From the IMG/VR virus record IMGVR_UViG_3300042934_000594, positions 62,001 through 126,000 of that record: DNA of 64,000 bases; one strand, written 5' to 3'. The stretch is from a virus. Position 1 is the stretch's first letter. Each line of letters opens with the position of its first letter. The notes beneath the pieces are model-generated. The model saw only the letters and a program-made list of their open reading frames with translations. It was not told the origin of the DNA and searched no databases. The translations under genes and the position numbers were made by a program. This document shows positions 1 through 64,000 of this stretch, piece by piece.

Positions 1-2
1 CT

Positions 3-398
3 CAGGAAAACGATCGTCTGGACTTGATGGACCTGACCAACGCGGTTCAGTTCCACAAGGTCACCCCGATCCCGGCGCAGTTGGCCTACATGGGCATCTT
101 CGACAATCGTCAGTCGGCCACGCAAGTGCCTGAACCGATCGTCACCGTGTCGCTGTACCAAGACCCGGACAAGAACATCGCCGTGGGTCAACCACACGTG
201 GCGTACGCCGGTCTGCCGCGCAACGAGATCACCTCCGAGCAGCTGCACTTCATCGTCAACACCGCGACCATGGAACAGATCACCACCGATCTGATCACCA
301 GTCAAACGGCGTTGAACCAGAAGCTTGGCGGTTACCGCAGTCGTAAGCCGGTGGTCTCGGTCGACGACAACATGGCGGCCGATGGCCTGGTGCTCTAA
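3..398 (+). CDS. C-terminal end of an unknown gene (partial)
   Basis: The reading frame is open from the left edge of the window to a TAA at 396-398, so the start lies outside. The visible ~131 residues are soluble, with no membrane segment, and I recognise no motif. A TTG/ATG pair at 24-29 lies in frame but has no clear ribosome-binding site, so a longer gene is more likely. An imperfect hairpin (about 411-436) followed by a second small one (436-457) may end its transcript. Function unknown. Confidence 0.7.
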   Translation, partial: QENDRLDLMDLTNAVQFHKVTPIPAQLAYMGIFDNRQSATQVPEPIVTVSLYQDPDKNIAVGQPHVAYAGLPRNEITSEQLHFIVNTATMEQITTDLITSQTALNQKLGGYRSRKPVVSVDDNMAADGLVL

Positions 399-474
399 CC
401 CTCCCAGCAGCGGGGCTCTGAAAAGGGTCCCGTTTCACCCTTAGTTATGAGGGTAAGCACCGGGAGGACATGGC

Positions 475-987
475 ATGTCAAAGTCCGCTGTCAAACACCT
501 CGATCAGGCAGTGGCAACGGAGCTGGGCTTACAGAACAGTCCCTTCGCCATGACGTTCAAGCATGCACGACAACTTCACCGAGTGATCACAGGGTTTGTC
601 TTTGCGTTCGAGAAAGACGGCCTGGTGCATTTCGACGAAGTAGGGATTTGGGACTCCACGCAGGGACTCAGGCATAAGGTCACCCGTTTCATCTCTCACC
701 CTCGTATCGAACAACGGTTATCCAAAAGGCAGTACCAACGTTGGTACGTGCGAGATGAGAATGCTTTGTATCCCCTGCAAACAGCAAAGGTCGAGGACTT
801 GAAAGATAACTTCTACTTTGTCGTGGACGACAACCCCTGTCACCGTACGCAGATAGTCATGAACGAAGAGACACAGTTCATCCGTAAGAAACCGTTGCTG
901 GCAATGCGTAAACCTCACATCCCGTGGGGCGTACCCATGCCTGTCATCGTGGTCACCAAGCGTCAACGTATGGCCGTAGCAACATAG
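475..987 (+). CDS. Hypothetical protein, 170 aa
   Basis: ATG at 475 is preceded by GGGAGGAC, a strong ribosome-binding site. The protein is basic and soluble with a mix of predicted strands and helices, no signal peptide and no motif that I recognise. It ends just before a bidirectional hairpin facing the minus-strand gene that ends at 1031. Nothing in its context fixes a role. Confidence 0.8.
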   Translation: MSKSAVKHLDQAVATELGLQNSPFAMTFKHARQLHRVITGFVFAFEKDGLVHFDEVGIWDSTQGLRHKVTRFISHPRIEQRLSKRQYQRWYVRDENALYPLQTAKVEDLKDNFYFVVDDNPCHRTQIVMNEETQFIRKKPLLAMRKPHIPWGVPMPVIVVTKRQRMAVAT

Positions 988-1017
988 CGCCCTCCCGGTT
1001 GTGGGAGGGCGTTTATG
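983..1017. terminator. Bidirectional hairpin with outer CATA/TATG
   Basis: Stem CGCCCTCCC (988-996) pairs with GGGAGGGCG (1003-1011) around a 6-nt loop. CATA (983-986) and TATG (1014-1017) flank it, so both strands read TATG just after the stem. It sits between convergent genes and has no real U-tract. It belongs to a recurrent element of this genome. Confidence 0.65.
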
Positions 1018-1030
1018 TCGTCTTTTCTTT

Positions 1031-1741
1031 TTAGTTCAATTGCTCAAGCACCGGTCGCCAACACACCATGATGTCGGTGTCCTTGTCCATCAGTTCAAAC
1101 CCGTCCACCCCACTGCGCACCAGTCCATTGGTACCCCCGTCGGTTTCACGCGTCCAGGCCAGTTTATCCAACCCCAGCTCAACCGCTGTCATGCTGGCAA
1201 ACTGACCGTTCTGCAAAGCACCGAAGAGGCGGTTCCATTCCGAACCACTGCCATCGGAGGCTCCTACGGGATTGTTCACTGAACCGCGCAGCAGTCGGAG
1301 CTTGTATTGGCGCCCATCGATCGTGGCCAGGGTATTGCCGGTACTGAGGTCTGCTTGCTCCAGTTGGTTGTAGGAGACGTCAGACATGATGGGCAGCTTT
1401 GGAGTGTAAACGTAGTTACCGTCTACCATGAACTTAAGCCACGGGGTTTCACCGTTGATGGGTACGCCGTCATCCAGACCCACCGATGTGCGGATCAAGT
1501 TCACGGTGGTGAAGTCTTCTTGCGAGACCTCACCGTACCAGGCCAGGGTATCGTCCCCAGCCAGGCGCGTAGCGTTTGCCGTCACGGCCCGAAAGCCTAG
1601 AACTTCAAACCCACCCACCGTCACACCGTCATGGAACCGTAAGGCTTTCTTTTCCAGGTCAATCGACAGCCGACCTTCAGGGAGCAGCAGGGCATCGTTT
1701 TGTGCGGTAGTGCCCCGCGTGACTTTAATGTTCAAGTTCAT
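1031..1741 (-). CDS. Tail-fibre-like virion protein (MTD-N-like domain), 236 aa
   Basis: ATG at 1741 is chosen because TTGGAG lies 8 nt upstream; an in-frame ATG at 1762 has no such site. Residues ~1-50 read RGTTAQ, GRLSID, then LRFHDG and GGFE. This is the pattern of the N-terminal domain of phage receptor-binding proteins of the major-tropism-determinant type. The rest shares a module with the genes at 1770 and 42597: WYGEV, WLKFM, a GSEWN block and a C-terminal W-R-P-V-L-E. It probably decorates the virion or binds a receptor; this is inference from domain style and the paralogy. It forms a minus-strand block with the next two genes. Confidence 0.6.
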   Translation of the reverse strand: MNLNIKVTRGTTAQNDALLLPEGRLSIDLEKKALRFHDGVTVGGFEVLGFRAVTANATRLAGDDTLAWYGEVSQEDFTTVNLIRTSVGLDDGVPINGETPWLKFMVDGNYVYTPKLPIMSDVSYNQLEQADLSTGNTLATIDGRQYKLRLLRGSVNNPVGASDGSGSEWNRLFGALQNGQFASMTAVELGLDKLAWTRETDGGTNGLVRSGVDGFELMDKDTDIMVCWRPVLEQLN

Positions 1742-1769
1742 TACAAACTCCAAGAGCTGCAACTTGCGT

Positions 1770-2525
1770 TTATTGTGGTACCAGTTCGAGTAAAGGCCGC
1801 CAGTTAAGGGTGGCTGAATTTACAGCCGCGCTGGTGAAGTACAAAGGTCCCGTGCCCCCGCGTAGCACGGCAGCACCACCTGCCGTGAGTTCCTGACAGA
1901 CGCTAGGAACCGTTAACCCCAGTTCGGCGTTACTGAAGTTCGCCCAGCGGCTGGCCTGCCCTAGGGAGGTGGTGATCGGGTTAAACAAACTGTTCCACTC
2001 ACTGCCCTTAGCTACAGAGGGGTCGTTGACATTACCCCCCAGCAGGTAGTTCAGCGCTTGAATAGGATCCTCGATAGCGCCTTTGATCAGACGCACCTTG
2101 TAAGCGATACCCTGGATCTGAATCACCGCATTGCCCACCACCAGCATCAAGCCCTTAAGCTGGTCTCGAGTCAGTCCGCTGCGGATAGGTTGTTTGGCCA
2201 TGAACACAATGCGACCTGCCAAGTTAAACTTGAGCCAGTTGGTCTGCTCATTGATCAACGTGCCCGCAGTCAATCCCACCTTAGCGCACAGGGCTGTGGC
2301 CGAGATCAATTGCTCATGCGGGACTTCTCCATAGTAACCGTACAGTTCAGTGCCGCCCAGCAGCGTGGGGTTGGGCCCGACCGCCCGTCTGATTTGAAGT
2401 TCAAATCCCCCTAAAGACATGCCATCGTAGATACGTAACGTCTTGTCATCCACATTAAAGGCCAGTTCGCCTGACTGGCCCATGTAGTCGTTACATTCTT
2501 TCCGTGACCCACGCTTGATACGCAT
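1770..2525 (-). CDS. Tail-fibre-like virion protein, paralogue of the previous gene, 251 aa
   Basis: ATG at 2525 has GGAGG 5 nt upstream. The N-terminus (IKRGS, SGELAF, LRIYDG, LGGFE) is again the MTD-N-like fold. The body repeats YYGEV, NWLKF, a second GSEWN block and the ending W-R-P-L-L-E-L. Compared with the gene at 1031 it is about 15 residues longer, with divergent loops. The two lie 28 bp apart, probably co-transcribed and derived from a tandem duplication. Exact virion location is unknown. Confidence 0.6.
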   Translation of the reverse strand: MRIKRGSRKECNDYMGQSGELAFNVDDKTLRIYDGMSLGGFELQIRRAVGPNPTLLGGTELYGYYGEVPHEQLISATALCAKVGLTAGTLINEQTNWLKFNLAGRIVFMAKQPIRSGLTRDQLKGLMLVVGNAVIQIQGIAYKVRLIKGAIEDPIQALNYLLGGNVNDPSVAKGSEWNSLFNPITTSLGQASRWANFSNAELGLTVPSVCQELTAGGAAVLRGGTGPLYFTSAAVNSATLNWRPLLELVPQ

Positions 2526-2535
2526 ACAACCTCCG

Positions 2536-3333
2536 TTATTGGGCTCCAGTGATAGAACGCAAATGACGGCGACGAGCTTCAGGATCGTTAAAGATCGAGA
2601 TCTTCTTCCAGCGTTTCAACGCATCCTTATAAAGCTGCGCGCAATCTGCCCATTCTAGGACCGCGCCACTGAAGCTTCCCAACTGTTGACCACCGGACAG
2701 GAACGCCTGGTCCATGGGAATTCGCATGGTGTTGTAGATGTAGGCTTTGACTGCCAACACGCACAACGCCGCAAAATCTGGAATCGCTGTGTAGCGAATG
2801 GTGGACAATGCCTCGTCATTGCCTAGACGGCAACGCAAATAGGCCGCCGCATAGGGCAGGTACACAAAACGGGTCATGATCGTGTTGTGGGCGATCAGGT
2901 TGATGTACGAGGTCTGAGCAGGGGGCGTGCGCTTGGCAGCGTCCAACACCTTACGCGCTTCAGACCCCATGGACGATTCGGTGTAGTTCAGCGCTTGACC
3001 ACCAGCCTGGTAACCCACGATCCCGAAGTGAATCGAGTACGCCTGGGTAATTGGGCGGTTCTGGGTCATCTCGTCCGGAATCTGGTAGACCACCGTGTAG
3101 GGGTCGATGTACCGGGTCTGCACCGGCAGGTCCAAAGGAATGAAATCCTCGGTCATGCCGTACAGGTCGATGTCCACCAACACCCGCGGGTTGATCACCG
3201 CTTCCCGGATTCGGGTTTCCATGGAAATCAGCTCACCACAGGTGGCCATCTCCTGAGTTACGAACACTTGCTGGAGGATCTGGGGAGGAATTTCCCAGAT
3301 GATTTCATCCATGGCCTTACTGATGGGATTCAT
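2536..3333 (-). CDS. Probable virion structural protein, 265 aa
   Basis: Start ATG at 3333 follows GAGGACG. No catalytic motif is visible. The protein is soluble, rich in aromatic residues and strands, and its stop lies 10 bp before the start of the fibre-like genes in the same minus-strand operon. That context suggests a tail or fibre-attachment component. I recognise no named family, so the structural call rests on neighbourhood only. Confidence 0.5.
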
Positions 3334-3479
3334 TGTAACGTCCTCTGAGGGCTCTACACGGCGTTTTAGCCGGAAGTTATACTAAGACACCGGATTATAT
3401 GCGAAACCCCTCCTGCGTGATCTTAAAGAGTTTTAAACCTAGATCATTCAGGTAGAGTAAGCGAAATGAGTACAAAACC
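3334..3479. promoter_or_regulatory. Divergent intergenic region between 3333(-) and 3480(+)
   Basis: AT-rich 146-bp gap between divergent genes, so it should hold promoters for both. A TATAAT lies on the minus strand at 3399-3394 without a convincing -35, and the plus strand carries TATATG at about 3396. I cannot assign either to a polymerase. Confidence 0.35.
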
Positions 3480-3830
3480 ATGATCCGTACCCGATACACC
3501 ACGACCTGCTGGGTGTTCGACATTGATCGGGCCATCCAGAGTCTGGGGGAGCCTCCTTTAGCCGATACCACGGAGCGGACGTACCGCGAATTCATTATCG
3601 ATGGTTTCGTTAAACATACCATCTCGCGTTTTGACTGGGTCAGTGTGCGCAATCACTACCCGGTGCACTTTAGCCACGAAGTGGTGCAGTGGTTTGAACA
3701 ACAGACCATTGCCATCCAAGAACTGTATCAAGCCGTGCGTTTTCGTCCCGAGGACGCAGGGTCTCAGGTTTTCATTCATCGCATGGCGTCAACAATCTGG
3801 GTGTTTGTCCCCCAATTGAGTTTGACCTAA
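3480..3830 (+). CDS. Small unknown protein of the 3.5-9 kb array, 116 aa
   Basis: Starts at ATG 3480 with only a weak upstream site. It begins with a short strand (CWVFDIDRAIQSL) and ends with another (IWVFVPQL), with helices between them. The same N-strand/C-strand layout recurs in the following genes, suggesting a very divergent tandem family. No known domain recognised; function unknown. Confidence 0.65.
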   Translation: MIRTRYTTTCWVFDIDRAIQSLGEPPLADTTERTYREFIIDGFVKHTISRFDWVSVRNHYPVHFSHEVVQWFEQQTIAIQELYQAVRFRPEDAGSQVFIHRMASTIWVFVPQLSLT

Positions 3831-3844
3831 AAACGGAGCAGGCA

Positions 3845-4894
3845 ATGAGCAATTTATTTGTAGTGCTGGACGTACGTGGATTGGCACTACAGTTGGGCCG
3901 CATCAGTAAGGCCTTTGCCGATCACCACAACCAACACCCATTGAAGATTGCAGGACATTCTGAGGCGCGCATGGCCGCGCACATGAAGTACACCCCGCTG
4001 ATCCCGATGAGCGAAGCGGTGGCCACCCAGTACGTTAAGTACATGGTGCAAGACACGGTGGAATCCTCCGTGGCCTATAAAAAGGCTGAGGAGAAAACCC
4101 GTCGTCTGGCGGCACTGATGTTCAACATGCCGCTGGAAGCGGTGGACTTTGTGCACGAGCAATACGCACACGAGTTCAGTGAGTGTGAGGAAGTCACCCA
4201 GGTGTTCATGGAGCTGATCACCCAGGTCGGCAACCACATCGGGGAAAACGTGTGGGTGGAGTGGGACGTCTACGCCAACTACAACATGATCGCCCTGATC
4301 CGCGGCCGAGACTTCCGCATCACCGAATACGAGCGCCTGACCAACACCCGTCCGGACTATCACCACTTTGTGGAGATTGACCTGTCGAACATGGCGCACT
4401 ACATCAAGCAAATGATGCAGGATACTCTAGGCCCACAAGCCGGTCTGGTGAACCTGACTCCAATTCTGCAAGATGCATTCATGCGTCGGTACCCGCGCAT
4501 GGTGTTCGACACTGCCCTGCCGTCCAAGCTCAATGATGCAGCCTACGACTTTGGTGGCGAGAAGAGCATCAACTACGAGATCCTGGGGGCGTTGAACATC
4601 CACAACTACGAGGAGTTCTACGACCACTTCATCTCCACCGTGTTCGATTTCATGAACGTCACCAAGCTCACAGCGCGACTGGACCAGCGCACGCATTACA
4701 CCGCCAGCATCGGCAAGGACTGGGTGATTGCTATTGACCCAAGCCTTGAAGCTGAAGCCAAACCACCGTTGAGTGAACTTGAAGAACTGGCCCTGTCCTA
4801 CCTGGCGGGTGATCGCCTACCAGAGCGGGATCGTCAGCGTGCCGAAGCGTTCATCCAAGAACGCGACAGTCGCCTGTCCAGCAAAGGGCAATAA
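3845..4894 (+). CDS. Unknown protein, largest member of the array, 349 aa
   Basis: ATG 3845 follows GGAGCAGGCA. The N-terminus LFVVLDVRGLALQLG matches the strand-plus-helix opening of the array family. A second strand, WVIAIDPSLE, lies near residue 305, followed by a charged tail ending in SSKGQ. The middle is helical and acidic, without catalytic motifs. Its length suggests it carries an extra helical domain relative to the other members. It ends before a GC hairpin at 4899. Function unknown. Confidence 0.7.
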   Translation: MSNLFVVLDVRGLALQLGRISKAFADHHNQHPLKIAGHSEARMAAHMKYTPLIPMSEAVATQYVKYMVQDTVESSVAYKKAEEKTRRLAALMFNMPLEAVDFVHEQYAHEFSECEEVTQVFMELITQVGNHIGENVWVEWDVYANYNMIALIRGRDFRITEYERLTNTRPDYHHFVEIDLSNMAHYIKQMMQDTLGPQAGLVNLTPILQDAFMRRYPRMVFDTALPSKLNDAAYDFGGEKSINYEILGALNIHNYEEFYDHFISTVFDFMNVTKLTARLDQRTHYTASIGKDWVIAIDPSLEAEAKPPLSELEELALSYLAGDRLPERDRQRAEAFIQERDSRLSSKGQ

Positions 4895-4898
4895 ACAG

Positions 4899-4925
4899 AC
4901 CCCCTCCCTGCGGAGGGGGTTTATA
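4899..4925 (+). terminator. Hairpin terminator
   Basis: ACCCCCTCC (4899-4907) pairs perfectly with GGAGGGGGT (4912-4920) around CTGC, followed by TTATATCC instead of a U-tract. Confidence 0.6.
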
Positions 4926-4942
4926 TCCTCTAGGGCATCACC

Positions 4943-5389
4943 ATGTCACCACAACCCTACAGCGTTATGCAAAACCCCAGTCAAACTGTGGCCGTGATCA
5001 TGAAGCGCCGTGACCTGATCACGAACGAGTTTGAGCACCTGGAGTTGATGGCCCTCTACCAGGAACCGGAGCGTTACTTCGGTGTGATCGGCCGTCTGGC
5101 GTGCGCCGTGGCAGAACTGCACTTAAAAACCCCCGAGGCTGTCAACGACAAATTGACCTGGACGTTAATGCTCATGCTCAACTACGTCACCGACACGTTG
5201 AGTGACGGCATGGAGGTGGGCCGCAATACCCAGCGGCTGTTGGAAATTAACCGACGTCACGTAATAGAATGTGCTCGCAACATGGCGCGCCTTATGCCCA
5301 GTGGCGTTTGGTCAGATTTCCATTTCCAGCAAGCCAATACCGAATCGGTGATTTACACAGGTACCCTGCATGCAGTCGATTATCGCTAA
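4943..5389 (+). CDS. Unknown array protein, 148 aa
   Basis: ATG 4943 lies 12 nt after TAGGGC; ATG 4967 is an alternative. After ~13 residues comes VAVIMKRRDLITNEF, and the end has SVIYTGTLHAVDYR, the same edge-strand layout as its neighbours. It overlaps the next gene by 20 bp, implying translational coupling. Function unknown. Confidence 0.65.
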   Translation: MSPQPYSVMQNPSQTVAVIMKRRDLITNEFEHLELMALYQEPERYFGVIGRLACAVAELHLKTPEAVNDKLTWTLMLMLNYVTDTLSDGMEVGRNTQRLLEINRRHVIECARNMARLMPSGVWSDFHFQQANTESVIYTGTLHAVDYR

Positions 5390-5765
5390 GCACTACACCC
5401 AGACCGGTGCAGTGATGGTCGTCCCGTTAGACGACCTATTCGGTCCCGAACACACCGCGTTCGAGATCGGTAAGAGAATAGGCTATGACCGCGGACACAT
5501 CACCAAGGTCATGGTGGGAATAGCGGATTCCATGTTAGGCAACGACCTGACCCCTGAACACGCCTGGAGTTATTGTCAGGTTCAACTGCACATCCCCAAG
5601 TCACCGCGTCAGTGGAAACACCACATGGTCAATGCGATCTATGACGCCGCCCGGAAGTTAGCCGGTTGGACACCCGACAACACCTTTGACCTGTTGTATT
5701 GTCGCACCACTCACCACTGCGTGTACGTTTACGCCCGTTTGAATCGAGAGGTTCCCAATGAATGA
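5370..5765 (+). CDS. Unknown array protein, 131 aa
   Basis: The frame opens at ATG 5370 inside the preceding gene; GTG/ATG at 5412-5417 are other candidates. The N-terminal strand VMVVPLDDLFG and the late strand CVYVYARLN frame a helical core. The stop overlaps the next start by 8 bp. Same putative family as the surrounding genes; function unknown. Confidence 0.6.
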   Translation: MQSIIAKHYTQTGAVMVVPLDDLFGPEHTAFEIGKRIGYDRGHITKVMVGIADSMLGNDLTPEHAWSYCQVQLHIPKSPRQWKHHMVNAIYDAARKLAGWTPDNTFDLLYCRTTHHCVYVYARLNREVPNE

Positions 5766-6357
5766 CATGGACAATGCTGAACTCCCCAGCGAGCTCAAGC
5801 ATTATGAGGACATCCAAGACGATTTCCTGCCCATGATCAAGGGCATCGTCGATCGAGCCCGTGACGAGTACTACCGCGAGAAAGAAAAAGAGCCGTACCA
5901 GGCAGTGAACCTGTGGCCACCTGGGGCCGGCCGGTTCATGATGGTGTTCAAACTGGACGACCTGGGGGTGGACTACACCGACGTCAGCTTTCATTACCGC
6001 ATGGCGTTGGCTGAATCCTCTCGCGGGTATGCACAGCCTCAATCCGCGGTACGGGCTAAGGCTGAGACCTATGCCGAAGCGTACTTGATGCGCCTGGTGA
6101 CCAATGTGGTGCAGACCATCCTGGAACTGGAAGAGAACGACCCTGAGAATGCTTCGGACTACGTCTACATTGCTCGGGACATCATGCGCCCGTTGCAGGA
6201 GTACGAAGAGTTCGAGATGCTGATTGGGCGTGTGGCTGACATGGCCACCAGCGTGCGTTCACGGTTACCTGACGGCGTCACGTATGTGCACTACATCGGT
6301 AACTACCGGGAACGGTTGGCGTACATCTTTGCAGGGCAAACCCCGCTGGAGGAATGA
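5758..6357 (+). CDS. Unknown array protein, 199 aa
   Basis: ATG 5758 follows AGAGGTT. An acidic helical stretch of ~55 residues comes before the family-type strand FMMVFKLDDLG. The protein ends with LAYIFAGQ and an acidic tail. The helical middle includes the acidic run ILELEENDPEN. The stop TGA touches the next start (ATGA-type coupling). Function unknown. Confidence 0.65.
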   Translation: MNDMDNAELPSELKHYEDIQDDFLPMIKGIVDRARDEYYREKEKEPYQAVNLWPPGAGRFMMVFKLDDLGVDYTDVSFHYRMALAESSRGYAQPQSAVRAKAETYAEAYLMRLVTNVVQTILELEENDPENASDYVYIARDIMRPLQEYEEFEMLIGRVADMATSVRSRLPDGVTYVHYIGNYRERLAYIFAGQTPLEE

Positions 6358-6806
6358 TGCACCAGACTCACACGCTCACCCCCACCGTGGGGGTGCTCAC
6401 CGTGGACTTCGCCGCCTTAGGGTTTCACATCGAGGCCTTGGCCAACCGCCATTGGGAACTGATGAACCAAACGGTGCGTCAGACCAACCCCGAACAGGCG
6501 GTACCTGAGTTCATGTCGTTTGTGGTCAACTGTGCAACCCACTTTGACAACTACCGGCAGAACCCCAGTGTGGCTCAGGATTTCCTGACCACCGAACTGT
6601 TTGAGCTCTATGATGCGGACATAGACGCCACCACCCATATCCAACAGGTTCGGGAAGTGGTGACCAAGGTGTTGGCGATGATGCCCTCTACCTGCTATTG
6701 CAGTCGCCTGGTAGGGGTGCGTGGCAGCCTTGCGTTTATCTTTCTCGACCACGAGTCGGAGGCAACCCAGTATGCCCGCGAAACAGCCGCCCAATCCGGG
6801 GCTTAA
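6357..6806 (+). CDS. Unknown array protein, 149 aa
   Basis: Two adjacent ATGs at 6354 and 6357; 6357 is preferred because GGAGG ends 4 nt before it. Opening strand VGVLTVDFAALGF, closing strand LAFIFLDHE, helical core with cysteines. A very stable hairpin (6377-6395) lies ~20 nt into the coding sequence. The gene overlaps the next by 35 bp. Function unknown. Confidence 0.65.
   Translation: MHQTHTLTPTVGVLTVDFAALGFHIEALANRHWELMNQTVRQTNPEQAVPEFMSFVVNCATHFDNYRQNPSVAQDFLTTELFELYDADIDATTHIQQVREVVTKVLAMMPSTCYCSRLVGVRGSLAFIFLDHESEATQYARETAAQSGA
6377..6395 (+). repeat. Strong inverted repeat just inside a coding region
   Basis: CACCCCCA (6377-6384), loop CCG, TGGGGGTG (6388-6395): a perfect 8-bp, GC-rich stem beginning 21 nt after the ATG at 6357. 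It could slow ribosome entry or simply be codon chance. Confidence 0.5.
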
Positions 6807-7248
6807 GATCCATCAGCGCCTGGAGGATGATTACACCGCCATCCTGGTGATTGACGTCCCTAAGTTGTCGCAGTGGTTTGAACAAGCCGAACCGATCTTC
6901 ATCGACCAGATCCAAACCGAACTGAACTCCACGCGCGGTAACAACTTGAACGCCAAGGATTCGTGGATTCATACGGCGATCATGGAGATCTACCAAATCG
7001 CCGAAGTGTTCATGGAACGGGAGTTATCCGGTGAATCGGTGGAGTTTGACGAGGTAGTGGGGGAGTATACCCGATTCTATCGCTCCCCTTACATGCAGCA
7101 TCCGGCTTTGAAACGCTGGCTGATGGATGCTGGGTACCAACTGTACCTGCTCTACCCCACCGGCACGATGCACACCCAGATAGTGATCTACCGCCATGGC
7201 TTGCTATACGTATACGTTGACACGCAAGACCCCTACAAACCTCTCTAG
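6772..7248 (+). CDS. Unknown array protein, 158 aa
   Basis: ATG 6772 is chosen for its GGAGG 9 nt upstream; the frame is open further upstream but only inside the previous gene. Strand AILVIDVPKLSQWF near residue 21 and YVYVDTQD near the C-terminus repeat the family layout. The core is helical. Function unknown. Confidence 0.65.
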   Translation: MPAKQPPNPGLKIHQRLEDDYTAILVIDVPKLSQWFEQAEPIFIDQIQTELNSTRGNNLNAKDSWIHTAIMEIYQIAEVFMERELSGESVEFDEVVGEYTRFYRSPYMQHPALKRWLMDAGYQLYLLYPTGTMHTQIVIYRHGLLYVYVDTQDPYKPL

Positions 7249-7258
7249 AGCTCCCACA

Positions 7259-7744
7259 ATGATTGGCTTTATTGCGTTGCCTGCCCGATACCTGGTAGCG
7301 CAGTTAACTCATCACGACGACCCACGTCTGGTGAGTGCCTGCGTGAATGGGTTTTTCAGTGCGTGTGTGATTGCGGCTCGCTACAACCACAACGACATGC
7401 ATTGGGAACAGCTGTTTGATGAGCACACTCAGTCCTACTTCAACCTGGGTGCTGAGATGTTCGATGAGACCACCCAAGACTATTACCTTCAACATGTCGT
7501 CGCCAGCGGCCAGTTTAAGGTGGTGGACCACCACACCGGTCGTACAGACATACACAGCTGGTATGGCCGGTACAAAGAACTCGTGGATTCGTTGAATAAG
7601 TACTACAGACACGATGTTATAGCACTGATCCGCAAGGTCAACGAAACGGGCAGTGTAACGTCGCTACGCTACATCAACCACGACGCCTCCATTATCCACG
7701 TGGAGGTCAACTACAATTTACTGATCGGACACGAAGGAGGTTGA
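7259..7744 (+). CDS. Unknown array protein, 161 aa
   Basis: ATG 7259 lies 11 nt after the preceding stop, with TAGAG upstream. It opens with MIGFIALPARYLVAQL and closes with IIHVEVNYNLL. The stop (7742-7744) lies next to the start region of the following gene, preceded by GGAGG. Same putative family. Function unknown. Confidence 0.65.
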   Translation: MIGFIALPARYLVAQLTHHDDPRLVSACVNGFFSACVIAARYNHNDMHWEQLFDEHTQSYFNLGAEMFDETTQDYYLQHVVASGQFKVVDHHTGRTDIHSWYGRYKELVDSLNKYYRHDVIALIRKVNETGSVTSLRYINHDASIIHVEVNYNLLIGHEGG

Positions 7745-7746
7745 TG

Positions 7747-8208
7747 ATGCGCATTGCAGTAATGGTGGATGTTGAGCGCATCCAACCGGGCCTTAAAAAG
7801 ATGTCCGACCTGATCACTGCTCACGGGGCCCGTCTGGGAATTCCGACTGAGGAGAATGATGATCTAGGGAATCTGATGGTGATGGGCGACATGGTGAACC
7901 ACCATTTGGCCACTTGCCTCACAGACAGGAACCCAACGGCCAACATTGGCATCGATGGGTACCTTCAAGATTACTACCCTCGCGTAGCACCGGCACTGCT
8001 TCAATCGCCGGAGGTGCTGAGTTTCATGGGTAGTCAATTTGCACAAGTGATCGGAGTGCTTGCCGAATCACTGCAACCTGCGGTGCACCGCCTGGGCGAA
8101 GTTGACCAGTGCGTAGATGAAATCGTGGCCTATGGTGTCAAACCTGGAGAGCTTGCGCTCTACATGGTAGACGGGGAACCATGGGACACAGGCACCGTAG
8201 AGTGTTGA
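7747..8208 (+). CDS. Unknown array protein, 153 aa
   Basis: Candidate starts TTG 7741, ATG 7744 and ATG 7747; 7747 gives the best distance (6 nt) from GGAGG at 7736-7740. N-terminal RIAVMVDVERIQPGL and C-terminal LALYMVDGEPW again match the family edges. It is followed by a hairpin at 8212. Function unknown. Confidence 0.65.
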   Translation: MRIAVMVDVERIQPGLKKMSDLITAHGARLGIPTEENDDLGNLMVMGDMVNHHLATCLTDRNPTANIGIDGYLQDYYPRVAPALLQSPEVLSFMGSQFAQVIGVLAESLQPAVHRLGEVDQCVDEIVAYGVKPGELALYMVDGEPWDTGTVEC

Positions 8209-8211
8209 CTA

Positions 8212-8240
8212 AGCCCGCGCCCTTGGTGCGGGCTCTATGT
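8212..8240 (+). terminator. Hairpin followed by TATG
   Basis: AGCCCGC (8212-8218) pairs with GCGGGCT (8228-8234), followed by CTATGTCC. It is a single-sided member of the hairpin-TATG element class. Confidence 0.55.
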
Positions 8241-8253
8241 CCAAAAGCACACA

Positions 8254-8288
8254 GTGGGTTTCGCTAAAGCGCGATTGGCGAACCCCAC
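8254..8288 (+). other. Unexplained intergenic hairpin
   Basis: GTGGGTTTCGC (8254-8264) and GCGAACCCCAC (8278-8288) form 10 of 11 pairs around a 13-nt loop. It lies after the terminator at 8212 and before the small gene at 8351, with no U-tract. It could be a leader structure or a small RNA. Confidence 0.4.
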
Positions 8289-8350
8289 CGGTACGATACG
8301 GGGGATACGCTAACACGTCCTGAACCCACCTCACTTAGCAATCGCCCGCC

Positions 8351-8581
8351 ATGGATCTGCACGGAACTGTACAACTTCCATTTATGAACATCCGCGAACC
8401 CTCTGCGAGTAGGGATGACTTCAAGGTTGTTGTGCAGGGCGCACGTAGTGCCATGAGTGCCAAAAGTGTGACTTATCTATTAGTCTTCGATGACGTTTAT
8501 CGAGTGCCTTATCAGGGAACAGGTCGTCAACCGTTCTCTCCGACGATGGATCACACACGGCGGGTAGTAACTGTGGTTTAG
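8351..8581 (+). CDS. Possible small protein, 76 aa
   Basis: Open frame from ATG 8351 without a clear ribosome-binding site; it stops 9 bp before the next start. Sequence is ordinary and soluble, no motif. Support is mainly that it fills the gap on the coding strand, so it may be spurious. Confidence 0.4.
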   Translation: MDLHGTVQLPFMNIREPSASRDDFKVVVQGARSAMSAKSVTYLLVFDDVYRVPYQGTGRQPFSPTMDHTRRVVTVV

Positions 8582-8590
8582 GAGTACAAC

Positions 8591-8965
8591 GTGAAAAGCA
8601 AAGCCGTCGTTATCGTATCGGAAGAGCTGAAACATCAGGTTATCGAGCATATTCGCCTGCATTATGGTGATGTCGTAATGGACCTGGAACACCGTCAGAA
8701 GATCCAGCGTGAGTTGTCTGCCATGTACACAGCAATGTGGCACGGAGAGTACTTGGAAACAGCTGGCACAGATGACGCTATAGAAGACGAAGACGATGAT
8801 GAACTTAAACCGTTCTTTGCCGTACTTCGCGCACTTGACCTGGAGCTGATGGAACACCATGCGAATAACTTGGTAAACCTCATCATCCCAATGGACCTCA
8901 AAGGTACGGTGATGATGATCATAACCGAACTTGACGAGAATGAAACACATGACCACGATCAATGA
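8591..8965 (+). CDS. Unknown acidic array protein, 124 aa
   Basis: GTG start at 8591 with TAGGAG at 8580-8585. Opens with SKAVVIVSEELKHQV, has a very acidic run (EDEDDDE) in the middle, and closes with VMMIITELDENE, fitting the array family edges. Overlaps the next gene by 17 bp. Function unknown. Confidence 0.65.
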   Translation: MKSKAVVIVSEELKHQVIEHIRLHYGDVVMDLEHRQKIQRELSAMYTAMWHGEYLETAGTDDAIEDEDDDELKPFFAVLRALDLELMEHHANNLVNLIIPMDLKGTVMMIITELDENETHDHDQ

Positions 8966-9362
8966 CATCGCCATCGGCCAACGCTTCAGCTTCGAAACCT
9001 ACTCCCCTGGTCGCCTCGGTAATGGCTTCCAGGACGTCCGTCTCGAAGGTGTCATGTCGGCCCAAATGGCAGCCAACTTTGGCGTCGATATCTACGCACT
9101 GCACCAAAACGTGTACGCCTCGCTTCCTCAAGGCACACCTAATGACCCCACCCAGTATGGTTGGGTCCGTTTCGCCACGCAGTCGGGCGAATATCAGATC
9201 ATCGGCATCCCTTACATCCGCCCAGAAAGCATCATGCTCTCGACCGGCGGTACGTTCAACCTGGTTTTCCAAAACAAAACCGACACCGACCTGCAACGCA
9301 TCATGACCGCACTGTCGGCTAACGGGTACGCCCCGGACGCTGTCAATCGGGCCATGGCGTGA
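8949..9362 (+). CDS. Unknown small beta-rich protein, 137 aa
   Basis: ATG 8949 (MTTINDIAIGQ) is taken for the GAGA 8 nt upstream; the frame also has an ATG at 8943. The sequence is strand-rich with turns (GRLGNG, QGTPNDP) and does not show the strand/helix layout of the preceding array. It resembles a small virion or barrel protein, but I recognise no family. It ends ahead of a strong terminator. Confidence 0.65.
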   Translation: MTTINDIAIGQRFSFETYSPGRLGNGFQDVRLEGVMSAQMAANFGVDIYALHQNVYASLPQGTPNDPTQYGWVRFATQSGEYQIIGIPYIRPESIMLSTGGTFNLVFQNKTDTDLQRIMTALSANGYAPDAVNRAMA

Positions 9363-9370
9363 GAAAAGAC

Positions 9371-9412
9371 TGGGGTCGGTAATGCTTTGTGAAATGCAGT
9401 ATGATGACCCCA
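9371..9412 (+). other. Long-loop hairpin before the terminator
   Basis: TGGGGTC (9371-9377) pairs with GACCCCA (9406-9412) around a 28-nt loop that has its own weak internal pairing. Together with the terminator at 9419 it makes a two-hairpin 3' end. Confidence 0.4.
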
Positions 9413-9418
9413 AGTTCA

Positions 9419-9448
9419 AGAGCCTCCTTCGGGAGGCTCTCTTTTTTT
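9419..9448 (+). terminator. Intrinsic terminator with U-tract
   Basis: AGAGCCTCC, loop TTCG, GGAGGCTCT (9419-9440) followed by C and seven T. Textbook intrinsic terminator ending the 3.5-9.4 kb array. Confidence 0.85.
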
Positions 9449-9518
9449 GTCTCGACCTGTAAGTTGAGTAATTACGTCCACGCCCAATGATACACGTAAC
9501 CCTACACGAGTTCTTCAC

Positions 9519-11696
9519 ATGACCGCTCAAGCCCCTCAACTGACCAACCCGTTCTTGGTTCCTGTTGAACACTACGTTCGCGATCTGGACATTATCAGTG
9601 GGTACCTGGCCGATAACAGCCTCTACCTACAACTGATGACAGGTGCGCCTTACACTGAGTGTGAAGCCCTGGTCAAACAAACCGTCCGCCCTGACGGTGA
9701 GTTCGCATTCAAAAACCCTGACGCCCTGATCCTGGACAAAAACCAGTACGGTGATCGGGAACCCAAGAACACCACCTTCATGGGGTTCTTGAACCGTGTC
9801 CAAAAACAAAAGCTTTTGCTCTCGCCTTCGATGGCGGCCTATATGCCCGAAGATCAGCGTGAATCCACCCACGCGGTCTACATCAAAGAAGCCGTAGGAC
9901 GCCGTAAGGTGGCCAAGGGCGAGCAGATGGCGGCCGAACGCGCCAAGAACAAAGAGAAGGCCCTGTTCAAAAAAGGTGAACAGAACAACCTCAAGATCAA
10001 CAACAACTCCTACTCCGGCGGCACGGTGTCCACCGCCACGATCCTGTACTACAAGTCCACGCACTCCTCGTTGACCAGTTGCTGCCGTACAGCCACCTCG
10101 TACGCCAACGCCAACAACGAAAAGTTCATCATGGGCAACCGGCACTATTACAACCCGGAAGTGACCAAGGCGAACCTGCTGTTTATCTGCAACAACGTTG
10201 ACCTGATTGCCATGGCCGACTTGATGCACCACCATCAACTGCATTACCCCACGGTGGAAGAAGTGGTGGAGATGGTGCGTTACTCCACGCCTAACTATTG
10301 GACGGCTGAGGAGCACTTCAAGAAGATCGAGCGCATGGCGCGCGGTATGACGCCGATCCAGCGAGCAGCGGTGATGTACACCGGCGACTTCTACCAGCTG
10401 TCCAAGTACAACCACGATTTCGTCAAGGACTTCTTGTTTGCGTTGTCCGAGAAAGGGGACTTGTCCACTATTCCCAGCGAGGAAGAGTACAAGGGCTACG
10501 GGGACGATGTGCACTTGTTGGCTAACTTCCTGTGCTTCGAAGAAGTACGGGGTCGCGACAAAGGGCAATTGCTCAACGGTGACCCAGAGCAAGACCCGCC
10601 ACTGTTGCCTGAGCCGCAAGTCTATGACCTGGTCAAGTCCACTGCCCACCGGGCGATGACGACCCTGAACCACTACAAGGGTTTCATCCGGGTGTTCTTG
10701 ATGTCCAAGGTCATGCCGCATTCGATCCATGCCTTCCCAACGATCTACCGTAAGGCTGCGGTGATCTCTGACACTGACTCCACGATGTTCACCTTGCAGT
10801 ACTGGGTAGACAAGTACTTCGGCCGGGTGTGTTTCACCCCCGAAGCCAAGCGTGTAGTGTTCTCGATGGTGTTTCTGATCTCTGAAGTGGTGATGCACAT
10901 CCTCGCTCAGCAATCGGCAAACATGGGAGTGGCCTACGGCAAGCTGCGCCTGCTAGCCATGAAGAATGAGTACTACTTCGCGATCCTGGCCTTGACCACC
11001 CGCTCCAAGCACTACTTCGCGTCTCAGGATGCGTTGGAGGGCATCATGTTTGAGATTGCTCGACTGGAAGTCAAAGGGGTGGGGTTGCGAGACTCTAAGG
11101 TCCCGCCCGTGATCAACAAGGCCGCCAAGGAGATGTTCACCGAGATCATCACCAACATCAAGAACGAACAGCCGTTGGATATCCAGGACATCCTTCAGCG
11201 CATCGGCGACTTGGAACGCAAGATCATGGCCTCGGTGCAATCGGGTAGCTTTGAGTTCATGACCACCGGTCAAGTGAAAGCTGCCGACTCCTACAAGTCC
11301 GATGACAACGCCACGTTCAAGCAGTACGAGATGTGGAACACCGTGTTCGGTCCTTTCCTGGGGATGACCAAAGAGCCACCGTACTCGGTGGTAAAGGTTT
11401 CGTTGGGGATCGACAACAAGACGGACTTGGAAGCCTGGTGCAAGCGCATGGGTAACGACGCCTTGGCGTTCAAGCTCAAGAACTACATGGTCGACAACCG
11501 CAAGAAAGACTTCACCACACTGATGATCCCGTACACCATCGTTGAAACCGCTGGGGTACCGAAGGAAATCATTGCCGGTATTGACTTGCGTCGAATGATC
11601 TCCAACACCATGGGGACGTTCTATGTCCTGCTGGAAACCCTGGGGATCTTCCTGATCGACAAGAACAACGTCCGTCTGGTGTCCGACTACTATTAA
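9519..11696 (+). CDS. DNA polymerase family B, C-terminal half (split enzyme), 725 aa
   Basis: Residues ~159-166 read K-x-x-N-N-S-Y-S (KINNNSYSG), matching the nucleotide-binding motif B (Kx3NSxYG). SDTDST at ~417-422 matches palm motif C with its catalytic aspartates, and MKNEYYF ... KHYFAS near 475-490 resembles the template-binding KKRY region. No exonuclease motifs or motif A are present; those lie on the gene at 44100-45896. Insertions between motifs B and C (about 250 residues) are unusually large. It should act with that second subunit to replicate phage DNA inside the phage nucleus. ATG 9519 is the first start after the terminator; no strong ribosome-binding site is visible. Confidence 0.8.
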   Translation: MTAQAPQLTNPFLVPVEHYVRDLDIISGYLADNSLYLQLMTGAPYTECEALVKQTVRPDGEFAFKNPDALILDKNQYGDREPKNTTFMGFLNRVQKQKLLLSPSMAAYMPEDQRESTHAVYIKEAVGRRKVAKGEQMAAERAKNKEKALFKKGEQNNLKINNNSYSGGTVSTATILYYKSTHSSLTSCCRTATSYANANNEKFIMGNRHYYNPEVTKANLLFICNNVDLIAMADLMHHHQLHYPTVEEVVEMVRYSTPNYWTAEEHFKKIERMARGMTPIQRAAVMYTGDFYQLSKYNHDFVKDFLFALSEKGDLSTIPSEEEYKGYGDDVHLLANFLCFEEVRGRDKGQLLNGDPEQDPPLLPEPQVYDLVKSTAHRAMTTLNHYKGFIRVFLMSKVMPHSIHAFPTIYRKAAVISDTDSTMFTLQYWVDKYFGRVCFTPEAKRVVFSMVFLISEVVMHILAQQSANMGVAYGKLRLLAMKNEYYFAILALTTRSKHYFASQDALEGIMFEIARLEVKGVGLRDSKVPPVINKAAKEMFTEIITNIKNEQPLDIQDILQRIGDLERKIMASVQSGSFEFMTTGQVKAADSYKSDDNATFKQYEMWNTVFGPFLGMTKEPPYSVVKVSLGIDNKTDLEAWCKRMGNDALAFKLKNYMVDNRKKDFTTLMIPYTIVETAGVPKEIIAGIDLRRMISNTMGTFYVLLETLGIFLIDKNNVRLVSDYY

Positions 11697-11704
11697 GGTG
11701 CGGT

Positions 11705-12025
11705 ATGGAAACGCTGTTTAGAACGGTGGTCGTGGCGGGTGACCAACCCTTGCAACACGTCCGCACAACGGTGGGTGGCGGTTTCGTCCTCATCGCTGCG
11801 GACTTGAACGATCTGTTCACCCGGCTTGAAGACGTCGATCGTCACGTCTTTAACGAACTGAATGCTCGGCGGCATGAGGTGGTGATGCATGTGCCTCCAG
11901 CAGCGCCCGTGACGCTGCACTTCGAACCTGGCGAACGACTGTCTGTCGTGTCCTGGGCTAACGTCAACGACGTCTACACGCTCACACGCGGCCTTGAGGA
12001 GGGTCATCTCAATGGAGGTTGGTAA
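11705..12025 (+). CDS. Hypothetical protein, 106 aa
   Basis: ATG 11705 follows AAGGTG, 8 bp after the polymerase stop, so probably in its operon. Strand-rich, no motif recognised. Overlaps the next gene by 14 bp. Function unknown. Confidence 0.65.
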   Translation: METLFRTVVVAGDQPLQHVRTTVGGGFVLIAADLNDLFTRLEDVDRHVFNELNARRHEVVMHVPPAAPVTLHFEPGERLSVVSWANVNDVYTLTRGLEEGHLNGGW

Positions 12026-12641
12026 AGAACACATTGTGGACTACCACGTCCAGGATCTGGAGAACGGTGGGTACAAGCACGAACGCGTGCTGTACTACCG
12101 CGGTAACCCAACACCTGAACTCCCCGCGTATGAGTGGCGTGACCCCACCCTGGTACGACTACGCCTGAGGCAGTTAGCGGACTTGACGCGTCGCTTAATG
12201 GCCACCGCCCAATTCCGGCAAACGGGCAAGACGCACTTTATGGCCCAAGCCCATGCGGCATTGGACCGTGAGATTCGTGAGACGGTGGCTCTACTTCCCC
12301 GTGAGGAAGAGCCGCCGGCGTACCGCTGGGGTGAGACGCCGGTTTCGCCACTGGACCCATTCCATTACCCGTCGTACCGCTTTCAAGCCCGGACGCAGGG
12401 CAAGTCGGTCAGTATGGAAACGATGCTGAACCAGGGTCGCCAATTGGCCCTGGTAGACTATTTGAACTGGGACATTAAGGCCCTGCGCAAACAACTGCGG
12501 GAATGGACCGCCCAGCAAAAGCTGCAAGCCCGTATCCCCAAGGTGCGCTTCATCGGCATCACCGATCGGAGTAGCCCTAACCCTCCCCCGTACCCAGCTC
12601 GGCAGGGGATCGCCCCCTTCCCTGAGAAGGGGCCTTGGTAA
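12012..12641 (+). CDS. Hypothetical protein, 209 aa
   Basis: ATG 12012 is chosen because GAGGAGG lies ~9 nt upstream, inside the end of the previous gene. The sequence is basic and helical with conserved-looking aromatic blocks and a proline-rich tail (PNPPPYPARQ). No family recognised. Co-transcription with the polymerase half is likely from the overlap. Confidence 0.7.
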   Translation: MEVGKEHIVDYHVQDLENGGYKHERVLYYRGNPTPELPAYEWRDPTLVRLRLRQLADLTRRLMATAQFRQTGKTHFMAQAHAALDREIRETVALLPREEEPPAYRWGETPVSPLDPFHYPSYRFQARTQGKSVSMETMLNQGRQLALVDYLNWDIKALRKQLREWTAQQKLQARIPKVRFIGITDRSSPNPPPYPARQGIAPFPEKGPW

Positions 12642-12663
12642 CCTCACCACCCGGACTAAAACC

Positions 12664-13197
12664 ATGAAAGAGAACCACGAACGGCATGAGGTGCATCTCA
12701 GTACTGAGGTGTACGAAACCTTGGTACGGTTGGCTCGAGTGGGGGCTGCCACGCAGAACCGCACGACCAGCAAGTTGGAGCGTCACGCCCGTAAGTTCAA
12801 CAGCGTGTTGCGCGGTTGGCGCAAAGCCGAAGTCCAGGCCGGTGCCACGATACACAAAGAAAACCGTGAAGCAGTCAAGCGGTGGTTGCGTGAGTACGCC
12901 GGTAAGGAAATCTTCTGCCTGGTGGCCGAAGGTGTGATGGCGCCCTGTAAGCTGTTGTCCCGAGGTGGGCAGGGTGTGGCATCGGTGGCCGTACGCATGA
13001 CGCGCAATAACCAATGCGTGGTGGCCCATGTCAACGACTTACGTAAAGAGGTACCCAATGACTACCGCTGTAATTACGATGCCACCGCTTACCCGGGGTG
13101 TTTCTTCAGTCCAGAGAAAGCAGAAGTGTACCGCCGTCATTACACGGTGAAACTGGACACCCGCCTGCCCGTTGGGATGCTAGGCAGACTCCAGTGA
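12664..13197 (+). CDS. Hypothetical basic protein, 177 aa
   Basis: Starts at ATG 12664 with a weak site. Strongly basic N-terminal half (RTTSKLERHARKF, VLRGWRK), which could bind nucleic acid, followed by a strand-rich half. No motif recognised. Last gene of the plus-strand run before a bidirectional hairpin. Confidence 0.65.
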   Translation: MKENHERHEVHLSTEVYETLVRLARVGAATQNRTTSKLERHARKFNSVLRGWRKAEVQAGATIHKENREAVKRWLREYAGKEIFCLVAEGVMAPCKLLSRGGQGVASVAVRMTRNNQCVVAHVNDLRKEVPNDYRCNYDATAYPGCFFSPEKAEVYRRHYTVKLDTRLPVGMLGRLQ

Positions 13198-13203
13198 AAA
13201 CGA

Positions 13204-13235
13204 CATAAACGCCCTCCTTAAAGGAGGGCGCTATG
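13204..13235. terminator. Bidirectional hairpin with CATA/TATG
   Basis: CGCCCTCC (13210-13217) pairs with GGAGGGCG (13223-13230); CATA 13204-13207 and TATG 13232-13235 flank it. Lies between genes converging from 13197(+) and 13240(-). Confidence 0.65.
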
Positions 13236-13239
13236 CCGG

Positions 13240-14319
13240 CTATTTCATTTGGGCGATCAGGGCGTCAATCTGCTCTTTGTACTTGGTGACTAACTCGCTG
13301 CTGCCGACGCTGCCAAACAGGCTGTCCCGACGACTTTCAAGCAAGGTGACCAAGACTTCGTTCATTTGTGAACGGTCCGTACCCGGGGCCTTCAGACACG
13401 TTTGAACCAGGTACTTAACAAACGGTAGGCGTGCAATGCACAGTGCCCACTCGTTGGCCCGGGTCACCGGTTGCTTGGGAAGCTCCATGACTTGAAACAG
13501 GTTGTCCTTGACGATCATGGGTGTGGCCCAGGCCAAACGTTCCAGATCTTCAGTCCGGGCAATGGACTGTTCGTTGATCTTGCGACCTACCGAGTCCAAG
13601 CGTGGCGACATGTCGGTCAAGTAGAAGGGGTGTGGCAACGGCAACGCTGGATTACCCACCCCCGCCGCGTCACGGGACAAGCGATTAAAGAACGCAATGT
13701 CCAGGTACGAACTGATGGCATTGGGCAATACGTAGCCACCAATAAAGCGGTACACCGAATCCTTGGTCCCGTCTTCTCGCTTGGCCTGGTTGCGTAACCA
13801 ATGGCGGTACTGCACTGCCAGCATGGCAATGTTGATCACACTCACCCCGTACCCTTTACCCGGGGTCTTGTTGTTGAGCACCGGTAGGTTCACGTCCACT
13901 CGGGTGTGGTAGAGGTAACGCAATGGCTGTAGATCCCGCCAGGTGCGTTTGAGCAGCTTAAGGTCAAACGCCTCAAAGGTGGCCAGTACCACTTCCTGGC
14001 ACCCCGCCCCTAACGTCACACCTTGTTCGTGGATCTTTCCTTTATACACACTGCCCGTCAACCCCAGGGTGCGAATCAGTGGTTCCGCCACGTCTTCGAT
14101 GTAACGCACGTAAGCGTTGTCATCCAAGTCAAAGCGCTGAGGCAGATGCGTCAACAGTTGCCCGAACAAGTTACTGGCATCAACATGCTTAGGTGCCCGG
14201 TGGTAATACTGCTCCACGTCGTTGATCAAGCCAGCGTACGTACGACGGATATAGACCAACTCGCCGTAGTTGTAGACCCCTGCCATGCGCGCTGGTTTGT
14301 TACGAAAGAGGGAGTACAT
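13240..14319 (-). CDS. Unknown protein, possibly virion-associated, 359 aa
   Basis: ATG 14319 is preferred (AGG 9 nt upstream); GTG 14325 is in frame. The protein is soluble and mixed alpha/beta, with no catalytic signature. It is a lone minus-strand gene among plus-strand genes. In this window most minus-strand genes look like virion or assembly proteins, which is the only hint. I do not recognise the family. Confidence 0.65.
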   Translation of the reverse strand: MYSLFRNKPARMAGVYNYGELVYIRRTYAGLINDVEQYYHRAPKHVDASNLFGQLLTHLPQRFDLDDNAYVRYIEDVAEPLIRTLGLTGSVYKGKIHEQGVTLGAGCQEVVLATFEAFDLKLLKRTWRDLQPLRYLYHTRVDVNLPVLNNKTPGKGYGVSVINIAMLAVQYRHWLRNQAKREDGTKDSVYRFIGGYVLPNAISSYLDIAFFNRLSRDAAGVGNPALPLPHPFYLTDMSPRLDSVGRKINEQSIARTEDLERLAWATPMIVKDNLFQVMELPKQPVTRANEWALCIARLPFVKYLVQTCLKAPGTDRSQMNEVLVTLLESRRDSLFGSVGSSELVTKYKEQIDALIAQMK

Positions 14320-14351
14320 GGTCACCGGCCTATATTGAAAGATAATTAGAG

Positions 14352-14362
14352 ACTATATCATC
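14352..14362 (+). promoter_or_regulatory. ACTATATCATC motif, candidate phage promoter
   Basis: ACTATATCATC followed by AACGTGTATTAACC, 38 nt before the GTG at 14401. The same core stands before 15433, 24815 and 29822, always in the coding direction. Confidence 0.55.
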
Positions 14363-14400
14363 AACGTGTATTAACCCATACCTGATAAAAGGAGTCCTCC

Positions 14401-15192
14401 GTGAGTAAAGAAATTCATAACGCCTTGGCAGTGATTGAAGAACAGCTGCGCCTTATTCGCACAGAACTAGCTGCCCAGGAACATCCAGCAAACGAACCCA
14501 CCGGTCCTGCCATCTTGCGCAGCTTGGACTTCAGTGCCCTGGTGCCACAGCCGTTGATGGTGAACTTTGTGGCCACCACGGCGGAAAACCCACGCGAGAC
14601 CGTCGTTGAAGCATACTGGGTCCCGCCCTCTGCCAACAACGAATTCATCGAGGGCTTCTTCCAGAGTACCGAAGAACGCCTTGCACAAATGCGTCAGCAA
14701 CATCCCGAAGCTACGATCGTGATGAAGTGGTCCAAGGTTCAACCTCACCACCGTGAACTGCTGATGAAGCGTTACGGGAAAGTCGATCTGCTGATCCCAG
14801 GTGAAGCGTACAACCCGTTCGAGCAACCCGGTCGTCCTGGTTGGTTGGATGTGCGCCCTTGCGGCGGGTGGCCCAACAGCGTGGACAACGGTCCGGGTGT
14901 GAACTTCTACATCGAAGGTCAGCTGCACACCACCATCCCGCTGTACCCAGTCCCGGAAACGGACGGCATCGGCGAATGGCTGCAAGCGGTGGCCGCTGCG
15001 TACACCCAGCTGGTTGAGCAATACGGCAACACTGATGTGGAAGGTCGTTGGCACAACCTCACCGACGCTATCCGTGAGGTGATCAAATCGACAGGCTATG
15101 CCGACATGGCCTTCGAAGAAGAAACGTTGGACTCCACTCATGCCGCCAGCCCTGAGTACCTGTTCGACGCCGAAGTCAAACCGAAAGAATAA
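14401..15192 (+). CDS. Hypothetical protein, 263 aa
   Basis: GTG start at 14401 behind AAAGGAG (14393-14399 region). The first ~25 residues form an amphipathic helix; the rest is mixed, with a proline/glycine-rich central stretch and an acidic C-terminus. No motif recognised. It has its own ACTATATCATC-type promoter candidate and precedes the shell gene. Function unknown. Confidence 0.7.
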   Translation: MSKEIHNALAVIEEQLRLIRTELAAQEHPANEPTGPAILRSLDFSALVPQPLMVNFVATTAENPRETVVEAYWVPPSANNEFIEGFFQSTEERLAQMRQQHPEATIVMKWSKVQPHHRELLMKRYGKVDLLIPGEAYNPFEQPGRPGWLDVRPCGGWPNSVDNGPGVNFYIEGQLHTTIPLYPVPETDGIGEWLQAVAAAYTQLVEQYGNTDVEGRWHNLTDAIREVIKSTGYADMAFEEETLDSTHAASPEYLFDAEVKPKE

Positions 15193-15432
15193 AAGAAATA
15201 CTGGATGTATCACTATATGTGCAGATTAACGTCAGCCACCCCCCGACCTTTATGGCGGATCATGACGTATAGTGTAAAGTTTCGTAAAACCGCAATACCC
15301 AACCCGACAGAAGCGCAGTGCTCATTGATCAACCTAAATTAGAAATAACTTGGGAACTATATCACTTGAGTGAGACCAGTAGCGGTAGTGCTGCGGCTTC
15401 CACATATACCCTCGTAAAAGGAAAATCGTAAC
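15193..15432 (+). promoter_or_regulatory. 240-bp leader of the shell gene
   Basis: A gene-free AT-rich stretch. ACTATATCACT at 15356-15366 matches the recurrent promoter motif, 66 nt before the ATG. A second related string, ACTATATGTG, lies near 15220. The distance leaves a longer 5' leader than at other genes, in keeping with strong or regulated expression. Confidence 0.5.
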
Positions 15433-17325
15433 ATGGCAATCGAAGATAGCGAAAACGGCACCACCCAACAGCCACAGGGCAACCAGCAGTCCAACGCTGG
15501 TCAACAGCCACAAGGCGGCGCATACGCCGGTGGTTTCAACGCACAACAGCAGCCACAGGCCAACCCAGGTCTGGGTAGCCTGAACCGTTTGCTGCAACGT
15601 TCGGGTAACTTCGATGGTTCCGAAGGCCGTAGCGCCGAAGCCGTCAAAGCCCTGACCGAAGTCGGTAAGAAAGCCGTTGACGCACAGACCCTGTCTGGCG
15701 ACTACGAGCTGGTTCGTTTCGACCGCGAAGCCAACCGCGTGGGTATCAGCGCTCTGCTGGTGATGAAGACCGTCAAGAACGCCGGTAAAGTGTTTGCCAT
15801 CGTGCGTCCATTGCTGCTGAGCACCGACGCCGTCAAACTCAAGCCTCGCGTCCTGCAACTGGGCCACGAGCGCATCGAAGTGCCGGCGCGTCCTCAAGAC
15901 GTCTACAACGACACCTACTGGACTCGCATCACCGAGTTCCTGGGCCGCAAGATCGGCATCGCCGACCTGCAAGTTGCTGACGCCGGTCCTCTGGACATCC
16001 CATCCGACTTCTCCTTCCAGGACGAAGGCAAAGTGGCCGAGCTGTTGATCCAGTCCGTGAACCGTTGCGACGACGTCAAGGGCAAGATCATCGGCGAGCA
16101 GCCGTTCACCGTTCAGGCAGTCAAGACCGCTGACGAATACCTGTCGGCTCGTCTGGACTTCAGCGCCCTGCCTCAGGTTGACCTGGTCGGTCACCCAGTG
16201 CGTAGCGACATCGTCGTTACCATGAACCGCGGCAACAAGACCAACCAGGCGGCTGAGCAGGACTTCTACGACGCCGAGACCAGCTTCAACAGCGTCTCCG
16301 GTTTCGTGAACCTGGAATACACCCCGCCACAGCAGCAGCAAATGCCACAGTGGGGTCAGCCTCCTGTGACTCAGCTGTTCACCCCGACCTTCGTGATCAC
16401 TCAGGTCAAGCAGGCTCCGTGGATCCAGGCGAACACCCTGGAGCTGTACATGCTGGCCATCAGCAACGCCTACCGCGTTACTGCCGGTACTTCGTGGGCT
16501 CGCGCTTTCCTCCCAGGTCTGGGTGCGAAGAACGATCCGCGTGACATCGGCGCGCTGGGCTACATGGCTGGTCAGAATGGTGCTGCGGGCCAGAAGATCA
16601 AGACCAAGGGCGAAAGCTTCAAGGACAGCGATTTCGTTGAACTGATGACCACTCTGGTCAAGCCGAACCCGACCTTCCTGATCGACGTCAACCCGCTGGG
16701 CGAAAACGCAGCGATCGAGAACATCCTTATCGACGCGGCCGGTGGCGTGAACTCCGACAAGGCAACGACTGCGCTGGTACTGGCAGCCAACCGCCTGACC
16801 GGTAACAAGTTCAGCGACTTCTTCGACCACACCAAGTTCAAGATCTGCGTGCCGTACGGCGTAGACGTGCACCTGGGCTACTACATCGACGAACACAGCG
16901 AGAAGCGCGACATCCGCGACCTCGACGTGCTGGCGATGCTGAACGCCACTCAGGGCAACGTGCAGGAGTTCATGAACTGGTACCGCACCATGTGCGACAC
17001 CACCATCCTGAACGAACTGCGTCTGAAGCAGCGTGAAGGCTTCGAGCGTCAGTACCTGGCAAACAACCTGGTCATCACTGGCCGTGGTACTCGCCTGTTG
17101 CTGACTCCTCAGTTCATCGAAGCATTGGACAAGTCTACCCAGGCTGCCGGCGTCAACGTCAGCATGGAAAACCTGACCACCGTCTTCGGTGCACAGCGCT
17201 TCGCCGGCAACCAGCTGGTCGGTCAGTACGCCGTTTCGGGTGCTGCGTCGATGAACCTGGCGGGCCAAAACCAACAGAACACCTACACCACCGGTGCAGT
17301 GACTTCTGGCGGTCGCATTTACTAA
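15433..17325 (+). CDS. chmA: Phage nuclear shell protein (chimallin-like), 630 aa
   Basis: In phiKZ-type phages a ~600-630-aa shell protein assembles the proteinaceous nucleus around phage DNA, and its gene lies directly before the RNAP beta' N-half gene. Both length and position match here. The first ~45 residues are a flexible Q/G/N-rich segment. The core follows, and the C-terminus is again flexible (QNQQNT ... GGRIY), as expected for subunit-linking tails. ATG 15433 lies 13 nt after AAAAGGAAAA. It has its own promoter candidate and a strong terminator afterwards, and its codon use looks highly expressed. Identification rests on synteny, length and tail style rather than a catalytic motif. 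Confidence 0.8.
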   Translation: MAIEDSENGTTQQPQGNQQSNAGQQPQGGAYAGGFNAQQQPQANPGLGSLNRLLQRSGNFDGSEGRSAEAVKALTEVGKKAVDAQTLSGDYELVRFDREANRVGISALLVMKTVKNAGKVFAIVRPLLLSTDAVKLKPRVLQLGHERIEVPARPQDVYNDTYWTRITEFLGRKIGIADLQVADAGPLDIPSDFSFQDEGKVAELLIQSVNRCDDVKGKIIGEQPFTVQAVKTADEYLSARLDFSALPQVDLVGHPVRSDIVVTMNRGNKTNQAAEQDFYDAETSFNSVSGFVNLEYTPPQQQQMPQWGQPPVTQLFTPTFVITQVKQAPWIQANTLELYMLAISNAYRVTAGTSWARAFLPGLGAKNDPRDIGALGYMAGQNGAAGQKIKTKGESFKDSDFVELMTTLVKPNPTFLIDVNPLGENAAIENILIDAAGGVNSDKATTALVLAANRLTGNKFSDFFDHTKFKICVPYGVDVHLGYYIDEHSEKRDIRDLDVLAMLNATQGNVQEFMNWYRTMCDTTILNELRLKQREGFERQYLANNLVITGRGTRLLLTPQFIEALDKSTQAAGVNVSMENLTTVFGAQRFAGNQLVGQYAVSGAASMNLAGQNQQNTYTTGAVTSGGRIY

Positions 17326-17340
17326 GTACGACTGTGGTTA

Positions 17341-17371
17341 GAGAGAGCCCCTGCGGGGGCTCTCTTTTTTT
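17341..17371 (+). terminator. Strong intrinsic terminator after the shell gene
   Basis: AGAGAGCCCC, loop TGC, GGGGGCTCTCT followed by seven T. It separates the highly expressed shell gene from the polymerase gene; read-through could set their ratio. Confidence 0.85.
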
Positions 17372-17398
17372 GTCCTGCAACCAAGGAGGCAACTGTCC

Positions 17399-18850
17399 AT
17401 GGGCATTCACGCTCAGCTGGTCGACTTCGATGCCGAGTTCGCCAAGCTCTCGTATGAGCCAGTGCTGGTCAACGACTTCGACACCAGTATTGCCGAACAG
17501 AAAGAAGAGTTCGAGCGCCATCTGTATTCGCATTACAAGGACTCTGAATCCATTGAAGATTCGGCGTCGTGTGATTGCAGGCACACCAAAACCGTGCAGT
17601 TGCTCGGGGTGGTGTGTGAGTTGTGTGGCACCCCGGTGGTCAGCACCACCGATCGCCCAATCGTTCCGAGCATGTGGATCGCAGCGCCTGATGGTGTGAA
17701 GGGTCTGGTGTCCCCGGAAGTGTGGATCATGTTGGAAACGGCCTTGAGCGTTAAGGAGTTTAACTTCTTAGAGTTCCTGACCAACACCACGTATCGTTAC
17801 GACCTGGATCACATCACGTCTAAAGAGACGCGGCGTAAGCTGGATCGTTTGCTGGCCAAGAACTTCCCCCGTGGCCTGAACAACTTCATCACCAACTTTG
17901 ATGAGATTGTTGAGTTCCTGTTCAGCGCAAACATCATCGACACCAACAAGAATGACCTGTACCAGTTCATTCAGCGTAACAAGCATCTGTTCTTCCCCAA
18001 GTACCTGCCGATCCCCTCGAAGATTTGTTTCGTGGTGGAATCGACCACCTCCGGCGTCTACATCGACAAACCTATTGCAGCAGCTATTGATGCGGCCTTG
18101 ACTATTGTCTCGATCCGCAGCACCGCTTATGCCCTCAAGCCCGCGGTAGTTCAGAACCGGGTGGTGAAGTCGCTCAAGTCGTTGGCGTTGTTCCATGAAG
18201 TCTACGACCGTACCCGTCTGGCCCGTAAGCCTGGGTTGTTCCGTCGACACGTGTTTGGCAGTCGTTTGCACTTCACCGCCCGTGGCGTGATCACCAGTAT
18301 CTCCGATCCACACGAGTACGATGAGCTGCATGTACCGTGGGGTATTGCGACACAGTTGCTCAAGTACCACTTGGTCAACAAGCTGATGAAGCGTGGCCGT
18401 ACAGCGTCTGAAGCGCTGGCGTTTGTGTACAGCCACGTGCTGCGGTATAACGAAGAGCTCGATGAGATCTTCAAGGAGCTGATTGCCGAAGCCCCTGAGA
18501 AAGGCATCGCGGTCACGTTGCACCGGAACCCAACGTTGCAGCGCGGTTCCACGCAACTGTTCTACGTCACGCGAATCAAACCGCGCGTCAGTGACAACAC
18601 CATCGGCATGTCCGTGATCTGTCTGCGGGCACCGAACGCTGACTTCGACGGCGACCAGTTGAACATGACTCTGATCCTCGACAACGAGTTGACGAACGCC
18701 ATGAAACGACTGGCCCCACATCTGTGGGTGATGTCGTTGGAAGAACCGCACGAAATCTCAGGTAACCTGGAACTCCAGGGTCCTGTAGTGGAAACGGTGG
18801 TCAACTGGTTGCACGAAGATTACCTTCCACCGCTACAAGTCGCCTCGTGA
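17399..18850 (+). CDS. Non-virion RNA polymerase beta' subunit, N-terminal half, 483 aa
   Basis: Contains APNADFDGDQLN at ~411-422, the universal NADFDGD loop whose three aspartates hold the catalytic magnesium. Cysteines C58, C60, C73 and C76 near the start form a probable zinc-binding site. ATG 17399 follows CAAGGAGG. The position directly after the shell gene matches phiKZ gp54-gp55. It should join with the gp68-like, beta C and beta' C products in this window, plus a beta N-half encoded elsewhere, to form the multi-subunit enzyme that transcribes middle and late genes in the phage nucleus. Confidence 0.9.
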   Translation: MGIHAQLVDFDAEFAKLSYEPVLVNDFDTSIAEQKEEFERHLYSHYKDSESIEDSASCDCRHTKTVQLLGVVCELCGTPVVSTTDRPIVPSMWIAAPDGVKGLVSPEVWIMLETALSVKEFNFLEFLTNTTYRYDLDHITSKETRRKLDRLLAKNFPRGLNNFITNFDEIVEFLFSANIIDTNKNDLYQFIQRNKHLFFPKYLPIPSKICFVVESTTSGVYIDKPIAAAIDAALTIVSIRSTAYALKPAVVQNRVVKSLKSLALFHEVYDRTRLARKPGLFRRHVFGSRLHFTARGVITSISDPHEYDELHVPWGIATQLLKYHLVNKLMKRGRTASEALAFVYSHVLRYNEELDEIFKELIAEAPEKGIAVTLHRNPTLQRGSTQLFYVTRIKPRVSDNTIGMSVICLRAPNADFDGDQLNMTLILDNELTNAMKRLAPHLWVMSLEEPHEISGNLELQGPVVETVVNWLHEDYLPPLQVAS

Positions 18851-18857
18851 GGTAAGT

Positions 18858-19469
18858 ATGTCAGGCTATGCGTCCGGCGTGGACATCATTGATATCTTCG
18901 CAGGCGGTCATCTGGACCAACAATCCAGTGGCTGGCTCCAGGAACAATCCCAGTTCATGTCGACTGGGTTGAGCCATACCGCTCAACAGTTCTTCGAGCA
19001 AGCGCGTAACATGTATCAGGTCATCAGTCAGACTGATGCCTTGCAAGTGATACGCAACGTTAAAGCGAAGGTGGGTAGTCTGTGGGGGAACGACGTCTTC
19101 GCGGCGACGACCCTGCCACAGATTCAAACTGCCAACCCGGTCATGCAGCGATGGATCATGGCATTGCCAGAGCTGCGGACCATGTACCTGAACCAGGAAG
19201 TCGAAGGCTATGGGGATTCGTATCAGAACTTCCATGGCCACGCAGTCGGTGCGGACCACTACGATTGGCGCCAAGTGATGACCGATGTGGTCGTCGTCAA
19301 ACCCAATGAATGGGGCTACACCAACTACTGTGAACCCACCAGCCCTGGAGAGAAGCCGCTCACACTACATGAGAAGGTGGACATCCTGGCCACGTGGAAC
19401 GCAGTCAAGCACTATCTGGATGAGGCGGATGAAGATCCAACCTCAACCTGTGGTGCCAAACTCGGCTAA
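18858..19469 (+). CDS. Hypothetical protein, 203 aa
   Basis: ATG 18858 follows GAGGTAAGT, 7 bp after the beta' N gene, so co-transcribed. Soluble, aromatic-rich, no motif recognised. Function unknown. Confidence 0.7.
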   Translation: MSGYASGVDIIDIFAGGHLDQQSSGWLQEQSQFMSTGLSHTAQQFFEQARNMYQVISQTDALQVIRNVKAKVGSLWGNDVFAATTLPQIQTANPVMQRWIMALPELRTMYLNQEVEGYGDSYQNFHGHAVGADHYDWRQVMTDVVVVKPNEWGYTNYCEPTSPGEKPLTLHEKVDILATWNAVKHYLDEADEDPTSTCGAKLG

Positions 19470-19478
19470 ATCCCCCGA

Positions 19479-19512
19479 CATAGAGGCCCCCGGAAAGGGG
19501 CCTCGCTTTATG
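19479..19512. terminator. Hairpin with CATA/TATG between tandem genes
   Basis: GAGGCCCC (19483-19490) pairs with GGGGCCTC (19497-19504), loop CGGAAA; CATA at 19479 and TATG at 19509. Here the element lies between two plus-strand genes. Confidence 0.6.
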
Positions 19513-19523
19513 GAGTCTCGACC

Positions 19524-20303
19524 ATGGATGCAGAATCTTTAAAGGCCCTGATGTGGACTGCTCTCCGTGCTGAAGGGGAGGGTGTCGTAGCCACAGGCCA
19601 CACAGGCCCCCTGCCCGACGTGCGTGGCGGACTACTCATCGAAGGCGCTGATTTAACAGTGGCTGCCCACAACCTCGGTGTGGCCAATGGCATCAAAGCA
19701 CTCTTGACCCACATGAGCCAAAATGGCTGGCGTTTGGTTGGGCCTCTGGATCCTAAGATCTACCCACCTCGCGATGGCGATCTGGGCGAGGAATTCAAAA
19801 CCTGGCTGAACACCCCCCTGCCTTCGGAAAGCAACCAAGACCGGCAACTGACCGGTGCCCGTGGATGGAAGGATGGCGTTTACAACCCGGCCCTTCCACC
19901 ATCCAAACATGCCCTGCTGCCCGACCTGCCTGAAATCAAAGGCGTCCACCTTAAAGACAGTAGCTCAGTTACCCGTACTCGGTTCAAACAGACCGTGCTG
20001 TTTATGAAAGACGGGCGGGTCCACCTGAATGGCGTCCCCATCAAGTTCTCGGTGAAAGCTGCTGACTGGCAGGTGCAATCAGGGTACAGTGAGTATCCAC
20101 TGGAAATCCGTTTCCAGGTGGACGGCAAGACTTACGTGGTTTCTGAGTCATTGGGGACACCGTATGTGGATCGCTTGATGTTGGACTATAGTGACCAGGT
20201 GGAGGACCCTGATCCAGGAACGACGTACGAAGAGCCTGTGGCGTCAGTGGTGATCAGTCAATACCACGGCGTGCTGCAATGGCTGGTGCAGGATATCGAG
20301 TGA
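19524..20303 (+). CDS. Hypothetical protein, 259 aa
   Basis: ATG 19524 with GGAGTCTC upstream. The second half is strand-rich with short repeats of hydrophobic-polar alternation (VLFMKDGRVHLNG, IRFQVDGKTYVV), a beta-sandwich look. No family recognised; could be structural. Confidence 0.65.
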   Translation: MDAESLKALMWTALRAEGEGVVATGHTGPLPDVRGGLLIEGADLTVAAHNLGVANGIKALLTHMSQNGWRLVGPLDPKIYPPRDGDLGEEFKTWLNTPLPSESNQDRQLTGARGWKDGVYNPALPPSKHALLPDLPEIKGVHLKDSSSVTRTRFKQTVLFMKDGRVHLNGVPIKFSVKAADWQVQSGYSEYPLEIRFQVDGKTYVVSESLGTPYVDRLMLDYSDQVEDPDPGTTYEEPVASVVISQYHGVLQWLVQDIE

Positions 20304-20313
20304 TACAACCCAT

Positions 20314-20356
20314 CAGGGGGCCTTCGGGTCCCCTGTGGATTCCCTTTCTTTTTTGC
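20314..20356 (+). terminator. Intrinsic terminator
   Basis: CAGGGGGCC, loop TTCG, GGTCCCCTG (20314-20335) with a T-rich tail ending in CTTTCTTTTTTG. Confidence 0.7.
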
Positions 20357-20395
20357 CAATAGGATGACTTCCTACCACCTGGCGGCGAACCTCCT

Positions 20396-20803
20396 ATGCC
20401 CACGACAAAGATTGCCACCCTCGGTTCCATCGGTTGGGTGGACTCCATTCCAGAGAAAGGCGACTACGCCATTTCCTGCTTTATCACCACCAATAAATCC
20501 CAGTCGGTTGAGTACGCTGGTAATATTACTTCCCTTCAATATCTAGTGAAGACCTATGCCAACGCCCCGCGGGATCTGGAGACGAATGTCCGAACCGCGT
20601 TGGAACGAACGATGTCGCAGTACTTCGGCGCAGACGTCGCCCAAGTAACCTGCACCGTTGAGTTGGATACCGACGATATTACCAAAATCACCATCCGCTT
20701 CCGCTGCGTGCTGACCATCGATGGCAGCAACTATGTCCTTGGACGTATTGTGCAGTATGTGAACGGTCGGTTGGTGGCCATTGCCAAAGACAACAACGGG
20801 TAG
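20396..20803 (+). CDS. Hypothetical protein, 135 aa
   Basis: ATG 20396; upstream site weak. Alternating strands with a central helix; the style resembles small tail or baseplate proteins but no motif supports that. The next gene starts 5 bp later. Function unknown. Confidence 0.65.
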   Translation: MPTTKIATLGSIGWVDSIPEKGDYAISCFITTNKSQSVEYAGNITSLQYLVKTYANAPRDLETNVRTALERTMSQYFGADVAQVTCTVELDTDDITKITIRFRCVLTIDGSNYVLGRIVQYVNGRLVAIAKDNNG

Positions 20804-20808
20804 ACCCA

Positions 20809-21246
20809 ATGTCAGAACCACTTGATCACGAACAACACGAGAAAAACCAAGACCAGCGCATCAAAGAACTGGAGCGCCGGCTGGCAGAAACACAACACAC
20901 GGTAGAGCATCTTCACGAGGCGTTCGAAGACCGCGTGATGCAGGTGATCGAAGCGCTGTGCAGTGCCGTGGGTGGCGTTGTGGGTGCCTCACGGGCCAAG
21001 TCCCAGTTGCGCCGTCAAGGACCGACTGTGGAAATGCGCCTGGCCGGTACGCAGGAAGAGCCCAGCAATGAACAGACGTTCCGGGTTACCTTGGCCGAAG
21101 ACGGCATTAAGGTTGAACAGTTGAGTGAAGGCCAGTGGGGCACCATCCCGCCGACGGCAGTCGATGAGCTGTTCCAGGGTTACCTGCGTGAGCAAGGCAT
21201 CGCCATCGGCGTCCCCACGCTCATCAATCTGTACCAACTTCATTAA
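20809..21246 (+). CDS. Coiled-coil protein, 145 aa
   Basis: ATG 20809, 5 bp after the previous stop. Residues ~10-45 are a charged heptad-like helix (QRIKELERRLAETQHTVEHL), a clear coiled-coil candidate. The C-terminal half is compact and mixed. Function unknown. Confidence 0.65.
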   Translation: MSEPLDHEQHEKNQDQRIKELERRLAETQHTVEHLHEAFEDRVMQVIEALCSAVGGVVGASRAKSQLRRQGPTVEMRLAGTQEEPSNEQTFRVTLAEDGIKVEQLSEGQWGTIPPTAVDELFQGYLREQGIAIGVPTLINLYQLH

Positions 21247-21257
21247 CCGGTGGTGAT

Positions 21258-21833
21258 GTGAGCATACAAAATCCTAACGTAAAGATGCATGAGCAGGTAC
21301 TGCTCGGTGATTCGCTGGAAGTGATCATGGCTGAGACCAACAGCCGAATCCCTACGGTGTCGGAATACCAGTTCAAGCGTGAAGTGTTGGGCTTGTTGCG
21401 CGATCCATTCAACAAACATTCGTTGAGCCACTACGAGGTCTACGTTGGTGAGCTGACCCGTCAACTGCGTGTAGTAGAAGACGGCAATCCCAACAATGTA
21501 CTGTTCACCATCCCGGCATTGGTGCAATCACCCCGTCCGTCGATGGCCACCCCAGGCGGTTACAGCGCAGAGAACTTCTTCCGTTCTCTGACCCGTGACA
21601 TTGACCTGGGTGGCGCTGGTATCGACCAGAAGATCGTCAACTTCCTCAACGGTGTGACACAGGCCCCCAACGTGATCGACGTGGTCCTCAAACCGATCCG
21701 TGAGATTCTGCACCGTTACGGCACTGACTTTGTCCAGGTTGCTCCCGATGGCGTCAACCACGCCGCTGCTGAACAACTGCTGGGCACTACCCGAACCACC
21801 TCCAGCTTTGATGACGACGGTTATGCGGACTGA
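21258..21833 (+). CDS. Hypothetical protein, 191 aa
   Basis: GTG start 21258 with GGTGGTG upstream. Mixed alpha/beta, no motif recognised; the tail is acidic (FDDDGYAD). Overlaps the nuclease gene by 11 bp, suggesting joint expression with DNA-processing genes. Function unknown. Confidence 0.65.
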   Translation: MSIQNPNVKMHEQVLLGDSLEVIMAETNSRIPTVSEYQFKREVLGLLRDPFNKHSLSHYEVYVGELTRQLRVVEDGNPNNVLFTIPALVQSPRPSMATPGGYSAENFFRSLTRDIDLGGAGIDQKIVNFLNGVTQAPNVIDVVLKPIREILHRYGTDFVQVAPDGVNHAAAEQLLGTTRTTSSFDDDGYAD

Positions 21834-22965
21834 CCTGTGCAAAAAGCCAGGGACCTTCCGCTACATCAGCTTGGGTGACGTGCACTTGGGCCACCATTCA
21901 ACACCCACCGCGACAATCATCCAGAACTTGGACACGTGGTGCTTAACGGATGAGCGGCTCAAGGAAGTTGACATGGTCATCATCACAGGCGATCTGTTTG
22001 ATCGCCTGCTGCACAACGCTGATGAGAACGTGAAACTGATCAACCGTTGGATCACGCGTTTGATGTACCGCTGTGCGGTGCACAACGTGATGCTGGAGAT
22101 CGTGGAAGGTACCCCGTCCCACGACCGTGGGCAATCGAACTTCTTTGTTGAGCAAGCCCAAAATGCCAGTATCCCCGTAGAGCTTCATTACGCCACCACC
22201 CTGTCCATCCGTTACATTGAAAAGCTCGATGCGCATTTCTTGTACGTGCCGGATAAGTGGCGTGCCGACACCCAGACCACCTTAGATGAGGTGCGGGTGT
22301 TGCTCAAGGATAAAGGACTGGAACAAGTTGACTTTGCGATCATGCATGGCGCGTTTGAATACCAGCTGCCCAGCATCGTGAAAGAGCCGACTCATGCCAG
22401 CGATGTCTACTTAGGCCTCGTCAAATACTTTATCATGATTGGCCACGTGCACCTGCCTACACGCCAAGAACGCATACTAGCCGCCGGATCCTTCGACCGT
22501 ATTTGCCACGGTGAGGAAGGACCCAAAGGGTTTTATGACGTCAGTGTGCAATCACCTGAGCTGTTTAAGGTGACATTCGTCGAGAACCGAGGTGCTAAGC
22601 GGTACGACACCATCGAGTGTCACGGTATGGACACCAAGCAAGTCAACGTGCTGGTGCGTCAACGGGTCAGTGAACTGCCCCCACGCTCAGCCATCCGTCT
22701 GCGGTGCGATCCACATGACGCCGCCACAGGCGACATGGAATCGTTTGTCCGTGAATATCCACACATTGAGTGGTCACTCAAGGTTGAGAAAGTCGCCAAA
22801 GCCAAAGAATCGGCAGCGGAACGATTGGCCAGCTTTGACTTGTCCGCTTACAGCCCCATTGACCCTACCACCCTCATGCAGTTGTTGGCCAGCGAGTTGC
22901 AAAAGCACGCTAAGGACCCAGCCACGTTTGAGCGGTGCATGCGCCGCATGGAGGCTTTTGTTTAG
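21823..22965 (+). CDS. SbcD/Mre11-like metallophosphoesterase, 380 aa
   Basis: Shows the ordered metal-binding motifs of the calcineurin-like nuclease fold: LGDVHLGH (D19, H21), IITGDLFDR (G56-D57), a divergent GTPSHDRG where GNHD is usual (H100, D101), MHGAF, and IGHVHL. It would cut or trim DNA ends, as SbcD does with SbcC, but no SbcC-like ATPase lies in the window. Start ATG 21823 or 21811, both overlapping the previous gene; the metal motifs begin ~18 residues later either way. Neighbours (SSB-like gene, RNAP operon) fit a replication and repair role in the phage nucleus. Confidence 0.8.
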   Translation: MRTDLCKKPGTFRYISLGDVHLGHHSTPTATIIQNLDTWCLTDERLKEVDMVIITGDLFDRLLHNADENVKLINRWITRLMYRCAVHNVMLEIVEGTPSHDRGQSNFFVEQAQNASIPVELHYATTLSIRYIEKLDAHFLYVPDKWRADTQTTLDEVRVLLKDKGLEQVDFAIMHGAFEYQLPSIVKEPTHASDVYLGLVKYFIMIGHVHLPTRQERILAAGSFDRICHGEEGPKGFYDVSVQSPELFKVTFVENRGAKRYDTIECHGMDTKQVNVLVRQRVSELPPRSAIRLRCDPHDAATGDMESFVREYPHIEWSLKVEKVAKAKESAAERLASFDLSAYSPIDPTTLMQLLASELQKHAKDPATFERCMRRMEAFV

Positions 22966-22976
22966 AGGTTGTCACT

Positions 22977-23816
22977 ATGACAGCACATGGCTATGTGGAA
23001 CGAGAGGTCGGTCTCTTCCCAATCAGCATCGGTACCTCGTACGCGCTCCAAGGATTCTTGGGCAACCATCCCAATCAACCGCAGCAACCTGCGGCCAGTA
23101 AAAATGTGCGGGCCATGTACATCAACCTGCGCACGATGATCCGTAACCTGTACGCTGCGATGCCCTCAGCGGCCGCACAGGTGATCAATCACGACATGGC
23201 GGCTATCACCCTGCTGGAGGAGTGTCGTTCGATACCGGACATCCTACGCCAGCACAAGCACCCTTGTGAGGTGGTGTACTACTTCAGTAACCTGGATGAG
23301 GTTAAGTGGGTCTTCCCGAAGGCTGAATACAAGAAAGCCCGCACGGAGAAGCAAATCCATTACGAGGTCTACGAGAAGTTGGTGCTGACCATGTTGTTGG
23401 CCCAACTCAAAGAAGCCCACGTCGATGTGGAGTTCATGACCCGGCAACCCAAACCCAGTCCGGTCATCGCCGCTATCATCACCCATTACCCCACGGAGTT
23501 GCTCTGGCGTCAAAGCTTTGAGCGATTGCTGCTGCTGGAGTCACACACCGGCAAGCTTAAGATGTACAACACGTGGTTTACCAAATTGGAAGGAATTACT
23601 GAGCAGCATCCAATGCCGTTCAATAAGTACACCCTCCAAGTGTTCGGTGAGGGGGTGCTGTTTGCCCCCCAACCCAAGCCGATACGCGATGCGTTAAAGC
23701 AGTTGGCCGAATACAAACGCTGGACCGGCATTACCACGGACATGAAAGTGCACGCGGATATTTCGGCCTCAGGGGACCGAGCGCTCAAGGAAAACTACGC
23801 GCTGTTGAACCGGTAA
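22977..23816 (+). CDS. Unknown protein between nuclease and SSB-like genes, 279 aa
   Basis: ATG 22977 behind AGAGGTTG. Helical and basic with well-formed blocks (YYFSNLDEVKWVFPK, HYPTELLWRQSFERLL) that look conserved. No catalytic motif that I recognise. Its place between a nuclease and an SSB-like gene suggests a DNA-related role, by context only. Confidence 0.7.
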   Translation: MTAHGYVEREVGLFPISIGTSYALQGFLGNHPNQPQQPAASKNVRAMYINLRTMIRNLYAAMPSAAAQVINHDMAAITLLEECRSIPDILRQHKHPCEVVYYFSNLDEVKWVFPKAEYKKARTEKQIHYEVYEKLVLTMLLAQLKEAHVDVEFMTRQPKPSPVIAAIITHYPTELLWRQSFERLLLLESHTGKLKMYNTWFTKLEGITEQHPMPFNKYTLQVFGEGVLFAPQPKPIRDALKQLAEYKRWTGITTDMKVHADISASGDRALKENYALLNR

Positions 23817-23838
23817 ACCCCCTAGGAAACAAATACTC

Positions 23839-23899
23839 ATGACCTTAATGGTACATGAGCAGTCTACACGGACATGTCGTTAGAGCATATGTCCTCCAC
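23839..23899 (+). promoter_or_regulatory. Two hairpins in the leader of the SSB-like gene
   Basis: CTCATG-ACC ... GGTA-CATGAG (about 23838-23861) and GGACAT ... ATGTCC (about 23873-23897) form two neighbouring inverted repeats before the ATG at 23922. They could control translation, as happens with other SSB genes, or mark transcript ends. Confidence 0.45.
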
Positions 23900-23921
23900 C
23901 ACAGTAAAAGCGGAGCTACAC

Positions 23922-24695
23922 ATGGCGTACGAACAACAGCAGCGACCACCAAGCCCACTGACCATTTTCGACGTAATGTCCAACTGGTTGTTTGCTGATC
24001 CGGTACAAGGTTCGAACAAGCGTCCGAACATCAAGATCAAGCCGATGGGTAACGTGCCCCGCATCATCGTCAAGACCAACGTCGAAGGCGATCGCAACAA
24101 CGGCCGTATCGATTTCAACACTGACCTGGCGACGTTCTCGGCCGCCATGCAGACGCTTAAGCAAATGGCTGAAGGCCGCGCGCTGCAAGACCTGTACAAC
24201 TTCGACTACACCGACGACTTCGTCGCTGGCAAGAAGTTGGACAAACCCATGCTGCTCTCCACGCTGCAACTGGGTCGCGACAAAGACACCGGTCGCCTGT
24301 ACATGGCGATCATTGCGCATCAGCGTCCACGCATCCAGTTCTTCTTCGGCCCATCGAAGTTCCACGGCGTGCGCCTGCGTGATGGCTCCCCACTGCCGGG
24401 CGATCAGCTGTCCAACGCTTACGCGCTGGGCTTCCTGGAACCTGCCTGTGCCATGCTCTACAACCTGCTCTCCGGTTCGGCCTTCGATGAGAACGCCAAG
24501 AACGTGGCCAAGCCGCCTGCAATGCAGGGTGGTAACGGCGGCGGTGGTGGCGGTAACTACGGTGGCAACCGTGGCGGCGGCGGTAACTCCTACGGTGGCG
24601 GCAATCGCCAGGGTGGCAACTCCTATGGCGGTGGCGGTGGCAACAGTGCTCCTTCGCCAATGGCTGAAGATTTCGGCGACATCCCAGCCTTCTAA
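23922..24695 (+). CDS. Single-stranded DNA-binding-like protein, 257 aa
   Basis: ATG 23922 has GGAG 8 nt upstream. The N-terminal ~180 residues are a compact strand-rich domain. Then come ~60 residues of almost pure G/N/Y/S/R repeats, and the protein ends in EDFGDIPAF. A folded domain, a glycine-rich linker and an acidic D-I-P-F-like tip is the build of bacterial SSB, whose tip recruits partner proteins. The fold itself I cannot confirm as an OB fold. It would coat single-stranded DNA during replication. Neighbouring genes (SbcD-like nuclease, RNAP operon) agree. Confidence 0.65.
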   Translation: MAYEQQQRPPSPLTIFDVMSNWLFADPVQGSNKRPNIKIKPMGNVPRIIVKTNVEGDRNNGRIDFNTDLATFSAAMQTLKQMAEGRALQDLYNFDYTDDFVAGKKLDKPMLLSTLQLGRDKDTGRLYMAIIAHQRPRIQFFFGPSKFHGVRLRDGSPLPGDQLSNAYALGFLEPACAMLYNLLSGSAFDENAKNVAKPPAMQGGNGGGGGGNYGGNRGGGGNSYGGGNRQGGNSYGGGGGNSAPSPMAEDFGDIPAF

Positions 24696-24703
24696 GCATT
24701 ACT

Positions 24704-24730
24704 CCCTCAGGGCATAGCCCTGAGGGTTTG
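24704..24730 (+). terminator. Hairpin terminator
   Basis: CCCTCAGGGC (24704-24713), loop ATA, GCCCTGAGGG (24717-24726), followed by TTTG. Ten perfect pairs. Confidence 0.7.
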
Positions 24731-24760
24731 TGCCCTCAGCGCAATCGAAGGTTTTTAGCA

Positions 24761-24771
24761 TCTATATCATC
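24761..24771 (+). promoter_or_regulatory. TCTATATCATC motif, candidate phage promoter
   Basis: TCTATATCATC followed by GATGTG, 43 nt before ATG 24815. Matches the motif at 14352, 15356 and 29783. Confidence 0.55.
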
Positions 24772-24814
24772 GATGTGAAGTTACACTGGTTATCGGGTAA
24801 AGCACGAGGTCGCT

Positions 24815-26404
24815 ATGCGTCTTGAAGTCACACAGATCCAGGGTCAAGGCTTTGTTGAAGTCGCAGTCAAACACGGCGATCAACAGATTGTCTGGCCTGC
24901 CAAAGCTTACAGCAAAGTGAAGCTGGCCGAACCCTCCAAGGTGTTCGATGAAATCAATGCGTATTGGGAGTGGGTAGGACCAGAAGCCCAACAAGAAGTC
25001 TGGGACTGCTACGTCAAGATCAAGGAGATCCTCGATCAGATCGTTGATAACCTCCACATCGGTCAAGCGGTACGTTTCTACGTCAACCAGATGTACAAGG
25101 CCATGCCGTTGGATGGTTTTAAGCGCTGGTTGCTGACGGTCGGCTCGCTGCACATGCCTTCCGAGATCCAAGACAAGTTGACTGAAGATTCGCGCTACAA
25201 CAAGTCCGACCAGACTTACCTGCGTGAAGACTACATCAACTTGGCGACGCTGGGCCTGGCCCTGCGGCCGATGTTGCCGATCTGGGGCGAGTACATCGAA
25301 CAGACCAGCGACAACGACATGTACAAGGAAATGGCGGCCATTGGTTTGGTGGCTGAAACTGAAATCTGCACCTGGCCGGACAAACAGACGGCGCAGGGTA
25401 ACCTGATGTTTGCACCTACCTCGGCATTCGAGAAGCTGCAAAGCTACGTGCGGTTCTGCACCGAGGACACGCCAGTGACCTTGGGTAACTTGTGGAAAGG
25501 CATGGGTTCGGCAGAAATCCCAATCTGGCTGCAAGCCAAGATCATGGTCCGCCGTTTGACGATCGTGCCGTTGTGCAACACCAACAGCCATTCGATCATC
25601 GCCAACGTGTACCGCTACGCCAAGAGCAACTTGAAGCCGCCAGATCGTTCGACCTCTGATCGGGTCAACGAGAAACGGCCTGAAGGCGGTGGGGGTGACG
25701 AAGACGAGAAAACCTCGTACTTGGAATCCTACAAGACCAAACAACGCATCAGCGGCGGTGACGCAGCGGTCTACGCGTTCGACACCAAAAACATGGCGCA
25801 GTTGGCTCAGAAGGTTGACCCCACGGTCGACTTGAACCTGCTGGTGCTGTGTGTCAAGCGACTCGAAGAAGTGGCGCGCTATGAAGTGCAGCCTCACCAG
25901 GAATTGATTGCTCAGTGGGTCATGTCCAAAGCGTTCCCAGCGCGGGCGTTCTGGCACATCCCTCGTGAAGCGGTGGTGCGGTTGTTGGCGGTGACGCAGA
26001 CGTTGTTGTGGCATTGGGGTTACCATGACATCGCTGTGTTCATGCAAGTGCGTCTGTACATGTCCACCGATCAGATGTTGCCGAACCTGATCAAGTCCAC
26101 CAAGTCCGGTTCCCGGATCTCGGCCAAATATAAAGAGGAGCTGGCTCAACAGTTCCCACACGTTAAATTGCTTCGCCGTGGACGTGCTGATCTGGACGCA
26201 GATGCAGACAGTGACAACCGCGCAGCGTTGGCAATCAACAACGCCACCAGTTTCATCCGGTCATCGACCTGGACGTACATGGGTCCCATTGAGTTGCACC
26301 GCTTAGCCGGTCAACCCGAAGGGCATCAGCAGTTGATTGTCCCGCAGACCATCAAGAACACCATCACGGAGTTGGTGTTGCATTTGGCCAAACTGAACAA
26401 GTAA
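24815..26404 (+). CDS. Non-virion RNA polymerase accessory subunit, phiKZ gp68-like, 529 aa
   Basis: No universal polymerase motif is present. The assignment comes from position: in phiKZ, gp68 (fifth subunit of the non-virion RNAP, of about this size) is followed by gp69, gp70, the beta C-half and the beta' C-half, exactly the order here. The protein is helical, with an acidic/glycine-rich linker (EGGGGDEDEK) near residue 290 and a second acidic patch (DLDADADSD) near 470. It is thought to help promoter recognition in phiKZ. ATG 24815 follows GAGG at short distance and an ACTATATCATC-type promoter candidate. Confidence 0.65.
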   Translation: MRLEVTQIQGQGFVEVAVKHGDQQIVWPAKAYSKVKLAEPSKVFDEINAYWEWVGPEAQQEVWDCYVKIKEILDQIVDNLHIGQAVRFYVNQMYKAMPLDGFKRWLLTVGSLHMPSEIQDKLTEDSRYNKSDQTYLREDYINLATLGLALRPMLPIWGEYIEQTSDNDMYKEMAAIGLVAETEICTWPDKQTAQGNLMFAPTSAFEKLQSYVRFCTEDTPVTLGNLWKGMGSAEIPIWLQAKIMVRRLTIVPLCNTNSHSIIANVYRYAKSNLKPPDRSTSDRVNEKRPEGGGGDEDEKTSYLESYKTKQRISGGDAAVYAFDTKNMAQLAQKVDPTVDLNLLVLCVKRLEEVARYEVQPHQELIAQWVMSKAFPARAFWHIPREAVVRLLAVTQTLLWHWGYHDIAVFMQVRLYMSTDQMLPNLIKSTKSGSRISAKYKEELAQQFPHVKLLRRGRADLDADADSDNRAALAINNATSFIRSSTWTYMGPIELHRLAGQPEGHQQLIVPQTIKNTITELVLHLAKLNK

Positions 26405-26428
26405 GCGTTTCACAAACGAGGAGTCATC

Positions 26429-28060
26429 ATGCAATTTTCATACGGTACCCAGAACACTGAACTCGGTGTAGGTTTGTTTCTGTTGTCTCAGACTGGGACG
26501 TATCAGAACCAGAACCTGCGTCCATTCGGGGTGACGGTCAACAGCAACACCCTGACCAAGTTGGATGAAGCCACCCGTGGCGGCACCAACATCGGCATCA
26601 GTGCAATGCAGCGTGTGGCCAACGACATCATTGCGCCTTCGGCAATGCCCGAAGGTGAAGTGGCGATCATCAATGGTTGGCGCTGCCGCCGGTTCCGCTT
26701 CATGCTCAAGGTGATTGAACGGCACCCGTTCATGAATGGCATGACCACTCAACGCATCTTCTTCGGTGTGACGGACAACTGCGATGCCTCGCAGAACTTC
26801 CTCGACCCGAACATGCGCATTTACTTCAACTCCGAAACGGTGGTCACCGAAACCCTCACACCAACTGCGAACGGTCCGATCAAGGAAGTCATGGTCACCG
26901 GTTCCAACCAGATCGTTTCACCGATTGAATACCAAGCGGCTTCGAATGCGTCGTTGTACACCAATCCGACCGCACACCTGGTGCGTCCGGAAGACCTGTT
27001 CAGCATCGGGCAGTCGCAAGCAGTGGTTGATACCCTCAACCGTCAGGGCGCCATCCCAGGTGGCGTGGACCTGATCCTGGATTCGCGCACCATGGTCGGC
27101 CAAGGCGGTTCGTACAAGTACTCGGCTCGCCGGGATACCAGTCCGACCCGATTCTTGCATGATACCCTGGATGCGTTCAAGCATGCACGGATGGAAGCAG
27201 CGCTGACTCAGAATCTGGATCATAGCCAACCAATCGGCAAGGAACACCTGTACCTGGAAGCGCAGTCTTACGCCACCAACCAAGACATCCACAGCAATGG
27301 CTTCTTTGCCATGCTCAAAGATCGTTGCGGTTTCATGGAAAAGGGCTACGTTACCTTTGGCGACCTGGCGCAATGCTTCCCTGAGATCTTGCGCTATAAA
27401 GAAGTCACGCACTTCTCGGTCAACGACGGCCCGTCCGTTCGTAAGGTCAACCACGCTGAAGAAGCACAACACTGGAACGGCTCGGACCCTGCAACGATTG
27501 CCGCCAGCTTGTTGGCGCAGGTCATTCCGGCGGCGATGATGGACAACTACATCCGAAACGTGTCCTTCGCGGCCACCAACGGTCAAGGTCCTAATCGCTA
27601 TGCCATCCAGATCCATGATCAGCAAACACGTTCGGTCATCGACGGGGTGAACATGGTGCCGTACCTGCAAGCGTTCATGCACCGCCTGCAAGTGGACGTG
27701 CTGGGGGTGATCAGCCAAGGCAATCAGATCCCGTTCAACATCTCCATGCTGTCTGACCTGGCCGGCGACTCGGTCATCGATATCCGCATCGGTGCCGATG
27801 CCGTGACCCGATTCGTAGCGCCGACCTGTACGGACAGTCTGTTCAGTCCTGTGATCACCCGCCGCAGTGATTTGTTGACCAACATGGCCAATGACTTGCT
27901 GTATCTGGTTGATCAAGCAATCCCACAAAGCGCGGTCTCCAACGGTGCGTCAGTGACCAGCCTGGATACCATGAGCAATGCCTATCAACCGGTGCAGGTA
28001 CCACAGTCTGCGAACGTGACGCCGGTCCCGTTCAACGTCAACGATTACGGCCTGCTGTAA
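26429..28060 (+). CDS. phiKZ gp69-like protein of unknown function, 543 aa
   Basis: ATG 26429 behind GAGGAG. Strand-rich and soluble, no catalytic motif visible. It lies between the gp68-like and gp70-like genes with spacing of ~25 bp on both sides, so in the RNAP operon. I know no function for this family. A structural or nucleus-related role is possible but unsupported. Confidence 0.65.
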   Translation: MQFSYGTQNTELGVGLFLLSQTGTYQNQNLRPFGVTVNSNTLTKLDEATRGGTNIGISAMQRVANDIIAPSAMPEGEVAIINGWRCRRFRFMLKVIERHPFMNGMTTQRIFFGVTDNCDASQNFLDPNMRIYFNSETVVTETLTPTANGPIKEVMVTGSNQIVSPIEYQAASNASLYTNPTAHLVRPEDLFSIGQSQAVVDTLNRQGAIPGGVDLILDSRTMVGQGGSYKYSARRDTSPTRFLHDTLDAFKHARMEAALTQNLDHSQPIGKEHLYLEAQSYATNQDIHSNGFFAMLKDRCGFMEKGYVTFGDLAQCFPEILRYKEVTHFSVNDGPSVRKVNHAEEAQHWNGSDPATIAASLLAQVIPAAMMDNYIRNVSFAATNGQGPNRYAIQIHDQQTRSVIDGVNMVPYLQAFMHRLQVDVLGVISQGNQIPFNISMLSDLAGDSVIDIRIGADAVTRFVAPTCTDSLFSPVITRRSDLLTNMANDLLYLVDQAIPQSAVSNGASVTSLDTMSNAYQPVQVPQSANVTPVPFNVNDYGLL

Positions 28061-28085
28061 CGAACATTTTTATTGGGTGGTTTGA

Positions 28086-29351
28086 ATGTCTAAGATTTTG
28101 AGTTTCTACGAAACAGTGCTGCACGCCTTCCCGTACGTGGTGGGTGAGGACGGTCTGATCAGTTCCAAGAACCCTACCGGCGCCGTGGTCCCTGCCACGA
28201 TCGATGGTAAGCGCTTGGTGCTGCCCACACCCAAATGGATGAAGGACGGTTTCGGCGAAGACTTTCAGCCGTTCCACCCGTTGTCTGAACAGCTGAGTCG
28301 TAAAGGCACCAGTCCTGTGCTGCAACACATGCAGAAGTCCGGTAAAGCCATCCTGGCCCACACCGTGGCAATCATGGCCACTGAACTGCTCAAGGTGGCG
28401 GCTGACACCAGCCTGCACAAGGATCTACCGCCAGAGTGCAAGGACTACCTGAAGAAGCTCACCAAGGCTAACAAGGACACCGTCACGATCTTCACCAAGA
28501 TCATGAACCAGGCCTTGAAGAAGAACAAGCTGATCACCGTGTACCTCAAGCACGGCGGCAAGTTCGATGGCAAAGCGGTCAATCGCCTGTGCGTGATCCG
28601 TTTCCCGTTGCTGGAGATTCTGGACGGTACCGACGAAGACGTGCTGGGCGTAACAGTATCGGCTACACATCGCAAGACGATCTCCGCGCTGATGCGCATG
28701 ATCGTGCCTGGCGGTGATGAGGAGGAGTACTGCGCCGGTTCGGACAACCGTGTGGCGCCGTACTTCCATGCGTTCCTCAAAGCGTACCTCAAGATCGCCA
28801 CGCAGCTGAACAAGGTCATCAAGCGCTATGCTCAACCGATGGCGCTGAACCTGACTGAGTTCAAGCTGTACAGCGAGAAAGACATCAGCAAGTTGTCGGA
28901 CTTCTACGAAGACCTGCCAACGCTGCGCGGTAATGAAGGCGGTGTGGACGAAGTTGACGAAGAGGCCGCACCGGCGGTCACCGTGCAAGCCAAGACCACC
29001 ACCACGGCGCATGCACCTCACCCACGTCCAGCAGCCGCAGTGGCCGCACCCGACGAAGGTGGCATGTCCATGGAAGCTTTCCGCAAGCAGATGAACCCGA
29101 TGGCGGCCCAGCAGCAACCGCAACAGTCGGTGTACAGCCAACAACCGTACAACCCGTACGGCGGTGGCCCGATGTACGATCCATCGCGTCCAAGCTGGTT
29201 GGTGGGTAACCAACCTGCGATGCAGCCACAGCAGAGTCCCTTTGCCATGGCCGTGACGCAGACCTACCAGCAGCAGCCTCAGCAAGTGGTGGTAACCAAC
29301 CCGGCAATGATGGGTTACAACAATGGCTTCAACGGACCGTCGTTGCTGTGA
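28086..29351 (+). CDS. phiKZ gp70-like protein with Q/P-rich tail, 421 aa
   Basis: The N-terminal ~280 residues are folded and lysine-rich. From ~residue 290 the sequence becomes low complexity: an acidic step, then A/P/T, then Q/Y/P/N-rich segments (AQQQPQQS, QPYNPYGGG). Such a disordered tail could drive binding or condensation. ATG 28086 has a weak GGGTGG site. It lies in the RNAP operon by spacing and order. Function unknown. Confidence 0.65.
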   Translation: MSKILSFYETVLHAFPYVVGEDGLISSKNPTGAVVPATIDGKRLVLPTPKWMKDGFGEDFQPFHPLSEQLSRKGTSPVLQHMQKSGKAILAHTVAIMATELLKVAADTSLHKDLPPECKDYLKKLTKANKDTVTIFTKIMNQALKKNKLITVYLKHGGKFDGKAVNRLCVIRFPLLEILDGTDEDVLGVTVSATHRKTISALMRMIVPGGDEEEYCAGSDNRVAPYFHAFLKAYLKIATQLNKVIKRYAQPMALNLTEFKLYSEKDISKLSDFYEDLPTLRGNEGGVDEVDEEAAPAVTVQAKTTTTAHAPHPRPAAAVAAPDEGGMSMEAFRKQMNPMAAQQQPQQSVYSQQPYNPYGGGPMYDPSRPSWLVGNQPAMQPQQSPFAMAVTQTYQQQPQQVVVTNPAMMGYNNGFNGPSLL

Positions 29352-29355
29352 CGGC

Positions 29356-29382
29356 ATAGATGGAGCCCCTTCGGGGGCTCCG
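29356..29382. terminator. Convergent-junction hairpin
   Basis: GGAGCCCC (29363-29370), loop TTCG, GGGGCTCC (29375-29382). CATA at 29356-29359 gives TATGCCG on the minus strand; the plus side reads GTTTACG rather than TATG. Confidence 0.65.
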
Positions 29383-29383
29383 T

Positions 29384-29752
29384 TTACGCTTTAAAATTTG
29401 TGGTCAGAAACGTCGATCGCAACTCCGAAATGGTGTTGGGGTTAGGTTTGACCACAGAAAAGCTGTATGCCCGTCGGTACGGGTCGCGCACGGCTTTCCC
29501 GAACTGAGTGGGATTCTCCATACCGTTCACCCGCAGGTAGATCCAGTGCAGTTCAGCTGGAATGCCTTGTTGGGTCAACAACCCGTAGAAGTCCCCTTCA
29601 AATTGGTAAATCAGGTCAGCCGAGATTTCAGCGATGGCCACGGCTTCTTGTTTGAGGATGTTCAGGTGGGTTTCAATGATCAACCGAAAGCGAGGGTCGT
29701 AATACAGGTCATCCCCCGACGGAACGCGCTGCGCAGTCACAGTGAAAGCCAT
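29384..29752 (-). CDS. Small unknown protein, possibly virion-associated, 122 aa
   Basis: ATG 29752 with AGGTATC upstream on the minus strand. It interrupts the plus-strand RNAP operon between the gp70-like and beta C genes. Sequence is compact and mixed (LHWIYLRVNG, YRRAYSFSVVKP), with the feel of a small tail protein. No family recognised. Confidence 0.6.
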   Translation of the reverse strand: MAFTVTAQRVPSGDDLYYDPRFRLIIETHLNILKQEAVAIAEISADLIYQFEGDFYGLLTQQGIPAELHWIYLRVNGMENPTQFGKAVRDPYRRAYSFSVVKPNPNTISELRSTFLTTNFKA

Positions 29753-29782
29753 AGTGATACCTATAAAGCATGATGATTGAAA

Positions 29783-29793
29783 ACTATATCATC
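29783..29793 (+). promoter_or_regulatory. ACTATATCATC motif, candidate phage promoter
   Basis: ACTATATCATC followed by AAGCTGTAAACC, 28 nt before ATG 29822. The downstream part also resembles that at 14352 (AACGTGTATTAACC). Confidence 0.6.
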
Positions 29794-29821
29794 AAGCTGT
29801 AAACCATCTAACGGAGGTTGT

Positions 29822-31933
29822 ATGCCACGCCAGTTGAGAGAAATTGGTTCTGACTTGCTGGGGCAAACCGCACTGGATCCGTTCTACGGAACCACGTCGG
29901 CTGCACGGGGGGCGATGTTCACGAACCACATCGGCCAGGCCCCTATCCCGAAGGACAATGAACCGCGTCGGATCATGGCAGGTCCGGAGTTGCGGTACTC
30001 TCAGAATACCTTCGACATCCGATTCCCCACTGACTGCACCGTGTTGCACGTTATTCGTAAATACCCAACCGGCATGGGTGCCGATTCCATCCACCACAAC
30101 CCCCTGATCACGATCATCTACGAAGAGTACTACGATCTGCACAAACGGATCGGCGTCATCCAAGTGCCGGAGTTCAACAGCCTGCACCAGGACTTCGGTT
30201 ACGATTACGTCAAGCGCAACAATGTCATGGAGCGTCTGACGCCAGGTGAGAACTTCTCCAAGGACGAAGTGATTGCCTGTTCACCTGCGGTACGGGAGAA
30301 CGGTCAATACGGCCTGGGTCTGCAAGCGTCCTGTGTGTTCATCTCCGACCCTGGGACTATCGAAGACGGCTTCGTCATGAGCGAATCGTTCCTCAAGCGC
30401 ATGACGCCAAAAGTCTTCAACAAGTTCAAAGGCAGTAGCGGCCGTAAACAGTTCTTCCTGAACATGTATGGCGATGACAACGTCTACAAGCCTTTCCCAG
30501 ACATCGGTCAGCGTATTCGAGATGACGGTGTGATCTTCGCCACCCGTGATTTGGACGATAACCTGTCCATTGCCGATATGACGCCACGTGCCTTGCGCAC
30601 AGTCGACATGCAGTTCGACAAGCCGACCATCGGAAAGCCTGGGGCCCTGGTTAAGGACATCACGGTCTACCACGACAACCGCACCAACCCGGTGTTCACC
30701 CCAGCAGGGATGGACTACCAACTGCGCAAGTACTACAACTCAGCGAGTGCTTACTACAATGAGTTGCTGAACATCTACAACAAGATGCGTCAGCGCCGTG
30801 GGAAAGACAAAGACGGTAACTGGCTGATCCGTATCACGCCAGAGTTCAACCAGTTGTTGGTGGAAGCCCAGATCTATCTGCCCGTCCCAGACAACCAACG
30901 CAAACTCTCGCGGATGTTCCGCTTGGAAGCGTTGGATGAATGGATGGTGGAAGTGACCTGTGAAGCGGAGATGGACCCGGACAACGGGTACAAAGCCACA
31001 GACGGTCACGGCGGTAAGGGGGTGATCTGTAAGGTCAAGCCAGACCACCACATGCCGATGGACAGCAAGGGCAACCGTGCTGAAGTGGCGATCTATGGTG
31101 GCTCGACCATGCGGCGACTGAACTTCGGTCGTCTGTATGAGCAGTTCATCAATGCCGCGGCCAGGGACTTGGTGCATCGTTTGCGTGAAAGCGCGGGCAT
31201 GTTGCCTAACGTCAAGCCCACCCAGGTGATGGTGCAGAACCTGCGCCGCAGTCCGGAAGTGGTCGACAACATCTTCGAGACGCTGATGCGTTTCTACGAA
31301 ATCGTCGCACCGCTACAAAAGGACATGTTGGTCAACGACCCGGATCGCTATCGTCATGTGGCGTCGGTGTTGATGGATGGTCACTACCTGTTCATCCCAC
31401 CAAACAACCCGGTGGATCTGATTGCGATGGGCAACGAACTGGCCAACGGTGAGTTCCGTCCGCATTACGGTCCAGTGACGTACACCAACAGCGCAGGCCA
31501 ACACGTCACCACGCGTAAAAGCGTGTTGATCGGTGACCTGTACATGTTCTGCCTGGAGAAGATCGGCGATGACTGGTCGGGTGTGGCGTCGACTAAGACG
31601 CAGCAGTTCGGCTTGCCAGCAAAACTCAACAACTCCGACAAACTCTCTACCCCGGGCCGCGAACAACCGGTGCGCAGTATGGGTGAGTCGGAAACCCGGT
31701 CGTACATCTGCGTCGTTGGGGCCCACTGGACCAACGAGTTGCTGGATCAGACCACCAACCCCATGGCTCACAACTTCGGTGTGGACAACATCGTAAGCGC
31801 CGCTAAACCCACCAACATACCCAAACTGGTTGATCGCAACGTCATCCCGTATGGGGGCTCTCGACCGGTGGGGCTGTACCAGCATCTGCTGGAATGCCGG
31901 GGTTTGAAGTTCGTGTACAAGCCCGATGTGTAA
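29822..31933 (+). CDS. Non-virion RNA polymerase beta subunit, C-terminal half, 703 aa
   Basis: ATG 29822 follows CGGAGG. The stretch DGHGGKGVICKV followed by HHMPMDSKGNRAE corresponds to the GRHGNKGV ... EDMP region of bacterial beta, which lines the active site, and PVRSMGESETRS fits the C-terminal clamp-contact region. Only the C-half of beta is present; the N-half gene is not in this window. In phiKZ the same product is encoded as gp71-73 across an intron; here it is one uninterrupted frame. It would pair with the beta' halves at 17399 and 31982. Confidence 0.88.
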   Translation: MPRQLREIGSDLLGQTALDPFYGTTSAARGAMFTNHIGQAPIPKDNEPRRIMAGPELRYSQNTFDIRFPTDCTVLHVIRKYPTGMGADSIHHNPLITIIYEEYYDLHKRIGVIQVPEFNSLHQDFGYDYVKRNNVMERLTPGENFSKDEVIACSPAVRENGQYGLGLQASCVFISDPGTIEDGFVMSESFLKRMTPKVFNKFKGSSGRKQFFLNMYGDDNVYKPFPDIGQRIRDDGVIFATRDLDDNLSIADMTPRALRTVDMQFDKPTIGKPGALVKDITVYHDNRTNPVFTPAGMDYQLRKYYNSASAYYNELLNIYNKMRQRRGKDKDGNWLIRITPEFNQLLVEAQIYLPVPDNQRKLSRMFRLEALDEWMVEVTCEAEMDPDNGYKATDGHGGKGVICKVKPDHHMPMDSKGNRAEVAIYGGSTMRRLNFGRLYEQFINAAARDLVHRLRESAGMLPNVKPTQVMVQNLRRSPEVVDNIFETLMRFYEIVAPLQKDMLVNDPDRYRHVASVLMDGHYLFIPPNNPVDLIAMGNELANGEFRPHYGPVTYTNSAGQHVTTRKSVLIGDLYMFCLEKIGDDWSGVASTKTQQFGLPAKLNNSDKLSTPGREQPVRSMGESETRSYICVVGAHWTNELLDQTTNPMAHNFGVDNIVSAAKPTNIPKLVDRNVIPYGGSRPVGLYQHLLECRGLKFVYKPDV

Positions 31934-31981
31934 TCGGGCTGTTCCTTGGCACCCACTACGTATTAAAGCTGGAGCGCTTAC

Positions 31982-33973
31982 ATGAATCGTTACAACGCCC
32001 GTGACCTTCTGAACATGACAGAAGAGCAACTGTGGGCACTGCCGGAAGAATGGCACATCGTTAACTTTCCGGAAGGGGACTTGATCACCCATACCCGGGC
32101 CACCATTCTGTCGACGTACCTGTGGGAACCTTTGCGGGATTACCCAGACGCGCCGATTCACCGGCACTACCACATCGCTGACACCCGCTTCACCAGTAAG
32201 TCCATGTTGGTGTTGATCAACCGTGTGGTGTGGGGCATTCATGCCTACAGCAACGAAATGATCGACCACGAATGGCTGGCGTTACGCGCCATCCAAACGG
32301 TCAACAAGTTCTACAATGTGTTCACCATCCGCTGCTCGGCCTGGGTCTCGACGTTGTCGCTCTTTGATATCCTGGAGATCGTCAACGACCCGCAGATCAA
32401 GCATGCCAAAGCCAACATCGAACCCACGCAGCACGGGATCGAGAAGGTGTTGTACCCAGCGATTGCTCAGGTATTGATGGACGAGAGCAAGCTGCGCGGC
32501 AATCCCATCACCGAGGGCCTGCGTTCGGGCACCTTGAAGATGGATCAAGCGCTGCAAACCTTTGGTGCACGGGGCTTTCCGACCGACATCAACTCCGACA
32601 TCTTCCCGGAAGCGATCACCGCAGGCTACATCGAAGGCATCTGGGACCTGGCCTCGTCCATGGCCGAATCACGTGCCGGCTCCAAAGCGCTGCTGTATAA
32701 CAAGGAGCTGCTGCGGATCACCGAGTACTTCAACCGTAAGACGCAGCTGATTGCCGAGAACGTCCAGCGTCTGCACTATAAGACGCCGGAATACTCAGGC
32801 GACTGTGGGGCCGATTACATCGAGTTCCCATTGTTGGAAGGTGCTGCGAAGACCTTGAAGGGTAAGTACTACCTCAAGGCGGACGGGGGCATGGACTGGC
32901 TGCGGGGGAATGAGAAGTTCCCTGAGGAGCAGAAGACCATCAAGATCCGTTCGGTGCTGGCCTGTGTCCACCCAGATCCTGCGGGTGTGTGTGCCACGTG
33001 TTATGGCCGGTTGAGTTTCTCGGTGCCACGCGACACCAACATCGGTCACGTCAGTGCAGTTATCACGGGCGACAAGATCACCTCCTCGGTGTTGTCGACC
33101 AAGCACACAGATGCAACCTCGGTGGTGGACCGTTATCAGCCGGGTGCGACGGAAGTCAAGTACTTGCGTTACGGCATGCAGGAAGAAACGCTGTACCTGC
33201 GCCGTGAGTTGCACAACAAGAAGATGCGCCTGGTGGTTAAACGAGACGAAGTGCACAGCCTGGCTGACGTACTGATGCTCAAAGACCTCTCGGCCTATCC
33301 GTTTGGCAACGCCTCGCACTTGACCAAGATCGCGATCCAGATCGATACCGATCAGGGCACGACCACCGATGTACTGAACGTCTCGCTGTACAACCGTAAA
33401 TCCAGCTTCTCGCTGGAATTGCTGGAGCACATTCAGAAGGTGCGTTGGACTCACGATGGGCGTGACAACGTGGTGATTGAACTCGATGGCTTCGATGTCC
33501 GTAAGCCGTTGCTGGTGCTGCCGTACAAGCACGTAAACATGTACGAAGTGATGAAGCGTATTCAGAGCTTCTTGCATTCGGGTTCTGAAGGGGAAGATAA
33601 CAAGCTGTCGGGGGATAAAACCCGTTACACCGGCAAGACCTATCTGAAGAACTACAGCAACGATCCGGTGGAAGCGTTGTCGATCTTTGTGGTCATGATG
33701 AACGAGAAGCTCTCGCTCAACATCGTTCACTGTGAAGTTTTGGTTTACGCTATGATGGTTCGCTCTGCCGTGAACCGCGATTACCGTCTGCCAAAGCCTG
33801 GGCTCAGTGGTGTCTTCGAGAAGTACAACAAGATCATGCTCAACCGATCGTTGTCGGTGGCCATGGCTTTCGAGAAGCAACACCATCCTCTGAACAACCC
33901 AGGTTCGTTCTTGTACACAGATCGCAACGACCACCCATACGACACGATTGTGATGGGGGGCAAAATGTCCTAA
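31982..33973 (+). CDS. Non-virion RNA polymerase beta' subunit, C-terminal half, 663 aa
   Basis: ATG 31982 after GGAGCG. GIWDLASSMAESRAGSKAL resembles the bridge-helix/trigger-loop region of beta', where HGARKG is usual. Cysteines in CVHPDPAGVCATCYGR form a probable zinc site. HVSAVITGDKITSSVLSTKHT corresponds to the GIIAAQSIGEPGTQ block near the C-terminus. It follows the beta C gene by 48 bp, as phiKZ gp74 follows gp71-73. Together with 17399 it makes a complete split beta'. Confidence 0.85.
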   Translation: MNRYNARDLLNMTEEQLWALPEEWHIVNFPEGDLITHTRATILSTYLWEPLRDYPDAPIHRHYHIADTRFTSKSMLVLINRVVWGIHAYSNEMIDHEWLALRAIQTVNKFYNVFTIRCSAWVSTLSLFDILEIVNDPQIKHAKANIEPTQHGIEKVLYPAIAQVLMDESKLRGNPITEGLRSGTLKMDQALQTFGARGFPTDINSDIFPEAITAGYIEGIWDLASSMAESRAGSKALLYNKELLRITEYFNRKTQLIAENVQRLHYKTPEYSGDCGADYIEFPLLEGAAKTLKGKYYLKADGGMDWLRGNEKFPEEQKTIKIRSVLACVHPDPAGVCATCYGRLSFSVPRDTNIGHVSAVITGDKITSSVLSTKHTDATSVVDRYQPGATEVKYLRYGMQEETLYLRRELHNKKMRLVVKRDEVHSLADVLMLKDLSAYPFGNASHLTKIAIQIDTDQGTTTDVLNVSLYNRKSSFSLELLEHIQKVRWTHDGRDNVVIELDGFDVRKPLLVLPYKHVNMYEVMKRIQSFLHSGSEGEDNKLSGDKTRYTGKTYLKNYSNDPVEALSIFVVMMNEKLSLNIVHCEVLVYAMMVRSAVNRDYRLPKPGLSGVFEKYNKIMLNRSLSVAMAFEKQHHPLNNPGSFLYTDRNDHPYDTIVMGGKMS

Positions 33974-33979
33974 GTAGTC

Positions 33980-34020
33980 GGAGGGGGAAGCCTGTGAGGC
34001 CTCAACAGCCTCACAGGTGA
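33980..34020 (+). promoter_or_regulatory. Hairpin between ribosome-binding site and start of the helicase gene
   Basis: GGAGGGGGAAG (33980-33990) is a strong Shine-Dalgarno-like run, followed immediately by a perfect 9-bp hairpin (CCTGTGAGG 33991-33999, CCTCACAGG 34009-34017) and then TGATAATC-ATG. Folding the hairpin would bring the purine run near the start codon. A second weak site, AGGTGA, overlaps the 3' arm. Confidence 0.5.
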
Positions 34021-34025
34021 TAATC

Positions 34026-35600
34026 ATGACCAGCATGCTCAAGGAACACCTGCTTTTAAACAGCATGCCCATCATGCTGAAAGCAGAACGCTTTTCACAC
34101 GGTGTCCGCTTAAGCGGCTACAACCGAGACACGTTCTATCGACTGACCCAGTTCCTGGAGGGACTGTCACTTAAAGAGCCCAAGAAGCTGCCGCATGGCG
34201 GCATGGTCATGGAGCTCAAGAAAAAGTATTACGGTTTAACTGAGAACTACCGCGAATTATTCATCCACCGGAACAGTTACCCTGCGCTGGTGGCGTACCT
34301 GGGGCACAAAGGCATTAAAGAAGCTCAGATCGACTGCGTGGATATCCCCGTGCCGTCGGTGCTGCCCGCTGAATATGTCGTCAAGGAACTGTACGTCCTC
34401 AGGGACTACCAGGAGCCGATTGTAGCCGAGTTAGCCGATAGCCTGTACTCTCGGCGGCTTGACCTGCAAACAGGCAAGGGCAAGACTCTAAGCGCCTTAG
34501 CGGCCCTAGCGCAGATGCAAGGTCGTTGCGTGATCATGGTGCAGCCTAAATTCTTCGGGATTTGGGAGAAAGCCCTAGAAGAAACCTACGAAGGGTTCGA
34601 GAAAGGCAACCGCCGGGTCCGTAAGATCGAAGGGGGTGCACAGCTTCAGCGCTTGATCGAAGACGGCTTGGCCGGTGACATTGAGGAAGACATCTTCCTG
34701 GTCTCGGCCGTGACGTACCGTGGGTACATCGAAGCCTACGAGAAATACGGTGAGCACATTACCACCGAAGGCGGCTACGGGTGCGCGCCACCCAGGTTCC
34801 ATGAAGTCATTGGTGCCGGTACCCAGATCAACGATGAGATCCAGGACGACCCAGGCCTGGTGTTTCGCATTGACATCTTCACCAACGTGCGCAAACAGAT
34901 CTACCTCTCCGCCACGCCGTACACGGGCAACCCGTATGTGACGAAGATGATCGGTGTGCAGTTGCCGGAAGAGACGATGTGTACGTTGCCGACGTACGAC
35001 ATGTACATCAACTCGGTGGGTTTGTTGTATTCAGACCCTACCGTGCAGTCCAAGGATTACTTGACCCCGTTCAAGAACACCTACAACCACGCCCGCTATG
35101 AGACGCAAATGCTCAAGGCGAAACGTCGGACCACAGCGTACTACGCGATGGTCAAACGTGTGGTGGACAAGATCTACGTGGAAGACCGCTTACCCGGTCA
35201 GAAGTTATTGATCCTCTGCGCCACTGTGGCTTTCATCGACAAGTTGATGAAGCACATGAAGGAGCAGTATCCAGACCTGGCCATTGGTCGGTTTGTGTCG
35301 GGGGATGACTTCCGTACGCTGCAAACCAATGACATCACGATCTCCACGATCAAGTCGGCGGGTACCGGTCAAGACATCATCGACCTGCGTGAAGTACTGT
35401 TGCTGCAAGCCACCGATTCCAAGAAGGATAACGTGCAGATCTTGGGTCGGTTGCGTAAGCTCAAGAACTTCCCAGGACTGGTACCGAGGCTGACGTACAT
35501 GGTCTGTCAGCACATCCCGCACCACATCCGTTACCACAACAACAAAAAGGAGCACTTTGAAGGTAAGGTGCTCAGCCACCGAACCATGCGTATCGTTTAG
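34026..35600 (+). CDS. Superfamily 2 DNA/RNA helicase, 524 aa
   Basis: Motif I LQTGKGKT, motif II INDEIQ (a variant of DExH), motif III LSATPY and motif VI QILGRLRK are in the expected order, so it is an ATP-driven translocase of the UvsW/DEAD-like SF2 type. A ~130-residue N-terminal region precedes motif I. It follows the beta' C gene, as I remember for phiKZ gp75. Likely roles are replication-fork remodelling, recombination or transcript-related unwinding. Start ATG 34026; GTG 34017 is also in frame and lies at the end of a hairpin. Confidence 0.85.
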   Translation: MTSMLKEHLLLNSMPIMLKAERFSHGVRLSGYNRDTFYRLTQFLEGLSLKEPKKLPHGGMVMELKKKYYGLTENYRELFIHRNSYPALVAYLGHKGIKEAQIDCVDIPVPSVLPAEYVVKELYVLRDYQEPIVAELADSLYSRRLDLQTGKGKTLSALAALAQMQGRCVIMVQPKFFGIWEKALEETYEGFEKGNRRVRKIEGGAQLQRLIEDGLAGDIEEDIFLVSAVTYRGYIEAYEKYGEHITTEGGYGCAPPRFHEVIGAGTQINDEIQDDPGLVFRIDIFTNVRKQIYLSATPYTGNPYVTKMIGVQLPEETMCTLPTYDMYINSVGLLYSDPTVQSKDYLTPFKNTYNHARYETQMLKAKRRTTAYYAMVKRVVDKIYVEDRLPGQKLLILCATVAFIDKLMKHMKEQYPDLAIGRFVSGDDFRTLQTNDITISTIKSAGTGQDIIDLREVLLLQATDSKKDNVQILGRLRKLKNFPGLVPRLTYMVCQHIPHHIRYHNNKKEHFEGKVLSHRTMRIV

Positions 35601-35610
35601 TGGAGGACCG

Positions 35611-35790
35611 ATGTCTGATCGCTGTAAGTTTGTAGTGAGTTTGTTTTCGATGTTGGGCGTCATTGCAGCGTGGGCAGTGTTGATCCTCTGCTGCATGGCG
35701 CCTGGTTACCCGGCCCTTGGCATGACCATGGGTGGGGCTGTAGTAATCTTGGCGGCGTGGATGTACTACATCGCCCGCAACAACCTTTAG
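35611..35790 (+). CDS. Small two-helix membrane protein, 59 aa
   Basis: ATG 35611 follows GGAGG by 5 nt and lies 10 bp after the helicase stop. Two hydrophobic stretches (residues ~8-31 and ~34-54) separated by a P-G-Y-P turn predict a membrane hairpin. Possibly an inner-membrane or lysis-related protein; nothing further supports this. Confidence 0.65.
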   Translation: MSDRCKFVVSLFSMLGVIAAWAVLILCCMAPGYPALGMTMGGAVVILAAWMYYIARNNL

Positions 35791-35812
35791 TTTTAGGGCT
35801 CCTCGTCCTTTT

Positions 35813-35840
35813 GGCTCCTTCGGGGGCCTTTCTTTTCGTC
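35813..35840 (+). terminator. Intrinsic terminator
   Basis: GGCTCC, loop TTCG, GGGGCC (35813-35828, one wobble) followed by TTTCTTTTCG. Confidence 0.6.
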
Positions 35841-35856
35841 TCGACCTTTAGGACGA

Positions 35857-35888
35857 CATAAAGCCTCCCCTGATGGGGAGGCGCTATG
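35857..35888. terminator. Bidirectional hairpin with CATA/TATG
   Basis: GCCTCCCC (35863-35870), loop TGAT, GGGGAGGC (35875-35882), flanked by CATA 35857-35860 and TATG 35885-35888. Lies between genes converging from 35790(+) and 35904(-). Confidence 0.65.
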
Positions 35889-35903
35889 CTGTTTCTTTTT
35901 TCT

Positions 35904-36314
35904 TTATTGCGGGGGCTTGAGGTCCAACTCCATTTGCATTTGCTTCTCCAGTTTCTTCCCTTTACTGGCCGACTCTTCCAGCGCACTGGCAGCCATGTCA
36001 TAATACAGCTCAGTTTCCCACACCGGCAGATCAAAGAACTGTTTGGCGGTCATGCCAAACGTTGTGTGCATCTTGAAGCTGTAGAACCTGCGCAAGGCAC
36101 TGGCGTATGGACTGCCTTCAACCACGTCTTCCTTATCGTGCATCGCCACCAACGCCAAAGGACGCAGCTTGCTAGCCCGAGGGTCTTCGTGGTTAAAGAT
36201 TCCGTACTCCGTCTGATACGCCATCCGTGTCATGATCTCAGTGGTCGTCGAACGCATGGCGGGCAGTTCCCGCAACATGGCATCCAGTTGACCGCGTTGA
36301 TTGACCCGCTCCAA
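35904..36314 (-). CDS. Unknown protein without a normal start; possibly the -1 frameshift extension of the next gene
   Basis: The only start-like codon in frame is TTG 36314, without a good ribosome-binding site. The frame is open and protein-like further upstream (NKDARYSRLSLGSGPNAH) across the stop of the 36401-38173 gene, and lies in its -1 frame. A run of five T on the coding strand (36432-36428; codons GTT TTT ACG) is a candidate slip site. Phage tail assembly chaperones are often made this way. The C-terminus is helical and acidic (FFDLPVWETELYYDMAAS). If TTG is used the product is 136 aa. Confidence 0.55.
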   Translation of the reverse strand: MERVNQRGQLDAMLRELPAMRSTTTEIMTRMAYQTEYGIFNHEDPRASKLRPLALVAMHDKEDVVEGSPYASALRRFYSFKMHTTFGMTAKQFFDLPVWETELYYDMAASALEESASKGKKLEKQMQMELDLKPPQ

Positions 36315-36400
36315 CCCGAAGCTGAGTAACGCGACGTGCGCGTTAGGGCCACTGCCTAGCGACAGTCGACTGTAACGCGCATCCTTGTTGATCGCAGGAC

Positions 36401-38173
36401 TCAGTTGAGCTTCCGGTTGGCCAACGTAAAAACGGTGGTGAGCATGTCCAACGGCACCAGGTGGTCAAAGCGTGCGTGGAACTTCTCGGCCACTGGCGAT
36501 TCACAGTGCGGGCAGTTGTAGCTATTGATAGCCACCATCGAGATCATGCTTTCCTCGATGTACTCCTGGATCTTCTTGAAGAAGTCTTCGGCGTAGTCGT
36601 CATCCGACATCACCGAACCCAGGATACCCGCAATCACGTCGGTTTCACGCGTGACTTCAGTGACGGTGCCTTCCTCGTCCCGCTCCACCACAGCGCTCAC
36701 CCAGTGGGCGTATTGACGGGCGGTGGTGGCTTGACCGAGTTGCTCGATCCAGCGGTTGCGGTTGGTCCCGTGTGGCGGCTCGTTGAACGCACCCTGAGTC
36801 ATTTCCACAATGCCGTCGATCCAGGCCTTGCCCGATTCTTCGTGTTGCAGCACCGAGGGGGTGTGCAGTTCCAGACCCATGTCCCCGAACCAGACCGTGC
36901 GTTCCTTACCGCGCATGTGCTCGGCTTTGTACTTGGCCAGATCAGCATCAGTGGCCTTGTCGCTGGCTTTGCGCAGGCGCAGGGCCATGAACTCTTTCTG
37001 CCACTTGGTCAGGGAGTTCTCATCAGTGAACACCATCGAACGGAAGTTCAAGATGTCCTTGGTGATGTGCTGACATTTCGAAGCATCGGCCATGCACGGT
37101 GCAGCGTAAGGGTAGCCCTTTGGCCACATCACCGCGGCCAGACCCAGGAGCACGTGCTGCTCATCCATCGAATCAAGACGTTCCTTGATATCGGTGGGGG
37201 TGCGGAAGCTGATGTTGGCATCGATCACGTATTGCAAGGCGAAGTCCATGGCCACAGACATCAGTGCTTGCAGCGTGTTGGAGAACGCCAGACCCTTGGA
37301 CTCACGACCCAAGCTGACCTTGACCTGGTTCAACTCGTATTGCAGACCGGTGAGGTCAGCCAGCGTAGGCGAACTGAACCGCAGCCACAGGCCGGAACGG
37401 TAGCACGGCACGTCGAAGGTGGAGCCCGTACCGGTTTTGCGTTGGAAGTAACCGACCAGCTCTTCCTTGGTCAGCTGCTTAGGATCACCCAAGGTTTGCT
37501 TGGGGATACCTGGACGCAGTTCACGGCCATTGACTTCCAGCACGTTGGTCCAGTGGGAGCCTTCGCGCTCACTGGCCGCCAGACCGATGTTGTCCAGGCG
37601 TGCGCTGGAGATGGCATCGAACACGGTGCGCAACCACACGTTACCGTCTTCGTCGGTCAGAGGCTTGCCTTTATCGGCCAGGGCCTTGACCACACGCTCA
37701 TCACGTTCAGTCAAGCGTTCCAGGAGGGCGTTCTGCCGATCCATGACTTGTGTCACGTTGGCATACGACTCACGAAACAGCGACAGCGCTTCGATCAACG
37801 TCGGGACGTCACTGCCTTCTGGCAGGGGCGACGTCGTGGGGGCCTTGTCGTGAACCGTGAAGCTCACTTTCTTTTGGTCCGGGGTGAAAGGCGCGACTTC
37901 AGGCTCTTCGTCGTCGCCCTCATCGGCCTCAAGCTCGTCGCCACCGGCGGGGGTGGGTGCACTCGGCTGCGCCGGTGCAGCTGGGGTATCGCCCAACCAG
38001 TGTTCTTCACCGGCTTCAGCGATCTCACCACGTATGCGTTGCTGTTGTTCCAGGGTCCAGGCGTCCGGCGCTTCACTCGCCGGTTGTGCCATCTGGGCTA
38101 CGAACTCGTCGTAGGTGCCAACGAAGCCGCTTTTCAGCGCGGCGTCGTATTGTTCTTGATACGGCTGGTTCAT
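36401..38173 (-). CDS. Virion/tail assembly-like protein, 590 aa
   Basis: ATG 38173 with AGGA 9 nt upstream, overlapping the previous stop as ATGA. The first ~120 residues are helical then acidic/proline-rich (disordered, EADEGDDEEPEVAP); the rest is a folded helical region. The C-terminus has a CPHC pair (YNCPHCES), half of a possible zinc site, with H-A-R-F-D-H after it. Position and minus-strand grouping suggest tail or baseplate assembly, but this is inference. Its end overlaps an open -1 frame (see 35904). Confidence 0.6.
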   Translation of the reverse strand: MNQPYQEQYDAALKSGFVGTYDEFVAQMAQPASEAPDAWTLEQQQRIRGEIAEAGEEHWLGDTPAAPAQPSAPTPAGGDELEADEGDDEEPEVAPFTPDQKKVSFTVHDKAPTTSPLPEGSDVPTLIEALSLFRESYANVTQVMDRQNALLERLTERDERVVKALADKGKPLTDEDGNVWLRTVFDAISSARLDNIGLAASEREGSHWTNVLEVNGRELRPGIPKQTLGDPKQLTKEELVGYFQRKTGTGSTFDVPCYRSGLWLRFSSPTLADLTGLQYELNQVKVSLGRESKGLAFSNTLQALMSVAMDFALQYVIDANISFRTPTDIKERLDSMDEQHVLLGLAAVMWPKGYPYAAPCMADASKCQHITKDILNFRSMVFTDENSLTKWQKEFMALRLRKASDKATDADLAKYKAEHMRGKERTVWFGDMGLELHTPSVLQHEESGKAWIDGIVEMTQGAFNEPPHGTNRNRWIEQLGQATTARQYAHWVSAVVERDEEGTVTEVTRETDVIAGILGSVMSDDDYAEDFFKKIQEYIEESMISMVAINSYNCPHCESPVAEKFHARFDHLVPLDMLTTVFTLANRKLN

Positions 38174-38718
38174 TGCGCGGTTTCCTGTTCGTCGTCCAAG
38201 CCGATCTCCACCACGCCGCCGGCGTGCAGTTGCTCGCACAGGGACAGGATCAACGGCTCGACCACGGTTTCCAAATTGGTGATCTCGGCGCTGTATTGAT
38301 TGGACAGCTCAAACACCTGAGGCAATTCAGTTGCGCTGGGTTGGCCAGCTTTGCCTTTGTGCTGGGCGGCAATGGCATCGAAGTTCTTCTTGGACGTTTG
38401 CAGGTCCTGGACCAGGTTCTGGAAGCTCTTCTGGAAGCCCGTGGCGTCCGGCAGGGTAGCCTTGATGTGGTCCATGCTCTGCATGACCGGTACGACGAAC
38501 GCGCTGGTCGACAACAGCTTGCCTTGGCCCAGGCGGCAGAACTCGGTGAGGATGTCCCAGCCCTTGGGGGATTGCAGTACTTGATCAGCGACTTGCGATT
38601 GCATTTCGAGCATCTCCTGTCGGACCTTTGCCTGCTCGTCGGCAGGCATCTGGTCAAAGTTTTCTACGGCTTTTGGGTCCACGACTTTGATCGCAGCGCC
38701 TTCGATGAGTTGAGACAT
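38170..38718 (-). CDS. Helical protein of unknown function, 182 aa
   Basis: ATG 38718 preceded by a CAGGAAACC run. Almost wholly helical with glutamine-rich amphipathic stretches and an acidic C-terminus; coiled-coil-like. Translationally coupled to the 590-aa gene. Possibly a virion assembly partner; function unknown. Confidence 0.65.
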   Translation of the reverse strand: MSQLIEGAAIKVVDPKAVENFDQMPADEQAKVRQEMLEMQSQVADQVLQSPKGWDILTEFCRLGQGKLLSTSAFVVPVMQSMDHIKATLPDATGFQKSFQNLVQDLQTSKKNFDAIAAQHKGKAGQPSATELPQVFELSNQYSAEITNLETVVEPLILSLCEQLHAGGVVEIGLDDEQETAQ

Positions 38719-38839
38719 GTAATAGGTTTCCTGAGGCGATTAATGACAATCTGACATATATAAAACAGCTGATGTAATTTTGTTCCTACTTGCGCACCTA
38801 ACTTTATGTCAGTATCTACCGAGTCTTAGGGATTTCATT
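38719..38839. promoter_or_regulatory. Divergent promoter region with paired TATGTCAG
   Basis: CTGACATA (38751-38758) and TATGTCAG (38805-38812) form an inverted repeat. Each strand therefore reads TATGTCAG ~30-40 nt before its own gene (38718 minus, 38840 plus). The centre is AT-rich (ATATATAAAAC). Confidence 0.55.
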
Positions 38840-39682
38840 ATGAACCTAGAGTTACAACTAGCCCTGGAGGGGTTGGTGACGCCCGAGCGTCTGGATCTGC
38901 TGCTCGAAGCCAATCGCCTGCTGAGCGGGTTGGGCTTAGACGTGGTGGGGGATGAACTGCAAGAGATCATCGAGATCCAAAACAGCAACGCCGACAACAC
39001 CATGCTGGTCTCCCGGTTAGACGACGTACTGACCATTGGGCTCAATCAAGCCCTGGATAGTTTTGGCGTGCGTTTGATTGACGACGCCACGATGGCGCAG
39101 CGCAATAACGTGCTGCACACCATCGCCTCGCTGGAGCACTACATCATCCCTGACCACCTGGTAGGGTTGACCATGGGCGACTTCACCAACGAGGAAGTCA
39201 TCGCCAACATGACACCGATCTTCACCACGTTGGGGGTTGAGGAAGCCATTGACGTGTTGGCCCTGGTCAGTGATGACCTGGTGGCCCGTATTCATGAAGT
39301 GGCATTGAACGCCATTCAACTGCGTGGCCCTGAGCCAGTGGACCTGTTACCCGACAACACCCGACGCGTCGCTCGCTTGAATCGTCTGATTAAAGGCAAA
39401 GGTGCAGAGAAGTGCACCATCGTCATGGAACTGGCTAATGCCGGCGTGCGTTGCGGCCGGCCACTGGATTCACTGATCCACCAAAACGTCGAGGTCATGG
39501 ACAGCTTTGATTCCGATCATCTTGCTTGTGAACTACTGGCCTTGGTTTACTTCAGTAACGCACCATTCGACGAGGCGTTTACGACGGCCCGGCGATTGGT
39601 TCAAGAGTTCACTGATGAGCTAAGTGAACAGAACCGACTGAACAAGTACCTCACCGACCTGGAACGGGTCGTAGAAGGCTGA
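38840..39682 (+). CDS. Hypothetical helical protein, 280 aa
   Basis: ATG 38840 with AGGGA upstream; an earlier in-frame start at 38780 would overlap the promoter region. Leucine-rich and helical throughout, no motif. Directly precedes the virion RNAP beta' C gene (1 bp gap), suggesting co-translation and perhaps a virion role. In phiKZ order this would be near gp79. Confidence 0.65.
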   Translation: MNLELQLALEGLVTPERLDLLLEANRLLSGLGLDVVGDELQEIIEIQNSNADNTMLVSRLDDVLTIGLNQALDSFGVRLIDDATMAQRNNVLHTIASLEHYIIPDHLVGLTMGDFTNEEVIANMTPIFTTLGVEEAIDVLALVSDDLVARIHEVALNAIQLRGPEPVDLLPDNTRRVARLNRLIKGKGAEKCTIVMELANAGVRCGRPLDSLIHQNVEVMDSFDSDHLACELLALVYFSNAPFDEAFTTARRLVQEFTDELSEQNRLNKYLTDLERVVEG

Positions 39683-39683
39683 T

Positions 39684-41108
39684 ATGAACAAACGCGATTA
39701 TTTCATCAAGGCTATTAATGCCGGCGCCGGCAAGAAGCGCGCGTGGGTTAACAGCGTGTTCTCGGTGGTGGTGGGGATGGCCCCAGGGGCCAAGAACACC
39801 CGCTTCTGGTACATGACCCGGATTGTCGATGGACGGATGGAGTTCCTGGACCCGGACCACGACATGATCGTGCACGCCGACCCCAACCTGGGTGGGGCTG
39901 GTCCCGAGCAACCCGCCTGGACACCGATCGATGACTTCACCCCAGGGCAGGCGTTGTTCCAGTGGAAAGAAGAGCTGGTGTTACAAGTCGGTGAGATTGC
40001 CAACTACGCAGGTTCCGGTGCACTGATCACCACCTACGGTAACGTCTTCGTCAACTACATGATCCTGGTCTTACCATTCGGTACCACGCTGCCGTACATG
40101 GAAGGCTACATCAGCCTTAAAGCCATCGAAGCGCAGATCATCGACCGCATGATCGATGACCCCATAGAAGACCCTGAGATGGCAGGCTTCGGTGAGTTCC
40201 GACTGCGTACGCTGCCACCTGAACGATACCCCAAAGCGCCTGACGGCAAGATCTATGTACGTCAGTACCTGCACTTCTGTGACAATGCCCTGTCGCTGAT
40301 GGCCTACGCCACCAGCATTGTCTCCTCGGCTTCTAAGAAGTCGATGGTACCCCACCCCGACCGCACTAAGGTGCGTGATGCTGAAGTGGGTAAGTACACC
40401 CCTGAAGAACTCAAGGACCCGGCCATCGTTGCTCGTATCGGCAACGTCATGGAAGACCTGGACCGCGAGCACATGAAGGGTGATCCGGCGGAGCAGTTCT
40501 ACAAGTCCAACGACTCCAAGTTCTTCGGCGGTACCCGCAAGCGCATGTTCTATATGTTCGGCGGCGAGTCACCGTTTGAAGACGGCACCTCCGTGGACTT
40601 TATCCAAAAGTCGTTGGAAGAAGGCATCGACCCGGATTACATGGCGGCGATGAACAACTCCACCCGCTTCGGTTCGTATAACCGTGGTGCGCAGACCAAG
40701 CTTGGGGGTGAGTCGACCAAGACTATCTACCGGATGCTGGGTACCGTGCGCATCGCAGAGCCCGACTGCGGCGTCAAACTCGGTGTGCCCACCCTGGTCA
40801 CCAAAGCGTCCACCAAATCCATCGTCGGCTTTACCATTGTCGATGGCGAGGCCCAGGTCTTGCTCACCCCTGAGAACGTAGGCAGCTACGTCGGGCGGTT
40901 TGTCAACCTGCGGGGCCCGGGTGTCTGCAAGTCCCCTGGCAAGAACCCCTGCGGGGTCTGCGCTGGTCGTGCACTCAGTGAACAGCCCAACGGCTTGGCT
41001 GCCGCTGCTGCTGGTCTGGGGGGTCGCTTCCTGACCCTGTTCTTGAAGAAGATGCACGCCTCCGCACTCAAGACCGCACGCTGGGATTGGAAACGTCTGC
41101 TGAAGTAA
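39684..41108 (+). CDS. Virion RNA polymerase beta' subunit, C-terminal half (phiKZ gp80-like), 474 aa
   Basis: FGSYNRGAQTKLGGESTK near residue 335 resembles the beta' bridge-helix/trigger-loop block (usual HGARKG). CKSPGKNPCGVCAGR near 420 is a zinc site, and GLGGRFLTLFLKKMHASAL corresponds to the IGEPGTQLT region with its following M-x-T/H. So this is a second beta' C-half, distinct from the one at 31982. phiKZ packages a separate virion RNAP whose gp80 subunit maps just after this point in gene order. The packaged enzyme transcribes early genes after injection. ATG 39684 follows GAAGG. Confidence 0.8.
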   Translation: MNKRDYFIKAINAGAGKKRAWVNSVFSVVVGMAPGAKNTRFWYMTRIVDGRMEFLDPDHDMIVHADPNLGGAGPEQPAWTPIDDFTPGQALFQWKEELVLQVGEIANYAGSGALITTYGNVFVNYMILVLPFGTTLPYMEGYISLKAIEAQIIDRMIDDPIEDPEMAGFGEFRLRTLPPERYPKAPDGKIYVRQYLHFCDNALSLMAYATSIVSSASKKSMVPHPDRTKVRDAEVGKYTPEELKDPAIVARIGNVMEDLDREHMKGDPAEQFYKSNDSKFFGGTRKRMFYMFGGESPFEDGTSVDFIQKSLEEGIDPDYMAAMNNSTRFGSYNRGAQTKLGGESTKTIYRMLGTVRIAEPDCGVKLGVPTLVTKASTKSIVGFTIVDGEAQVLLTPENVGSYVGRFVNLRGPGVCKSPGKNPCGVCAGRALSEQPNGLAAAAAGLGGRFLTLFLKKMHASALKTARWDWKRLLK

Positions 41109-41159
41109 TACCCCGTACCTCAATGCTTTACACGCAAGCCACCTAAGGAGTCCATCTAA

Positions 41160-42515
41160 ATGGCCACCCCAGAAGAACAGAAAGCTGCCGTAGAACAACT
41201 GCTGGACAATCCAACTGGCGCCTCGGCGGCCACTGAAGTCCCTACCCCGGCTGACGGTGTCGCCACCCCCTCCCCAGTGGTTGCTGCCATCGCTGAAGCC
41301 AATGCCAAGGCCCTGGAGCAAGCCGGCGCTCAATCGGCCCCTGCTGAAGAAGCCCCCGCTACTGACGAAGCCGCACCTGCTGCCGACGACACTCCAGCCC
41401 CGGCTGCTGAAGAAGTCAAGGACGTTGACCTGGCCAAGCAAGCCCGCACCCAGTTTGAAGTACCGGCCGCCTGGTCCGATGAGCAAGTCCTGGCCTGGGT
41501 CAACCAACAGACGGTTGATCAACCGGTGAAGAACGCTGATGGCGTCTTCTACCTGGACCCAACCCGCGCCAGTCGCGCTGTGCCTGAGTGGAGTACCCCA
41601 GAACTGCTGGCATTCCTTAAGGGCGAACTCAAGGACGTCACCGACAAGCTCAATGGCCCGGTGGTCAACGAGTTCCGCAAACGTGAAGACGTGCCACAGG
41701 CCTGGTCGGTCAAGGAAGTCATCGCGTTTTACGGTCAAGGCATCGAGCCTGAGAAAACCCGTAACGGGGTGTGGAAGAACGACGTGACCCGCGCTGAGCG
41801 TCAAGCGTCCGACTGGTCCACTGAAGAACTGCACGCCTGGGCATTCGGTGAAATCCGTGCGTTGGGTAAAACCAACGACGCCAAAGCGGCCAGCGAACTC
41901 AAATCGCGCGTGAAGCTCACCAGCGAGAACAACAGCCCGGACGCGGTGCGTGCCGCTTACACCAAGCAGCAAACGCAACAAGAAGCCGCTGCGGCCAGCC
42001 AGGCCGAAGCCACCTCGCGTCAAGCACCAGAACCGGCTCCTGCTCAAGCAGCGCCTGCCCCCAAACCCCTCGACACCGTAGAAGGCCTGACCCCGATGAA
42101 CGTGTCTTTCATTGACAGCAGCCTGGCGCGCTACGAAGCCGCCGTCAAACCCGGCAGTTCGGTTGACGAAGCCGCCGCCTTGCGTGCACAGAACAACCTG
42201 GAAAACCTGTTCCAGTACATCATCGCTCTGGAACCGTCGGCCCTGGTGCCTGCTCTCAAGCGCCTGCTGGACTACTTCAGCACGCACCAAGAGAAAGGTC
42301 AGGTGTTCCATGCTGACAACGTGTACCGCTTCACGCACCTGATGCGCACCGAGCGCAAGTACCGTGAGCGTCACATCAACTTCCTCGAAGTGCTGCGCGC
42401 CTACTCGGCCCCGAACAAAGACCTGCGCAAGCAAGTCGATGTCCGCACCCTGGTACGCGACCAACAGCCTGACCGCGTCGAAATGCTGGTGGAGTTCTTC
42501 CAGAAGCACGCCTGA
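41160..42515 (+). CDS. Virion-type protein with duplicated W-S repeat, 451 aa
   Basis: ATG 41160 behind AAGGAG. Residues 1-90 are A/P/E-rich and disordered. Residues ~103-235 contain a tandem duplication of a ~76-residue unit: W-S at 105 and 182 (AWSDEQVLAW, AWSVKEVIAF) and at 144 and 219 (WSTPELLAF, WSTEELHAW), with D-x-TRA-x-R between them in both copies. After a Q/A/P-rich linker comes a helical C-terminal domain (~315-451). No catalytic motif. Next to the virion RNAP gene, so perhaps packaged; function unknown. Confidence 0.6.
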   Translation: MATPEEQKAAVEQLLDNPTGASAATEVPTPADGVATPSPVVAAIAEANAKALEQAGAQSAPAEEAPATDEAAPAADDTPAPAAEEVKDVDLAKQARTQFEVPAAWSDEQVLAWVNQQTVDQPVKNADGVFYLDPTRASRAVPEWSTPELLAFLKGELKDVTDKLNGPVVNEFRKREDVPQAWSVKEVIAFYGQGIEPEKTRNGVWKNDVTRAERQASDWSTEELHAWAFGEIRALGKTNDAKAASELKSRVKLTSENNSPDAVRAAYTKQQTQQEAAAASQAEATSRQAPEPAPAQAAPAPKPLDTVEGLTPMNVSFIDSSLARYEAAVKPGSSVDEAAALRAQNNLENLFQYIIALEPSALVPALKRLLDYFSTHQEKGQVFHADNVYRFTHLMRTERKYRERHINFLEVLRAYSAPNKDLRKQVDVRTLVRDQQPDRVEMLVEFFQKHA

Positions 42516-42522
42516 TGGCACG

Positions 42523-42548
42523 CCCCTCCTGCGGGAGGGGCTTTATGC
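42523..42548 (+). terminator. Hairpin followed by TATG
   Basis: GCCCCTCC (42523-42530), loop TGCGG, GGAGGGGC (42535-42542), then TTTATGCCG. TATG lies ~50 nt upstream of the next start at 42597, so it could also serve as a promoter element. Confidence 0.65.
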
Positions 42549-42596
42549 CGTATTCTCTGTAGGGTTAAGCTTTTAATGAGGGAAAGAGGGTTAACT

Positions 42597-43352
42597 ATGT
42601 TTGAAGCACTTGCAGGAGTGGGCCAGGGGGTGAGTTACACACTGCCCGCGGACCTAGGACCTGGTCCGACGACTTTGATCGCCGGGGACGCCACGGAAGG
42701 TTACTTTGGTACGCTGACAGCGGCTGAGTTCATCAATGGTACGGCACTGGCCACCGCGATCGGGTTAACCGCAGGGGGCGTCATCAGCTCGCAAGTTAAC
42801 TCTGACTGGCAGAAATTTATTTGGCAGGGCAAGATTTTGTACATGCCCATGCAAGGGTTCCGTAACACCGTTACCTGGAATCAGTTGTACGCCCGTGGGG
42901 CGATCTACGGAGACGATACCAACGGTGCTTACCCGGCAGCCACGCCTGTGGCCCAGAGTGCCCGCGCCACGGTAGGCAATCGAACCTTCCGCGTCCGCGT
43001 CCCTAAAACCGCCATCGGTAACTCGGTGCCATTGGAAGTGGGCAGCGGCAGCGGCACCTCCGGGCGGGTGGACAACCACGTAACCTTCAAAGGCTCGGAA
43101 TGGAACCAGTTGATGTACCGCAGTACGTCAGGCATCGAGACGTATCAGGCGCGGGAGGACTGGGCTGCTTACACAGGCAGTCAATTGTCAGCCGGTTGGA
43201 CCATCATGCAGGAGAGTTCCAGTCAAAACACAGGAGGGTGCGTCATGCGTTCGTACCCAGGGTTTGGCATGGGTTCGGGTCTGTGCGTCTCTAAAGGCTT
43301 GTCCGCCGCCTCGGTAACGTGGAAACCGGTGTTGGAGCTGATTCAGCCTTAA
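42597..43352 (+). CDS. Third fibre-like paralogue, 251 aa
   Basis: ATG 42597 is preferred (GAGGGT upstream); ATG 42576 lacks a site. It shares the module of the genes at 1031 and 1770: GYFGTL, ATAIGLTAGG, WQKFIWQG, FKGSEWNQLM, and the ending W-K-P-V-L-E-L. It lacks the MTD-N-like start and instead begins with a short glycine/proline-rich segment. Probably a virion surface protein related to the two fibre-like proteins ~40 kb away. Confidence 0.6.
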   Translation: MFEALAGVGQGVSYTLPADLGPGPTTLIAGDATEGYFGTLTAAEFINGTALATAIGLTAGGVISSQVNSDWQKFIWQGKILYMPMQGFRNTVTWNQLYARGAIYGDDTNGAYPAATPVAQSARATVGNRTFRVRVPKTAIGNSVPLEVGSGSGTSGRVDNHVTFKGSEWNQLMYRSTSGIETYQAREDWAAYTGSQLSAGWTIMQESSSQNTGGCVMRSYPGFGMGSGLCVSKGLSAASVTWKPVLELIQP

Positions 43353-43355
43353 CGG

Positions 43356-43386
43356 CATAATGCCCCTCCTACGGGAGGGGCCTATG
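43356..43386. terminator. Bidirectional hairpin with CATA/TATG
   Basis: GCCCCTCC (43362-43369) pairs with GGAGGGGC (43374-43381); CATA 43356-43359 and TATG 43383-43386. Lies between genes converging from 43352(+) and 43391(-). Confidence 0.65.
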
Positions 43387-43390
43387 TCGG

Positions 43391-43810
43391 TCAGCCGCGG
43401 TACGCGATGTTGCCAATGTAGTCCAGGTTGTACTTGGCGCCGTACGCCATGGCCATCGCATAGATGGATTCGTATTCACCCGGGGTCAAGTGCAGGTTTC
43501 CTTCCCGGTAGACGTGCATGGCGTAGTAACACACCTTTTCCATCTTCTTGGTCATCTCCGTATGGACCAGGGGTAGGGTGGTGTGGAAGGGGTTAAAGTG
43601 CACCCCGTTGAGCTGGGTTTTGGTGTGTGGGTGATGGGACAGCATCTCCACCACCGCCATCAGGTCCACCAGTTCATTGGCCAGGTGCATGTACGCCGGA
43701 CTGTTCTGGTACTGCGACATCAGCCCAAAGGACTGTGACTTTAAAGCTTCTTTAGCGACCTCGACCGATTCCTCGGCGATCTTACTCAGCAGGTATTGTT
43801 GCCAGTTCAT
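43391..43810 (-). CDS. MazG-like nucleotide pyrophosphohydrolase, 139 aa
   Basis: KIAEESVEVAKEAL (E13, E14, E17) and HLANELVDLMAVVEML (E46, D49) form the EExxE ... ExxD magnesium-binding signature of the all-alpha MazG/dUTPase-like fold, ~29 residues apart as expected. Such enzymes hydrolyse (d)NTPs or, in some phages, alarmone-type nucleotides. Start ATG 43810 overlaps the preceding stop as ATGA, with CGGAG upstream. Substrate not deducible. Confidence 0.65.
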   Translation of the reverse strand: MNWQQYLLSKIAEESVEVAKEALKSQSFGLMSQYQNSPAYMHLANELVDLMAVVEMLSHHPHTKTQLNGVHFNPFHTTLPLVHTEMTKKMEKVCYYAMHVYREGNLHLTPGEYESIYAMAMAYGAKYNLDYIGNIAYRG

Positions 43811-44061
43811 GCTGCACTCCGTTCGTTAAGGATCTCGGCCAGGGCCCGGGCCTGAGTAATGGGGGTGGTGCCAAACATATCGGAGAGCACGCCGTCGTGC
43901 TCACAGGCGTGCTCTTCCAGTTCTTCCATGAGCGTTGGATTGAGCACCGCCCATTGTTGCCACAAGGCCTTGTACTCGCCCCAGAGGTCGGTATTGGGCT
44001 TAAGTGGGGGTTTGCCCTTCCCTAAGCGCCAATCCCGCCCACCGGGCTGGTAGCCCTTCAC
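43807..44061 (-). CDS. Small conserved phage protein with no visible start (annotated from GTG 44061)
   Basis: From GTG 44061 the product would be 84 aa (KGYQPGGRDWRLGKGKPP ...). The frame upstream is clearly coding: ECSTKGDRRFSALFCRL then SDGRTIEEHYQCDV, a pattern I know from small phage proteins of unknown function that normally begin at that point. This extra part (up to ~44150 or beyond) has no ATG, GTG or TTG in frame and overlaps the end of the DNA polymerase N-half in its -1 frame. The frame is open up to ~44265, past an A AAA AAG heptamer at 44205-44199. So it may be a frameshift product, use a rare start, or reflect a 1-nt deletion after ATG 44153. Confidence 0.6.
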   Translation of the reverse strand: MKGYQPGGRDWRLGKGKPPLKPNTDLWGEYKALWQQWAVLNPTLMEELEEHACEHDGVLSDMFGTTPITQARALAEILNERSAA

Positions 44062-44099
44062 ATCACACTGGTAGTGCTCCTCAATGGTGCGTCCGTCAC

Positions 44100-45896
44100 T
44101 TAAGCGGCAGAAGAGGGCGCTAAAGCGGCGGTCGCCTTTGGTAGAGCATTCATATCCACCAAATCGTTGATGTCGAAAGGGGGAGCCAAGGCGGGTCCCT
44201 TTTTTGCCAGGTGGTCTTCCATCATACCCAGCATTTGATCCAGTGTCGGTGCCCCCAAGATCTTCTGGCAGATCTCCACGGCGTTGGTCTTACCGCCCGT
44301 GAGGTTCACCCCGACCTCACGCCGGTGTTCTTCACTGATCCCCCGCATGCGACAGAACTCCATCACACAGGTTTCCCGTGCGATGTTCAACAGCTGCGAG
44401 ACGTTGGGGTACGTCGAAACGATGTCCAAGTCCGCTACGTGGGTGTAGATCAAGGTGTGATAGTTGGGGTAACCCCCCACACACTTCAAGCCGTTAGGGG
44501 CGGCCATGTACGAGGGTAACGTCACGATCCAGTCATGATGACCGATCACGTGCTCATCCACCTCCTCCACCATCCGGTCAGACGAACTGCCCATGACGCA
44601 GGGTTCTGGACGGTTCAGGTACCAGAAGTGCATGTCGTCACACAGACGCTTAGGGTTAGAGTTAAAGTTCTTGTAGTCGCTGTTCTTGGAATACATCGTG
44701 ATCGACGAAGCCAAATCGTTGGTCTTCTCGTCCAGCATCTCAAGCGTCATACTGTCGAAGATGTTGTAGACCCCGTAGCGAATCTTGTGCTTCTCCTGCA
44801 TGACTTCGTGCCAACGCAGTCCGGTCAAGTGATCGGTTTCAGCAAACTTCAACTTTGTGATCTTGAGTTCCTTCTTCAAGATCGAGTCCAGCGAGTATGA
44901 CGGTTCCTTACCGTTGGCCAGACGGGTGTTACGGTACACCGGCATCAAGTCGATGCACTGGAACGTGGCAGGGTGTGTCAGCCAGTGCCAACGGTCTTCC
45001 ACGTTGATCGACATGGTTTTGCCTGAGGCGGTGACTTTCTGCGTGTTGCCCCGCTTGAAATCAAAGTAGCGGTAGTTCGGTGGGATGCTCGGGTCGCTGA
45101 ACACGTCCTTGGGGTCAATGCCTTCACGTTGCAGCGCGGTGATGATTTTGGAAATGTCGAAGTCGATGTTCCAGAAGCCGAAGAACTCAGGCTTCCATTC
45201 ATGCAACTTGTTTAGGCAACCGATGACCACTTGGGCTGGGGTGTCGACCACGTGCACTTCGATCTTGCACTCGCGCTTTTTGAGTACGTCGCCGATGAAC
45301 TCCTCCGCACAGCGCAGGGTTTCCCCTTCCACGTCCTCAATGTCACTGACCCAGGACTTGAGGTAGTAGATCACCGCGTTCTTTTTATGGGTGACCGACA
45401 TGCAAATGATCTCTTGATCCTTGCTGTGCACGTTGGTCTCGATATCGCCACCGGCCACTCGGTTTAACGTCACCAAGTCAGGCCACTTATTGCGGTAGTC
45501 CGACTTAAGGTAACAGGTACTGGTCACGTCAGTGCCGTAGATGTACGGACTGCGACAGACTTGCTTTAAACCAAAGGCGGAATAATTGCCCGTGGCTTTC
45601 GCCAAGGCCTTCGGTAACTCTAACTGGGTGCACTGAAACTTCTGCAAGTTGCGTGCGTATTCGTAGTCTTTCTTCTCGCGGTGGTTTTGCATCCCCTTGT
45701 GGGTGATCCAATACGGGCGTTTGTAATCGGGGAACTTTTGCAGGACGGGGATCTTCCGGCCGTCTTTAAGGTGGACAATGACCTTGGCCACCAGCAGGTC
45801 GTGGTTCCCTTGCTTTTGGTCCACGACATAAGTGATGTGCTTGCACTCGTAACCCAGCACATCTTCCTTCTTATAACTGATATCGACTTCGCTCAT
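44100..45896 (-). CDS. DNA polymerase family B, N-terminal half (exonuclease plus palm motif A), 598 aa
   Basis: GGDIETNV (D151, E153) is Exo I, FWNIDFDIS (N243, D247) Exo II, and YNIFD (Y377, D381) Exo III of the 3'-5' proofreading domain. HVADLDIVSTYPN (D491) near the end is palm motif A (DxxSLYPS). Motifs B and C are absent and lie on the separate gene at 9519. So the enzyme is cut between motif A and motif B. ATG 45896 follows CAGGTG. The last ~45 residues are flexible and end A-L-A-P-S-S-A-A; this tail overlaps an alternative -1 frame. It would form the active polymerase only together with the 9519 product. Confidence 0.82.
   Translation of the reverse strand: MSEVDISYKKEDVLGYECKHITYVVDQKQGNHDLLVAKVIVHLKDGRKIPVLQKFPDYKRPYWITHKGMQNHREKKDYEYARNLQKFQCTQLELPKALAKATGNYSAFGLKQVCRSPYIYGTDVTSTCYLKSDYRNKWPDLVTLNRVAGGDIETNVHSKDQEIICMSVTHKKNAVIYYLKSWVSDIEDVEGETLRCAEEFIGDVLKKRECKIEVHVVDTPAQVVIGCLNKLHEWKPEFFGFWNIDFDISKIITALQREGIDPKDVFSDPSIPPNYRYFDFKRGNTQKVTASGKTMSINVEDRWHWLTHPATFQCIDLMPVYRNTRLANGKEPSYSLDSILKKELKITKLKFAETDHLTGLRWHEVMQEKHKIRYGVYNIFDSMTLEMLDEKTNDLASSITMYSKNSDYKNFNSNPKRLCDDMHFWYLNRPEPCVMGSSSDRMVEEVDEHVIGHHDWIVTLPSYMAAPNGLKCVGGYPNYHTLIYTHVADLDIVSTYPNVSQLLNIARETCVMEFCRMRGISEEHRREVGVNLTGGKTNAVEICQKILGAPTLDQMLGMMEDHLAKKGPALAPPFDINDLVDMNALPKATAALAPSSAA
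44199..44205 (-). other. Classical -1 slippery heptamer A AAA AAG
   Basis: In the polymerase frame the codons are GCA AAA AAG GGA, giving X XXY YYZ in exactly the phase needed for -1 slippage, as in dnaX. The -1 frame runs on, without a stop, into the 43807 gene. Confidence 0.55.
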
Positions 45897-46000
45897 AAAA
45901 ACACACCTGATTCCTCGCTCTGTAGGATTAAGCCCCCTGGTAATTCTTTGGCGTCCTATCTGTATGACTCAAACGCTTTTTTACCTAGGGACGCTGTACC
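45897..46000. promoter_or_regulatory. Divergent intergenic region between polymerase N-half and metalloprotease
   Basis: 104-bp gap. The plus strand carries ATCTGTATGACTC at about 45957-45969, a TATG ~40 nt before ATG 46001. No clear counterpart is seen for the minus-strand gene. Confidence 0.35.
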
Positions 46001-47293
46001 ATGGGCAAACTATTACAACGCGTCTCCATTGAGATGCTGTCGGTCAGCAACAAGCGGCTCCTAGGGGCTGAACTGCTGGCAGTGGTCGAACAGATTTTCG
46101 CCGAGTTCCCCACCAGTGGCGCTAAACCGGCACGTTTCAAAGAGCTGACCGAGATCGTACAAAAGCGCACCAAGATGAACATCGAGGTGGCTTACAACGA
46201 TTACCCGATCTGCAACGCCTGCGCGTACGTACCGTCTCTGGAAGGCCACAACGGCACCACCTACGTTACGGGCACCACGCCGTTGAACATCCGGGACAAG
46301 AAAATCGACTACGGCCTGTTTGACCTGCACATTGACCTGGAGCAGGGAACGATCAGCGGGGAGCTGGTGGACAAGCTGCCCATGAAGATCGAGATGTTCG
46401 CAGGCTTGTTCAGCGGGGAAGAAGTCGAAGGCACCCCACGCGAAGTCACCGGGATCTTGTTGCACGAGATCGGCCATTGCCAGAACATGTACGTGGCTTG
46501 TGGCGACTACGTCTGGCTCAACTACATGCTCACCGAAGGCGTGGAAGTGCTCCTGGGCAAAAAGCCCAACGTCTACAAATTGCAGATGCTCAACGAGACC
46601 TACTTTGAAAAGAACGTCTCCGACAGCAAACTGCGTGAAGAGCTGCGCAGCGCACCCACCGAAGAGAACATGCGCCGGGCGATCCTCACCAACTGGCGTC
46701 TGATGCCGCGGCATCACCTGACGTCCACAGGTGACTACGAGCTGTCGATCAAGCGTGACGAGCAGATGGCAGACCTGTATGCCAGCCGTCAAGGCTTTGG
46801 TCGAGACCTGGTGACGTATTTCAACAAGTTGGATCGGCGCTACGGGGCAGGCAGCTACACCCGAGGACGCGTGGCCTTTGCGGTGGCCGAGACGGCTAAG
46901 CTGATCATGGGTACCGTGGGTGTGCTGCTGCTCCCGCTGTGGCCGATTTCACTGCCGTGTCTGATCACAGTGGCCATCTTGGCCAACGGTGACCATGAGC
47001 GCTACGACAACCCCACCGAGCGGATCAACAAAACCCGCAAGGACCTGATCGCACAACTGAAGTGGGCTGAGGGTGACGCCAACTTCAAAGCTAAGTTGCT
47101 TGAAGACATCGCCGTGATTGATGGCGTGCTCAAAGAGTACAACAGCAACCGCACTGCCTGGGATGCGATCGCCCAGACCCTGTTCCATTCCAGCCGGCGT
47201 CAAGCCCAGCTGAAGAAACACGAAGAACGCTTGGAAGGACTGCTCAACAATGACGCATTCCTGATGGCTGAACGATTTGGTTCCCTGACTTAA
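46001..47293 (+). CDS. Membrane-anchored zinc metalloprotease, 430 aa
   Basis: LLHEIGHC (H155, E156, H159) is a HExxH zinc site, and KRDEQMADLYASRQG (E254, D258) matches the downstream E-x-x-x-D helix of gluzincins such as M48 peptidases. A hydrophobic stretch at ~302-328 (GVLLLPLWPISLPC inside it) predicts one or two membrane passes. The last ~100 residues are helical and charged. It could process phage or host proteins at the membrane. It is not the usual prohead protease type. ATG 46001 follows AGGGACG. Confidence 0.7.
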   Translation: MGKLLQRVSIEMLSVSNKRLLGAELLAVVEQIFAEFPTSGAKPARFKELTEIVQKRTKMNIEVAYNDYPICNACAYVPSLEGHNGTTYVTGTTPLNIRDKKIDYGLFDLHIDLEQGTISGELVDKLPMKIEMFAGLFSGEEVEGTPREVTGILLHEIGHCQNMYVACGDYVWLNYMLTEGVEVLLGKKPNVYKLQMLNETYFEKNVSDSKLREELRSAPTEENMRRAILTNWRLMPRHHLTSTGDYELSIKRDEQMADLYASRQGFGRDLVTYFNKLDRRYGAGSYTRGRVAFAVAETAKLIMGTVGVLLLPLWPISLPCLITVAILANGDHERYDNPTERINKTRKDLIAQLKWAEGDANFKAKLLEDIAVIDGVLKEYNSNRTAWDAIAQTLFHSSRRQAQLKKHEERLEGLLNNDAFLMAERFGSLT

Positions 47294-47306
47294 CTTCGAG
47301 GCAATT

Positions 47307-47750
47307 ATGCGCACTGGTTACCTGCTGGCTCAACAGCTCAAGCAACTCAAAACCCCAAACAACAACGATCGTCTGGCCCGGGCACTCTGGGTGGCGACTG
47401 CGGTAGGCTACAAGGTTCCGTTGAACCCAGCCGTCAACTTCGATGCGGCGTACGAACAACACGCCAAACCGTTCTTGAAGCTGCTCAACGAAGTCAACGA
47501 AAACATCGCGCTGGACACCAAGTTGGCGCTCTCCTGCTTTCGTACCACCCTGCGCACTCGCTACGAGCTGATGAACGGCACCGGCGACCCCATGCTGATT
47601 CAGGCGGCCCTGAACAGCCATTACGCTGAACTCTCCGGCACCCCGGAAAAGAAAGGCATGTCCGACTGGCTGACCAGCCGTCATGAATTTGCAGCGTCTC
47701 AACAAGCTGCATCGACCCTCCTGGACGAACACTTCGCCGAGGTCGAATAA
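47307..47750 (+). CDS. Hypothetical helical protein, 147 aa
   Basis: ATG 47307 behind GAGGC, 13 bp after the protease. Helical, soluble, no motif. Probably the same transcript as the protease and the next two genes. Function unknown. Confidence 0.65.
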   Translation: MRTGYLLAQQLKQLKTPNNNDRLARALWVATAVGYKVPLNPAVNFDAAYEQHAKPFLKLLNEVNENIALDTKLALSCFRTTLRTRYELMNGTGDPMLIQAALNSHYAELSGTPEKKGMSDWLTSRHEFAASQQAASTLLDEHFAEVE

Positions 47751-47765
47751 AACGAGGTCTACACC

Positions 47766-48089
47766 ATGGAACCGGACCGTTCTCCTACCAAACCTGGCCT
47801 GTTGCTGCCACGCCTGACGCCTAAGTACCTGGAGTCCTTGATTGTATTCGAGGCCTATGCGCACTTTCCAGAAACACGCACCACCGTGATCAACGTGAAA
47901 CTGGATTGTGATTTCTCCATTACATGCGATGTGGTTTGCACCAATCCGGCTTTGTACAATGAGGAAGACGGCAAGCAGCGCGCGAAGAAGAAGGTACTCG
48001 AATTGATTTACGAAAAAGAGTACTACGCGTTGCGCAAACAACTGAGTGCGCAAAAGAAAACCACCGTAGGTAAAGGCAATGGAAACTGA
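47766..48089 (+). CDS. Small protein resembling the N4 gp49/Sf6 gp66 family, 107 aa
   Basis: ATG 47766 behind GAGG. TTVINVKLDCDFSITCDVV, then NEEDGKQRAKKKVLELIYEKE, follow the pattern of that widespread phage family: strands, then an N-x(5-6)-G-x-x-x-A-x-x-x-A-type helix. Members are of unknown function. The stop overlaps the next gene by 11 bp. Confidence 0.5.
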   Translation: MEPDRSPTKPGLLLPRLTPKYLESLIVFEAYAHFPETRTTVINVKLDCDFSITCDVVCTNPALYNEEDGKQRAKKKVLELIYEKEYYALRKQLSAQKKTTVGKGNGN

Positions 48090-49326
48090 ATTTCAAAATC
48101 AGGAAGAGTTGGACACCGCACTGGCCGAAGACGTCATTGCCGATGGCCAGCCCATGACTGAGTACCCGCAAGACGCAGGTGACGAACTGCGTGAAGCCGG
48201 GGTGGCCTTGGAGTGGATGGGTGACTTGCTCACTACGATCTCCACCGAGGGTGCCAGCCGGGACGACATCCGCGCCGTGTACGCCATCTGCGACAAGCTC
48301 AACAGCATTGGCATGAACGTTAAGGTCAGTGCCGGTCTGGAAGCATACGGCCCTAACCACTTCACCCCTCAGCGCAGCCTGTTGAACCAGTCCTTGGGAT
48401 TGGAAGGTCTGGGGGCAACGATCGTGGCCACGGTCAAGAGCTGGTTCCAGAAGCTGATCGATTACCTGGCCCGTGCCTATCGCTTCGTGCGTGACTTGCA
48501 GCACCGCGACAGTACGGTCTCCAGCAAGATCGAATCGGCCATCAAGGCCGTGGAAGAAACCCAGAGCGCCACGGACGACATCATCCGCCTGGTCAAGGAA
48601 GACGCCACCCTGCACGATGCCGAACTGATGGAGTTCGTCAAACGCATCCAGCTCTCTCCACAGATCAAACGCACGCCGCTGACGGCCGCAGGGTTCGGGG
48701 ATTCGGATTACCTGTTGCCGATTCTGCGCTTTCGTTCGGACCTGGTGGACCTCACGGCCAAGTTCCAGGCAGACTTGGACCAAGTCACCCGCTACGTGGA
48801 TGGGGTGGGTGACACGGTGGTGATGGACATGACCCAACCGGACCGTCTGGAAACCATGACGGTATTGGCAGGGCAGTGGATGGCGGAGAACCCGGACCCC
48901 AAGTTTCTGTTCGACTACATCACCTTCGCCACATTGATGCGTCCTTTCAACCGCCGGCAGCGCGAAGCGGTGACCTACCAGTTCTTGGTGGAGACCTACA
49001 GCGATTCGGCCAAGCAACTCAAATCCATCAAAGGCATTAAACTGCCCGAGGGGGATGACAGTGATCCAGAGGCGCTTGCCGAACTGTCGCGTTGTGTGAG
49101 CGTGTTGTCTAAGATGTACGACAACCTGGGCAAGATGGCCAACTTCTTCAGCACGTACAACCGTGCACAGTTGGCAGTCATCGCCGCGTACTGCCATTTC
49201 CACAAGAAGCGCCGCAGCCTGTGGGTCGCCACCTTGTTGGAAAGTCCGCTCGAGGGTCGTCTCAAAGAGCAGCAGCAGAAAGCCGAAGAGAAACTCAACG
49301 GCTTGTTTAAAGGCTTGGGCTTCTAA
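48079..49326 (+). CDS. Internal-head-like virion protein, 415 aa
   Basis: The build parallels the inner body proteins at the right end of the window: an acidic N-terminal region, VSAGLEAYG near residue 84, a G-L-E at 107-109, then a hydrophobic helix (TIVATVKSWFQKLIDYLAR) and a helical C-terminus (NRAQLAVIAAYC). It lacks the strong SVE seen in the other members, so it is a distant relative at best. It would be packaged in the head if the relation holds. It ends at a bidirectional hairpin. Confidence 0.55.
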   Translation: METEFQNQEELDTALAEDVIADGQPMTEYPQDAGDELREAGVALEWMGDLLTTISTEGASRDDIRAVYAICDKLNSIGMNVKVSAGLEAYGPNHFTPQRSLLNQSLGLEGLGATIVATVKSWFQKLIDYLARAYRFVRDLQHRDSTVSSKIESAIKAVEETQSATDDIIRLVKEDATLHDAELMEFVKRIQLSPQIKRTPLTAAGFGDSDYLLPILRFRSDLVDLTAKFQADLDQVTRYVDGVGDTVVMDMTQPDRLETMTVLAGQWMAENPDPKFLFDYITFATLMRPFNRRQREAVTYQFLVETYSDSAKQLKSIKGIKLPEGDDSDPEALAELSRCVSVLSKMYDNLGKMANFFSTYNRAQLAVIAAYCHFHKKRRSLWVATLLESPLEGRLKEQQQKAEEKLNGLFKGLGF

Positions 49327-49330
49327 GCGA

Positions 49331-49361
49331 CATACAGCCTCCCCGAAGGGAGGCTGCTATG
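49331..49361. terminator. Bidirectional hairpin with CATA/TATG
   Basis: CAGCCTCCC (49335-49343) pairs with GGGAGGCTG (49348-49356), loop CGAA; CATA 49331-49334 and TATG 49358-49361. Lies between genes converging from 49326(+) and 49365(-). Confidence 0.65.
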
Positions 49362-49364
49362 CCG

Positions 49365-52271
49365 TTACGTCAAAGCAACTGCGTTGTGGTTCTTGAAGTT
49401 GACCTTGATGTCGTCTTCCACCAACAGGGTCTGGTTAGCCAGCACCGTCAGTTTCTTACGCAAGCCCAACCGCACGGCCGCATCGTTGATGGTCAGTAGT
49501 GGGTAGTCATTGTCGGTGCCACCCAGGCCACCGGCTTCGATACTCACCACATCATCACCAGCGTTGGTTTTCAAGCGAGCAATGATGTCAGAGCGGCTGA
49601 TGGTGCTGCGCCCTAATGTGTCATTGACCAGCGACTTGGTACTGGCCAACAGGCCTTCCCGAATCGAGGTATTCTTGTACGCCGTTTCCGTCATGTAGTA
49701 ATCGACCCAGAACGCTTGGTCGATCGTGATCGTCGCCGTCACCCCTTCTTTCACATTGGCGGTGGTGTCACCGTACGTGGCCGTTGGGTACAGGTACAAC
49801 TTGGATTGCTCCAAGAGCAGGCTGTTGATCAGCGACACGTCATTGTTCAACCACCCCACCAGTTCCATCGGGATCGAACGCCGGTACGTGACGCTGGCTT
49901 CCTCGGTGGCGAAGTAATAGATGCCGTCAACGAAGAACATCGTCACTTCCCGCAACAGCTTACGCGGTGCTTTGAGGATGGGCTTCTGTGTGACCGGATC
50001 AAGCTTCACGTCACCCTTAAGGTAGCGATACACCGGTTTACCGTCTTTGAGAACGGGATCACCTTTCTTGTGCTCAACCTCGTAGGTGTAACTGCCGTTG
50101 GCCCCCGGCGTGATGACAATCTGGTTATTCTCATCGCGCTTGTACTGCGTCTCTTCCCAGAACCACTGAACGTTCTCTGCCCACCGCTCGTAGGACTCCT
50201 CGCCCAGCACGGGGCGGTTACGCCGCCACAGGCGCGTCATGTCGTACCCCAAGATCACCGTGAGGCGCTCGCGCTGCAAGACCATGAACTTGCTTGGCAA
50301 CAAGTGCGTCTGCACCATCTCATCCAGATCCCCCGCTTTGTAGCCTGGGGTGATGCTGTCGGTGACGATCACTGAAACGTCGAAGTCATGACGCAGTGGG
50401 CTGCTGTAGTCAAACTGCTGCTCGGTGTACATCGACATGTTGGTGGTGAACAGGTTGTTCCCCGAGTCGATGTCAAAGTCAGTGTGGATGTCAAAGCGGT
50501 ATTGGCGCTCTTTGTCCACGTAACCCACCAGCGTGCCGTTGACACTGGCATACTGCGTTTCCCCTGTGGGTCGGTAACCCAACTGCAACACGATCAAGTC
50601 GTCTTCCAGGTTCTTGAACGTGTCCCCGGAATCCAAGGTGACCAACACCTGGTAGCCGGTGTCGTTGCGGGAGATGGAATACGCCCCAATCCCTGCCTGC
50701 AATTGCGCACTGTCGTTTTCATCGACAAACGTCTTGCGCACCACCGAAGGTTCGTCCAGGTAATAGGGACGCAGATCAAAGGTGTTGAGTGTGGTGTCGA
50801 ACACGTAATGCAGTGGGGTGTACAGGTAACGGGTGTCCGCCACTGCCCGCGCCACGGCTTCAGCCGAACTGTTGGCCAGGGCGGCATTGGCCGCATCGGT
50901 CACCACATTGATCCGCCCGTTCTTGTAGGCATACAGCATCGAAGGGAGGATGGTCATGCGGTCGCCGTTGTCTTTGACGTGAGCGGATCGACTCAGCTCC
51001 TCCATCGACACTTGCAACTGACTCATCACACACCCAGCGCCCGAGATCGTGGTGCCGTTCTCAGGTGCCGACAACCGACGTGACGCCAAGAACTGCCGGT
51101 TGGTGATGTTGTCGATGTTGGTCACCATCGAGTAACCACGTTTGGACAGGTCGCTTGAGAGTTGCACATTGGTGATGGGCACCCGCGAACTGCCCAGGGT
51201 CCCGTCGATCACCGAGGCTCGCAAGGTGTCGAAGTCCACCGAGTTGGACCCACCAGTGACCCGATGAGGGTTCAGCACTTGCCGGCGGTTGAACGTCTCC
51301 AGAGGAGAGATGTACTTGGAGTCGTCATCGATGGCCACCATGTCCATCGTGTACTGGGTGTCTGCGTAACTGCCCAGGTCGATGTCCACCGCACCTTTGG
51401 TGGTGTAGATGTCCACCCGGATCTCACCTTGGGCCAGGCCCGCGGTTTTGTAGATCACCGGAATGCGCACGTACAGTTTGTTGTTGCTGACCTTCAGCAC
51501 CGCCGTCAACTTCAACGGGTCGTACACCTGAGCAGAGTGGGTGGTGTTGATTTCCTGCCACACCCCGTTACGGTCCTTGACGTACACCCGTGCATGGTAG
51601 AACAAATCCGTGAAGGTGTAGGTGTCATCAAACGCTGCGGTAGGCGACAACACTTCAGTGCTGGTGGCAATGGCGAACTGACCCACCGGAATGCGCAGCA
51701 GCAGCAGCTTCTCGCCCGCGATGCTGATGGCGTCCCAGTCTACCAGGTTCGACTCCAAGGTCTGGATCGGGCTTTTGACATCCGCATCGTAGACAATCGA
51801 GATCCCGCCGTGCGCCATGACCCGCAGCTCGATAGGAAACTGCATGGTGTAGATTTGCCCAGCCACTTTAAAGTTGGTAAAGCGGGGGATCACCAGCTTA
51901 CGCATCCCGGACTCACCGGTGGGCAGAGCCTTGGCCAACAGCTCGTCACGAGAAATGTACAACTCAAACGTGGTCCAGGCAGGCGTCGCAAACCGACCGA
52001 TGTAGTCGTCGTCGGACATGTGAGCGTACAGCTCTTCAGCCGTCAGGGCCATCTCAGGGTACAGCCGACGCAACAGGGCTTCACCTTCACTGCAAAACAT
52101 CGCGGTGTTTAAGGTGTTGCATTCTAATGCATACACAAACGGCATGGACGCATTGGGCACATCGTAAGAACCGGTGCCGTCAAGTTGCGCCTCCAGTTCA
52201 TTCAGGGCGATGTCTTGCATCAGGCCGGGGTTGAATCGCACAAGGGCGATTTTGTCCTGGTATTCACTCAT
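49365..52271 (-). CDS. Large virion structural protein, probably baseplate/tail, 968 aa
   Basis: ATG 52271 overlaps the upstream stop (ATGA). The protein is long, strand-rich and soluble, with no enzyme motif, and alternates beta-sandwich-like blocks with loops. The size, and coupling to a second structural-type gene, fit a baseplate wedge-like protein. In phiKZ the corresponding region encodes virion proteins gp86-gp88. The assignment to the baseplate is inference. Confidence 0.6.
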   Translation of the reverse strand: MSEYQDKIALVRFNPGLMQDIALNELEAQLDGTGSYDVPNASMPFVYALECNTLNTAMFCSEGEALLRRLYPEMALTAEELYAHMSDDDYIGRFATPAWTTFELYISRDELLAKALPTGESGMRKLVIPRFTNFKVAGQIYTMQFPIELRVMAHGGISIVYDADVKSPIQTLESNLVDWDAISIAGEKLLLLRIPVGQFAIATSTEVLSPTAAFDDTYTFTDLFYHARVYVKDRNGVWQEINTTHSAQVYDPLKLTAVLKVSNNKLYVRIPVIYKTAGLAQGEIRVDIYTTKGAVDIDLGSYADTQYTMDMVAIDDDSKYISPLETFNRRQVLNPHRVTGGSNSVDFDTLRASVIDGTLGSSRVPITNVQLSSDLSKRGYSMVTNIDNITNRQFLASRRLSAPENGTTISGAGCVMSQLQVSMEELSRSAHVKDNGDRMTILPSMLYAYKNGRINVVTDAANAALANSSAEAVARAVADTRYLYTPLHYVFDTTLNTFDLRPYYLDEPSVVRKTFVDENDSAQLQAGIGAYSISRNDTGYQVLVTLDSGDTFKNLEDDLIVLQLGYRPTGETQYASVNGTLVGYVDKERQYRFDIHTDFDIDSGNNLFTTNMSMYTEQQFDYSSPLRHDFDVSVIVTDSITPGYKAGDLDEMVQTHLLPSKFMVLQRERLTVILGYDMTRLWRRNRPVLGEESYERWAENVQWFWEETQYKRDENNQIVITPGANGSYTYEVEHKKGDPVLKDGKPVYRYLKGDVKLDPVTQKPILKAPRKLLREVTMFFVDGIYYFATEEASVTYRRSIPMELVGWLNNDVSLINSLLLEQSKLYLYPTATYGDTTANVKEGVTATITIDQAFWVDYYMTETAYKNTSIREGLLASTKSLVNDTLGRSTISRSDIIARLKTNAGDDVVSIEAGGLGGTDNDYPLLTINDAAVRLGLRKKLTVLANQTLLVEDDIKVNFKNHNAVALT

Positions 52272-53365
52272 GGTTGGCTAGCCTGTACGTTAGGGCCTTG
52301 GTTAACAGCTTGTTGGGCCGCGGTGTCAACTTGACGCAACACGCCCGACTTGGCTTGGTTGTAGACCGCCATCGGCACGTACCACTCCAGTTCCATGTCC
52401 AGCGGATTGATCCGTGGGTAGGACTGATAGTTGAAGTACTCGCGTTCCCAAGGCCGCAGCTTCTGCATCGCCGAATCCCGGCGGTCAGCACGCATGTTGG
52501 GGTTGAACTCTTCCTGGAGGGTATTAAATTCATACACCAGGATGTGGTCGTAGTACGTAAAGCCGTGGCAGCGGAAACTGATGCTGATGTTTTCCTGCAC
52601 CTGTTGGAACGGCGTCTCCGACCCGTCACCGGTGAAGTTGAACTTCTGTCCGATCGGGGCCGTCATCGGGAAGCAGGCATTGGCCGCTCCCAGGGAGGTC
52701 ACGTAGGTGCGTGAAGCGTCCATCATCAGGCGCCAGATGCGGGTGTTGTAGTCCAGCTCGTTCATCAACACCAGTTCTGGGTAGGGCATCAACCGCCCTT
52801 CATAGACCAGACCCATGTACTGACCCCATAGGCGCATCATCAATGATATAGGGTCGCCTGAAATATTTCGGAAAGTGGCAGTTAAGTCGTACGTGCCGTA
52901 TTGGTACGGAACGTCGTCCACGTACGAGTACGACTCGCGGTACAACCCAGGTTCGGAACTGTGTGTGCCGATGGTGAAGTCATCAAACCCGGTCAGTGAG
53001 ATCAGGTTGTTGGACAGCAACGGAATAAACGGGGACAGGTAATCCACCCCCGGACACGTCAGCAGCGCCTGCCCTTGACCCTGGGTTTGTGACCAGGGAT
53101 CCATGTAGCAACGCAGCATCCGTTCCATGCTTGCCGGGTTGGGGTTCAGCAGCAGGGAGAGCATTCGATCGACCTGCAAGTTATCGTATGACATATTCAT
53201 GCACGGTCGCGTGAAAAACGTGAAGCCGTGGTTTTCAGTGTTGAGTACGATGGGTGCGTTGCGGCCGATGATATTCAGCCCATAAAACGCATCCGAGATG
53301 GTCCGGTCACGCGGGGCCTGCCCGGTATTGCGTGCAATCTGGTTTAAATAATCGTCGAGTGCCAT
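52268..53365 (-). CDS. Virion structural protein, tail-associated type, 365 aa
   Basis: ATG 53365; a GGAGTGGTTG run lies upstream. The motif-like block NHGFTFFTRPCMNMSYDNL near residue 45 is of a style I have seen in myophage tail/baseplate proteins. The C-terminal ~50 residues are polar and flexible. Translationally coupled to the 968-aa protein. No enzyme motif. Confidence 0.6.
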   Translation of the reverse strand: MALDDYLNQIARNTGQAPRDRTISDAFYGLNIIGRNAPIVLNTENHGFTFFTRPCMNMSYDNLQVDRMLSLLLNPNPASMERMLRCYMDPWSQTQGQGQALLTCPGVDYLSPFIPLLSNNLISLTGFDDFTIGTHSSEPGLYRESYSYVDDVPYQYGTYDLTATFRNISGDPISLMMRLWGQYMGLVYEGRLMPYPELVLMNELDYNTRIWRLMMDASRTYVTSLGAANACFPMTAPIGQKFNFTGDGSETPFQQVQENISISFRCHGFTYYDHILVYEFNTLQEEFNPNMRADRRDSAMQKLRPWEREYFNYQSYPRINPLDMELEWYVPMAVYNQAKSGVLRQVDTAAQQAVNQGPNVQASQP

Positions 53366-53402
53366 TTACAACCACTCCAAATGTAACAGAAGGAAATCAA
53401 TC

Positions 53403-54554
53403 ATGGTTTTACCAGTAGCCGCGGCCGTTGCAGCTGAAGTCGCTGCGCGCACGGGCGCCAAAGTTGCAGGCAATCTCATCGGTGCGGTGAGCCGTGCTAT
53501 CAAGAACGGCAGTGACATCGGCTCACTGGCAGACTTGGCTCGCCCTGCGCGAGTTGAACCGATCGTCATGATCGACAAGGGCTTGCAGAATCAACCGTTC
53601 ATGGAAGACGTCATGAAGATGACGCTGACCAGTTTCACGGCCTACTACATGCAGGCACTGTCGATGCTGCAAAACGTGGGTCGTATCGACACCCTCAAGG
53701 TGTTCGATTCGTTGAACCCGCATCGTTCGGTGGGTGACTACGGCATCAAAGACGCCGTGTTCAGTGCTGAAGCTTATAAGGACGGCTTGCCCTCGCTGGA
53801 AGCGTTCAAGCAGAAGGCGCCGCCCAAGCTGCTCGCCACCATCTCCACCGAAGCGGAAGACAGCCCACAGACGTTGGAAGGCGAATACATCAGCGTTTCC
53901 GACAAGTCGGTTGAGAAGATCTACGAGATCGACAACCTGGCTGTGGGTAAGCTGGTGAACGTCGAACTGCGCGACGGTGATGCCAAAGCGAAGATCCCGG
54001 TGTTGATTCGCCTGATCCCGGCGGCCGTACCGGCGCAGTCGTTGGTACATATCTTTACCGCAGCCGGCCGTCAGACCTGGGGCGAGCGCTACCAACTGTG
54101 GCGTGCAGGCCAAATCAGCCTGGTGCGTGACCTGATGCTGGGCATCGATTTGCTCGACGACTACCGCAAGGCGTTGGTCAACGACAAGTCGGGTACCATG
54201 ATGGCCATTACTGACCGTCGCCGTAACAACGTGCAGAAAGCTGCACTGACCGGCAAGGTCTCCATGGCCGACGCCTCCAACATCGCGGTGGTCTCCAAAG
54301 AAACCGCCAAGCAGATGGGTCAAGCGCTGTACGGCAAGCTGGACATGCTAGCTGTGCGCAACAAGATCTTCGACAACAGCTACCTGCTGATGTTGATCGT
54401 TGTGGACGAGCAGTGGGAACGCGTCACCGTGTACCACCGCGGCATGGACCTGGCCACCGACTACAGCTTCAAAGAAATCAAGGCGACTGAGAAAGGCAAG
54501 GGTCCGGACATCACCGAACTCTTCAAAGCTTTCCATCAGACCCTGGCCGCTTAA
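53403..54554 (+). CDS. Virion structural protein, phiKZ gp89-like by position, 383 aa
   Basis: ATG 53403 behind AAGGA. An alanine-rich N-terminal helix (VAAAVAAEVAARTGAKVAG) is followed by a mixed alpha/beta body that includes a 'LLMLIVVDEQWERVTVYH' core. No catalytic motif. It is the first gene of a plus-strand run of virion proteins. Function unknown beyond the likely virion location. Confidence 0.6.
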   Translation: MVLPVAAAVAAEVAARTGAKVAGNLIGAVSRAIKNGSDIGSLADLARPARVEPIVMIDKGLQNQPFMEDVMKMTLTSFTAYYMQALSMLQNVGRIDTLKVFDSLNPHRSVGDYGIKDAVFSAEAYKDGLPSLEAFKQKAPPKLLATISTEAEDSPQTLEGEYISVSDKSVEKIYEIDNLAVGKLVNVELRDGDAKAKIPVLIRLIPAAVPAQSLVHIFTAAGRQTWGERYQLWRAGQISLVRDLMLGIDLLDDYRKALVNDKSGTMMAITDRRRNNVQKAALTGKVSMADASNIAVVSKETAKQMGQALYGKLDMLAVRNKIFDNSYLLMLIVVDEQWERVTVYHRGMDLATDYSFKEIKATEKGKGPDITELFKAFHQTLAA

Positions 54555-54579
54555 TCACACACTGGGGGTTGTTATCACC

Positions 54580-55482
54580 ATGGATATCCTTTCTTACGTC
54601 AAGAGTCTGTTGCCCTCCTACGAGCGCAACGAACTGCTCCGTACGCTGCAAAACCTGCAAGAAGAGCACACCGAGTTTCTGATGCCCCTGGTGCCAGATC
54701 TGCGTGAATCGTTTGCCGGTCACAAGTTCAACAGCCCGCTGTACGACCAGTACCGCATGGCGCTGTCGCGCTACGTCAACTTCCAGGGCTCCACGGCCCT
54801 GGAGCAGCTGCTGGTGTCGCTCGAACAACTGCAAGCCAATTTCCCGTTTCTGGAAAAAGAGCTCAAGCGTCTGTTCAGCCTGCAATTCACCACAGTCAAC
54901 CTGACGTACGATCGCGCCAACTTCATGCGCTACATCGAAGCGATCGGTTTCTACATCCGCTATGCCCGCAAATTCATTCTGGTCATGGTGGCTGAAGAAG
55001 CCCGTTCGGTCGGTAAAGCCACGCCGTCGGCCTGGTGCCGAGCGGAGCGTGAATGGATCGCCGACAACATGGCAGGCTTTGCCAGTCTGTGGTCAGCCAT
55101 CTACATGCGTGAAGCCGAACTGCGCAGCGCCATGGCGCGGGTCTCCAACGCTGAGATCAGCGAAGACACCTACGACATCGCGGTCAAGTCCCTGGGCGCC
55201 AGCAAACTGGACCCCATGCGCATTGCAGGCTTCAGCCCTACCGATAACTGGATCTTCAGTTTCGGTAAGACCCTGGTGGAGTGGGAAAACAAACGTCACC
55301 AGGCAGCCAAAGAAGAGCTCTACGCCACCCAGCTGCGTCTACAAGAGATGCGCGAGATGGTGCAGGGCGGCAATGCTTCGCCGCGCATCCAGGTCCTGAT
55401 CAAAACCGCTGAAGAGCGTGTGGAGAAACTGGACGCCCAGATCAATGCCGTAGAAGCTGAAAACAGCTACGACGCCGCTTAA
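54580..55482 (+). CDS. Virion-type helical protein, 300 aa
   Basis: ATG 54580 lies after GGGGGTTG; the frame is open further upstream only inside the previous gene. Almost all-helical, with long amphipathic segments and a C-terminal coiled coil (EERVEKLDAQINAVEAE). Position suggests the phiKZ gp90 region. Likely virion-associated; role unknown. Confidence 0.6.
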   Translation: MDILSYVKSLLPSYERNELLRTLQNLQEEHTEFLMPLVPDLRESFAGHKFNSPLYDQYRMALSRYVNFQGSTALEQLLVSLEQLQANFPFLEKELKRLFSLQFTTVNLTYDRANFMRYIEAIGFYIRYARKFILVMVAEEARSVGKATPSAWCRAEREWIADNMAGFASLWSAIYMREAELRSAMARVSNAEISEDTYDIAVKSLGASKLDPMRIAGFSPTDNWIFSFGKTLVEWENKRHQAAKEELYATQLRLQEMREMVQGGNASPRIQVLIKTAEERVEKLDAQINAVEAENSYDAA

Positions 55483-55493
55483 GGGGAACGACG

Positions 55494-56024
55494 ATGGTCA
55501 TGCCAAACTCGGTCAAAGTCTTCCCCCGCGGTTACAGCGGTGGTCAGGTCGGTAGCCTGGGCACCCACAGCCTGCGTAACGGGGATGATATCATCACCCA
55601 GCTGTACCAGGAATTCACCTCGCACGACAACAAGTCCCTGGGTTGGGAGTTTCGTCGCCGGGTGATTGCCGAGGTCAAGCGTCTGCTTTCGGGCAACGTC
55701 AACTGGTTCATCAAGCAAGACAGCAACGCCATGGTCACGAAGTACAGCTACGAGTTCCTGCTCGACACACTGCGCTTCATTGCCACCGGGCGTCGTCGTC
55801 TGAGCATCTTCACCTGGCCTGACCTGGTGGGTAGCCACCCGGCCGGCGGTTTGGAGAACGTCTCTGAGCGCCGTGAGATTGCTGACATGTTCGAGAAGCT
55901 GTTGCTCTCGACATCGGCTGACGCCTTGATCCAGCGCTGGTGCAGTCAGAAGGGCGGCTTTGACGACATGATGTATTCGATCAACCTGCTCTTTGGTGAT
56001 GTCCACCTTCGTGGCGAACATTAA
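55494..56024 (+). CDS. Hypothetical virion-region protein, 176 aa
   Basis: ATG 55494 behind AAGGGG. Mixed helical protein with a basic patch (FRRRVIAEVKRLL) and no motif recognised. Sits between virion genes with gaps of ~12 bp on each side, so co-transcribed with them. Confidence 0.65.
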   Translation: MVMPNSVKVFPRGYSGGQVGSLGTHSLRNGDDIITQLYQEFTSHDNKSLGWEFRRRVIAEVKRLLSGNVNWFIKQDSNAMVTKYSYEFLLDTLRFIATGRRRLSIFTWPDLVGSHPAGGLENVSERREIADMFEKLLLSTSADALIQRWCSQKGGFDDMMYSINLLFGDVHLRGEH

Positions 56025-56036
56025 AAGGAACTGAAC

Positions 56037-57416
56037 ATGACTCTCTCTGCTCTGGCGCGATTCGCCCAAGTGGAAATGCTCACCCCCTCCGTTGAGGAGA
56101 TGGGCGATGCCGAGAAAGCCGGATCGATCAACGCCGAGCAGTTGCAAGGTGAGATCTCCGAGCAAAAGACGGCTGAGTTGTCGGCCGAGTTGGAAGGCGA
56201 CACCATTCAAGCCGACGTCGAAGCCCTGGCGGGTGAATCGGTTGCACTGGAAGCTTACGTCAAACTGCTCACCCAAGCCAGCCGTGAAGGCGGCATGACC
56301 GCGCAAGAAATGGCGTTCGTCAACGTTGGCCTGGAAGCGTACCAAGCGCGCACCGCGCAATTGGTGCAGGTCCCATCGATCGAAGAGTTTGACGGTTCGG
56401 TTCGTCGTAACCGCGCCACCCGTGTGTCGGTCGAAGCACTGAGCGAACACGCCAAGGGTACTTGGGAAGCCCTCAAAGCGGCGCTCAAGGCAGCCTGGGA
56501 AGCGTTCCTGGAAACCGTGGCAGGGTTGTTCGACAACCTGGACTGGACCATCAAAAACGCCAAGCAACTCAAGACGTCGGTCCATGGCCTTAAAGGCAGT
56601 CCGTCTGATGTGGCCGTCACCAGCCCGATTTATTTCATCGACGGTAAGTACGTTGGCGATGACATGAGCGTCACGGGTGAGCTGATCGACTTCCTGACTC
56701 AGAAATGGGCCGGGTCGGTAGGGCGCATCACCCACGAGTTCACCCAGGTGGTCAAAGACCACAAGTTCGAAGACCTGGACATGCAACAGTCCATCGCCGC
56801 ACTCCTGCGCCTGATGCCGCAACACGGTTACTTGGGTACTGAAGTGCAAGACGGCGACATCGGCTTTCGCAAGGACGCCCATGTCACCCGTTCCAAAACC
56901 CTGCCAGGCAACACGGCCGTTTACATGGCCATGCCGGTTGAAGGTAAGGGCGAGGGGATGGCAAGCTTCATGTCACAGTGGGCTGACGTGGCCTTCCGCA
57001 TTCATGCCGTGCCTAAAGCACAGGGCGCGACCGCAGGGGATCAAGCCACGCAATCGCCACAGGGTCTGAATAAAACCCTGGACGACATCATCCGCATGGC
57101 AGAAAAGCTCAAGGGCCTCAAAACGGCCACGCAGAACAACAAGGAAGAACTGGTCAAGTTGGCCAGTGCTCTGGACGGTTTGCGTGACAAGGCCAATTCC
57201 CGTACCGATTCGGCAGACGGTAAGTCCGCCTTTATTGATACGGGCAGTGTGGTGTCCCAGGTGACTCAGGTGGTCAACACCCTGCAACGCATGAACACCA
57301 CGGACTTCTCCGGCATTGTGCGCTACTGCACCACCCTGCTCAAAGCGCAGGTGTTGCTGGTGAAGAAACAGGTCGAGTGCTACGGCGGTGCTCCGGCAGC
57401 TGCGCTGGCGAACTAA
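56037..57416 (+). CDS. phiKZ-type internal head (inner body) protein, 459 aa
   Basis: ATG 56037 behind AAGGA. Layout: acidic N-terminal ~65 residues; SVALEAYVKLLTQA (68-81) and a GLEAY box (~98); the pair TRVSVEAL with S-V-E at 131-133; then a hydrophobic helix with tryptophans (GTWEALKAALKAAWEAF), a FIDGKYVG box and a C-terminal helix (LLKAQVLLVKKQVECYG). The same order occurs in the next genes. In phiKZ such proteins fill the inner body in the capsid and are cut by the head protease after S/A/G-x-E. Cleavage after E133 would remove the acidic propeptide. Confidence 0.8.
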   Translation: MTLSALARFAQVEMLTPSVEEMGDAEKAGSINAEQLQGEISEQKTAELSAELEGDTIQADVEALAGESVALEAYVKLLTQASREGGMTAQEMAFVNVGLEAYQARTAQLVQVPSIEEFDGSVRRNRATRVSVEALSEHAKGTWEALKAALKAAWEAFLETVAGLFDNLDWTIKNAKQLKTSVHGLKGSPSDVAVTSPIYFIDGKYVGDDMSVTGELIDFLTQKWAGSVGRITHEFTQVVKDHKFEDLDMQQSIAALLRLMPQHGYLGTEVQDGDIGFRKDAHVTRSKTLPGNTAVYMAMPVEGKGEGMASFMSQWADVAFRIHAVPKAQGATAGDQATQSPQGLNKTLDDIIRMAEKLKGLKTATQNNKEELVKLASALDGLRDKANSRTDSADGKSAFIDTGSVVSQVTQVVNTLQRMNTTDFSGIVRYCTTLLKAQVLLVKKQVECYGGAPAAALAN

Positions 57417-57424
57417 TCCAACTC

Positions 57425-57444
57425 GGGGGTGTGTAAGCACCCCC
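57425..57444 (+). terminator. Intergenic hairpin
   Basis: GGGGGTG (57425-57431), loop TGTAAG, CACCCCC (57438-57444), without a U-tract; 17 nt before the next start. Confidence 0.45.
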
Positions 57445-57461
57445 AGCTCCAGGGGACACTC

Positions 57462-58916
57462 ATGAGCGCTCTGAAAGGCTTTATTCAAAAGACCGGCCTC
57501 GAGAATTTCGATTTCGATGACGGCAAAGTAAAAACCGAAGTGATCGCCGGTGACATCGACTCCACCCTCTCGGAAGTCAAAGCTGACCTGACCTCGGCTG
57601 ACATCGAGATGACTAAGGTCAACGACGCTGCGCAAGCACTGTCGGAAGAATCAGCCGCACTGGAAGCGTACTGCGATCTGTTGCGCCGCGCCTCCCAAGG
57701 GCAGGGGATCACTCCGCGTGGTTTCCAAGCGTTGTCCATTGGTGTGGAAGCATTCGAAAGCCGCAGTGGTTATCGCGTGGCCAACTTCCCCGCGGTACGT
57801 GACGTCGGCGGTCGGCTGACCCAGCGTCAAGCTGCCACGGTGTCGTTGGAATCGTTGTCTGAAGCGGCCAAGGCTACCTGGGAAGCGTTCAAAGCGGCGA
57901 TGGCGGCACTGATCGGTCAGATCCAGGACTACGCCACCAAGCTGTTGGACGGCTCCAAGAAACTGGAAGTGCGCGGCCAAGCACTGGCCACCGCTGTGGC
58001 CGCCTTGAACGGCACACCGAAAACCCCAACGTTCGACATTGCCAATGCCAGCCCGCTGGCAGTGGACGGTCAGTTCGGCGGCCAGGATCACAAGCCGGTC
58101 ACCAATATGGTGGCGCAGGTCTACGCACATTTCCTGGGTGGGTTGACCTTCTACATCGAAGACATCACCAAAACGATCGACAAGGTTCGTTTCGATGCCC
58201 CGTTGTCTGAAGTGGACCTAAAGGGTGCTTTGACACATGCCCCTCACACCTGGTTCTCGTTTGGCAGTGTGCCCGTCGAAGGTGACAGTCGTTTCCCAGC
58301 CGGTACGAAAGTCATGCGTTCGCCTACCATGGCGGGCAACATGGCGATCTATCTGGCTACCCCTGAGAAAGACGCCGCAGCCTCCAGTGCTGAATTGGCT
58401 GAAATGCTCAAGACCTGCAAGTTCAGTCTGTTGCCGGTGACCGATGCCAAACCGCTGACAGAAGTCAGTGGGGTTGCGGTGGACAACGCGCAGAACCTCA
58501 AGGCCCGCGTCACGCAGATCAACCTGGCGATCAAACAGATCGTCGACAAGCAGGAATACGCGACCGACGCTAAAGCGGCGCTCGATAAACTGCTGCATTC
58601 GGTGGATCAACTGCAACAACGTGCGGCAGCGGCCAAGGATGCTTCGGCACCTGCTGCGGGTACCGATGCCAATGCTACCCCAGCGGCCCCAGCGTCGGGT
58701 GAGAACCCAACGCAAGTGGTGCAGGACTTCGTGGCTGTGGCCAACAACCTGAAGTCGATGATGGGCAAAGACGTTCAAGGCATGCTCGCGTACAGCGTGC
58801 GAACCCTGGGTGCTTACCTGTCGGTCATCGACAAAGAAGTGGCCTGTTACTCGGAACCCGCGGCAGCTCCAGCTGAGGCGGCTCCGGCCGCTCCTGCTCC
58901 AGCGCCTGCTGCGTAA
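57462..58916 (+). CDS. phiKZ-type internal head protein, 484 aa
   Basis: ATG 57462 behind GGGGAC. Boxes in family order: SAALEAYCDLLRRAS (~64-78), GVEAFES, TVSLESL with S-L-E at 128-130 (predicted cleavage), then ATWEAFKAAMAALIGQ, AVDGQFGG, and a final helix LGAYLSVIDKEVACY. The last ~65 residues before that helix are interrupted by an A/P/T linker, and the C-terminus is an alanine-proline tail. Close paralogue of the neighbours; packaged with DNA in the head. Confidence 0.8.
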   Translation: MSALKGFIQKTGLENFDFDDGKVKTEVIAGDIDSTLSEVKADLTSADIEMTKVNDAAQALSEESAALEAYCDLLRRASQGQGITPRGFQALSIGVEAFESRSGYRVANFPAVRDVGGRLTQRQAATVSLESLSEAAKATWEAFKAAMAALIGQIQDYATKLLDGSKKLEVRGQALATAVAALNGTPKTPTFDIANASPLAVDGQFGGQDHKPVTNMVAQVYAHFLGGLTFYIEDITKTIDKVRFDAPLSEVDLKGALTHAPHTWFSFGSVPVEGDSRFPAGTKVMRSPTMAGNMAIYLATPEKDAAASSAELAEMLKTCKFSLLPVTDAKPLTEVSGVAVDNAQNLKARVTQINLAIKQIVDKQEYATDAKAALDKLLHSVDQLQQRAAAAKDASAPAAGTDANATPAAPASGENPTQVVQDFVAVANNLKSMMGKDVQGMLAYSVRTLGAYLSVIDKEVACYSEPAAAPAEAAPAAPAPAPAA

Positions 58917-58925
58917 CCCTTAGAG

Positions 58926-58954
58926 CGCTCTCCCGAAAGGGAGGGCGTTTTATT
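58926..58954 (+). terminator. Hairpin terminator
   Basis: CGCTCTCCC (58926-58934), loop GAAA, GGGAGGGCG (58939-58947), then TTTTATT. Confidence 0.65.
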
Positions 58955-58976
58955 CAGTGTCCCCAAGGAATTTATC

Positions 58977-60356
58977 ATGAGCCTTGAATGGTTGAAACAA
59001 AATACCCCTGAGCTGGTCGTGTCCAAGGAAGAAGCCGGCGACACCGCCATCTGGGGTGCCCCGCGCCCAGACGAAGATTCGGAAATCGGCGCCCTGTGGA
59101 ACCGCATGCACCCACCGGGTGTGCAAGGCGTAGCGTTTACTCACTTCGGTGGTCTGGAAGACGCTGAGGGCGCGTCTGCGGCTCAATACGCTCAAGACCA
59201 GGCACTGACTGCCTACGACGAGATGAACGACCTACACGGCGCTCTGGAGGCCTACTGTGACGTGTTGCAGTCGGCCATCGACGACGGCACCGGCATGCAC
59301 CCACAAAGCCAGGCGTTGATCAAGGTCGCAGCCCAACACCTGAAAGTGGTATCGCCCCGTCTGCAAGCCGGGTTGGAAGACTACAGCCCTCGTTCGCAGC
59401 GCCAGTACCTCTACGCGTCGTTGGAAGATTTCAAGACCACCGCCAAGAAAGTTTGGGAGCAAATGAAGCGGGCGTTCGAGCTGTTGTGGAACGCGGTCAT
59501 GGACACTACCACCAAGCTGCTGGGTAAAGCCGCTCGCTACCGTGACGAAGCCAAGGCCCTCCTGACCCAGGTTAAAGGCCAGCGTTTCAATGTGCCGCCA
59601 CTGCATGTGAGCAGCACCCCCTGGCTGTTTGCCCATGGGCGTTTCGTGGGGGCCGATGCCAGTGCCACGGACACCGTGCTCAACTACATGCAGCACGACT
59701 ATTACGTCGATCTGGAACACTCCTACAAGCAATTGCAAAAGGTGGTGCAAGACTACCGTCCGGGCAACGGCACCCTGAACATGGCGCTGTTTACCGACAG
59801 CCCCATGCAAAAGTTCCCAGGCAAACCCAACCCGGGCCTTAAGGCCACCTTGGGTGATGACGTGATCGTTCGCGGTGTCGTCGGCATGCCTGGCGGTAAA
59901 GCGTTCGTCGCGACTGCCCCGGCGGGCGTTAAGGACACAGCGGTCTCCTACACTAAGCTGTTTAATGACTTCCGGGTAGAGATCCAGGATGAACCCAAAG
60001 ATCAACACCTGCCAGTCAGCACTGAAGTTCCTGGGGGCTCTTCTTCCCAAGTGACCCAGCAGCTGGAAGCGCTGGTGAATCGGTTGGAACGTCTGGCCGA
60101 GAACAGCGGGAACGCCCGGAAGATCAAATCCATCGTGGACATCGTTGGTCACACCGCTGCCGAGCTGGCGGTCAAGATCGAGTCCAACACCACCAACCCC
60201 GAAGAAGCCCGCGATGGCATGGCGCTGTTGAAAGGGTTGAACACCGTGCTCAAGAACGTCGGTCCAAACACCAATGGCATCTTTGCCTATTTGGTCCGGG
60301 TCTACGGCACGCAACTGTCACTGCTCAAAGCCCAGGTCGCGGCGCAAGCCAACTGA
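58977..60356 (+). CDS. phiKZ-type internal head protein, 459 aa
   Basis: ATG 58977 behind AAGGA. Boxes: HGALEAYCDVLQSA (~87-100), QAGLEDYSP (~130), LYASLEDF with S-L-E at 148-150, KVWEQMKRAFELLWNAV, FAHGRFVGAD, and the ending VRVYGTQLSLLKAQVAAQ. N-terminal region acidic as in the paralogues. A longer propeptide than at 56037. Expected in the capsid inner body. Confidence 0.8.
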   Translation: MSLEWLKQNTPELVVSKEEAGDTAIWGAPRPDEDSEIGALWNRMHPPGVQGVAFTHFGGLEDAEGASAAQYAQDQALTAYDEMNDLHGALEAYCDVLQSAIDDGTGMHPQSQALIKVAAQHLKVVSPRLQAGLEDYSPRSQRQYLYASLEDFKTTAKKVWEQMKRAFELLWNAVMDTTTKLLGKAARYRDEAKALLTQVKGQRFNVPPLHVSSTPWLFAHGRFVGADASATDTVLNYMQHDYYVDLEHSYKQLQKVVQDYRPGNGTLNMALFTDSPMQKFPGKPNPGLKATLGDDVIVRGVVGMPGGKAFVATAPAGVKDTAVSYTKLFNDFRVEIQDEPKDQHLPVSTEVPGGSSSQVTQQLEALVNRLERLAENSGNARKIKSIVDIVGHTAAELAVKIESNTTNPEEARDGMALLKGLNTVLKNVGPNTNGIFAYLVRVYGTQLSLLKAQVAAQAN

Positions 60357-60423
60357 GCCTGATTCTATGGCATTCCGTTAGCGCTGCTTGATTGTGGCGC
60401 TATTCCATTTCAGGGGGCACCCC

Positions 60424-60924
60424 ATGTTTAGCAATTTGAACAAATACCTCATGCCCGAGCGAGTGAGCACGGAGGACTTGAAGCAACTGGAAGTTGAACA
60501 AGTCCCCACCGCTGACGTCGGGCATGACATGCCGCTAGCCCAGGTTCCTAACGAACCGCCGGTGCAACCACTGGCGTCTGAACCGCCTGCTGCGGTGATC
60601 GAAGTGGCCCGTGACGGTGACCGCATCACCATTCTCCCCACCGAAGACCCTACCGAGTTTGTAGACGACGTGGTGCAGACCGAGCAGCTGGAAGGCGACC
60701 GTGTGGCGCTGGAAGGGTACTTGGGTGTGTTGGAGACGCTGGGCGGTCAACCCATGCACCCACAGGCTCAACGCTTGCTGGCTATCAGCCTGGACAAACT
60801 CCACGGTAACAGCCCTCAAGTGTCCGTGGAAGTCTTCCGCTCCATGAGCGCTGCCTTGCGTATGGCGCAGACGTTGGCCAGCGTGAAACAGCGTTTGAGT
60901 GCACTGAAGGGGTCTGGCGCATGA
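60424..60924 (+). CDS. Short internal head protein relative, 166 aa
   Basis: ATG 60424 behind CAGGGGGC. Contains only the N-terminal part of the family: an acidic proline-rich start, RVALEGYLGVLETLGG (~93-108), and QVSVEVF with S-V-E at 134-136, followed by just ~30 residues of helix. So it is a propeptide-like unit with a very short mature part. Overlaps the next gene by 4 bp (ATGA). Confidence 0.7.
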   Translation: MFSNLNKYLMPERVSTEDLKQLEVEQVPTADVGHDMPLAQVPNEPPVQPLASEPPAAVIEVARDGDRITILPTEDPTEFVDDVVQTEQLEGDRVALEGYLGVLETLGGQPMHPQAQRLLAISLDKLHGNSPQVSVEVFRSMSAALRMAQTLASVKQRLSALKGSGA

Positions 60925-62435
60925 GTCGCCTGGCCCAGTGGGCGTCACTCATCCCGGTGGTCTCGGCTGAAGACCTGACTGAAACCCAACCCCAGGGTGA
61001 TCACAGCGCCGTGGGCGCCGACACCAAAGTCGACGTACCCCTGGAGCAACACCTCAATCCACTGGACCCTCAACCTGAAGTCAAACCCGAGCAGGAAGTC
61101 ACGGTGTTTGTGGAAGGGGAGAAAGTGGTGCAACCGGCAGGCTTTGCCGACCTGTACGTGGACGACCATGCCCGCCTGGCTGCACTGGCGAGTGGGGCTA
61201 CCCCGGCGGTGGAAGACAACAACCATTTGTTGGACGACCATCACCTAGCTGTGGTGCAACAGCAAACTGCTGACAAGGGCGAGGAGCTGGACAACGCCAT
61301 TACGATGCACGCGGCGCTGGAGCAGTATCACGCCCTGTTGACCGAAGCCGATACACAGGGCGGAATCAGTCAGCAGGCGGCTAAGTTCATGCGCCTGGGC
61401 CTTGAGCAATTGGAAGCGCAGTTTGCTCAACCGCTTCAACTCACCCCTGGACTGGAATGCTTCGGGGGTCCAGAGGCTTCCCGTCATTCGACCCGGGTGT
61501 CGGTCGAAGCCCTGGGTGGGGCCATGGGTCACACCTTCAAAGCCATCCAGGAAATCTGGCGAGAACTGCGGATCTACCTGGGCACGCTCTGGAACGAACT
61601 GCTTGACGGTACCACCAAGCTGCAAAAGGACATTGAAGTCACCGCGCAAGCGGCCAGTGTGGTTAAGGGTGAACCTAAAGCGTCGTCCTTTACCGTACGC
61701 AATGCCCAGCTGGCGTTTGCTGACGGTGAGTTCGTGGCCCACAACCCTGTGGTGATTGCAGGCCTGACGGCGGTGATCACTCAAGAGTACCCCACGGAAT
61801 TGCGCCAGTGGCTCAAGACCTTGGCCACGTGCTGTAAGCAGTTGGACTTGCGTGACCCCCTGACCATCGACAAGCAGTTGGAGATGGTGCGCAGCATGGG
61901 TGGCCCGCACACCAGTCTGTCGCGGGCCTTCAACAGTCAGAGCAGCGACGTGTTGCCGGGTAACTACACCGTCCACAAGCACAACACCGTGGAAGCACAC
62001 GGCAGTCGTGACAAGGTCTTTGCCAGCTACGGGGGCGATGCGTTCTTCACCGTCCACCCGCCGTCGGCGCACAGCCTCGGCAAAGCGAAGAAAGACGCCC
62101 CGGCCACGTACGAGGTGCCTGTAGGGACCCCAGCAGAGGTGCAGAAGCGCGCTGCCGACCTGTTGAAGATCATCAACGCTTTGGCCCAAAGCCGCAGCTT
62201 TAAGGTGGATCTGACGCGGGAGTTGGATGACCTGGCCAGTGCTGCTGAAGCTTTGATCAAACGGGCTGAAGCCACCCATACGCCGGCCATTGCCATGGTG
62301 CGTCAATTCACCAATGGTTGCGCCGCCGTGTCGCGTACGGGGTTGGGTAACTTCAACCAGGTGTACTACTACCTGGTCCGTGTACTCAAGACCAACCTGT
62401 CGATCCTGCGGCGCGAGATCGAGATGTACCAATAA
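60921..62435 (+). CDS. phiKZ-type internal head protein, 504 aa
   Basis: ATG 60921 coupled to the previous stop. Long acidic N-terminus (~120 residues), then HAALEQYHALLTEA (~130-143), LGLEQLEA, RVSVEAL with S-V-E at 194-196, FKAIQEIWRELRIYLGTLW, FADGEFVAHN, and the end YLVRVLKTNLSILRREIEMY. All boxes are in family order. Predicted to be cleaved after E196 and kept in the inner body. Confidence 0.8.
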   Translation: MSRLAQWASLIPVVSAEDLTETQPQGDHSAVGADTKVDVPLEQHLNPLDPQPEVKPEQEVTVFVEGEKVVQPAGFADLYVDDHARLAALASGATPAVEDNNHLLDDHHLAVVQQQTADKGEELDNAITMHAALEQYHALLTEADTQGGISQQAAKFMRLGLEQLEAQFAQPLQLTPGLECFGGPEASRHSTRVSVEALGGAMGHTFKAIQEIWRELRIYLGTLWNELLDGTTKLQKDIEVTAQAASVVKGEPKASSFTVRNAQLAFADGEFVAHNPVVIAGLTAVITQEYPTELRQWLKTLATCCKQLDLRDPLTIDKQLEMVRSMGGPHTSLSRAFNSQSSDVLPGNYTVHKHNTVEAHGSRDKVFASYGGDAFFTVHPPSAHSLGKAKKDAPATYEVPVGTPAEVQKRAADLLKIINALAQSRSFKVDLTRELDDLASAAEALIKRAEATHTPAIAMVRQFTNGCAAVSRTGLGNFNQVYYYLVRVLKTNLSILRREIEMYQ

Positions 62436-62444
62436 CGGCATACG

Positions 62445-62470
62445 GCGGGGTCACCCCCCGCCTCTTTTTA
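62445..62470 (+). terminator. Intrinsic terminator with U-tract
   Basis: GGCGGGG (62445-62451) pairs with CCCCGCC (62457-62463), followed by TCTTTTT. CATA upstream (62440-62443) reads TATGCCG on the other strand. Confidence 0.7.
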
Positions 62471-62481
62471 GGAGCATCACA

Positions 62482-63621
62482 ATGGTGGGTATCAAATCGT
62501 ACTTCGCCCCGCCACCGGGTGAACAAGGGGTTGCCCAGGCGGTGGATGGGGACGGCGAGCTGATCGAAGCCAACCCGGCGCAGTTGGCACGTCTGTTGGA
62601 AGCGGATGACGAATCAGCCCGTCGGGTACTGGCCTACGTGGACAGCGTGGAGGCCTGGAAAGAACGCGTCAGCACCTACCAGGACCTGCTTCCCTTTCTG
62701 GGGGTGGAAGGTTTCGGCGAAACGGTGTTGGAGTGGCTTAAGCAATTGATTTTGGCCATGGGGGATTTGATCAAAGAGTTCATGGAAGAACTCACTGCCG
62801 GTGAGATGACCGCGCAGTGGATGATCATTGAAGCCCAGAACCTGATGACCATGTCGCGTGATCGGCGTTCCCTTAAGCAGGTCCCGTTCACCGTCTCGAC
62901 GCGGGTGGCTAACCTGTCGATCCGCTACAAGCCCTGCAAGGACATCGCCGGACTGATCAACGGCTTGCGCGCCAACGAGCAGTTGTGCAATGCCTACTAC
63001 AATTACTGTGACCACACGCTAGGTCCAGGCATTGGTGGGGTACTGGCCGTGGCGCGTAACCACGGCAGTGCCAAGGAACTGGCTGACGCCATGCTTCAGA
63101 AATCCCCTCGGGCTATGATTGGCAGTGTGCTCAAGCCGATGACAGACCGTAACGGTGTGGGCTCAGGTCACATTCTGGGTAACGCCCGACTGGTCTTGAG
63201 CAGCCCTGAGTCAGAAGACCCGGTGCAAACCGTGCGTCAAACCCGACTGCGGGTCATGCCTTCTGACCCCAACCCACCGCCAATGCCTACCCAGGCGGTG
63301 TTTACCCCGTTTAACCTCAGTGCGTCGGATCAGTGCTTGAAGCAGGTGATCAGTTTGGCCACCTTACTCAAGAACCACAACACCAGCAGCGTGCGGGCAC
63401 GCCGTCGGGATCGTCTGGCGGAGATCACTCGGGTCATGACCCAGGTCACCAGCCAGATCCAAAACGCCACTGACGATGAAATCATCCGCGGCTATAAACA
63501 GGTGGTCGAATTACTCGATCAACTGAGCGACTGGCTGTCTGATCCCTTTATGGAATTATATAGCTTGACGTGCCGCAATATGCGAGCAGCCATCAACGTC
63601 TGCAACCTGAACGCGCGGTAA
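62482..63621 (+). CDS. Divergent internal head protein relative, 379 aa
   Basis: ATG 62482 behind GGAG. The boxes are compressed: AWKERVSTYQDLLPFLGVEGFGE (~60-82) combines the Y-x-x-L-L and G-V-E elements without a long propeptide. Hydrophobic helices (VLEWLKQLILAMGDLIKEF) follow, and a final helix (LTCRNMRAAINVC). Kept as a distant member of the family by position and order of elements. Confidence 0.65.
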   Translation: MVGIKSYFAPPPGEQGVAQAVDGDGELIEANPAQLARLLEADDESARRVLAYVDSVEAWKERVSTYQDLLPFLGVEGFGETVLEWLKQLILAMGDLIKEFMEELTAGEMTAQWMIIEAQNLMTMSRDRRSLKQVPFTVSTRVANLSIRYKPCKDIAGLINGLRANEQLCNAYYNYCDHTLGPGIGGVLAVARNHGSAKELADAMLQKSPRAMIGSVLKPMTDRNGVGSGHILGNARLVLSSPESEDPVQTVRQTRLRVMPSDPNPPPMPTQAVFTPFNLSASDQCLKQVISLATLLKNHNTSSVRARRRDRLAEITRVMTQVTSQIQNATDDEIIRGYKQVVELLDQLSDWLSDPFMELYSLTCRNMRAAINVCNLNAR

Positions 63622-63627
63622 TCTACG

Positions 63628-63659
63628 GCCCTGCTGCGCGAGCAGGGCTTCTCTTTTTA
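63628..63659 (+). terminator. Intrinsic terminator with U-tract
   Basis: GCCCTGCT (63628-63635), loop GCGCG, AGCAGGGC (63641-63648), then TTCTCTTTTT. Confidence 0.75.
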
Positions 63660-63691
63660 GGTCCACGACCACCCTGTACAAGGTACTCATG

Positions 63692-64000
63692 ATGAGCAAG
63701 TCGTCTCTGATGCAATACATCTCTAAAGAAGAGTTCGAAGGCGAACAGCCTGACGAAGTCGTTCAGGAAATGGGGCTGGAAATCCCCGAAGTACAACCGG
63801 ATGTCACGGAAGAAGTCGTGGCTGAAGCGGTGGAAGACGCCGAGTTCGAAGGCGAAGAAGAAGCCGAGCTGGCTGACGGCATCGACGAAGCCGGTGCTGC
63901 TTTGACCGAAGCCAACGACGAAGTTGCGGCCATCGAGCACTTCACCACCCTGCTCGAGCACGGCCTCAAGCACAAGCAGTTCAACCCACAGTTCGCGGTT
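63692..64000 (+). CDS. N-terminal part of another internal head-like protein (partial)
   Basis: Open from ATG 63692 (or the adjacent ATG 63689; AAGGT upstream) to the window end, ~103 residues. The N-terminus is very acidic (EFEGEEEAELADG), then comes EVAAIEHFTTLLEHGL, matching the ALE-x-Y-x-x-L-L box of the preceding paralogues. So the inner-body family continues beyond the window. Confidence 0.7.
   Translation, partial: MSKSSLMQYISKEEFEGEQPDEVVQEMGLEIPEVQPDVTEEVVAEAVEDAEFEGEEEAELADGIDEAGAALTEANDEVAAIEHFTTLLEHGLKHKQFNPQFAV

Follow-up and report, generated by a model that had tools for sequence, protein, structure and literature searches.

In dnaX of Escherichia coli, the gene for the gamma and tau proteins of the DNA polymerase III clamp loader, a -1 ribosomal shift at A AAA AAG yields two products with a common N-terminal part from a single replication gene, and the locus described here appears to be alike in these respects. 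A Shine-Dalgarno-like element is located 10 nt upstream in dnaX and resembles the GGAAG found at our locus. Among phages, phiKZ is a model nucleus-forming phage. Its family B DNA polymerase is split into gp82 and gp50, and both have homologues (phrog_3011 and phrog_2927, respectively) in the window, as we call the whole stretch of 64,000 nucleotides of viral DNA analyzed here. The literature that we found on the split polymerase of phiKZ-like phages does not mention an extension by recoding. Along similar lines, a full-text search (most subscription papers fell outside it) returned no report of frameshifting for phiKZ-like polymerases; an earlier report is not excluded. In an antisense knockdown screen of phiKZ, both polymerase halves were hits, and knockdown of the gp82 mRNA impaired the phage (PMC12571901), a result that does not separate the two N-half forms proposed below.

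Split polymerase and genomic context

The window comes from a virus record of 269,430 bases, and the phages closest to it are phiKZ-like jumbo phages of Pseudomonas. Its polymerase belongs to the split family B type of these phages, with an N-terminal half containing the exonuclease/motif A region and a separately encoded C-terminal half (Table 1). The latter carries the polymerase motif B and C signatures (NNNSYSGG and SDTDS) and corresponds to the phiKZ DNA polymerase gene at 40599-42770. The match of the N-half to phrog_3011 (E value of 7e-228) covers residues 8 to 562, and thus, the conserved part of the polymerase stops just before the slip site. A scan of GTDB genomes with the polymerase returned no relatives.

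The N-half gene is interrupted in several relatives (L006, L022, L069, and L031); in HPP-Temi, the interruption is by an HNH endonuclease. Long insertions near motif A were found in the N-half genes of PhiPA3 and L069, and in Goslar, a NUMOD1/HNH gene is located behind the N-half gene. Given these interruptions in several relatives, the gene is a repeated target of mobile elements.

Table 1. Features of the polymerase junction and of the two polymerase halves in the window
Feature	Position	Strand	Remarks
N-terminal half of the split family B DNA polymerase (zero frame, 598 aa)	44100..45896	-	Match to phrog_3011
GGAAG, Shine-Dalgarno-like, 10 nt upstream of the heptamer	44216..44220	-	Possible stimulator
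Slippery heptamer A AAA AAG in the polymerase phase (GCA AAA AAG)	44199..44205	-	Same or equivalent heptamer at 19/19 -1-frame junctions
Zero-frame tail past the slip site, GPALAPPFDINDLVDMNALPKATAALAPSSAA	44100..44198	-	Outside the conserved polymerase family
-1-frame continuation, 11-residue linker plus phrog_9995 domain	43807..44199	-	Open frame, family match
Small conserved domain (RFGGYECSTKGDRRFS...)	43807..44166	-	Predicted compact fold, pLDDT 97
9-bp hairpin UUUGGUGGA/UCUACCAAA, 35 nt downstream of the heptamer	44137..44163	-	Partly kept in relatives
GTG, the start that gene finders would take	44059..44061	-	Inside the conserved domain
C-terminal half of the same polymerase	9519..11696	+	phrog_2927 (E value of 6e-270)

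Slip site and reading frames in the window

The small protein encoded downstream of the polymerase N-half belongs to phrog_9995 (E value of 9e-47), and its frame is -1 relative to that of the polymerase. This frame is open upstream as far as a stop at about 44292, and the open stretch, which holds ...GTRLGSPFRHQRFGGYECSTKGDRRFS, contains no ATG, GTG, or TTG. The sole open reading frame for the small protein that begins with one of these codons runs from GTG 44061 and has 84 aa. Since this GTG falls inside the conserved domain, it is probably not the true start. The initial annotation had described the same layout, i.e., a -1 frame, no start above GTG 44061, and an in-phase A AAA AAG at 44205-44199, and had held that the protein family extends upstream of this GTG. 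The description was accurate, and the phrog_9995 alignment does reach upstream of the GTG.

The slippery heptamer is in phase with the upstream gene, and the -1 frame is open from the slip site through the conserved domain, giving a predicted slip product of 566 + 130 = 696 aa (length by arithmetic). In the 50 long open reading frames of the window (~18,700 codons), in-phase V VVA AAG occurs at only two sites, one of which is the slip site, and the arrangement is more than would be expected by chance.

Conservation of the heptamer among relatives

Junctions were read in public phages and in IMG/VR contigs, which provided 19 distinct junctions with the small frame at -1, the window included. 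They come from related phages and are not independent samples. An in-phase X XXY YYZ heptamer was present at the point where the -1 frame takes over in 19 out of 19. Twelve have C CCA AAG (phiKZ, PA7, PhiPA3, Phabio, 201phi2-1, PS119XW, HPP-Temi, Viktualia, L010, L012, L052, and L122), six have A AAA AAG (the window, Noxifer, L001, L004, L005, and L007), and one has G GGA AAG (L003). These are exactly the three motifs that, together with a stimulator, were most efficient when all 64 heptamers were assayed systematically in E. coli (PMC4066793). As the shared motif, the 19 junctions use only these three heptamers, and pattern scans for further junctions recovered known records only.

We defined the permissible zone as the stretch between the polymerase stop and the last stop in the -1 frame before it. 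This zone spans only four codons in eight genomes, with the heptamer inside (a chance of about 0.8% each), while the background of in-phase heptamers elsewhere in these polymerase genes is 7 per 3348 codons (0.21%). Further heptamers, attributable to chance, occur within or beside this zone in the window and two contigs. Where the heptamer is C CCA AAG, the polymerase stop comes directly after it in most relatives and otherwise one codon later. The codon preceding CCA AAG can be AAC, CCC, GCC, TCC, GTC, or CTC, so that its third base is always C across six amino acids, compared with 24% of codons with a third-position C elsewhere in these genes. This constancy of the third base, whatever the amino acid, indicates selection on nucleotides. 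Together with the 0.21% background, it places the conservation of the slip site beyond what amino acid constraint requires. Mapped on the polymerase tree, the heptamer is found throughout the clade; the types with A AAA AAG are near the stop readthrough types described below, and the C CCA AAG types and the +1/-2 clade are nested in the rest. The placement of L003, L069, and L083 is uncertain (long branches).

The split polymerase, the frames, the missing start, and the conservation of the slip site across the clade are all read directly from the sequences. Comparison of the heptamer among homologues, which the initial annotation had proposed as a check, was positive, and its reading of the locus as a programmed -1 frameshift is supported by the relatives. 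We consider programmed -1 ribosomal frameshifting at this junction very probable; in this phiKZ-like phage and in all close relatives examined, the conserved slippery sequence should lead some ribosomes to slip one base back.

Start codons and alternative explanations

From the last in-frame stop to the conserved domain, 13 of the 19 -1-frame junctions lack any ATG, GTG, or TTG, and the start codons of Noxifer are located only deep inside the polymerase gene. There is an ATG near the beginning of the domain in PhiPA3 and L122 and a GTG in PS119XW, 201phi2-1, and Viktualia, so initiation could contribute in these five phages. The likeliest of the alternatives, improbable as we judge it, is a separate gene with a non-AUG start, at which translation would begin immediately behind the polymerase stop through reinitiation or translational coupling. 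The overlap of stop and ATG in PhiPA3 and L122 (TAATG; TAATA in phiKZ) would fit, as would the nearby GTG of PS119XW, 201phi2-1, Viktualia, D6, and RVTF4 and the TTG of Psa21. However, other relatives have ACA, ACT, GTA, GTT, CTG, ACG, or no start at the equivalent place, and reinitiation is impossible in the phages with A AAA AAG, whose polymerase stop can be up to 64 nt past the start of the domain. A separate gene would also leave unexplained the invariant in-phase heptamer and its third-base C.

Two other explanations seem very unlikely to us. Transcriptional slippage on a run of six A's would produce mRNAs with joined frames, and AAAAAAG does provide such a run in the window and five relatives, but six A's make only a short run, and CCCAAAG or GGGAAAG, without more than three A's in a row, is found at 13 of the 19 junctions. 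For the phages with these two motifs, transcriptional slippage was rejected. The downstream frame might instead be the decaying, untranslated remnant of a gene that was once free-standing, as the lack of a start codon in most members could suggest. Decay is hard to reconcile with a domain that across the clade is 50 to 62% identical to that of the window over its length, with 23 invariant columns and an open frame in all members, that gives a confident single-domain structure model (pLDDT of 97), and that is accompanied by conserved heptamers. Finally, a sequencing or assembly error, the alternative raised in the initial annotation, in which the loss of one base after 44151 would have separated the true ATG from its gene (at 44153, ATG AATGC, one added base would join the frames), is ruled out as a general explanation, because many phages that were sequenced independently of one another (phiKZ, Noxifer, PS119XW, HPP-Temi, and metagenome contigs) show the same start-less -1 layout.

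Possible stimulators

With regard to the elements that might stimulate a programmed -1 frameshift, both the GGAAG and the downstream GC-rich pairing that had been pointed out initially are present in the window (z = -2.2 for the pairing), but neither is consistently conserved in relatives. Upstream, anti-Shine-Dalgarno pairing was not consistently strong (mean rank, 0.40); the element is strong in L005, PhiPA3, 201phi2-1, Viktualia, PS119XW, and HPP-Temi and absent in phiKZ. Downstream, the z values of the RNA fold ranged from -4.0 to +0.7 among junctions, with values of about -4 in Phabio, 201phi2-1, and L004 and, as in the window, -2.2 in phiKZ; the RNA was not unusually stable in L001, L003, L012, and PhiPA3. 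At the RxGGYECS codons, a hairpin had 68% of cells paired, more than in shuffles, with few changes on both sides. Whereas the window, PhiPA3, and L010 have it in a strong form, it is disrupted in several members, among them L001, L005, and L007. No single downstream RNA structure was common to all relatives, and an Rfam search around the slip site gave no match.

The small domain

Relatives of the domain also exist free-standing in unrelated phages (e.g., L017, L024, and L034), mostly with an ordinary start a few residues before the conserved block, which is an ordinary ATG in these three. Split polymerases that are more distant (phiEaH2, Moabite, BONAISHI, DT01, and many contigs) have no such domain downstream. 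In distant split polymerases (L137-L141, L146, L158, and L163), a run of 7 to 10 A's often starts within a few bases past the stop (e.g., TAA AGCAAAAAAAAA).

Gene finders mis-annotate the extra small domain as a separate, truncated gene. Thus, in the public record of phiKZ, PHIKZ082.1 is annotated with 38 residues (NC_004629.1, 80128-80244), and in that of Noxifer, gp82 is annotated with 99 residues (NC_041994.1, 73805-74104). The recoded C-terminal domain of phiKZ seems to have been missed, with only fragments in the public records examined.

Searches of the PDB with the domain, by sequence and by fold, gave no match. The domain of the window had no Pfam match either, and the NADAR and DUF4326-DUF488 group appeared only as isolated weak Pfam hits. 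In a viral fold search, NADAR and DUF4326 proteins recurred as weak matches (E values of about 0.5 to 5; TM scores of up to 0.63). A NADAR identity of the domain was not supported by profile comparison (hhalign probability of 0.2 to 0.3% versus NADAR). Two other phage contigs (L037 and L041) encode a fusion of the small domain with a YspA-type SLOG domain, and in L037, DUF4326 is part of it as well. These fusions are a hint at NAD or nucleotide chemistry, and a role of the domain related to ADP-ribose or nucleotides is a lead only.

Other proposed recoding modes at the junction

Psa21, D6, RVTF4, and a number of contigs, nine related phages in all, group together on the polymerase tree (support of 100/99) as a clade sister to those above; its junctions are those of L015, L019, L021, L033, L036, L040, L043, L044, and L046. 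Here, the small frame is +1 (equivalent to -2), without a heptamer, and GAA AAG AAG is found in the polymerase frame at the junction in all nine members. At the equivalent start position, the codon varies (GTG, TTG, CTG, ACG, or none). A -2 slip of lysyl-tRNA from AAG to AAA would be sufficient, and some members could instead initiate at their GTG or TTG; a -2/+1 shift in this clade is likely but unproven.

Two distinct contigs, L069 (found again as L071) and L083, encode the domain in the polymerase frame, behind a TAG. These junctions read TAG CTA or TAG CTG and have no start codon (L069, at about 3492-3513; L083, at about 3477-3495). Reassignment of TAG was considered unlikely, as no TAG occurs in the flanking open reading frames of L083 (454 and 882 codons). 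Given this absence from its other long open reading frames, TAG is probably a true stop, which suggests stop readthrough as the simplest reading of these junctions.

Proposed mechanism and comparison with known systems

Under programmed -1 frameshifting, the majority of ribosomes would read the polymerase N-half through to its own stop. In a minority, the two lysyl-tRNAs on AAA AAG would re-pair one base upstream, on AAA AAA, and the slipped ribosomes would continue in the -1 frame, producing an N-half of 696 residues that ends in the phrog_9995 domain. As with gamma and tau of dnaX, there would then be two forms of the split polymerase, only one of which carries the extra domain. Both N-half forms should assemble with the C-half, and the domain may be an accessory part of the phage replisome that is needed on only some polymerase molecules. 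The occurrence of the slip, its frequency, and the role of the domain are inferred; nothing behind the frameshift conclusion has been bench-tested, and there are no peptide, ribosome-profiling, or reporter data.

Across these phages, it seems to be the fusion that is conserved and not the mechanism. Tentatively, and without placing it above even chances, we propose that what is maintained is a minority form of the polymerase with the extra domain, reached by three kinds of recoding, i.e., a -1 shift (at three heptamers), a -2 (or +1) shift at GAA AAG AAG, and UAG readthrough, and that the targets of the domain may be nucleotides or modified DNA at the replication fork. Since related phages would switch between recoding modes, they offer a natural experiment in the evolution of recoding signals. 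A phage replicative DNA polymerase would join the genes expressed by programmed frameshifting, which suggests two polymerase forms in one infected cell, and the fusion is directly testable in phiKZ.

The resemblance to dnaX has its limits: there, the shift yields the short product, whereas the shifted product of the window would be the longer one, and the gene is half of a phage family B polymerase, for which no universal downstream hairpin was found. The frameshifts of IS3/IS911 transposases use the same V VVA AAG class of heptamer and likewise join two domains of a DNA enzyme, although the genes are unrelated and those of IS3/IS911 have a defined downstream stem-loop or pseudoknot. The tail assembly chaperones of lambda (G/GT) and Mu differ from the locus in the window in that they are not replication enzymes, and one clade of the polymerases may use stop readthrough. 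They are alike in being a phage gene pair with a conserved recoding position, in which the lineage switches between -1 and -2 shifts while the fusion is kept.
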